Shown here in pieces: positions 1 through 33,613 of a DNA stretch of 33,613 nucleotides. Every line of letters begins with the position of its first letter. Position 1 is the first letter of the stretch. The notes under the pieces are model-generated. The model worked only from the letters and a program-made list of their open reading frames with translations, ran no database searches and was not told the DNA's origin. Source of the DNA: an uncultured beta proteobacterium (GTDB taxonomy: Bacteria > Pseudomonadota > Gammaproteobacteria > Burkholderiales > Burkholderiaceae_B); the NCBI GenBank assembly GCA_903929925.1, contig CAIYWO010000081.1, positions 1 to 33,613 of the forward strand. The letters are read 5' to 3'. The position numbers and the translations under genes are program-made.

Positions 1-693
1 CAACCGCGCGGCCTATATGTCGGTGTCGTGACCATAGCAAGTACAGCGGCTATTGCGCAGGCACCTACAACGGATCGAGACGACCTGTATCGAACTATCG
101 AGAGCCTACCCTTACAAGCTGGCTCCGCCGTGGGTAGCGGCATTCTGATTGCCCTGAGTGAACTTATTCCTGGTAGCGGCCTCGACGTACAAAAAATACT
201 GACGGATTCAAATCGCTCCTCTGGGCCGACTGACTCCGGTCAGCCGCTTGACCTCACTCCACGCCCAAAGGCAGCCTTAAGGGTTGCGCCCGGCTCAAAC
301 AAATCAGCCGCGCTTGTGTTGATCTCAGACGGACAGAGTAATTTTGGTCCAGACCCTTTGAAGATGGCTCAACTCGCTGCCGATTTTGGGGTACGCATAC
401 ACACCATAGGAATGGGAACACCGGAGGGTGTTGTGTTGAAAGCTCAAGGCGTTTCAATGCGCGTCAAACTTGATGAGGCCTTACTTAAAAATATTTCGGA
501 ACTTACTTTAGGTAATTACTATCGCGCAACAAACGACACAGATCTAACAAATATTTATCAGTCCCTCGCCAAATCGATACGCCTTGAACGACATCAAGTT
601 ACCGAGGTGTCCGCTATTTTTCTGGCACTAAGCGTACTCTTTCTACTCACTGCCGCACTGATGTCGATCGACTATCGCGGCCGAATAATCTAG
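1..693 (+). CDS. VWA-domain protein (BatA-like), C-terminal part, truncated by window start
   Basis: Frame is open to base 1 (QPRGLYVGVVTIASTAAIAQAPTTDRDDL...). Contains 'SAVGSGILIAL...' and 'ALVLISDGQSNFGPDP...GVRIHTIGMGT', typical of VWA/BatA, plus a C-terminal TM segment. The listed start at 28 is a GTG inside the open frame. Confidence 0.75.
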   Translation, partial: QPRGLYVGVVTIASTAAIAQAPTTDRDDLYRTIESLPLQAGSAVGSGILIALSELIPGSGLDVQKILTDSNRSSGPTDSGQPLDLTPRPKAALRVAPGSNKSAALVLISDGQSNFGPDPLKMAQLAADFGVRIHTIGMGTPEGVVLKAQGVSMRVKLDEALLKNISELTLGNYYRATNDTDLTNIYQSLAKSIRLERHQVTEVSAIFLALSVLFLLTAALMSIDYRGRII

Positions 694-720
694 TTAGCTC
701 TCCCACACGACAGTGGAACG

Positions 721-1470
721 CTAACGAACTATTTGACGTCTGAGAGACTCCGATCGCCTCGAGGCAATTGAAGCCATCGAAACTGCATCGCTTCGCAGAG
801 TATCCAAGTGCTTCGACATACAAGTCGCTGCAAGTTCTTGGTTCATATCCAATATCCCGTGCAACACCATTGCGTGCTCTTGAATCGAAATTGCCATGAG
901 ACCGGCATGAAATGTCACCTCTTTCCGATACGCTTCCAAGCGATTGCGTAGCCCTACAGTTTGTTCTTGAAGGTGACGATTATGGCTCGCTCCATAAATG
1001 CACTCATGAAATTTTGCGTTCGCCACATAAAAAGCATCTGGGTCATCGCGCTCCGCTGCCTCGATACACTCTTGGTGTGCTTGCGTTAAAGCCTGTCGAT
1101 CTTGAGTATTATGCCGACGCGCAGCTAAACTTGAACACGCAGCCTCAAGAAATCCCATGACTTCAAACATCTCGATTACACGAGCGGTGTCAAGCTGAAT
1201 AACAAAAGCGCCTTTTCTCGGTTTAATTTCGATCGCACCTCGCGCGGCAAGTTGTCGCAACGCTTCTCGAACAGGCGTGCGAGACGCACCAAAACGGTGA
1301 CAAAGCCACTCCTCTTCTAGGTGCATGCCCGGTGGAAGTTTTCCGTTGCCAATCTCGAGTGAAAGCGTCTCGACAATAGAGATTGATAACGGCTGCTTAG
1401 ATCCAGCAGGCTCTCTCAAACCATCAGACTCAGGCATGTCGACCTCAAAGGCGGAAGTGGGTTTAAGCAT
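721..1470 (-). CDS. GntR-family transcriptional regulator, FCD subfamily
   Basis: N-terminal wHTH 'EEEWLCHRFGASRTPVREALRQLAARGAIEIKPRKGAFV', then an all-helical C-terminal domain typical of FCD. Confidence 0.9.
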   Translation of the reverse strand: MLKPTSAFEVDMPESDGLREPAGSKQPLSISIVETLSLEIGNGKLPPGMHLEEEWLCHRFGASRTPVREALRQLAARGAIEIKPRKGAFVIQLDTARVIEMFEVMGFLEAACSSLAARRHNTQDRQALTQAHQECIEAAERDDPDAFYVANAKFHECIYGASHNRHLQEQTVGLRNRLEAYRKEVTFHAGLMAISIQEHAMVLHGILDMNQELAATCMSKHLDTLRSDAVSMASIASRRSESLRRQIVR

Positions 1471-1489
1471 TATCGCTTCATTCCTTTAC

Positions 1490-1504
1490 GCACCGGTCCG
1501 GTGC
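1490..1504. promoter_or_regulatory. Perfect inverted repeat GCACCGG-T-CCGGTGC, candidate operator of the adjacent GntR regulator
   Basis: 15-bp palindrome lying 19 nt upstream of the GntR start codon in the GntR/ABC divergent intergenic region. Confidence 0.45.
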
Positions 1505-1680
1505 ATTTCTAAAAGTACCTCAAGAAAAACGGACCACTTGTGCTCCGGTAGTGTGCGCTATGCATTTTCATCACAATCAGCAATCAGAACACTGCCGCAA
1601 TATTTCTCTTGACGTATACATGATATTTGTTAGCGTAGTGGCGTACAACCCCTAGCTTTCCCTGTTCAAAAGGAATTCCC

Positions 1681-2769
1681 ATGTACCAGACACGTCGAAG
1701 CTTCATTAAATTAGCTAGCGCCAGCACCGCGATAGCGACTCTCGGTATCTCTGCACCCAGCATCGGTCAAAGTGCAAACAAGATTACTTTTAGCACCTCG
1801 TGGTTGCCCGAAGGACCCAACCTTTTTGCCTATGTCGCTCGAGATAAAGGTTTCTGGAAGAGCAATGGTCTTGATGTCACTGTCGCGCGGGGTTCGGGAT
1901 CAGGTCCAACCGCGCAAGCTGTCGGTGCGAATACCTTTATGTTCGGGATGGGCGCAACGCCAACGGTAATGATCCAGGCTGCGAAGGGACTCCCGATCAC
2001 CTCTATTGCACAACTAAATTACGATGCACTCATGGGGGTTGGCGTGTTGGCAAATTCGCCTATCAAAGCACCAAAAGATCTCGAAGGAAAAAAACTTGGG
2101 GCGAGCGTCGGATCTGGAGAGTATCCATTCTTGCCTCTGTATGCCAAAAAAGCAGGTTTTGATTTCAGCAAAGTAACGCTCGTTCAACTTGACTCAAAAG
2201 TTAGGGATAGATCGTTGATTGAAAAACTTGTCGATGGAGTTGCTGCCTTCGGATCAAGCACCATCCCATCACTTGCTTCAAATGGTGTAGATGTACGCTT
2301 TATGCTCTTCAAAGCAGCAGGACTTGAGTTTTATGGACAATCATTAATTACTCAAACTGCACGAATTAAAGCTGAACCAGCCATGTGCCAAGCTTTTGTA
2401 AATGGTGCAATGCAAGCGATCCAATTTGTCATGACCAATCCCGACGAGGCTTTGGCTATCTTTCTAAAGGCAAACGATGAAGTGGCGATGACCGCATCCG
2501 GAAAAAACTATGCACGAATTGGTCTTGGCTTAACCAACTTAACAAATATTGTGCCCGAAGTGACAGACAACGGACTGGGCTGGGCAGACCCTTCAAAAAT
2601 GAAAAGCCAGGCAGAGATCGTCCTTGAGTTTGCTGCTGGTCAAGGCGCGAAATTGCCGGAGATGAGCGCTTTATTTACAAATCAGTTTGCTGGAAAAATA
2701 AAACTTTCAGAGGCACAACTTGCTCAGGCTAAAAAAATGGTTGAGCCATTCCGTAAGTATGTTGCGTAG
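1681..2769 (+). CDS. ABC transporter substrate-binding protein (NMT1/SsuA-like), Tat-type signal
   Basis: Twin-arginine leader 'TRRSFIKLASAS'; SsuA/NMT1-like body 'STSWLPEGPNLFAYVARDKGFWKSNGLDVTVARGSGSG'; followed by ATPase and permease genes. Confidence 0.88.
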   Translation: MYQTRRSFIKLASASTAIATLGISAPSIGQSANKITFSTSWLPEGPNLFAYVARDKGFWKSNGLDVTVARGSGSGPTAQAVGANTFMFGMGATPTVMIQAAKGLPITSIAQLNYDALMGVGVLANSPIKAPKDLEGKKLGASVGSGEYPFLPLYAKKAGFDFSKVTLVQLDSKVRDRSLIEKLVDGVAAFGSSTIPSLASNGVDVRFMLFKAAGLEFYGQSLITQTARIKAEPAMCQAFVNGAMQAIQFVMTNPDEALAIFLKANDEVAMTASGKNYARIGLGLTNLTNIVPEVTDNGLGWADPSKMKSQAEIVLEFAAGQGAKLPEMSALFTNQFAGKIKLSEAQLAQAKKMVEPFRKYVA

Positions 2770-2817
2770 AGGTGTTGCGTTTAGAAGTGAGATATTTTGA
2801 AGCTGATGAGGACGGCC

Positions 2818-3582
2818 ATGCAATACATCTCTGCAACTGATGTAGGGAAAACCTACCTAACCCCCAGTGGCCCCGTCCCGGCGGTCGCTGGGGCGACTTT
2901 TAGCGCATCAGAAGGTGAATTTATCTCACTTCTTGGGCCGAGCGGTTGTGGGAAAAGTACTTTACTTATGATGCTTGCCGGTCTGGAAAAACCCACAAGC
3001 GGCAGCTTTCATTTGGCGGGGCGTGCTGTGGATGGCCCTAGGAGGGAGACTGGAATTATTTTTCAGGACGCAACGTTACTTCCATGGAAGTCGGTCTTGG
3101 AAAATGTCATGTTCCCCATCCAGATATTGAAACTATCAGAGAAGGACTTCATTGATCGAGCGAATGAACTACTCAACCGGGTAGGACTATCCAATTTTTC
3201 CGCAAAAAGACCTCATGAATTATCTGGCGGAATGCGACAGCGAGTCGCAATCTGCCGCGCACTGATTCATGATCCCAACATTCTCTTAATGGATGAACCC
3301 TTTAGTGCTCTAGATGCAATCACGCGCGATCAAATGAATATCGTCTTGTCAGAACTACTGGAGCGCTATCGCAAGACCGTAATATTTGTCACGCATAGCA
3401 TCCGTGAAGCGGTCTACTTGTCTGATCGAGTTCTCGTAATGGGTGGCAAGCCGTCCTCAATCATTTCAGACTTAACAATTCCGTTCAAGCGTCCCCGCCA
3501 ATTTGACATTGAAGAAACTGCCGAATTTGGAGCTTTATGCCGCGAACTACGGCTAACGATAGAGCGCGCGCATCATGGATAA
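2818..3582 (+). CDS. ABC transporter ATP-binding protein (SsuB/TauB-like)
   Basis: Walker A 'GPSGCGKST', signature 'LSGGMRQRVAICRAL', Walker B 'ILLMDEPFSALD'. ORF opens at 2797; an internal ATG at 2818 (MQYISATDVGKTY) is the more plausible start. Confidence 0.93.
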   Translation: MQYISATDVGKTYLTPSGPVPAVAGATFSASEGEFISLLGPSGCGKSTLLMMLAGLEKPTSGSFHLAGRAVDGPRRETGIIFQDATLLPWKSVLENVMFPIQILKLSEKDFIDRANELLNRVGLSNFSAKRPHELSGGMRQRVAICRALIHDPNILLMDEPFSALDAITRDQMNIVLSELLERYRKTVIFVTHSIREAVYLSDRVLVMGGKPSSIISDLTIPFKRPRQFDIEETAEFGALCRELRLTIERAHHG

Positions 3583-4429
3583 ATATAAAAATAAGATGGG
3601 AGTAGGAACTGAAACGGGAGCAATCGTAGGCGGTGATCATAAGTCTGAGGCTTTCTCGCGAACAAGTTTGACAGCCAGTGCCAGAAATATTTTTTTACCG
3701 TTGCTGCTTGCTATTGGCGTACTAGGGTGCTGGGAGTTGGCAGTACGAATTAGCAATATTCCGCAGGTCATACTCCCCGCTCCAACTGCAATTCTCGAAA
3801 TCATCTTTGCACAGCACGAAATTTTACTTCGACATGCGATTCCGACTGTGCTGGAGGCTGCGGCAGGCTTTCTTATTGCATGCACACTCGGTATCGCACT
3901 TGCGGTTTGGCTAAGCTACTCTCGCCTAGCGCGAGAGGCGCTTTATCCGAATCTTGTATTTTTTCAATTAATACCGAAAATTGCTCTTGCGCCGCTATTC
4001 ATCATTTGGCTCGGAATCGGCACAGAGTCGCGTTTGGCATTTTCTGTATTCATTAGTTTTTTCCCGATCGTGATTGCTACGACAGCAGGTTTTTCCAATG
4101 TAGATCGCAACATGATCAAGTTGTGTAAGTCACTCACCGCGACCGAGTGGCAAACGTTTAAAAGCGTTAAATTCCCAAGCGCTCTCCCTTACATCTTTAG
4201 CGGCATGAAAGTTGCAATGACACTTGCCATTATCGGTGTCATCATTGGTGAATTTATCACCGCACAACGCGGACTAGGCTATCTCATTGTATTTGCAACT
4301 GCACGAGCGGAAACTGGTGTTGCCATGGCTGCGATCGTGATTCTTTGCGGCGGTGGTCTTTTACTTTATGGCGTTGTAGCACTCGCTGAAAACCTCGCGA
4401 ATCGTCGTTACGGCGTTCCGCGCGGCTAA
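3575..4429 (+). CDS. ABC transporter permease (SsuC-like)
   Basis: Multiple TM segments, 'VILPAPTAILEIIFAQHEILLRHAIPTVLEAAAGF', and a permease loop 'VKFPSALPYIFSGMKVAMTLAIIGVIIGEF'. Overlaps the ATPase gene by 8 bp. Confidence 0.93.
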   Translation: MDKYKNKMGVGTETGAIVGGDHKSEAFSRTSLTASARNIFLPLLLAIGVLGCWELAVRISNIPQVILPAPTAILEIIFAQHEILLRHAIPTVLEAAAGFLIACTLGIALAVWLSYSRLAREALYPNLVFFQLIPKIALAPLFIIWLGIGTESRLAFSVFISFFPIVIATTAGFSNVDRNMIKLCKSLTATEWQTFKSVKFPSALPYIFSGMKVAMTLAIIGVIIGEFITAQRGLGYLIVFATARAETGVAMAAIVILCGGGLLLYGVVALAENLANRRYGVPRG

Positions 4430-4479
4430 TAGTTTCAAATCGAATTAATTTAAATCAAAGACACAATCGAGACAATTAT

Positions 4480-5286
4480 ATGGACCTTCATCTCAGAGGT
4501 AAGTCAGTTCTCATTACAGGCGCATCAAAAGGCATAGGGCTTGCAACTGCCGAGTCCTTTGCTGCTGAAGGCTGTACGCTACATTTGACTGCGCGCTCAG
4601 CGGATGCGTTGGAAACGGCCAAGATAAATCTAAGTCAAAAATACAGCGTGACGGTTCACACCCATCCCTTAGATTTATCAAAGTCTGAGAATATTATTGC
4701 CTTAGCTAACAAGGCTCCTAACGTCGATATCGTCATCAATAATGCTGGCGAAGTTCCATCTGGACCAATTGAGTCACTATCCGAAGACGATTGGCGCCGT
4801 GGTTATGACTTAAAGCTTTTTGGCTACATATTTCTCACCCGTGAAATGTACGCTCGAATGAAGGCTCGGCGTTCAGGCGTCATCATCAATGACATTGGGA
4901 ACTCTGGCGAAAACTGGGACGCGAACTACATTGCCGGGAGCACAGGAAATGCTGCGCTCATGGCATTCACTAAAGCGCTCGGTGGACAGAGCCTAGATTA
5001 CGGAGTGCGTGTAGTAGGCGTGAATCCTGGGCCTGTTGAAACCGATCGAATGATAAAGATCAACAAAAGACGTGCCTTGGATCTGTGGGGCGATGAAACT
5101 CGCCACGTCGAGCTGCGTGCAAAATACCCCGGTGGACGTCCAGCGAGCTCGCAAGAGGTGGCTGATTTGATGGTCTTTTTAGCATCACCTCGTGCCGCCT
5201 ACATTACGGGAAGTATCGTAACCATTGATGGCGGTATCTCGGCTCGAGGGTCCATCATTAAGGAAAGCGCATTTGGTTCTCCTTGA
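4480..5286 (+). CDS. SDR-family oxidoreductase, atypical (no YxxxK at the expected position)
   Basis: Rossmann 'VLITGASKGIG', 'VINNAGEVPSG', C-terminal 'VADLMVFLASPRAAYITGSIVTIDGG'. Active-site region reads 'YIAGSTGNAALMAFTKALG'. Confidence 0.88.
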   Translation: MDLHLRGKSVLITGASKGIGLATAESFAAEGCTLHLTARSADALETAKINLSQKYSVTVHTHPLDLSKSENIIALANKAPNVDIVINNAGEVPSGPIESLSEDDWRRGYDLKLFGYIFLTREMYARMKARRSGVIINDIGNSGENWDANYIAGSTGNAALMAFTKALGGQSLDYGVRVVGVNPGPVETDRMIKINKRRALDLWGDETRHVELRAKYPGGRPASSQEVADLMVFLASPRAAYITGSIVTIDGGISARGSIIKESAFGSP

Positions 5287-5349
5287 GAGAAATTCCTTGT
5301 CAGATCCGTCGTCGTGCAACAAACAATCTTTAATTAAAGAGGCAAAAAT

Positions 5350-6231
5350 ATGAGCTGGGCTAGCACATCAGACAATATTCGTCTGTATTACGAAGAGGCA
5401 GGTTCTGGAACTCCTATCGTATTTGTTCATGAGTTTGGCGGCGATTGGCGGAGCTGGGAGCCTCAGATGCGAAGCTTTTCTCGCCGGCATCGCTGTATTA
5501 CATTCTCTGCGAGAGGTTTTAAACCCTCTGATATCCCTCAAGATGTAAAAGCATATTCTCAGAGACAAGCTGTTCATGACATTCTGTCTGTCATGGATGC
5601 AGCAAAAATCGAGCGTGCTCATATTGTTGGTCTATCAATGGGAGGCTTCGCCACCTTGCATTTCGGATTAGTCGCTCCACAACGCGCACTATCGCTCACT
5701 GTTGCCGGTGCAGGCTATGGTGCAGAGAAACACACAGAAGAGTATTTTCGTAATCTTTCGCGAGAAGTTGCCAATCAGTTTGCCACGCTAGGAAGCGAGA
5801 CGTTCGCTAAAACCTATTCACTCGGCGCGTCTAGAGTGCAATACCAGAACAAAGATCCAAGAGGCTGGCAAGAGTTTGCTATTCAACTCGGAGAGCACGA
5901 TAGTACCGGCTGTGCAAATACGATGCGTGGTGTTCAAGCAGAACGCCCCTCTATCTATGACCTAGAGGCAGAACTTAAAAAGATGACTGTGCCAACGTTA
6001 ATTATGGTCGGAGACGAAGATGATCACTGCCTTGCGCCGGGCATTTTCATGAAAAAAACAATCCCAACTAGCGGTTTGATCGTCATGCCTAAAACTGGTC
6101 ACACGTTAAATCTGGAAGAGCCGGAGCGCTTTAACCGTGATCTGAGTGAGTTTATAGACACTGTTGAAGCGGGTCGATGGTTGGCGAGAGATCCTCGTGC
6201 TATTGGCTCAGAAATTATGAAAACATCATAA
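5350..6231 (+). CDS. alpha/beta-fold hydrolase
   Basis: 'IVFVHEFGGDWRSWEPQM', nucleophile elbow 'GLSMGGFATLHFG', Asp 'VGDEDDHC', His 'KTGHTLNLEEPERFN'. Confidence 0.9.
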   Translation: MSWASTSDNIRLYYEEAGSGTPIVFVHEFGGDWRSWEPQMRSFSRRHRCITFSARGFKPSDIPQDVKAYSQRQAVHDILSVMDAAKIERAHIVGLSMGGFATLHFGLVAPQRALSLTVAGAGYGAEKHTEEYFRNLSREVANQFATLGSETFAKTYSLGASRVQYQNKDPRGWQEFAIQLGEHDSTGCANTMRGVQAERPSIYDLEAELKKMTVPTLIMVGDEDDHCLAPGIFMKKTIPTSGLIVMPKTGHTLNLEEPERFNRDLSEFIDTVEAGRWLARDPRAIGSEIMKTS

Positions 6232-6263
6232 TTTTGGATCTTTTGTTGCAACGTCTGGGTGAA

Positions 6264-6995
6264 CTACCACTTCTCAACGCCTGGACGTAAATCCAGTTCA
6301 AACGTCCAGGCATCGGGCGTCTGCTCGTGCAGCCACAAATACGCGCGGGCAATACTATCCGGATCAAGCAACCCTTGTGGGCCAAGCGCAGCAACGCGCT
6401 CAGGCTGAGTCGTACGCACGCGCTCTGAGTCAATCACACCATCCACCACCACATGTGCAATATGCAAGCCTTGTGGGCCAAACTCACGTGCCATGCTTTG
6501 GGCAAGTGCACGCAGAGCAGCTTTACCGCCTGCAAACGCGCTAAACCCCACGCCACCTCGCAGACTGGCAGTCGCCCCAGTAAATAACACCGTGCCACGC
6601 TTTCTCGGCAACATGCTTCGCGCGGCTTCTCGACCAACTAAGAAGCCCGCCATGGCGCACATTTCCCAGGTCTTGAAGTACTTCTCAGCCGTCATCTCTA
6701 AAAGCGGAAACCGCACATTTCCACCGACATTAAAAATCACGACGTCAATCGTGCCGACTTCAAGCTCGACTTTGTTAAACAGTTTAATGACCTGGTCTTC
6801 ACGGCGTGCATCAAGCACATAGGAGTGCGCAAGACCGCCGTCGTCCTCGATTTCGCTCACTAACCTGCTATTCGCATCAGGTGTACGACGGGTCACGCAA
6901 ACGATATAGCCTGCTTTGGCGAATCGACGGGCAAGCGCGGAACCTGTCCCGTCCCCTGCCCCTACAATCAAACAAACTTTTTGCGCAGTTGTCAT
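6264..6995 (-). CDS. SDR-family oxidoreductase with FxxxK in place of YxxxK
   Basis: 'VCLIVGAGDGTGSALARRFAKAG', 'VVIFNVGG', 'SAFAGGKAALRALAQSMAREFGPQG'. ORF opens at 7040; ATG at 6995 (MTTAQKV) is preferred. Confidence 0.87.
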   Translation of the reverse strand: MTTAQKVCLIVGAGDGTGSALARRFAKAGYIVCVTRRTPDANSRLVSEIEDDGGLAHSYVLDARREDQVIKLFNKVELEVGTIDVVIFNVGGNVRFPLLEMTAEKYFKTWEMCAMAGFLVGREAARSMLPRKRGTVLFTGATASLRGGVGFSAFAGGKAALRALAQSMAREFGPQGLHIAHVVVDGVIDSERVRTTQPERVAALGPQGLLDPDSIARAYLWLHEQTPDAWTFELDLRPGVEKW

Positions 6996-7014
6996 GCTGT
7001 GCGAATCCTTCAGG

Positions 7015-7623
7015 TTAAGCACGCGCTGTGGGACGGGCAACGACCGAGGTGTACCAACGGGTCAGCTCTTTGAGTTCGGGTGGGATCTTAGTGCCCGTCA
7101 CTTTCCCCACCAAAAACCCACATTGCGCCACGATGTCTGCAATGCTGTATTGATCTCCGGCGATAAACTCGCGACCCGCAAGCTCACGGTCGAGCCAAGC
7201 AAAAGAGTCATAGGCCCGATTACGAGCATGTTCACCGCAAAGAGGCTCTTGCGGAATCCGCCCTACCCAGTATTGCCCTGTATGTTGAAACGCTGTCACG
7301 ATGGGGGCTACGATTTCAAACTCCATACGTCGCATCCACATCTCGATCTGCGCTTTCTCAAGCGGTGTACTGCCAAATAAGGGGCGCTCGGGGTGCAGCG
7401 CCTCAAAGTAACGACAGATCGCGATCGATTCCGTCAGCAAGCTGCCGTCATCGAGTTCGAGCACTGGCGTTTTACCCAGCGAATTCAACTTCAGAAAGGC
7501 TGGAGATAGGTTTTCACGATTCAGTCCGTCAACTTGCTTCATTGGGACAGTAATACCCTTCTCAGCCAAAAAGATCCGCACGCGACGCGGATTCATTGCT
7601 GTGGTCATGTCATAGAGAATCAT
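7015..7623 (-). CDS. Glutathione S-transferase family protein
   Basis: Thioredoxin-like N-terminus 'PRRVRIFLAEKGI...NSLGKTPVLELDDGSLLTESIAICRYFEAL', all-helical C-terminus. Confidence 0.9.
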   Translation of the reverse strand: MILYDMTTAMNPRRVRIFLAEKGITVPMKQVDGLNRENLSPAFLKLNSLGKTPVLELDDGSLLTESIAICRYFEALHPERPLFGSTPLEKAQIEMWMRRMEFEIVAPIVTAFQHTGQYWVGRIPQEPLCGEHARNRAYDSFAWLDRELAGREFIAGDQYSIADIVAQCGFLVGKVTGTKIPPELKELTRWYTSVVARPTARA

Positions 7624-7642
7624 GTGCTGTCCCTTTACGATT

Positions 7643-7657
7643 TTAGTTATGAACTAA
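7643..7657. promoter_or_regulatory. Inverted repeat TTAGTT-ATG-AACTAA, candidate operator upstream of the GST gene
   Basis: 6-bp perfect arms, 3-nt spacer, 19 nt upstream of the GST start. A third TTAGTT copy lies at 7682-7687. Confidence 0.4.
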
Positions 7658-7704
7658 TACGCTGGACTGCGCTCTCAGCGCTTAGTTCCAAACACTCATT
7701 ATGC

Positions 7705-7750
7705 TTGAAACAAATGTCCACAAAGGACATGTTCAAAGAAATCGTTTTTT
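7705..7750 (+). terminator. Possible leader hairpin/attenuator upstream of the PhnD-like gene
   Basis: TTGAA..ATGTCC-acaaa-GGACAT.TTCAA imperfect stem (7705-7736), followed 8 nt later by T6 (7745-7750), about 42 nt before ATG 7793. Confidence 0.3.
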
Positions 7751-7792
7751 CGTGCTAAAACCTTGAGTTGCCGCCAAAAAACAGGAGGTCTT

Positions 7793-8665
7793 ATGACCCG
7801 CAATTTCTCGCTACGAGCACTAGCTATATGCGCTGCAACATTTCTTGCCTCAGCAATGACTACAAGTGCGCTTGCGCAGCAAGTCTTGCGTGTCACCACA
7901 ATACCCGAAGAGGCCGCAACAGAGCAGGTTCGTAAATTCGGCCCTTTAACAAAATACCTCGAACGCACCCAAGGCATGAAAGTTGAGTTCGTGCCAGTCA
8001 ATGACTATCCAGCCGCAGTCGAAGCTTTGGTTAATAAGCAGGTCGACCTAGTTTGGTTTGGTGGGTTTACACACGTTCAGGCACAAATTCGTTCCGGTGG
8101 AAAAATTATCCCGATCGCCCAGCGCGAAGAAGACACAAAGTTTCGCTCAGTATTTATTGCCCAGAAGAACTCCGGCATCACGAAGCTTGCTGATCTAAAG
8201 GGAAAGCAGTTCAGCTTTGGCTCTCAATCCAGTACGTCGGGTAGCTTGATGCCTCGGGCCTTTTTGCTTGAGGCAGGAATCGATCCAGAACGTGACTTCA
8301 AACGTGTCGCCTACTCCGGTGCACACGATGCGACAATCGCCTCAGTCGTCAGCGGTCGTGTCGATGGTGCTGCACTTGACATCACGGTATGGAATAAGTT
8401 TGTCGCCGAAAAGAAAGTCGACACAAGCAAAGTTGATGTGTTTTATACAACTCCACCCTACTTCAATTACAACTGGTCTGTTCATGCCGATATGCCTGCG
8501 GCCCAGCGCGAAAAGATCAAGGCTGCCTTATTGGCCTTAAGCATGGACAATGCAGAAGGCAAAGAAATTCTCACGTTGAACCGAGCCACTCGGTACATTG
8601 CGACCTCGCCTGAGAACTACAAAGGACTTGAGACTGCCGGACGCAGTGCAGGGCTGATCAAATAG
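7793..8665 (+). CDS. PhnD-like ABC substrate-binding protein (resembles 'putative selenate ABC transporter' binding proteins)
   Basis: Signal peptide ending 'SALAQQ'; 'RVTTIPEEAATEQVRKFGPLTKYLERTQGMKVEFVPVNDYPAAVEAL', 'FGSQSSTSGSLMPRAFLLEAGIDPERDFKRVAYSGAHDATIASV'. Start placed at ATG 7793 after 'caggagg'. Confidence 0.85.
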   Translation: MTRNFSLRALAICAATFLASAMTTSALAQQVLRVTTIPEEAATEQVRKFGPLTKYLERTQGMKVEFVPVNDYPAAVEALVNKQVDLVWFGGFTHVQAQIRSGGKIIPIAQREEDTKFRSVFIAQKNSGITKLADLKGKQFSFGSQSSTSGSLMPRAFLLEAGIDPERDFKRVAYSGAHDATIASVVSGRVDGAALDITVWNKFVAEKKVDTSKVDVFYTTPPYFNYNWSVHADMPAAQREKIKAALLALSMDNAEGKEILTLNRATRYIATSPENYKGLETAGRSAGLIK

Positions 8666-8701
8666 GACGCTGGACTTTCATAAAGCGTTTTTAGGTCACA
8701 G

Positions 8702-9508
8702 ATGCGTGTCAGACTCAATCATGTAGCAGGGCATCATCCCGCCGCCGAGCGGGATAGTTTGCCCGCTGTCCGCAACCTGAGCATCACGATAGAGCCCGGT
8801 GAGCAGGTTGCAGTCATCGGTCCTTCCGGAGCAGGAAAGACCACATTCCTGCAGGTCATCTGCGCTGCGATAAAGCCTAGTGCTGGTGAGGTATTGCTCG
8901 ATGATATGGACATTTGGTCTTTATCCACGAGGCAACTACAACAAGTTCGCGGGCAATTAATCTGTGCGCCACAGGTCCCGCCCTTACCCCCACGGCAGCG
9001 CGTGATCACCTCTTTAATCGCTGGGGCACTTCCAGCGATGTCCTTGATGCAAAGCCTGATGAACCTGATTTACCCTCTAAAAACCTCAGAGGCTTATCAA
9101 GCATTACAAGCATTTGATGTGCAGGATAAGCTTTGGAATCGTGTCGATCGCCTTTCAGGCGGCGAACGCCAGCGCGTTGGTTTGGCGCGCGTCTTGATGT
9201 CGCCCGCTTCGCTTTGGTTAATTGACGAACCACTTTCTGCTCTCGACCCAACACGGGCTGAGCAGGCAATCAACTCGTTACTCGACAACGCAACAGCAAG
9301 AGGAGCAACGCTGGTTGCAACATTGCACCAAGTCGATGTTGCGACATCGAAGTTTTCTCGCGTTATTGGCTTGCGTGATGGGACCGTAGCATTTGATCTG
9401 CCGGCATCTCAGGTCACAACGAGTGAGCTGACAAAGCTTTACGCTCAACATGAGCACGAACTAAGCAATCTTCATGCACATCGCGACACGCTCTCCCAAC
9501 TTGCGTGA
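8702..9508 (+). CDS. ABC transporter ATP-binding protein (PhnC-like)
   Basis: Walker A 'GPSGAGKTT', 'LSGGERQRVGLARVL', Walker B 'LWLIDEPLSALDP', downstream of a PhnD-like gene. Confidence 0.92.
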   Translation: MRVRLNHVAGHHPAAERDSLPAVRNLSITIEPGEQVAVIGPSGAGKTTFLQVICAAIKPSAGEVLLDDMDIWSLSTRQLQQVRGQLICAPQVPPLPPRQRVITSLIAGALPAMSLMQSLMNLIYPLKTSEAYQALQAFDVQDKLWNRVDRLSGGERQRVGLARVLMSPASLWLIDEPLSALDPTRAEQAINSLLDNATARGATLVATLHQVDVATSKFSRVIGLRDGTVAFDLPASQVTTSELTKLYAQHEHELSNLHAHRDTLSQLA

Positions 9509-10307
9509 CCCTGCGTGGCTTGGCCGCGTTTTTTGGGCGATGGCAGCCTTAGTTCTACTCGTGCCTGCCCTTGTCGCAACAGAATTCAAGCCTTGGATAT
9601 TTTTTGATTCTGACAATCTGAAAGTCAGCATGCGTTTTTTGGCGGATTTTTTCCCGCCTGCGATCGGCGCAGAGTTTCTTTTACTTGTTCTTAAAGAAGC
9701 GTGGCGCACAGTTGCGATCGCGACAGCAGGCTTGACGCTCGCGATCATTCTAGCGATACCGTTGACAATCATCTCGACACGAGTGCTCTCTATCTCCGCA
9801 CTTTCTGGCCGCATGCATACGCTTCCCTTTTGCGTTCGTCAGGTTATTCGCTGGCTACTCATTTTCTTACGCAGTATTCCTGAACTCATTTGGGCTCTGG
9901 TATTTGTTCGAGTCGTTGGCTTAGGACCTGCCGCAGGCGTCTTAGCCATTGGTCTTACCTACGCTGGCATGCTCGGGAAAGTATACGCAGAGATACTTGA
10001 AAGCGGTGATACGCACAGCACTGTATCAATATTAAGAAATGGGGGCTCTAGACTCCAAGCCTTCTTCTTTGGTCTTCTGCCACAAAACTCCTCTGAGCTA
10101 ACAAGTTACACGGTTTACCGCTGGGAGTGTGCGATTCGCTCATCCACAGTTTTAGGATTTGTTGGTGCCGGTGGCTTAGGCCAACAAATGGATAACTCCA
10201 TGAAAATGTTTAATGGCGGTGAGGTGGCTACGCTTTTGATCGTATTTATGCTGCTTGTGGGACTTTCGGATTTGCTGAGTAGTTTTCTAAGGAAACTGAT
10301 GCAATGA
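9474..10307 (+). CDS. ABC transporter permease (PhnE-like), first copy
   Basis: 'LRSIPELIWALVFVRVVGLGPAAGVLAIGLTYAGMLGKVYAEILE' and 'YRWECAIRSSTVLGFVGAGGLGQQM'. Overlaps the ATPase gene by 35 bp. Confidence 0.92.
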   Translation: MHIATRSPNLRDPAWLGRVFWAMAALVLLVPALVATEFKPWIFFDSDNLKVSMRFLADFFPPAIGAEFLLLVLKEAWRTVAIATAGLTLAIILAIPLTIISTRVLSISALSGRMHTLPFCVRQVIRWLLIFLRSIPELIWALVFVRVVGLGPAAGVLAIGLTYAGMLGKVYAEILESGDTHSTVSILRNGGSRLQAFFFGLLPQNSSELTSYTVYRWECAIRSSTVLGFVGAGGLGQQMDNSMKMFNGGEVATLLIVFMLLVGLSDLLSSFLRKLMQ

Positions 10308-11125
10308 CGAGCCCTAAGCTACCTGCATTTGCCCGACCACGTTCGTCGTCGCAATGGAAGAACCCTACTTTCTGGGTACTCATTAGTATCGTCATCGTGA
10401 TTGTCTTAAGTTTCTGGACACTCGACTTACAGTTAGCGCGAATGCTGTCCGTAGATAGCGCTGTCCGGATGGGTAAGTTTTTAGGTGAACTGCTATCGCC
10501 TAATCTTGACCCGAAGTTTTTATCAAAATTAGTCGTAGCGAGCCTTGAGACCCTAGCCATGTCGGCCCTAGGATCTCTGATTGCAGCATTCCTCGGGCTC
10601 TTGCTTGCGTTACCAGCAAGCAAAGCAATTGACGGCACAAAGTCACGTTGGTATTTCATTACCCGCTTGATTTTGAATGCCTTGCGTTCTATCCCTGAGT
10701 TAGTCTGGGCTGCGTTGCTTTTAATCTCCGCCGGCTTAGGACCCTTTGTGGGAACACTTGCTTTAGCTTTTCACACCACAGGCGTCTTGGGACGACTCTT
10801 TGCAGAATCCATAGAAAATGCTCCACAAGGTGCAGCCCAGGCATTACGCATACAAGGTGTGAATGAGGGGCGCATTTTTATCTTTGCCACGCTTCCAACC
10901 GTGCTGCCCCAATTAATTTCCTATTCTCTCTACCGCTGGGAAAACAATATTCGTGCTGCAGCGATACTAGGTGTTGTCGGCGGCGGTGGGCTAGGCCAAA
11001 TGCTGTCGTTCCATATGGGTTTATTTCAGATGCGCGAAACCAGCAGCATCCTGATTGCCATGATCATTTTGGTTGTACTTGTTGACGCCCTATCCTACGT
11101 CGCCCGCCGGCTCATGTCGCGATAG
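10304..11125 (+). CDS. ABC transporter permease (PhnE-like), second copy
   Basis: 'LRSIPELVWAALLLISAGLGPFVGTLALAFHTTGVLGRLFAESIE' and 'YRWENNIRAAAILGVVGGGGLGQML'. ATGA overlap with the upstream permease. Confidence 0.92.
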   Translation: MTSPKLPAFARPRSSSQWKNPTFWVLISIVIVIVLSFWTLDLQLARMLSVDSAVRMGKFLGELLSPNLDPKFLSKLVVASLETLAMSALGSLIAAFLGLLLALPASKAIDGTKSRWYFITRLILNALRSIPELVWAALLLISAGLGPFVGTLALAFHTTGVLGRLFAESIENAPQGAAQALRIQGVNEGRIFIFATLPTVLPQLISYSLYRWENNIRAAAILGVVGGGGLGQMLSFHMGLFQMRETSSILIAMIILVVLVDALSYVARRLMSR

Positions 11126-13103
11126 CACGAATAGCTAAGGCAGCTTCAGTCACTTTTTCTGCGGTAATTCCAAAGTGCTCATACAGTGCATCTACAGGTC
11201 CCGACAAGCCGTAGTCATTCATACCCACAAACCCACCGTTATGACCTAGGTAGCGTTCCCACCCAAGTTTCACTGCAGCTTCGATCGCCACAGTCGTGGT
11301 ACCAGGGCACAAAACCTCTGCGCGATAGGATGCTTGCTGACGATCAAAGAGCTCCCAGCAAGGCATAGAGATCACCGCCGTCGACAGACCTAAAGCTTCA
11401 AGCTGCTCACGTGCCTTTAAGGCAATAGCCACTTCGGAGCCCGTGGCAAGCAAGGTAATTTGACGAGGCATGGTGTTGCCTTCCACTAGTACGTAAGCAC
11501 CTCGCGCGGAGAGGTTATCGTGCCCAGAAGACCTGCGCACGTGTGGAAGCGCTTGCCTGGAAAAAATTAATGAAACTGGACCTTGCTTGTGATTGAGTGC
11601 GGTGTCCCAGCACTCGACGGCTTCTACCGCATCCGCGGGACGCATCACCAACATATGGGGCATCGCACGCAGTGACGCTAAAATTTCAACGGGTTGATGC
11701 GTGGGGCCATTTTTTCCGATACCAATTGAGTCATGGCTAAATACAAATTTAACAGGCAATTTCATCAGGGCGGCATTGCGCAGTGCGGGACGCATGTAGT
11801 CGGAGAAAGCCAAGTACGTGACACTCACAGGTATAGCACCGCCATGCGCTGCAATCCCATTGCACATCGACCCCATCAAGTGCTCTCGTACACCGCAATG
11901 AATATACGCACCACCTTGCTTTGAAACACTGAACGCATCCAAGCGCTTTTTATGATCGGTCGGCGCCTCTAGATCGGCGCACGCCACAATCCGCTCAGGC
12001 AAATGATCGGTCAGACAATCATTAATTGCTGCAGATAAATTGATACCTCCCCGTGGAGGCTCAGAAAGCAGTTTGTCTTTTAAAAGCAGCAGTTCAGCCT
12101 CGAGCGTGTTTGGCAGATCCCCTCGCATGACGCGCTCAAACTCCGCTCTCTTTTCCGCAGAAAGCGCTCCAACACGCGCACGCCATTTTGCGCGACTCGA
12201 CTGACCTGGGATCGGACTCGCCCTCCACGCGTTCAAGGTCGGCGCAGGAATTTCAAATGCCGGATGAGACCAATTCAAATCCTTGCGCATCTGCTCAGAA
12301 TCTGCCTCAAAAAGCTTCGCGCTATGCCCGCCGCGCTGCCCCTGAAGTCTTGCAAGACCCTTTGCGATGGTAGTGCGTGCCAAAATGATGGAAGGACGCG
12401 CATCTTCGCGGGCAGCTGACAGACACGCAGAAATCGCTGCAAAATCATGCCCATCCACTCGTTGAACGTGCCACTGGGCTACTTCAAAACGTTTGGCAAC
12501 ATCCTCGCTGATTGATAACTCCGTGCTTCCGTCATCCGTGATCGCGTTGTCGTCCATCAGCAGAATCAAGCGGCCCAGCCCAAGATGGCCCGCCAGACTG
12601 ATCATTTCCTGACCAACACCCTCTTGTAAGCAGCCGTCACCAACAAAAGCGTAGGTGTAGTGATTCACGAGCTCGCTACCAAAACGTGCGCGTAAAAAGG
12701 CTTCACAGACAGCCATGCCCATCGCATTGGCGATACCTTGACCGAGCTGGCCAGTTGTGACTTCGATTCCGGCATCGGGATCTAATTCAGGGTGCCCTGC
12801 ACAATGGGATCCGAGTTCACGAAACGACTTGATTTGCTCAAGCGTTATTTTCTTGTATCCCGTCAAATAAAGAAGGGAGTACAACAACATCGAGCCATGA
12901 CCATTGGACAGGACTACTCGATCACGATCCCACCAAGTCGGACACTCGGGATCATGCTTGAGATGATTTAGATACAGCGCAGTTGCAATTTCCGCCATCC
13001 CAAGAGGCACACCCTGGTGCCCCTCCCCGGCGCGAACAATCGCATCAACAGACAGAAATCGAATAGCGTTCGCGAGGGTTTGCGGAGAAGACGGAATAGT
13101 CAT
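11112..13103 (-). CDS. Transketolase, full length (divergent acceptor pocket)
   Basis: 'EGHQGVPLGMAEIATALY', 'DRDRVVLSNGHGSMLLYSLLYLTGY', 'AGHPELDPDAGIEVTTGQLGQGIANAMGMA', 'GDGCLQEG', 'GVREHLMGSMCNG', 'HDSIGIGKNGPTHQPVE'. Confidence 0.95.
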   Translation of the reverse strand: MTIPSSPQTLANAIRFLSVDAIVRAGEGHQGVPLGMAEIATALYLNHLKHDPECPTWWDRDRVVLSNGHGSMLLYSLLYLTGYKKITLEQIKSFRELGSHCAGHPELDPDAGIEVTTGQLGQGIANAMGMAVCEAFLRARFGSELVNHYTYAFVGDGCLQEGVGQEMISLAGHLGLGRLILLMDDNAITDDGSTELSISEDVAKRFEVAQWHVQRVDGHDFAAISACLSAAREDARPSIILARTTIAKGLARLQGQRGGHSAKLFEADSEQMRKDLNWSHPAFEIPAPTLNAWRASPIPGQSSRAKWRARVGALSAEKRAEFERVMRGDLPNTLEAELLLLKDKLLSEPPRGGINLSAAINDCLTDHLPERIVACADLEAPTDHKKRLDAFSVSKQGGAYIHCGVREHLMGSMCNGIAAHGGAIPVSVTYLAFSDYMRPALRNAALMKLPVKFVFSHDSIGIGKNGPTHQPVEILASLRAMPHMLVMRPADAVEAVECWDTALNHKQGPVSLIFSRQALPHVRRSSGHDNLSARGAYVLVEGNTMPRQITLLATGSEVAIALKAREQLEALGLSTAVISMPCWELFDRQQASYRAEVLCPGTTTVAIEAAVKLGWERYLGHNGGFVGMNDYGLSGPVDALYEHFGITAEKVTEAALAIRAIAT

Positions 13104-13124
13104 GTGGCTAGTCTAGGCAAGTTA

Positions 13125-13892
13125 TTAATGAATCAACATGCCACCGTTAACATCCAAGGTAATGCCTGTGCAGTATTTTGATAAGTCACTGGCTAGAAAA
13201 ACGACGCAGCCAGCGACATCATTTGGTTCACCGATACGATTCATCGGAATGTTAGACAAAATGTCAGACATGCGATCCGCTGGAATCAGCCCTTTATTGA
13301 TATCAGTCTCGATGAGCCCGGGCGTAATGCAATTCACGCGAATGTTATCAATGCCACACTCACGAGCCATTGCGCGCGCAAGGCCCAACACCCCAGCCTT
13401 CGCTGCAGAGTAATGGGGTCCACCTAGAATCCCACCACCGCGCTGCGCAGAGACCGATGAAGTGCAAATAATTGAACCCTGCTTGCGTGCGCGCATGTGC
13501 GGCAAAACCGCTTGAGACATATAAAGCGCGCCACGCAAGCTCACATCCAAGACAGCCTCATAGTCAGCCGCGCTGATCTCCATCGTCTTGCGAGGTTGGG
13601 TAATGCCAGCGTTATTAAACAAAATATCAATCTGGCCCATTTGCGCCATAACTGCCTTAACAGCCGCTTCGCAAGAAACCTTGTTCGTGACATCGGCGAC
13701 AACGCCCATGTGTTGCTGGCCCAACGTTGCGGCCACAGAGGCTGGCTGCGCTTTTTCAAGGTCAAGAATTACAACTTTTGCGCCCTGTGCGGCCATCATT
13801 CGGGCAGACGCGAAGCCCAGTCCGTTGACCCCTGCACCGCCAGTAATTAGCGCAACTTTATCTTTTAACAACATGTTGAATGTCTCCGTCAA
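13125..13892 (-). CDS. SDR-family oxidoreductase (FabG-like, classical)
   Basis: 'VALITGGAGVNGLGFASARMMAAQGAKVVILD', 'FNNAGITQ', 'CTSSVSAQRGG...HYSAAKAGVLGLARAMA', C-terminal 'GITLDVNGGM'. Confidence 0.92.
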   Translation of the reverse strand: MTETFNMLLKDKVALITGGAGVNGLGFASARMMAAQGAKVVILDLEKAQPASVAATLGQQHMGVVADVTNKVSCEAAVKAVMAQMGQIDILFNNAGITQPRKTMEISAADYEAVLDVSLRGALYMSQAVLPHMRARKQGSIICTSSVSAQRGGGILGGPHYSAAKAGVLGLARAMARECGIDNIRVNCITPGLIETDINKGLIPADRMSDILSNIPMNRIGEPNDVAGCVVFLASDLSKYCTGITLDVNGGMLIH

Positions 13893-13929
13893 ATCCGTAT
13901 TAGTAAATGAGAAACTGGGTTGAGATGCC

Positions 13930-15189
13930 TCAGTACATCGTTAACGCAGGAAAATATGTCATCAGAGTGAGCACAATGAGCGCCACAAGGTAGAAAGGCC
14001 AAAGCTCTTTTACAATCGCTCCGATCGATTCCCTAGAAATCGCCGCCGCGACAAACAGTGTCGTCCCAACAGGTGGAGTGAACAGGCCGATACTCAGATT
14101 GACCGCCATCATGATCCCGAGCTGAATCAAGTCCAAACCGATGGCGTTACCAATCGCCACGAACGTTGGCCCGAGCAGCAATATCGCTGCCGGCAAGTCC
14201 AGAAACATACCCACTACGAGCATGATGATGTTCAACATCAGCAGGATGACGAGAGGATTCTTAAGGGTTTCCAGAGCCCACTCAGCCACGGCTTTGGGCA
14301 CGGCCTCAACCGTCAGAACATAGCCAACAATATTTGAAGCTGAAATCACCAACATGACAACGCCAGTGGTAACTGCTGTGTGGACTAAGGCATCAAACAA
14401 GCGCTTTAAATTGACGTCACGATAAATCACTAGGCTGACTACTAGCCCGTAAAACACCGCCATCACACTTACCTCGGTCGGCGTCGCGATACCTGCTCTT
14501 AACAAGAAAACGATGAAGAGCGGCATTAATAATGCTGGCAACGCATAAAAAGTAATTTTCAAAAACTCAACAGCTGTAACTTTATTGAGGAGTCTAGGAA
14601 AATTTCTAATCCGGCCAGACAGATAGCACACCAACATAAAACCAAAGCAAAGCATCAGACCAGGAACCACACCCGCTAAAAATAGTGAGGCAATGGACTG
14701 ATCCGATACAGTTGCGTAAATAATTAAAGGGATTGACGGCGGAATCAACCCAGCGATCACTGAAGACGACGCAATAGCTGCTGCCGCAAACGGTCCGGGA
14801 TATCCTTCTTTCTTTTGCCATGGAATCAACATCGAGCCGAGTGCCGACGCTTCTGCGACAGCAGAACCGGACACTCCACCGAAGATCGTTGAGCCCACCA
14901 CGCTGACTTGCGCCAAACCACCATGCATGCGCCCAACCAACGCCGTCGCAAACTCAATCAGTTTTTTCCCTAGGGTACCGCCCATCATCAAATTTCCGGA
15001 CAGTACAAAAAATGGAATTGCTAAAAGAGGAAAACTTTGTGAGGGTTGAAAAATTTTGACCACAATTGTCGCACTGGGCATCGCACCAACAGTGATTGCA
15101 GCGATGCCGGAGCTGACAACTAAAGCATACCCAACCGGAAACGCCAGAACGAGCAGCACTAAAAAAATACCGAGCATTAGGAAAGTCAT
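13930..15189 (-). CDS. TRAP transporter large permease subunit (DctM)
   Basis: 'AIPFFVLSGNLMMGGTLGKKLIEFATALVGRMHGGLAQVSVVGSTIFGGVSGSAVAEASALGSMLIP', 'SSVIAGLIPPSIPLIIYA', 'GLFTPPVGTTLFVAAAIS'. Confidence 0.96.
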   Translation of the reverse strand: MTFLMLGIFLVLLVLAFPVGYALVVSSGIAAITVGAMPSATIVVKIFQPSQSFPLLAIPFFVLSGNLMMGGTLGKKLIEFATALVGRMHGGLAQVSVVGSTIFGGVSGSAVAEASALGSMLIPWQKKEGYPGPFAAAAIASSSVIAGLIPPSIPLIIYATVSDQSIASLFLAGVVPGLMLCFGFMLVCYLSGRIRNFPRLLNKVTAVEFLKITFYALPALLMPLFIVFLLRAGIATPTEVSVMAVFYGLVVSLVIYRDVNLKRLFDALVHTAVTTGVVMLVISASNIVGYVLTVEAVPKAVAEWALETLKNPLVILLMLNIIMLVVGMFLDLPAAILLLGPTFVAIGNAIGLDLIQLGIMMAVNLSIGLFTPPVGTTLFVAAAISRESIGAIVKELWPFYLVALIVLTLMTYFPALTMY

Positions 15190-15728
15190 ACACTATCCTC
15201 CGGAGCGGGCGCACGCACTAACAAGGGATCATCTGCCAAAAGCAGACGGAAGAAAGTAGTAAGCCCCGTGAGGCCCAATGCCACAAAACCAACGATGATT
15301 GACAGGTATGCCCACTTCGCCGAGATCTTTGTGACGGGATACACCTCGGAACCTGTGATTTCGATCACGAATAAGCCGACCTGCGCAAGATAAAAGAAAG
15401 TAAAAATAATGACCAACTGAAGCGCCATCATGACTACTCGATTTACATTTTTGCTAAGAAATGCCCGAATCGTTTCTACGGCGATGTGCTTACCGTATTG
15501 AGCTGCAAGCACGATCCCGCTCATCATTAGCCAAGGAAAAAGAAGGCTTGGAATTTCAGTGGGCCAACCCATTCCTTGGTTAGTGACGTACCTCACAACA
15601 ACTTCCGCCATGAGCGAGACAAACATCACAACTAGCGTGGTCACAGCAATGATCTTGCTGCTTACCTCGATCGTCAGATCGATGATGTTAATTAGCGAAT
15701 TGACTAGATAATTTGCTCGAGCGCTCAT
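15186..15728 (-). CDS. TRAP transporter small permease subunit (DctQ)
   Basis: Four TM segments with 'EVVVRYVTNQGMGWPTEIPSLLFPWLMMSGIVLAAQYGKHIAVE'. ATG at 15728 (MSARANYLV) preferred over the ORF start at 15779. ATGA overlap with dctM. Confidence 0.92.
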   Translation of the reverse strand: MSARANYLVNSLINIIDLTIEVSSKIIAVTTLVVMFVSLMAEVVVRYVTNQGMGWPTEIPSLLFPWLMMSGIVLAAQYGKHIAVETIRAFLSKNVNRVVMMALQLVIIFTFFYLAQVGLFVIEITGSEVYPVTKISAKWAYLSIIVGFVALGLTGLTTFFRLLLADDPLLVRAPAPEDSV

Positions 15729-15747
15729 GGCTACCCCTTCAGGTCGA

Positions 15748-16719
15748 TTATGGCTTAGCGGCTTCTTTGACCATCGCATCCACTAGGTCTGGAAACGTCT
15801 TGCGCCATTTGTCGTACACAGGCTTTGTCGCAGCAATGAACGGAGCTTGATCCACAGTGTTAATTGTGACGCCAGCAGCGGCCAATTTACCTTTCAAGTC
15901 TGCATCGGCCGCAAGAGAAAGATCGCGGTTTAATTTAGCAGCCTCTTTCGCAGCGTCCCTCACTGCTTGCTGATCTTGCTTAGACAATTTCGCCCATTCG
16001 ACTTTACTGGCGAAGAGCGGCGTTGCTTCATACTTATGGCCAGTCAGAGAAATGAACTTCTGCACTTCAAACAGCTTGGACGAATAAATATTCACCAGCG
16101 GATTCTCTTGACCATCGAACACGCCCTGCTGCAACGCAATATAGAGCTCCGAGAATGCTAATGGAGCTGGATTGGCGCCAAGCGCATTAAAGATATCCAA
16201 AGTAATTGGATCAGGTGGGGTGCGGATTTTGATCCCTTTCAAATCTTCTGGCTTGCTAATGGCACGCTTGTTATTGCTTGTGTGACGAATACCGTTATCC
16301 CACATCGCAAGAAGAACCAAGCCCTTTTTATCTGCAGCATCAGCTAATTGTTTGCCGATCGGACCATCGACAACTTTATAAGCGTGTGGTAGATCTCTAA
16401 ACAGGAACGGCAAGCCCAGGACTGCGAATTCAGGTACTGCACCCGATGTTGCACCCTGCGAGTTAGCACTGAACCCCAACGTACCCAAACGGAGGTTCGT
16501 AATGGACTCAGCGTCGTCTCCAAACTGAGCATTACCGCCTACGTTGATCTTGACACGCCCGTTTGTTTTCTGTGCAACTAGCTCCGCAAACTTGTCAGAT
16601 GCAACAGCTTTCGGGTTACCTGGCGCTGCGTTATGAGATAGACGGAATACAGTCTGAGCAGAGACTGCGGATACCGATAGCGCTAAACCTGCAATAGCGG
16701 CGACGAGAAGTTTCTTCAT
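15748..16719 (-). CDS. TRAP transporter solute-binding protein (DctP)
   Basis: Signal peptide; 'FRLSHNAAPGNPKAVASDKFAELVAQKTNGRVKINVGGNAQFGDDAESITNLRLGTLGFSA', 'DLKGIKIRTPPDPITLDIFNALGANPAPLAFSELYIALQQGVFDGQENPL'. Confidence 0.96.
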   Translation of the reverse strand: MKKLLVAAIAGLALSVSAVSAQTVFRLSHNAAPGNPKAVASDKFAELVAQKTNGRVKINVGGNAQFGDDAESITNLRLGTLGFSANSQGATSGAVPEFAVLGLPFLFRDLPHAYKVVDGPIGKQLADAADKKGLVLLAMWDNGIRHTSNNKRAISKPEDLKGIKIRTPPDPITLDIFNALGANPAPLAFSELYIALQQGVFDGQENPLVNIYSSKLFEVQKFISLTGHKYEATPLFASKVEWAKLSKQDQQAVRDAAKEAAKLNRDLSLAADADLKGKLAAAGVTINTVDQAPFIAATKPVYDKWRKTFPDLVDAMVKEAAKP

Positions 16720-16837
16720 ATTGTGTCTCCAAAAGTGTTTTAGTTATTACCTACACTGACCATACCGGCTCAGTACAAAACAAGGATTAATGCGTTTAAG
16801 ACAAATGTGTCTAAGACCTACTCCTTTCCCCTCCTAC

Positions 16838-17830
16838 TTAAAGTTCATTTTTAATACGATGCGACATTACTTCAGTTGAAATTCCATAACGATCATGCAA
16901 GGTCGGTAGAGCACCTGCATCCAAAAAGGCATCTGGCAAAGCAATTGGCAAAAACTTTGGCGCCAAACGCGAACGCAACAACAGACTTGCGATAGATTCC
17001 CCTAAGCCGCCAACCGTCGAATGGTTTTCGGCAACAACCACTAACCGGTCTGCGCGCTTAACTTCTCGCAGAATGGTCTCTTCATCTAACGGCTTGATAG
17101 TTGGCACATGTAAGACACTGACGCCGATACTGTCCTTTTGCAATTGTTCTGCAACCTCAAGGGCTCGCATCGTCATAATCCCAGAGGAAATAATCAGCAC
17201 CTCTCTGCCTTCACGCAAGAGTTTTGCCTTTCCCAATTCGAACTGATAGCCGTACTCATCCAACACCAGCGGTACGTTGCCTCGAAGTAGGCGCATGTAG
17301 ACCGGTCCGTTATACGCAGCTATCGCAGGGACGGCTTGCTCTATGTCTAACGCATCACAAGGATCAATGATGGTCAGGCCTGGAATCGCACGCATCATCG
17401 CCAAATCGTCTGTCGCTTGATGGCTGGGTCCATAGCCCGTCGTCAGGCCTGGTAGCGCACCACAAATCTTAACGTTGAGATTTTCCTCACAAATCACTTG
17501 GTGTATGAAATCGTAAGCCCGTCGCGTCGCGAATACTGCATAGCTTGTGGCAAAAGGAGTGAGCCCCGTTTTTGCCATACCACCTGCGGCAGCCAGCAAC
17601 AACTGTTCAGCCATCCCCATCTGGAAAAACCGCTCTGGATAAGCCTGAGCAAAGATATGCAAGTCTGTGTACTTGCTGAGGTCTGCTGTCATCCCCACAA
17701 TATCTGGGCGACTCTCGCCAAGCGCTGCAAGTGCTTTACCGAAGGGTGCCGCACGCACGCGCTGTCCTTCAGATGCGATAGAGGCAATCATTGCCGAAGT
17801 GGTCAGCCGAGGTTTAGCTGGTGCGTTCAT
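16838..17830 (-). CDS. Transketolase C-terminal subunit (split transketolase)
   Basis: 'FFQMGMAEQLLLAAAGGMAKTGLTPFATSYAVFATRRAYDFI', 'GPSHQATDDLAMMRAIPGLTIIDPCDA', C-terminal 'EVKRADRLVVVAENHSTVGGLGESIASLL'. ATG at 17830 gives an ATGA overlap with the N subunit. Confidence 0.92.
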   Translation of the reverse strand: MNAPAKPRLTTSAMIASIASEGQRVRAAPFGKALAALGESRPDIVGMTADLSKYTDLHIFAQAYPERFFQMGMAEQLLLAAAGGMAKTGLTPFATSYAVFATRRAYDFIHQVICEENLNVKICGALPGLTTGYGPSHQATDDLAMMRAIPGLTIIDPCDALDIEQAVPAIAAYNGPVYMRLLRGNVPLVLDEYGYQFELGKAKLLREGREVLIISSGIMTMRALEVAEQLQKDSIGVSVLHVPTIKPLDEETILREVKRADRLVVVAENHSTVGGLGESIASLLLRSRLAPKFLPIALPDAFLDAGALPTLHDRYGISTEVMSHRIKNEL

Positions 17831-18678
17831 GCGCGCTCTCCACTTCCATAAGTTGAATCCAAAATTTCTAGCGCTTGTTGCCACTCAGGCGGATCAACAC
17901 GGATAAAGTGATTTTTTTCACGCGCCTCTAAAAACGGGACGCCTTTGCCCATCAGCGTGTCACAAATGATGACGCGGGGTTTCTTTTCTGTCACAGAGCG
18001 GGCCACATCAAACGCGTCACGCACGGCATACAGGTCATTACCGTCGACTCGCTGCACATGCCAGCCAAACGACTGCCACTTATCAACTAAGGGCTCAAAT
18101 CCCATCACCTTCGAAGACGCACCATCCGCTTGCTGATTGTTGATATCAACTAAACAGATCAGATTTGAGAGCTGGTGGTGGCTCGCGCCCATCGCCGCTT
18201 CCCAGGTCGCACCCTCGTCTAACTCGCCGTCTGACATCGAGTTGTAGACGAAGGCATCAATTTTTTGATGACGCAACCCAAGGGCCACGCCGACTGCAAT
18301 CGCCAAACCTTGCCCTAGAGAGCCGCCCGACATCTCCATCCCTGGCGTATAGGACGCCATGCCAGACATCGGCAACCGACTATCGTCGCCACCGTAGGTT
18401 TCCATTTCCTCTTTAGGTATGACGCCAGCTTCGAGTAACGCTGCGTAATGCGCAATCGCGTAGTGGCCGTGCGAGAGTAGAAATCGATCGCGCTGCACCC
18501 ACTCAGGATCCTCGGGCTTGAAATTCATGGCATGGCAATAAGCCACAGCCAGTACATCGGCATAGCCTAAGGCCTGGCCAACATACCCTTGGCCTTGAAT
18601 CTCACCCATCTGAACCGAGTAGCGCCGGATACGGTAGGCGCTCTGCGCCAACGCGCGATCGGTTGGTTTTTGTTTCAT
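17827..18678 (-). CDS. Transketolase N-terminal subunit (split transketolase)
   Basis: 'WVQRDRFLLSHGHYAIAHYAALLEAG', 'TPGMEMSGGSLGQGLAIAVGVALG', 'SDGELDEGATWEAAMGASHHQLSNLICLVDINNQQADG'. Confidence 0.93.
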   Translation of the reverse strand: MKQKPTDRALAQSAYRIRRYSVQMGEIQGQGYVGQALGYADVLAVAYCHAMNFKPEDPEWVQRDRFLLSHGHYAIAHYAALLEAGVIPKEEMETYGGDDSRLPMSGMASYTPGMEMSGGSLGQGLAIAVGVALGLRHQKIDAFVYNSMSDGELDEGATWEAAMGASHHQLSNLICLVDINNQQADGASSKVMGFEPLVDKWQSFGWHVQRVDGNDLYAVRDAFDVARSVTEKKPRVIICDTLMGKGVPFLEAREKNHFIRVDPPEWQQALEILDSTYGSGERA

Positions 18679-18732
18679 GACTGTCTCCGTGCATGTGCCT
18701 GAGTTTTCTCAGTGCCAGCGTGTTGTTGAGAA

Positions 18733-18761
18733 ATACTAGCAACTTGACAGAACGAAAACAA
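18733..18761 (-). promoter_or_regulatory. Candidate sigma70 promoter for the split-transketolase/TRAP run
   Basis: Minus strand TTGTTT (18761-18756), 17-nt spacer, TAGTAT (18738-18733), 54 nt upstream of the N-subunit ATG. Confidence 0.45.
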
Positions 18762-18772
18762 ATGAATAATTT
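18744..18772 (+). promoter_or_regulatory. Candidate sigma70 promoter for the LysR gene
   Basis: Consensus -35 TTGACA (18744-18749), 17-nt spacer, weak -10 TAATTT (18767-18772). Confidence 0.4.
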
Positions 18773-18782
18773 AGCCATATAG

Positions 18783-18797
18783 ATGAATTAAATTCAT
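18783..18797. promoter_or_regulatory. LysR-type T-N11-A box ATGAATT-A-AATTCAT
   Basis: Perfect 7-1-7 inverted repeat containing T-N11-A (18784/18796), between a LysR gene and a divergent operon. Confidence 0.6.
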
Positions 18798-18811
18798 GTA
18801 AAAAGAGAATA

Positions 18812-19717
18812 ATGAGAAAGATCCCCCCGCTAAAGTCCGTGCAAGCGTTTGAGGCCGCCTCGCGGTTAGGATCGTTCGTGGCGGCTGCTACTGAACTGCA
18901 CCTAACCCCATCGGCCATCAGTCACCAAGTACGGATGCTTGAGCAGCGCCTGGGAATTGCGCTATTTCACCGAACCCATCGAAGCGTTGAACTTACTGAC
19001 ATTGGACGCCGCTATGCCGAGTCCGTGTCCGAAGCCTTCAGCCTGATCGAAGCCAGTACCCGCAGCATTGAGCGTGCGGGCAAAAGCGATATCTTGACGA
19101 TTCATAGCGTGCCGAGCATCGCTGCTCAATGGCTCATGCCTCGCCTATCCCGGTTTTCTGCGATGCATGCAGACATCGATGTAAGACTCAACGCATCGTC
19201 TGCGCCTGTTGACCTTGCTGCAGGAGAGGCTGATTTTGATATTCGCTACGGAAACTTTTTTCCAGATGCTGGTGTGATGGTCGAACCCTTTCCTGCTGAA
19301 AGAATCGTGGTGAATTGCTCAACCTCGATGCTTCCAGGGCGGCGTTTACCAAAAAAAGGCTTCACCTTAACGGGGAAAACCTTGATCCACACCGAGGTGA
19401 ACAGATATACATGGAGAGACTGGTTCAAGGACCACTCTGAACACAGCATTGATCTTGAAAGAGGGCCCCGCTTCGATCGTTCCTTTATGGCGATCAACTG
19501 CGCAGTGGATGGCCTAGGCATTGCACTAGAAAGCACTTTGCTGATCGAGCGAGAGCTAGAAAGTAAAAAACTAGTTCTGCCTTTGGGCTTAGTTGGACCA
19601 CAAATCGTATGCCATCAACTGACCTACCTCAAATCGAAAGGGCACATCCAAAAAATGAAAGCCTTCCGAAAATGGCTATTTGAAGAGCTAAACCAATCGA
19701 TGACCAAGCTAGGTTAG
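18812..19717 (+). CDS. LysR-family transcriptional regulator (GcvA-like)
   Basis: 'PPLKSVQAFEAASRLGSFVAAATELHLTPSAISHQVRMLEQRLGIALFHRTHRSVELTDIGRRY', followed by a LysR substrate-binding domain. Confidence 0.95.
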   Translation: MRKIPPLKSVQAFEAASRLGSFVAAATELHLTPSAISHQVRMLEQRLGIALFHRTHRSVELTDIGRRYAESVSEAFSLIEASTRSIERAGKSDILTIHSVPSIAAQWLMPRLSRFSAMHADIDVRLNASSAPVDLAAGEADFDIRYGNFFPDAGVMVEPFPAERIVVNCSTSMLPGRRLPKKGFTLTGKTLIHTEVNRYTWRDWFKDHSEHSIDLERGPRFDRSFMAINCAVDGLGIALESTLLIERELESKKLVLPLGLVGPQIVCHQLTYLKSKGHIQKMKAFRKWLFEELNQSMTKLG

Positions 19718-19756
19718 TGCAGTGCAGTAGTTATGGCACCGCGCTAACCAAATATT

Positions 19757-20806
19757 TCAAAATAGAAATACGCCTTTACCTGAAGTTTGTTTATCAAACA
19801 ATTGATAGGCCTGTGCAGCATCGTTAAATCCCCAGCGATGTGTAAAGAGCGCATCGACATCGATCCCACGCTCAGCAACAAACCGCGCGCAGTCCCCTTG
19901 CCCAACGGTTGAGAACGTCCAGGAACCAATGATCGTGACTTGGCGACGCAACATATCCGGACTGACATCAATTGTGACGTTGCCTCCCTCACCTACGTAA
20001 CACGCCTTTCCCCAAGTTCGGACACATTGAACCGCTTGTTTACGAGCTGCTGAATTTGAGGAGGCATCAATCGACGCATGCGCACCGAGCCCGTGTGTCA
20101 GCTCTTTAATGGCCTGCACAGGGTCCTCTTTACCCGGATTGATTACTGCATCCGCGCCCAAGTCTTTAGCGCGTGCTAAACGCTCTTCGCTAACATCCAA
20201 GGCAATTACCCGGGCCCCCATCGCATGCGCCAGTTGCGTTGATGAAAGCCCCACAGGTCCTTGCCCAAAGATCGCAATAGTTTGGTCACCTTTTAAATCA
20301 AGACGATGTAAAGCCCCCCATGCCGTACCTGTTCCGCAGGCAATCGCCGCACCCGTTTCAAATGTCAGCGCATCGGGAAGCTCAACGATGGTACTCGCTG
20401 GGCATTTCATGTACTTGGCATGTGAACCGTGGCCCGTCACGCCATAGACTTCTTTAACCCCCTCGTCGCAAAGCTGCATCCAGCCCGTCGAGCAGTGAGG
20501 ACAAGCGCCGCAACCGCGGTAATGATGCACCATGGCACGCTGCCCTACGTAGGCTCTTTTCGGGTTCACCCCTGCGCCAACAGCAACGACTACACCGCAG
20601 GGCTCGTGCCCAGCGACGACGGAGGGAGCATCCTTATAGCCAAGCAGTTTGAGGCCCTCGCCACGAGGCGACCGATAAAACTTTAGATCACTGCCACACA
20701 TCCCAGAGGCCTTGATCTCAAGCACGACCTCATCGGGGCCAGGCGTAGGATCTGGAAAGTCGAGGTATTCAATTTTGCTGTCTCCAGCAAAGACGATTCC
20801 TTTCAC
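19757..20806 (-). CDS. Zinc-dependent alcohol dehydrogenase (MDR family)
   Basis: 'GMCGSDLKFYR', 'AGHEPCGVVVAVGAGV', structural zinc 'CGACPHCSTGWMQLC', Rossmann 'IFGQGPVGLSSTQLAHAMGARVIALDVS'. Confidence 0.95.
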   Translation of the reverse strand: MKGIVFAGDSKIEYLDFPDPTPGPDEVVLEIKASGMCGSDLKFYRSPRGEGLKLLGYKDAPSVVAGHEPCGVVVAVGAGVNPKRAYVGQRAMVHHYRGCGACPHCSTGWMQLCDEGVKEVYGVTGHGSHAKYMKCPASTIVELPDALTFETGAAIACGTGTAWGALHRLDLKGDQTIAIFGQGPVGLSSTQLAHAMGARVIALDVSEERLARAKDLGADAVINPGKEDPVQAIKELTHGLGAHASIDASSNSAARKQAVQCVRTWGKACYVGEGGNVTIDVSPDMLRRQVTIIGSWTFSTVGQGDCARFVAERGIDVDALFTHRWGFNDAAQAYQLFDKQTSGKGVFLF

Positions 20807-20860
20807 TGTTTGTCCCCTCGCGATAAACGTTGATTAAAGCTATCTCTATCTGATAGTCGT

Positions 20861-20880
20861 TATGATCTGCAGGGATCATA
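20861..20880. promoter_or_regulatory. Inverted repeat TATGATC-TGCAGG-GATCATA, candidate operator
   Basis: Perfect 7-bp arms with a 6-nt spacer in the intergenic region 55 nt upstream of the ADH start. Confidence 0.35.
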
Positions 20881-20943
20881 CCTGAGGCCATGACTGCGAT
20901 CATCCTCACGACTGATCAAGTCTTATAACAATAGAGTTAAACC

Positions 20944-21165
20944 ATGAACCCACTTAACCCGAAAAAACTACTCCTCACTAAGTGGACGGCAAAGCAACCT
21001 GTCGCTAAGAATAAGCACTTCTTGGTATCAAAAGTACATTACCCAGAGCCACCTGATACAAAAATTGAATTCGTCGAACTAGAAGCTATTTACTCGGGGA
21101 AGATTCAGCTAGTACCATGGCGTGATCTTCAGGATGACAGCATCTGGGTACAGGGTTGGAAATAA
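20944..21165 (+). CDS. TIGR02450-type small Trp-rich conserved protein (DUF2389-like)
   Basis: 'NPKKLLLTKWTAKQPVAKNKHFLVSKVHYPE...VELEAIYSGKIQLVPWRDLQDDSIWVQGWK' matches the remembered family pattern (KLLxSKWTA...KHFxV...W..L.D...W..GW). Confidence 0.75.
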   Translation: MNPLNPKKLLLTKWTAKQPVAKNKHFLVSKVHYPEPPDTKIEFVELEAIYSGKIQLVPWRDLQDDSIWVQGWK

Positions 21166-21271
21166 TGATCTCAATCCGAGATAAATGCTTGCCATTCAAT
21201 TAATCGTCAGTTAACTTTTGTTCCAGAGACACCGCTCTGATAACAATTGCACGACAAAAATTGAGTTCAAC

Positions 21272-22849
21272 ATGACAAATTCTAGTGGCGCGATACTAGA
21301 CAAGACCTACTCTGGCCCAACGATGGGTGGCATGATTGTTAACTTGCTTAGCCGCTACCCGACGCGCTCAGCATTTATCAATCCTGACGGGGCGCACATC
21401 ACCTACGATACGATCGCGCGGCGAATCGCTTACCTACTAGAAGTCTTTCAAAATTTAGGTTTAAAGCGTGGCGACGCTATCGTGCAGATGTGCGGAAATC
21501 GCGCAGACGTTTTTGCGGTGATGGCGGCATGCTATATCGGCCGCTTTCGATCCGTTGCGCTTCAGCCTCTTGGAGGTATTGATGACCAACTGTACATCTT
21601 GAACAATTGTGAAGCCAAAATACTAATCGTTGATGAAGGCCGACTACAAAGAGCGAATGAACTCAAGCAACGCTCCACACAATCATTCGATATTTTTAGT
21701 CACGACGCCAACGCAAACGCGGCAGGACTGTGGGATAACTTCGATCCAGCTATCAGTCCTATGCTTACGGACCTTAGCGAACCAGACGATATCGTTCGTT
21801 TGATTTATACCGGTGGCACAACAGGAAAATCAAAGGGCGTTATGGGCACGAGCTGCTCGCTTGCCACGAACGCCCTATTTAGAATGGCTGGTCACAATTG
21901 GGTCGATCTACGCTTACTGTGCTCGACGCCATTGTCACATGCAGCCGGTGCAATGATTGTCCCAGTGCTCTGGCACGGGGGTACGATTGTGCTGCACGAC
22001 GGGTTTGACCCAGACAGACTTATTAGCGACATTGAATCAGGAACTGCCAACGCCCTGTACTTGGTTCCAACTATGATTTATCGGCTGCTTGACCATCCGA
22101 AAAGCAGCCAGTTGGCAAAGGCAGGCCTTCGCATGCTGATGTACGGCGCAGCCCCTATTTCACCACCCCGCCTCTTACAAGCGAGGGAGCTGCTTGGCCC
22201 CATCCTGATACAGCACTACGGCCTCACTGAAGCACCAAGCACCGTGCTGAGCTTGTCTGAAGTAGATCATTTAGATGACTCGTTGCTTGCCTCCGCCGGC
22301 AAGCCGTATCCAGGAGCTACGGTAAAGATTCTAGACAATGACGGACAAGAGGTACCGAGAGGTACCGTCGGTGAAATCTGTATTCGCGGTGACCTTGTCA
22401 TGAAAGGCTACTTCAAAGAGCCTGAACTCACAGCGCTCGCACTACGACACGGCTGGCTTTACTCAGGCGATCTGGCCTACCAAAATGAACGCGGCTATTT
22501 TTTCATCGTTGACCGCGCAAAAGATATGATCATTAGCGGGGGCTTTAATGTGTACCCAAAAGAAGTAGAGGATGTCATCGCCACCCATCCCGCTGTCGCA
22601 TCAGTTGCAGTCATTGGCATTCCAGATGCAGACTGGGGTGAAGCAGTTAAAGCAGTCGTCGTACTCAAAGCGGGTTGCGGGGTATCTGCACAGGAACTCA
22701 CGCAGAGAGTGAAGTCTGCAAAAGGTGCGGTTCAAGCACCTAAGACGGTGGACTTCGTCGAGACCTTACCGCTCACCCCACTGGGCAAGTTAGACAAGAA
22801 AGCATTACGCGCTATTTATTGGAATAACAAGGAACGCAGCATCAACTAA
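21272..22849 (+). CDS. Acyl-CoA synthetase / AMP-binding enzyme
   Basis: 'LIYTGGTTGKSKGVMGT', 'IQHYGLTEAPSTV', 'LYSGDLAYQNERGYFFIVDRAKDMIISGGFNVYPKEVEDVI', 'PLTPLGKLDKKALR'. ATG at 21272 (MTNSSG) preferred over the ORF start at 21218. Confidence 0.95.
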   Translation: MTNSSGAILDKTYSGPTMGGMIVNLLSRYPTRSAFINPDGAHITYDTIARRIAYLLEVFQNLGLKRGDAIVQMCGNRADVFAVMAACYIGRFRSVALQPLGGIDDQLYILNNCEAKILIVDEGRLQRANELKQRSTQSFDIFSHDANANAAGLWDNFDPAISPMLTDLSEPDDIVRLIYTGGTTGKSKGVMGTSCSLATNALFRMAGHNWVDLRLLCSTPLSHAAGAMIVPVLWHGGTIVLHDGFDPDRLISDIESGTANALYLVPTMIYRLLDHPKSSQLAKAGLRMLMYGAAPISPPRLLQARELLGPILIQHYGLTEAPSTVLSLSEVDHLDDSLLASAGKPYPGATVKILDNDGQEVPRGTVGEICIRGDLVMKGYFKEPELTALALRHGWLYSGDLAYQNERGYFFIVDRAKDMIISGGFNVYPKEVEDVIATHPAVASVAVIGIPDADWGEAVKAVVVLKAGCGVSAQELTQRVKSAKGAVQAPKTVDFVETLPLTPLGKLDKKALRAIYWNNKERSIN

Positions 22850-22870
22850 TTTAGGCCCCTCGCGGAGAGC

Positions 22871-23866
22871 ATGATGACCAATCGCAATTTCAAGCAGTTT
22901 CTAGCGGCACTATCTCTATGTGTTAGTTCGGCTATCTCTGTGGCGCAAACCTATCCTGATCGTCCCATCAAGATGATCGTTCCTGCACCTGCCGGTTCGT
23001 TCGCTGACATTGTCGGTCGGGAGTTTGGAACACGACTATCAAAGAAGCTTGGGCAGCCAGTCGTGATTGATAACAAAGGTGGGGCAAGTGGCGCAATCGC
23101 CTATTCTGCAGCCGCGAAATCACCCGCTGACGGCTACACCATCTTAGTGACTAACACGGGCCCATCCGCGATCAACCCAGAACTGTTTCGCAGCAAAGGG
23201 CTAAGCTACAACCCAATCGCCGACCTAGATCCAATCGCCCTCATCTGCCTGACTCCAGTCGCTCTGCTTGTCAAAGCGGACTCCCCTTGGAAATCTGTCT
23301 CTGACATCGTCAATTTCGCAGGCAAGAATCCAGACAAACTATCCTTTGGGACAACGGGTAGCGGGCAGTTGAACCACTTGTCAGCGGAGTACCTAAACTC
23401 AGTTGCAAAGATCCGTACGACGCACATACCTTATACGTCTGGTCCTGCAGCGATTACTGACTTGATAGCGGGTCGGATCGACTATCTCTTCTATCCCCCA
23501 GCCAATGGCAAGCCGATGATCGACGACGGCCGCTTACGTGCACTGGCGGTCACGAGTATGAAGAGAACAGTTTCATTACCGAGCGTACCTAGCCTTGCCG
23601 AACTCGGATACAAAGAGTTTGATCTGAGCGCTTGGTTTGGACTTGCCGTTCCTGCGGGAACCCCTAACGATATTGCACAAAAGCTTTGGTCCGTATCAAA
23701 AGAAATCGCCTCTGATCCAGAGTACGTCGAGAGACTGAAGCAATTGGGCATTGATGACGTCTTACATTGGCAAAAAATGACACGCGCAGAGTTGAAAAAG
23801 TTTCATAGTGATGAAGTCGATCGCTGGGGTGCGATTGTCAAACTCGCCGGTGCTAGTGCCAATTAA
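22871..23866 (+). CDS. Bug-family tripartite tricarboxylate transporter (TctC-like) substrate-binding protein
   Basis: Signal peptide; 'YPDRPIKMIVPAPAGSFADIVGREFGTRLSKKLGQPVVIDNKGGASGAIAYSAAAKSPADGYTILV'. Confidence 0.95.
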   Translation: MMTNRNFKQFLAALSLCVSSAISVAQTYPDRPIKMIVPAPAGSFADIVGREFGTRLSKKLGQPVVIDNKGGASGAIAYSAAAKSPADGYTILVTNTGPSAINPELFRSKGLSYNPIADLDPIALICLTPVALLVKADSPWKSVSDIVNFAGKNPDKLSFGTTGSGQLNHLSAEYLNSVAKIRTTHIPYTSGPAAITDLIAGRIDYLFYPPANGKPMIDDGRLRALAVTSMKRTVSLPSVPSLAELGYKEFDLSAWFGLAVPAGTPNDIAQKLWSVSKEIASDPEYVERLKQLGIDDVLHWQKMTRAELKKFHSDEVDRWGAIVKLAGASAN

Positions 23867-23884
23867 TTTCTATTTCTTCAAATA

Positions 23885-25066
23885 ATGGTTGAAAGCGTGA
23901 AGCGAAAAGATAAAGCGTACATCGCAGGGATTTTTGAGCATCCCACAAGGCATGCTCCAGATAAGTCGCTAGTTCAATTACATGCTGAGTGTGCGTTGGG
24001 CGCCCTGAAAGATGCGGGGCTAAGCGCTAAGGATGTAGATGGATTCTTTGGCGGACGGGATATTCCGGGCTCTAATGCGAATTGGTTTATTGATCACATG
24101 AACCTGAAGCTTCGCCACATCGACTCAACCGATGCAGGCGGATGCTCGCCCTTAATTCATGTTTCACATGCAGTGGATGCGATCTCGTCTGGTCGCTGTA
24201 ACGTTGCACTGATCATCCTCGCTGGCAGACCGCGTAGCGAACAAATGAAGACGGGCACCGCACCCCGGCCTTGTGAACCGGATCGTCCAGATGCGCTTTG
24301 GGAGGCGGGTTACCGCCCCACGATATCGACGGCCTACGCCATGATGATGTCTAGGCACATGCATGAATACGGCACTACCTTGGAACAACTGGCATGGGTC
24401 CGTGTCGCAGCCTCCGAGCACGCCAAGCACAACCCTAATGCCATGTTCAACAAGCCTGTAACCGTTGACGATGTGATGCGCTCACCTTTGGTAGCGTCAC
24501 CTCTGCGCAGAATGGACTGCTGTGTCATTAGCGATGGCGGTGGTGCGATCGTATTAGTGAGCCCTGAAATTGCTAAAACACTAAAAAATCCGCTGGTGCG
24601 TGTGATTGGTGCTGGTCATACGGTACACGGACAAAACGGAGGCAACGCCTCCTTAACCACAACCGGTGCATCAATAAGCGGACCGATGGCATTTGCCGAG
24701 GCAGGTGTAACTGCTAAAGATTTTAAATACGCTTCGATCTACGACAACTTTACGATCATGGTCTTGATGCAACTGGAAGACCTGGGCTTTTGTAAAAAAG
24801 GCGAAGGTGGAAAGTTTGTTGCGGATGGCAAACTAATCTCGGGGAACGGCCCGCTTGCCATCAATACAGACGGTGGCGGACTTTGCAACAATCACCCAAG
24901 CAACCGTGGCGGTATCACGAAGCTCATTGAGGCGACACGTCAACTGCGAGGCACTGCCCACCCTGCCGTGCAAGTTAAAAACTGTGATCTTGCATTAGCG
25001 TCCGGCCCTGGCGGTTTTATCGGTACAGGCTATGCCCACGCTACTGTCGTTCTTGAGAGGCTATAG
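23885..25066 (+). CDS. Thiolase-family protein (SCP-x/lipid-transfer-type, DUF35 partner class)
   Basis: 'AYIAGIFEHPTRHAPDKSLVQLHAECALGALKDAGLSAKDVDGFFGG', 'DCCVISDGGGAIVLVS', 'NTDGGGLCNNHPSNRGGITKLIEATRQLRG'. Confidence 0.9.
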   Translation: MVESVKRKDKAYIAGIFEHPTRHAPDKSLVQLHAECALGALKDAGLSAKDVDGFFGGRDIPGSNANWFIDHMNLKLRHIDSTDAGGCSPLIHVSHAVDAISSGRCNVALIILAGRPRSEQMKTGTAPRPCEPDRPDALWEAGYRPTISTAYAMMMSRHMHEYGTTLEQLAWVRVAASEHAKHNPNAMFNKPVTVDDVMRSPLVASPLRRMDCCVISDGGGAIVLVSPEIAKTLKNPLVRVIGAGHTVHGQNGGNASLTTTGASISGPMAFAEAGVTAKDFKYASIYDNFTIMVLMQLEDLGFCKKGEGGKFVADGKLISGNGPLAINTDGGGLCNNHPSNRGGITKLIEATRQLRGTAHPAVQVKNCDLALASGPGGFIGTGYAHATVVLERL

Positions 25067-25480
25067 ATGAGTAACGAACACTTTACCCTCCACACGCAGG
25101 CACTGGCGGCTAATCCAGATCTCGCTTTTTTCTGGGAAGCGACAAAAAAAGAGGTCATGCTGTTACCACACTGTGCTGACTGCGGCAAAACGCATTGGTA
25201 TCCCCGACTGTTCTGTCCGTTTTGCTTCAGCAGCAAGCTTGAGTGGAGAGAGGCTTCCGGCAAAGCAAAAATCTATGCAGCGACGATGCTTAGCAAAGCT
25301 GCTGAACCGTATATAGTTGCCTATGTAGAGTTAGCGGAAGGCCCTCTGATGCTCACCAACATTGTGGACTGCAAACTGGACGATCTGCAAATCGGTGCCC
25401 CGTTAACGCTGACGTTTTCGCCAATGAGTTCGGGGCACTTTTTGCCGGTGTTTCGGTTAAGCGACACACCTGCCGCATAA
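25067..25480 (+). CDS. Zn-ribbon/OB-fold protein (DUF35-type), partner of the thiolase-like protein
   Basis: Zinc ribbon 'LPHCADCGKTHWYPRLFCPFCFSSKLEW', then an OB-fold-like tail. Starts immediately after the thiolase stop. Confidence 0.92.
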   Translation: MSNEHFTLHTQALAANPDLAFFWEATKKEVMLLPHCADCGKTHWYPRLFCPFCFSSKLEWREASGKAKIYAATMLSKAAEPYIVAYVELAEGPLMLTNIVDCKLDDLQIGAPLTLTFSPMSSGHFLPVFRLSDTPAA

Positions 25481-25491
25481 AACTGCCTGAT

Positions 25492-26472
25492 CTAATCAAT
25501 CTGCAACTTTAAATCGCCGATCAAGCCGCCCCAGATTCTAGCTTCGCTCTCGGCTCGCTTCTGAATATCAGCAGGCGTGCCGGGAATTGGAAAGAGGAAC
25601 TGATCGTTGAGTTTTTGCGCGATTGGGGGATCAGTTAAAAACTGATTCACTGCTGCAGAAACTTTTTGCGTAATGGCAGCGTCCATCTTTGCTGGCCCAA
25701 TCAAGGCATACCAACCAGGTAGGGCTGGCATGTTGGGAGCCAACTCTTTTAGAAGAGGCACATCTGCTAACTGCGAGGAACGACTTTCGCCAGATTGAGC
25801 CAACGCAATAACCTTTCCACCCTTGATTTGGCTCAAGCCTGTCGCTGTTGTGACAGTCATCAAATCAGCCTCTCCTGCGACAACCGCCATCAAAGCTGGT
25901 CCCGAACTCTTGTAAGGGATATGGCGAATCTTTATGCCAGAGCGCAGACCAATCATCTCGCTGTAGAGATGGGTCGAGTTGCCAACTCCCGCACTCGCAA
26001 ACTTTAAAGCGTCAGGCTCAGCTTTTGCTTTCTTGATCAAGTCACTCCATGACTTGATACCGCTATTAACGCTTGCGACAAGCACAAAGCCAGCATCTGC
26101 AACCGGAGAAATAAACGTGAAGTCTTTTAATGGATCAAAAGGTACGTTCTTGTATAGAAATTGATTGAAGCTAACCAAGGAAACGCTAGTCAGCATCAGT
26201 GTGTAACCATCGGGCTGCTCGCGCTGCACTAATTGAGAAGCGATGATGCCGTTTGCACCTGGTTTGTTATCGACTACAACAGCCTGCTTTAAGGATTTAG
26301 ACATATGCTCGGCAAGCATCCGTCCAACCAAGTCAGCTCCCGATCCTGGCGCCTGCGGAATCACAAGCTTAATTGGACGCGATGGGTACTCCTGACTGTT
26401 GGCTAAGTTCGTAAATGCCAGCGAGCCCAAACAAACAATAGACGTTAGTGCAAGACGTAGAGTTTTTAACAT
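25492..26472 (-). CDS. Bug-family (TctC-like) substrate-binding protein
   Basis: 'YPSRPIKLVIPQAPGSGADLVGRMLAEHMSKSLKQAVVVDNKPGANGIIASQLVQREQPDGYTLML'. ORF opens at 26523; internal ATG (MLKTLRLAL) with a signal peptide is preferred. Confidence 0.94.
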   Translation of the reverse strand: MLKTLRLALTSIVCLGSLAFTNLANSQEYPSRPIKLVIPQAPGSGADLVGRMLAEHMSKSLKQAVVVDNKPGANGIIASQLVQREQPDGYTLMLTSVSLVSFNQFLYKNVPFDPLKDFTFISPVADAGFVLVASVNSGIKSWSDLIKKAKAEPDALKFASAGVGNSTHLYSEMIGLRSGIKIRHIPYKSSGPALMAVVAGEADLMTVTTATGLSQIKGGKVIALAQSGESRSSQLADVPLLKELAPNMPALPGWYALIGPAKMDAAITQKVSAAVNQFLTDPPIAQKLNDQFLFPIPGTPADIQKRAESEARIWGGLIGDLKLQID

Positions 26473-26567
26473 TTCAGTTGTCCCGAATGACAAGAAAAAT
26501 TTAGTGACTAGGGTAATTGCCATTTAATGCCTATAGTATGGCTTATCCAAATATACAGTGATACATC

Positions 26568-28397
26568 ATGTCCGATAAAGATGAGCTCAGCAGTGCCTGG
26601 AAAGTTGCCCCGTCCGAATACCTAGCTAAGCGTCCAAGTACGTACGCAATCGGACAGCCCACATCTAGATATCTCACCATGCCAGACGGCGTGAAGCTCG
26701 CAATCGACGTGTATCTGCCTGAGAGTCCAACACTCAAGCCCGGAACGCGCTTTCCAACCGTTGCCGTTCTCACACCTTATTACCGACGCTTTAAAGTGAC
26801 GGGACCGGGAGCTGAGCCCTCACCCAACATTGCGATCTATCGTGATTTTTTTATACCTCGCGGCTATGCGATGGTGACGGTCGATGTCCGCGGCTGTGGG
26901 GCCAGTTTTGGCTCACGTGATTGTTTTAGATCGCCCCGCGAGCGAGAGGACTACCGCGTCATCGCAGATTGGATTGTTTCCCAAGCTTGGTCTAATGGCG
27001 CAATCGGCTCGACCGGAATCTCGTACTTAGGGGCTGCGGCTTGCTTTTTAGCCAGCACCGGCCATCCTGCAGTAAAGGCTATTGCGCCCCTCTTCTCTGT
27101 ACACGACACGTACGCTGATCACGTGTTCCCCGGTGGCATTAAGTGCACAACAGTCACTGAAAATTACGATGATCTCGTGTCAGCCCTTGACCTTGATAAG
27201 CGCGAACTCTTAGAGCCCTACCCTTACTTCAATGACAAGCGTTATGCAGGTCCTCAACCGGTGGATGAAGATCCAAACGGCACGCTCTTAGCTGACGCGC
27301 TTGCACAGCACCAAGACAGTTTCCGAATGCGTGACTTGGCCCCTGAATTTGCCTTTCGGGAAGAGGCCGCTTCGCACGACCCCAACATGCATAGCGGGTC
27401 CTTTAGCCCTTACTGGTATCTTGCCCAAGTACCTGGGCAAGTCAACATCATGTCTGTGTCAGGTTGGTATGACGGGAGTGCCTTTGCGAACGGTTCAATT
27501 GCACGCTTTTTGAGTAACCCAGGTGCAGATAACCGACTTCTGCTCGGCCCTTGGGATCACGGCGCTCGCACGAACGGGTCACCTTGGCGTGGCGGTGGCT
27601 CAAAGCCGGAGTTTCAGATCTTGGCAGAGGTCTTGCGCTTCTTTGATGAGCACTTGGCAGAGATGGATACGGGCATCAAAAACGAATTGCCTGTGCACTT
27701 TCACACCCTACACGAAGAAAAATGGCAAGCAGCCGCAACCTGGCCGCCGCATGCCCACAGCACACGACTATTTTTCGCAGACCAAGGGCAACTGCTGACA
27801 CAGGCATCAAGTAAGTCCTCGACCGCAGCTTATCAAGTCAGTTTTTCAACCAACACAGGACAGCACAGTCGCTTTGAGCGCCTTGGGGCATTACCCGTTG
27901 AAAACTACTACGACGATTGGAATGAGCACGAAAAACGCTTGCTCTGTTTCTCATCGGAATCCACAAACACCGCACTAGAACTGTCTGGGCACTTAACCGT
28001 GCGGTTGAATCTGTCTTGCTCAGAACACGATGCAAGTGTCTTTGTCTATATTTCTGAGGTCGATCAAGCCGGTCACTCTTGGTACATCACGGAAGGAAGC
28101 TTGCGTTTACTGCACCGCGCCGAGGCAAAGCCACCAGCGAGTTACAACGCGAACTGGGTATACCGAAGCTTTCATCGCGAACACGCAAAGCATATGCAGC
28201 CGGGCGTGTTCGATGCAGTCAGATTTTCCTTGCTGCCGATTTCCTGGACGCTACAAGCCGGCAGCCGCCTGCGCGTGTCCATCGCAGGCACTGATGCGGA
28301 GCACTTCGCCCAGGTACCGCACGGCCGCCCTCCTTTACTGACCTTCGCTTTAGGGGGCGAACAGGGATGCTTTATTGATGTGCCGTATCGACGTTAA
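26568..28397 (+). CDS. CocE/NonD-family hydrolase (X-Pro dipeptidyl-peptidase-like)
   Basis: 'MPDGVKLAIDVYLPE', 'YAMVTVDVRGCGASFGS', nucleophile 'GSTGISYLGAAACFLA', 'LLLGPWDHG', C-terminal jelly-roll region. Confidence 0.95.
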   Translation: MSDKDELSSAWKVAPSEYLAKRPSTYAIGQPTSRYLTMPDGVKLAIDVYLPESPTLKPGTRFPTVAVLTPYYRRFKVTGPGAEPSPNIAIYRDFFIPRGYAMVTVDVRGCGASFGSRDCFRSPREREDYRVIADWIVSQAWSNGAIGSTGISYLGAAACFLASTGHPAVKAIAPLFSVHDTYADHVFPGGIKCTTVTENYDDLVSALDLDKRELLEPYPYFNDKRYAGPQPVDEDPNGTLLADALAQHQDSFRMRDLAPEFAFREEAASHDPNMHSGSFSPYWYLAQVPGQVNIMSVSGWYDGSAFANGSIARFLSNPGADNRLLLGPWDHGARTNGSPWRGGGSKPEFQILAEVLRFFDEHLAEMDTGIKNELPVHFHTLHEEKWQAAATWPPHAHSTRLFFADQGQLLTQASSKSSTAAYQVSFSTNTGQHSRFERLGALPVENYYDDWNEHEKRLLCFSSESTNTALELSGHLTVRLNLSCSEHDASVFVYISEVDQAGHSWYITEGSLRLLHRAEAKPPASYNANWVYRSFHREHAKHMQPGVFDAVRFSLLPISWTLQAGSRLRVSIAGTDAEHFAQVPHGRPPLLTFALGGEQGCFIDVPYRR

Positions 28398-28428
28398 ACG
28401 AAAAGTTCCGTAGCCTGCGCGTTTCCCG

Positions 28429-28475
28429 AAGCCCAGTCCTCTTTACAAAAGTTGACTGGGCTTTACTTATTTTTT
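28429..28475 (+). terminator. Rho-independent terminator after the CocE-type hydrolase
   Basis: Perfect 10-bp stem AAGCCCAGTC/GACTGGGCTT (28429-28438/28454-28463), 15-nt loop, then tacttatttttt. Confidence 0.65.
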
Positions 28476-29119
28476 GCTAACAATGCCAACAAGTCAGCTC
28501 TTACTGTCTCAATGTGCTTAACCAACAGCTCGCAAGCTGGTTTTATTTTTTTCAGTTTAGCTGCATTAATTAAATTCGCGTGTTCTTTCTCGGCACGCTT
28601 TCTTGCAGCATTCGACGAGAGCTGGACGCGGGTGTAACGGTCACTTTTCTGTAGCAGTGCGGCGACAACAGCTGCGGTTTGCGGGAGCTCAGCGCGACTG
28701 TAAAGTGTTGTGTGCAACTCGGTGTTTAACTTTCCCCACTGTGTTAAATCTGCATCTCTAATCGCAATACCAAATTTTTTTTGAATTTCATCCAATACAG
28801 CAAAATCAGCGTCGGTTAACTTTTGAATCGAGTCTTCAAAGAGCCTTGACTCAAGAAGCTTACGCAAATCAAAGACATCATTGATCTCGGCGCGCGACAA
28901 GCTCGTGACCACTGCGCCTTTGTGCGGGATCATTTGTATCAAGCCTTCGGCTTCGAGCTGAATGAGGGCCTCCCTCACCGGAATTCTGCTCGCACCAAAT
29001 GCTTTTGCAAGTGCGTCCTGACGCAGTTGTGCCCCCGCTTCGTGATGACCGCTCAGAATATCTTGCCTCAGCTTGTCTGCAATGGCGTTAGCTACGGTTT
29101 TGTGTTCCATGACGCTCAA
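28463..29119 (-). CDS. GntR-family transcriptional regulator, FCD subfamily
   Basis: 'VANAIADKLRQDILSGHHEAGAQLRQDALAKAFGASRIPVREALIQLEAEGLIQMIPHKGAVVTSLS', helical FCD C-terminus. Confidence 0.94.
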   Translation of the reverse strand: MSVMEHKTVANAIADKLRQDILSGHHEAGAQLRQDALAKAFGASRIPVREALIQLEAEGLIQMIPHKGAVVTSLSRAEINDVFDLRKLLESRLFEDSIQKLTDADFAVLDEIQKKFGIAIRDADLTQWGKLNTELHTTLYSRAELPQTAAVVAALLQKSDRYTRVQLSSNAARKRAEKEHANLINAAKLKKIKPACELLVKHIETVRADLLALLAKNK

Positions 29120-29155
29120 GAAATTTTATGAACGCTTCATTTTATGGGATATTTC

Positions 29156-29183
29156 TTGACCTGCATATTTTATACAATATACA
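29156..29183 (+). promoter_or_regulatory. sigma70-like promoter with an embedded GntR-type operator
   Basis: TTGACC (29156-29161), 16-nt spacer, TATACA (29178-29183). The spacer carries the near-perfect palindrome ATATTTTATACAATAT (29165-29180). TATACAA is tandemly repeated at 29171-29184. Confidence 0.55.
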
Positions 29184-29224
29184 ATCTAGCCAATTAAGCT
29201 TTACTTATGCGCAAAGGCTAAGTC

Positions 29225-29863
29225 ATGCAAAACCGGCAGGCGAAAGAAAACATTCTTGAAGAACCGTCACCTCCTTTGATGGTGCGTGCCGTGTTAGCCA
29301 CTTCAAATACAACGCTCAAGCTAGAGCGTTGGTGCATCACAGGGCTAATGTTTTTATTGACCTTTCTAATTTTGCTTAATGTTGTCACGCGCTACAGTGG
29401 CTCATCACTCTATTGGGTCGATGAGTCCGCAGTCTATTCAGTTGTTTGGCTCACCTTCATTGGCGGCTCAGCGATGACACGGCTAAGAATGGATTTTGCC
29501 GTTGAGATGGTCACTGAGAAACTGCCTGCTACCTACAAAAAAATCGCAAAAATTACCGCCGGTTTAGGGATTGCGACATTTTCTATTGCCCTAGCGTGGA
29601 TGTGTCTGCTTTGGTTTGATCCGATTGGCTTTGCCCAAGCTGGCTTTGAGCCAAAGGCCTTTGCTGGGAAGTCATTTAATTTTATCTATACCGAAAGAAC
29701 ACAAACTCTGAACTGGCCAAGCTGGGTGGTGTACCTCATCATTCCAATATTTTCTGTAACGATGGTGATTCACAGTGTCGCAAATCTCCTAGAGGACTTG
29801 GGTTTTGCAGCAGTTTCAAAGTTTAAAGAATTCGGTTTGACCAACGCCGAGAGTGTCAACTAA
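29225..29863 (+). CDS. TRAP transporter small permease subunit (DctQ)
   Basis: Four TM segments with 'ILLNVVTRYSGSSLYWVDESAVYSVVWLTFIGGSAMTRLRMDFAVEMV'. Confidence 0.93.
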   Translation: MQNRQAKENILEEPSPPLMVRAVLATSNTTLKLERWCITGLMFLLTFLILLNVVTRYSGSSLYWVDESAVYSVVWLTFIGGSAMTRLRMDFAVEMVTEKLPATYKKIAKITAGLGIATFSIALAWMCLLWFDPIGFAQAGFEPKAFAGKSFNFIYTERTQTLNWPSWVVYLIIPIFSVTMVIHSVANLLEDLGFAAVSKFKEFGLTNAESVN

Positions 29864-29865
29864 TC

Positions 29866-31131
29866 ATGATGACACTCGCCGCATTTCTAGTCATGATGCT
29901 GGTCGGTATACCGATTGGCATTTGCTTATGTCTAGGCGCTTTAGCTTACATCGTCGACTCGGGCAATCCCCTGCTATTTTCAAACTACCCTCTCCAGTTG
30001 TTTGGGGGTGTCGATAGCTATGGCTTGATCGCAATTCCTTTATTCATTTTGATTGGTGAGATCATGAATGGCGGAGGCATCACCCAACGCATCGTTAACT
30101 TGGCGATGGCTTGTGTGGGTGCGCTAAAAGGCGGACTAGCTTACGTCAATATCTTGGCGAACATGTTAGTTTCATCAATCTTGGGATCCGCTACAGCGCA
30201 AGTCGCCATCATGTCCCAGATCATGGTCCCAGAAATGGAAAAAAAAGGTTATGACAAAACCTTTGCCGCTGGGCTTACCGCTTATGGCGGGATGCTGGGT
30301 CCCATCATCCCGCCATCGGTCATGTTTGTGGTTTACAGCACACTCGCACAAGTGGCTGTGAGCGATATGCTCATCGCAGGAATAGTGCCAGGAATCATCC
30401 TAACGCTAATGTTTTTTTTAATCATTATGGTGATGGGATTTTTTTACAACTATCCTCGTGGCGAAAAACAAACTCTAAAAGAACGCTTTTTCATATTTCT
30501 CGATGCGTCACCAACCTTGTTAATTCCGATCGTGATCGTTGGCTCAATTCTGTCTGGTCTCGCGAATCCGACTGAATCGGCTGCGGTGGGATCAATCGTA
30601 GCGGCCTTAGTAGGCCGCTATTGGACACGAGAATTTGAGTTTTCTCAGCTACCAAAGATGATGCTGAGAGCAGGAATTTACTCAGCCATAGTTTTGTTTC
30701 TAGTGGCGGCAGCGGCAGTGTTCTCATGGGTTTTGATCTACGGAAAAATTCCGCTCATGATTGCAGAGTCAATCAAAAACATAGCGACAAGTCCAATCGC
30801 ATTTCTATTGATTGTCAGTCTAGCGCTGTTACTGATCGGCACTGTGATTGATGGCATTCCTGGACTAATTATGGTCGTGCCGATCTTGCTGCCGATTGCA
30901 ACCGGCGTTTACGGAATTGATCCCCGCCACTTTGGTGTGGTCGTTGTCATTAATTTGGTGCTCGGGTTACTCACCCCACCCGTCGGTTTGTGTTTTTTTG
31001 TGGCTTCTGCTGTGACCGGTGCAAAGCCAGGCCCCATGTTTATTGTGACAATTCCATTTTTTATCGTTTCATGTTTGTTGCTAGTTCTGCTGTGTTTTTA
31101 TCCCGGTATTTCAACAATGTTATTGAAGTAA
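29866..31131 (+). CDS. TRAP transporter large permease subunit (DctM)
   Basis: 'IAIPLFILIGEIMNGGGITQRIVNLAMACVGALKGGLAYVNILANMLVSSILGSATAQVAIMSQIMVPEMEKKGYDK', 'GPIIPPSVMFVVYS', 'LGLLTPPVGLCFFVASA'. Confidence 0.96.
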   Translation: MMTLAAFLVMMLVGIPIGICLCLGALAYIVDSGNPLLFSNYPLQLFGGVDSYGLIAIPLFILIGEIMNGGGITQRIVNLAMACVGALKGGLAYVNILANMLVSSILGSATAQVAIMSQIMVPEMEKKGYDKTFAAGLTAYGGMLGPIIPPSVMFVVYSTLAQVAVSDMLIAGIVPGIILTLMFFLIIMVMGFFYNYPRGEKQTLKERFFIFLDASPTLLIPIVIVGSILSGLANPTESAAVGSIVAALVGRYWTREFEFSQLPKMMLRAGIYSAIVLFLVAAAAVFSWVLIYGKIPLMIAESIKNIATSPIAFLLIVSLALLLIGTVIDGIPGLIMVVPILLPIATGVYGIDPRHFGVVVVINLVLGLLTPPVGLCFFVASAVTGAKPGPMFIVTIPFFIVSCLLLVLLCFYPGISTMLLK

Positions 31132-31156
31132 TCGATGTTACTCAAAGGAGATTGAA

Positions 31157-32140
31157 ATGAACATTACACGTCGTCAGGTCATCATCGGTGGCTCAGCACT
31201 AATGATGGGTACGCCAGGCATGTTGCTCGCACAGACAAAGCAATTACGGCTTGGAATATTGACTCCTGCAGGCCATCCCTGGAACGTCGCGGCCGAAAAA
31301 GTCGCCGCAAGTCTCAAGCAAGAATCGAATGGTCGTTTAAACCTAACCGTTTTTGCGTCCGGACAACTCGGCAACGAAGGTGCCATGCTTCAACAAATGC
31401 AATCTGGCGCATTAGATATGGGCTGGATTATGGCGGCTGAACTCGGATCGAGAGTCCCTACCATTGCTGCAATTACAGCACCCTATATCGTTGACTCAAC
31501 CGATAAGATCGCGAAATTAGTTCGTCACCCTGTCGCAATGAAGCTCTTGGATGTGTTGCCAGCCGAGACGGGTACGATCGGTCTCGCTTGGGGGATCACC
31601 GGAATGCGCGCCATTTTTTCAGCGAAAGATGTAAGCAAAATTTCTGAAATTAAAGGGATGAAGCTTCGTATCAATCCGACCCCAGCCTATCGGGATTTTT
31701 ATCAATTGCTTGGTGCCGCACCAACGCCGGTTCCAACACCGCAAGTATTTGACGCGATGTCTAACGGTCAGGTGGACGGACTGGAGGCTGATCTTGAGTT
31801 TTCGTGGAATCAGCGCTTTGATAAGGTCTCAAAGTCGATATTGCAGATGAACGCGATTTTCATGCCTGTCGTCGCCTTGGTTTCCGGCCGCTTCTGGCAA
31901 GGCACACCAGCAGCCGACCGCGAACTGATCACCAAAGCTGTGCGCAGTGCTCTCGATACGCAAATTGATCAACTGGCCCAAAACGAACCTAAGCTTATTG
32001 AGCAGTTTAAGGCGACCAAGATCCCCTTCCGCTACGCGAATCCTGCTGATGCACAATCTGTGATTGCTGACTATGACAAGATTTGGTTGCCCAAAGCACC
32101 AGTCCTCGCCGAGCTCAGAAAGATTGGCAAAACACTGTAA
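31157..32140 (+). CDS. TRAP transporter solute-binding protein (DctP), Tat-like signal
   Basis: 'NITRRQVIIGGSALMMGTPGMLLAQ' leader; 'RLGILTPAGHPWNVAAEKVAASLKQESNGRLNLTVFASGQLGNEGAMLQQMQSGALDMGWI'. Confidence 0.94.
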   Translation: MNITRRQVIIGGSALMMGTPGMLLAQTKQLRLGILTPAGHPWNVAAEKVAASLKQESNGRLNLTVFASGQLGNEGAMLQQMQSGALDMGWIMAAELGSRVPTIAAITAPYIVDSTDKIAKLVRHPVAMKLLDVLPAETGTIGLAWGITGMRAIFSAKDVSKISEIKGMKLRINPTPAYRDFYQLLGAAPTPVPTPQVFDAMSNGQVDGLEADLEFSWNQRFDKVSKSILQMNAIFMPVVALVSGRFWQGTPAADRELITKAVRSALDTQIDQLAQNEPKLIEQFKATKIPFRYANPADAQSVIADYDKIWLPKAPVLAELRKIGKTL

Positions 32141-32166
32141 TTCACTTTATTCGAGAAACTTCTGTC

Positions 32167-33099
32167 ATGACAAATAATGTTTTTCTGGGAGTCATCCCTG
32201 CGCTAATGACCCCTTGCACACCAACACGACAACCGGATTTTGAGGCGTTGGTGCGTAAGGGCAAAGAGCTCGTTGAAGCTGGCATGTCTGCGGTTGTCTA
32301 CTGTGGTTCAATGGGCGACTGGCCATTACTTACCGACGAACAACGCATGCAAGGAGTCGAAAGTCTTACTAAAGCGGGCGTGCCGGTAGTTGTAGGCACA
32401 GGGGCGCAAAGTCCAAAACGGGCAGCAGCGATTGCAGCACATGCAGCAAGATGTGGTGCAAAGGGACTAATGGTGATCCCTCGCGTATTGTCACGGGGAA
32501 CCTCTTTGACTGCGCAACGAGCGCACTTCGAAGGGGTTCTTCAGGCTGCAGCGGGGCTCCCAGCGGTCATTTATAACAGTCCCTATTACGGCTTCGAGAC
32601 TCGCGCTGATTTGTTCTTTGAACTCCGCAAGAAATATTCAAATTTAGTTGGGTTCAAGGAGTTCGGAGGTGCGGCTTCATTGCGTTATGCCGCAGAGCAT
32701 ATCATCGGACAAGATCCCGGCGTTTCTCTGTTAGTGGGTGTAGACACCCAAGTGGTGCATGGCTACATAAACTGTGGAGCAGTCGGAGCAATTACAGGAA
32801 TCGGTAACATACTGCCCAAAGAAGTCTTGCACTTGGTTGATCTTTGCAAACGCGCAGCCAAGGGAGACTCTATCGCTCGAGCTCGTGCAGCAGAACTTGA
32901 TACTGCGTTAGGCGTATTGTCATCCTTTGACGAGGGTGTAGATCTAGTTTTGTACTACAAGTACCTAATGGTTCTTGAAGGCAATACAGAATATTCCCTA
33001 CACTTTAACGAGACGGATGCTCTGTCACCAAGTCAGCGGCATTATGCTGAGACTCAACTGAGCCTATTCAAAAGCTGGTATGCGTCCTGGTCGAAGTAG
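32167..33099 (+). CDS. Dihydrodipicolinate synthase/N-acetylneuraminate lyase-family protein
   Basis: DapA-like TIM barrel 'GVIPALMTPCTP...', 'PAVIYNSPYYG', Schiff-base region 'LVGFKEFGG', 'LLVGVDTQVVHGYINCGAVGAITGIGNILP'. ATG at 32167 (MTNNVFLGV) preferred over the ORF start at 32083. Confidence 0.93.
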   Translation: MTNNVFLGVIPALMTPCTPTRQPDFEALVRKGKELVEAGMSAVVYCGSMGDWPLLTDEQRMQGVESLTKAGVPVVVGTGAQSPKRAAAIAAHAARCGAKGLMVIPRVLSRGTSLTAQRAHFEGVLQAAAGLPAVIYNSPYYGFETRADLFFELRKKYSNLVGFKEFGGAASLRYAAEHIIGQDPGVSLLVGVDTQVVHGYINCGAVGAITGIGNILPKEVLHLVDLCKRAAKGDSIARARAAELDTALGVLSSFDEGVDLVLYYKYLMVLEGNTEYSLHFNETDALSPSQRHYAETQLSLFKSWYASWSK

Positions 33100-33112
33100 T
33101 CTTTAATATTTA

Positions 33113-33146
33113 AGGCCTGACGCCACCTCAGGCATCAGGCCTTTTT
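33113..33146 (+). terminator. Rho-independent terminator after the DapA-like gene
   Basis: AGGCCTGAcGCC-acctca-GGCaTCAGGCCT stem (one mismatch), followed by TTTT. Confidence 0.8.
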
Positions 33147-33175
33147 ACACTGCCACTTGAATCAAAGACCGAAGT

Positions 33176-33613
33176 CTAGTTAAGCTTGATATTGCCCTTC
33201 TGAATCACGTTCGACCATTTAGTCAGCTCAGCAGGCACCCGCGCCTTGGCTGACTCCGTGGTTCCGCCAATTGTGATGATGCCGAGCGTCAACAGTTTTT
33301 CTTTGACGTCGGCTTGTTGCAAGACCACATTCGTTTCTCTATTTAACAAGCTAACGATGTCGGCCGGAGTGCCCGTGGGTGCGAACAAGGTGTAGTTCGT
33401 TGCGGTCTCATAGCCAGGCACTCCTGCTTCCGCCATAGTCGGCACGTCTGGAAGTATCGGCACTCTAGTCCGCGTCGCAACAGCCAGCGCTCGAATCTTG
33501 CCTGACTTTATATGCGGCAAATGAGCTGGCATGCTGTCAACAGACAGCTGTACCCTTCCGGACATTAAGTCAGGTAGAAACTGCGTTGTCCCTTTGTAAG
33601 GAACATGCACCAA
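33176..33613 (-). CDS. Bug-family (TctC-like) substrate-binding protein, C-terminal part, truncated by window end
   Basis: 'MVHVPYKGTTQFLPDLMSGRVQLSVDSMPAHLPHIKSGKIRALAVATRTRVPILPDVPTMAEAGVPGYE'. Frame reaches the window edge. Confidence 0.93.
   Translation of the reverse strand: MVHVPYKGTTQFLPDLMSGRVQLSVDSMPAHLPHIKSGKIRALAVATRTRVPILPDVPTMAEAGVPGYETATNYTLFAPTGTPADIVSLLNRETNVVLQQADVKEKLLTLGIITIGGTTESAKARVPAELTKWSNVIQKGNIKLN

What the first reader, a model, noticed from the sequence alone, without database searches (positions are those of the whole stretch)
17827..18678. Split transketolase N-subunit lacks two of the conserved active-site histidines
Compared by eye with E. coli TktA: the SGHPGAPMG region (His26) reads 'QGYVGQALG', so His becomes Tyr. 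The TPGHPE region (His100) reads 'LPMSGMASYTPGMEMSGG', with no His. The His66 region ('LSHGHYAIAHY') and a His near the His261 region ('EAREKNHFIRV') remain, as does the ThDP/Mg region ('SDGELDEG...NNQQADG'). This suggests altered donor handling or chemistry while ThDP binding is retained. I recall related 'GYVGQ.LG ... RLPMSGMA.YTPGMEMSGGSLG' proteins in other proteobacteria, so this is probably a known but functionally unassigned subfamily.
Basis: partly seen in the sequence, partly recalled or inferred. Interest (0 to 1): 0.6.

Follow-up and report, generated by a model that had tools for sequence, protein, structure and literature searches.

The report
Split transketolase for unphosphorylated sugar acids
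A two-gene enzyme related to transketolase, found in many soil and plant-associated bacteria, has lost two catalytic histidines and most of the pocket that grips sugar phosphates, which suggests it cuts unphosphorylated sugar acids in a breakdown pathway that nobody has yet assigned.

Summary
The ORF at 17827-18678 (-) is the N (ThDP) subunit of a split transketolase. The C subunit follows at 16838-17830 (-) with a 4-nt overlap. E. coli TktA His26 is Tyr32, and there is no His in the His100 segment; a gapless alignment puts Ser105 there. His66, His261 and the ThDP/Mg residues remain. These states are invariant in 89 of 89 relatives. N subunits with the Tyr form one clade with full support.

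TktA R358 is replaced and S385 is Tyr. H461 is lost, D469 is deleted and F434 is Tyr; E411, H473 and R520 remain. Several of these changes match engineered E. coli transketolases that accept unphosphorylated substrates, including one with raised activity on 5-keto-gluconate. The operon's full-length transketolase carries R358I, S385P and D469N.

Neighbours are a LysR regulator, an acid-type transporter, an SDR and often an L-threonate-dehydrogenase-like enzyme. In two lineages a complete D-erythronate/3-oxo-tetronate gene set lies alongside.

Best reading: a transketolase-type enzyme that cleaves an unphosphorylated keto sugar acid (C4-C5 class) made by the linked dehydrogenase. The exact donor is not settled; a DXS-like methyl-ketone donor is a live rival. 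No characterised member was found.

The parts
17827..18678 (-). Split transketolase N (ThDP-binding) subunit, 283 aa; Y32 (TktA H26), H72 (H66), S105 (H100, gapless alignment), D150/N180 (ThDP-Mg), H257 (H261)
   Evidence: AF2 pLDDT 82.8, best fold match 6yak chain AAA, TM 0.84
16838..17830 (-). Split transketolase C subunit, 330 aa from the ATG at 17830; overlaps the N gene stop by 4 nt. E75 (TktA E411), Y54 (S385), Y97 (F434), H137 (H473), R183 (R520) present; R358, H461 and D469 equivalents lost
   Evidence: AF2 pLDDT 81.6, best fold match 6yaj
15748..16719 (-). TRAP transporter solute-binding protein DctP
   Evidence: TIGR00787 above cut-off; nearest solved relatives 4p9k/4pak, 4pdh
15186..15779 (-). 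TRAP small permease DctQ
   Evidence: position between dctP and dctM; recurrent cluster
13930..15189 (-). TRAP large permease DctM
   Evidence: TIGR00786 above cut-off
13125..13892 (-). SDR dehydrogenase, proposed to oxidise the imported acid to the keto donor
   Evidence: Pfam adh_short_C2; recurs next to the TK pair
11112..13103 (-). Full-length transketolase; keeps all catalytic His but has TktA R358 as I, S385 as P, F434 as Y, D469 as N (20/20 operon copies)
18812..19717 (+). Divergent LysR (GcvA-like) regulator
   Evidence: GcvA model, below cut-off; recurs in the family's loci

Best explanation
This is a ThDP-dependent split transketolase (N + C subunits, expected alpha2beta2) whose substrate pocket has been rebuilt for an unphosphorylated, acidic substrate. 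Proposed route: the TRAP transporter imports a short sugar acid (C4-C5 aldonate class, tetronate-like). The SDR, or in other genomes a threonate-dehydrogenase-like enzyme, oxidises it to a hydroxy-keto acid. The split transketolase attacks the ketone with ThDP, breaks the bond to the neighbouring carbinol, releases a small oxo-acid and passes the two-carbon unit to an aldehyde. A likely example is 3-oxo-tetronate giving glyoxylate plus a C2 unit. Shown: the sequence, the residue changes and their invariance, the single clade, the fold, the operon and its recurrence. Inferred: unphosphorylated acid substrate, the reaction and the direction. Least certain: the identity of donor and acceptor.
For: (1) Active-site chemistry kept: E411, H473, H66, H261, D155 and N185 equivalents in 89/89. 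(2) Phosphate site dismantled: R358 replaced (A/S/P/N/T/V), S385 to Tyr 89/89, H461 to Leu 89/89, D469 deleted 89/89. Its salt-bridge partner R91 (PMC5073344) is Gly in 89/89. [quoted passage not shown] PMC12016104 reports that TktA R358I/H461S/R520Q has raised activity on 5-keto-D-gluconate, a keto sugar acid. (4) The operon's own full-length TK carries R358I, S385P, D469N in 20/20. (5) Operon: TRAP or acid-type MFS (shikimate-like, galactonate-like), SDR, LysR, no sugar kinase in the core. (6) Links to short sugar acids: an L-threonate-DH-like enzyme in 28 loci; a complete denD-otnK-otnC-otnI set, all above NCBIfam cut-offs, directly before TKN-TKC in L115; the same set annotated near the pair in Pararhizobium; lactonase-family genes in pNGR234a and pAA03. 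(7) D-2-hydroxyacid dehydrogenase in 14 loci and MOFRL glycerate 2-kinase in 7 (partial copies included), which suit a released glyoxylate or hydroxypyruvate.
Against: R520 is kept, so one phosphate ligand remains and a phosphorylated acceptor is not excluded. The otn gene set is adjacent in only two lineages. Genome-level co-occurrence with OtnK is uninformative, because OtnK is near-universal in the same genera with or without the TK. The closest solved DctP relatives are distant, and PMC11668362 warns that such ligands are often co-purified. Loss of H100, Tyr at 434 and the one-residue deletion at 469 are also DXS-like, which points to a donor without a C1 hydroxyl. No enzyme assay exists.
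Confidence: 0.5

Rival explanations
1. A DXS-like acyl-transferring enzyme: the donor lacks the C1 hydroxyl (pyruvate, or a methyl-ketone acid made from a deoxy sugar acid such as 2,3-dihydroxybutanoate) and an acetyl rather than glycolyl unit is transferred.
For: H100 is lost. PMC7661550 states His100 is consistently Phe in DXPS and that H100F/H100L in G. stearothermophilus TK raise activity on pyruvate. F434 is Tyr and the D469 position is deleted, as in E. coli DXS. DXS structures rank next after split TK for the C subunit by fold. Lactonase-family neighbours fall in the fucono-lactonase family, far below its cut-off.
Against: The H100 column is Ser, not Leu/Phe. The N subunit is clearly TK-like by sequence and fold. 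The DXS arginine at the H461 column is absent.
Confidence: 0.22
2. The donor or product is an unphosphorylated ketose such as erythrulose; the pair works beside a tetrulose kinase and isomerases.
For: L073, L091 and L080 carry a DhaK-type kinase, a xylose-isomerase-like TIM barrel and an RpiB whose second-best model is D-erythrulose-4-phosphate isomerase (183.9 of 240 bits, below cut-off) with the TK pair; DhaKL-type kinase and TIM barrel also in Pararhizobium and Paracoccus.
Against: The great majority of loci have no kinase in the operon, and the transporters are of acid type.
Confidence: 0.13
3. A specialised but phosphate-using split TK like apulose-4-phosphate TK or SqwGH.
For: Split architecture in a catabolic operon.
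Against: Most phosphate ligands are lost and Tyr sits at S385. No apulose or sulfo-sugar kinase or isomerase set recurs in the operon. Sequences of AptAB and SqwGH were not available to compare.
Confidence: 0.07
4. An ordinary pentose-phosphate transketolase with neutral drift.
For: Transketolase fold and ThDP site.
Against: Drift would not give the same changes in 89/89 members across classes and a single fully supported clade.
Confidence: 0.04

Closest known systems
Carboxydothermus hydrogenoformans split transketolase (PDB 6yak/6yaj; PMC7661550)
   Same: Two-gene architecture, closest solved relative of both chains by sequence and fold, ThDP/Mg residues, H66, H261, E411, H473, R520
   Different: 6yak has H26 and H100 and 6yaj has S385, H461 and D469; the window pair lacks all of these
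E. coli TktA
   Same: Fold, ThDP motif, E411, H66, H261, H473, R520
   Different: H26, H100, R91, R358, S385, H461, D469 all changed
Engineered TktA S385Y/D469T/R520Q (PDB 5hht) and R358I/H461S/R520Q
   Same: S385 to Tyr is identical to the natural split family; R358I is identical to the natural operon full-length TK; R358, H461 and D469 lost in the split family too
   Different: Natural family keeps R520 and loses H26 and H100
[quoted passage not shown]
   Same: Tyr at TktA F434, deletion at D469, no His100 equivalent
   Different: Separate N and C chains, TK-like N subunit, no Arg at the H461 column
D-erythronate / L-threonate pathway (DenD, LtnD, OtnI, OtnK, OtnC)
   Same: Physically adjacent in two lineages; the linked bHAD enzyme is L-threonate-dehydrogenase-like
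   Different: That known pathway phosphorylates 3-oxo-tetronate (own knowledge); no transketolase is part of it
pNGR234a LysR-SDR-transketolase-TRAP operon (annotated only as transketolase)
   Same: Same operon layout, member of the family
   Different: No function assigned in the record

Membership tests
Transketolase superfamily (ThDP, TK-type fold) | Transketolase_N / Transket_pyr / Transketolase_C domains | tested here: met
Transketolase superfamily (ThDP, TK-type fold) | ThDP/Mg Asp and Asn and catalytic Glu411 | tested here: met
   89/89
Canonical transketolase (EC 2.2.1.1) | Active-site His26, 66, 100, 261, 473 | tested here: not met
   H26 and H100 absent in 89/89; H66, H261, H473 present
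Canonical transketolase (EC 2.2.1.1) | Sugar-phosphate ligands R358, S385, H461, R520 and D469 | tested here: not met
   Only R520 kept
Canonical transketolase (EC 2.2.1.1) | Xylulose 5-phosphate transketolase activity | not testable with these tools
   needs assay
Split-gene transketolase | PP domain and Pyr+C domains on two adjacent genes | tested here: met
   both subunits found in 89/89 loci
Split-gene transketolase | alpha2beta2 assembly | not testable with these tools
   single-chain models only
DXS | DXP_synthase_N domain / NCBIfam dxs above cut-off | tested here: not met
   C subunit 190 of 465.95 bits; no DXS hit for N
DXS | Arg at the TktA H461 column | tested here: not met
   Leu in 89/89
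Apulose-4-phosphate TK / SqwGH | Activity on apulose 4-phosphate or sulfofructose, with matching pathway genes | tested here: inconclusive
   No such pathway genes recur; reference sequences not available
Known 3-oxo-tetronate (otn) pathway | otn genes in the same operon | tested here: inconclusive
   adjacent in two lineages only; genus effect in co-occurrence

The most novel reading that the evidence does not exclude
A natural transketolase family dedicated to unphosphorylated keto sugar acids: it cleaves a 3-oxo (or other keto) C4-C5 aldonate directly, releasing glyoxylate or hydroxypyruvate and a C2 unit. This would be a previously undescribed, kinase-free route for sugar-acid catabolism, run together with a second, full-length transketolase that lost the same phosphate ligands independently.
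Probability: 0.35. Interest if true: 0.78.

Novelty: new variant of a known kind. Interest (0 to 1): 0.6.

Why it matters
Proteins annotated simply as transketolase in hundreds of genomes and plasmids, including a rhizobial symbiosis plasmid, probably do something else. Nature seems to have reached the same pocket changes that engineers made to turn transketolase to unphosphorylated and keto-acid substrates. That makes the family a direct test of transketolase specificity rules, a possible biocatalyst, and a handle on a missing step in sugar-acid breakdown in soil and plant-associated bacteria.

Tried and rejected
(a) Genome-level co-occurrence with OtnK: 36 of 43 TK-positive genomes carry OtnK over the cut-off, but within the window's genus most TK-negative genomes carry it too (12 of 14), so this says nothing. 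Only physical adjacency was used. (b) Apparent second otn-linked locus: L115 and L016 (genome G211) proved to be identical DNA, so they count once; the independent second case is Pararhizobium. (c) DctP ligand inference: the closest liganded structures are pantoate/erythronate-type, but the match is distant and ligands may be co-purified; kept as weak support only. (d) DRL-domain oxidoreductase c16 near five loci (one a fragment) might be an apionate oxidoisomerase, which would make 3-oxo-isoapionate the donor and hydroxypyruvate the product; no NCBIfam model recognised it, so it was not relied on. (e) Literature searches for this split TK, for y4mN/y4mO (names recalled from memory) and for a transketolase-tetronate link found no functional study; only open-licence papers are held. 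(g) One PDB search was wasted on wrong coordinates.

Full report
Check of the observation. The ORF at 17827-18678 (-) encodes 283 aa with the quoted motifs. It is a Transketolase_N protein. The gene that follows, 16838-17830 (-), is the matching Transket_pyr + Transketolase_C subunit, and by coordinates its ATG overlaps the N gene's stop by four bases. Against E. coli TktA read from MG1655, H26 is Tyr32, H66 is His72, H261 is His257, and the ThDP/Mg Asp155 and Asn185 are kept, each in 89 of 89 family members. The His100 segment aligns without gaps and places Ser105 at His100, flanked by Met104 and Met107, in 89 of 89.

Family and clade. Close relatives occur in 30 of 269 genomes of the window's family at 66% identity or more, including the window's own, in 12 other genomes of a spread sample of 299 from the phylum at 63% or more, in 402 plasmid records at a looser cut-off, and in 80 genome loci with up to 10 kb of flank. 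N and C subunits were both found in all 89 loci examined. In a maximum-likelihood tree of 53 N subunits, all those with Tyr at the H26 column fall on one side of a single branch (100/99 support; every bootstrap tree), including more distant sister groups at 41-51% identity; split transketolases with His lie outside.

Measured on the same 89 loci, the TktA phosphate ligands change as follows: R358 to A/S/P/N/T/V, S385 to Tyr (89/89), H461 to Leu (89/89), while R520 stays Arg. D469, which PMC5073344 shows salt-bridged to R91, is deleted in 89/89, and R91 is Gly in 89/89. F434 is Tyr in 89/89. E411 and H473 stay. Predicted folds are sound (mean pLDDT 82.8 and 81.6) and match split transketolase best.

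Meaning of these changes, from papers. PMC5073344 describes TktA S385Y/D469T/R520Q (PDB 5hht): Tyr385 would clash with the phosphate of natural substrates, and the variant takes unphosphorylated aromatic aldehydes. PMC12016104 cites TktA R358I/H461S/R520Q with raised activity on 5-keto-D-gluconate, a keto sugar acid cleaved to tartaric semialdehyde. PMC7661550 notes that His100 is Phe in DXS and that H100F or H100L in a bacterial TK raises pyruvate use. The split family therefore resembles both laboratory enzymes turned to unphosphorylated or keto-acid substrates and, in part, DXS.

A second, independent hint. The operon's full-length transketolase (11112-13103) keeps H26, H66, H100, H261, H461 and H473 but has R358 as Ile, S385 as Pro, F434 as Tyr and D469 as Asn in 20 of 20 operon-linked copies. 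The R358I change is the one used in the 5-keto-gluconate variant. The two enzymes share losses at the same pocket positions, although they are only about a third identical in their N parts.

Operon. In the window the order is LysR (divergent), TKN, TKC, dctP, dctQ, dctM, SDR, full-length TK. Across loci the recurrent neighbours are LysR (68 loci), SDR (67), dctM (47), dctP (45), a beta-hydroxyacid dehydrogenase closest to L-threonate dehydrogenase (28), full-length TK (20) and two MFS types (9 and 4), one of them related to the shikimate transporter. The K. pneumoniae locus uses a galactonate-like MFS. A separate sample shows an SDR next to the pair in 12 of 13 family loci. No sugar kinase is part of the core. 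A D-2-hydroxyacid dehydrogenase occurs in 14 loci, mostly beside the full-length TK, and a MOFRL glycerate 2-kinase in 7, partial copies included.

Clues to the substrate. In L115 a denD-otnK-otnC-otnI operon, all four above their NCBIfam cut-offs, runs straight into TKN-TKC and a threonate-dehydrogenase-like gene. In Pararhizobium qamdonense the annotated denD, otnK, aldolase and TIM-barrel set, a threonate-dehydrogenase-like gene, TRAP, TKN, TKC, SDR and a DhaKL kinase lie together. L073, L091 and L080 carry a DhaK-type kinase, a TIM barrel and an RpiB close to D-erythrulose-4-phosphate isomerase. pNGR234a and Aminobacter pAA03 add a sugar ABC transporter and lactonase-family genes. The closest solved DctP proteins include erythronate/pantoate binders (literature; the assignment of these ligands to the individual PDB entries is from memory), which is weak support. 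Genome-level co-occurrence with OtnK is confounded by genus and was discarded.

Mechanism proposed. Shown: sequence, residue states, clade, fold, operon. Inferred: the SDR or the threonate-DH-like enzyme makes a hydroxy-keto acid; ThDP adds to its ketone; cleavage, helped by the retained H66, H261, H473 and E411, releases an oxo-acid; the two-carbon carbanion is passed to an aldehyde. A C4 acid oxidised at C3 would give glyoxylate; a branched C5 acid would give hydroxypyruvate. Either fits the hydroxyacid dehydrogenase and glycerate kinase seen in some loci. The main rival is a DXS-like transfer of a methyl-bearing unit, because H100, F434 and D469 are altered in the DXS direction.

Known or new. 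The proteins are in the databases as transketolase and no functional study was found among the papers held. It is filed as a member of the transketolase superfamily and of the split-gene type. It is not filed as a canonical transketolase (defining residues not met) nor as DXS (models and the arginine not met). It is a new variant of a known kind with an unassigned reaction.

Noticed in passing
window 11112-13103 (-): Full-length transketolase in the same operon with R358I, S385P, F434Y, D469N relative to TktA, invariant in 20 of 20 operon-linked copies, while all catalytic His are kept.
   Followed up: yes
L139-L141 (same bacterial family as the window): Sister-clade split TKs (42-44% identical) lie in a different operon: branched-chain-type ABC transporter, an alcohol-dehydrogenase-like gene, SDR and acyl-CoA-type genes (by eye from translations), so the wider clade probably serves other substrates.
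   Followed up: partly
L135 (genome G542): Intermediate relative (51%) beside two enolase-superfamily (MR_MLE-like by sequence start) genes and a sugar-type ABC transporter.
   Followed up: no
L146, pNGR234a 320292-331350: The family sits on the symbiotic plasmid of Sinorhizobium fredii NGR234 a few kb from nodS/nodU, and on many other Rhizobium plasmids from legume nodules.
   Followed up: no
L047, L055, L074, L080, L094 (fragment): A DRL-domain (DXR-like) oxidoreductase near the split TK; it could be an oxidoisomerase of branched sugar acids.
   Followed up: partly
L147, Sulfitobacter plasmid: The TK-SDR-TRAP operon lies directly next to Tn7/Mu-type transposition genes and an integrase on an 83-kb mobilizable plasmid.
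   Followed up: no
window 21218-25066 (+): An acyl-CoA-synthetase-like gene, a Bug-type binding protein and a thiolase-like gene form a neighbouring + strand cluster (by eye from translations), apparently unrelated.
   Followed up: no
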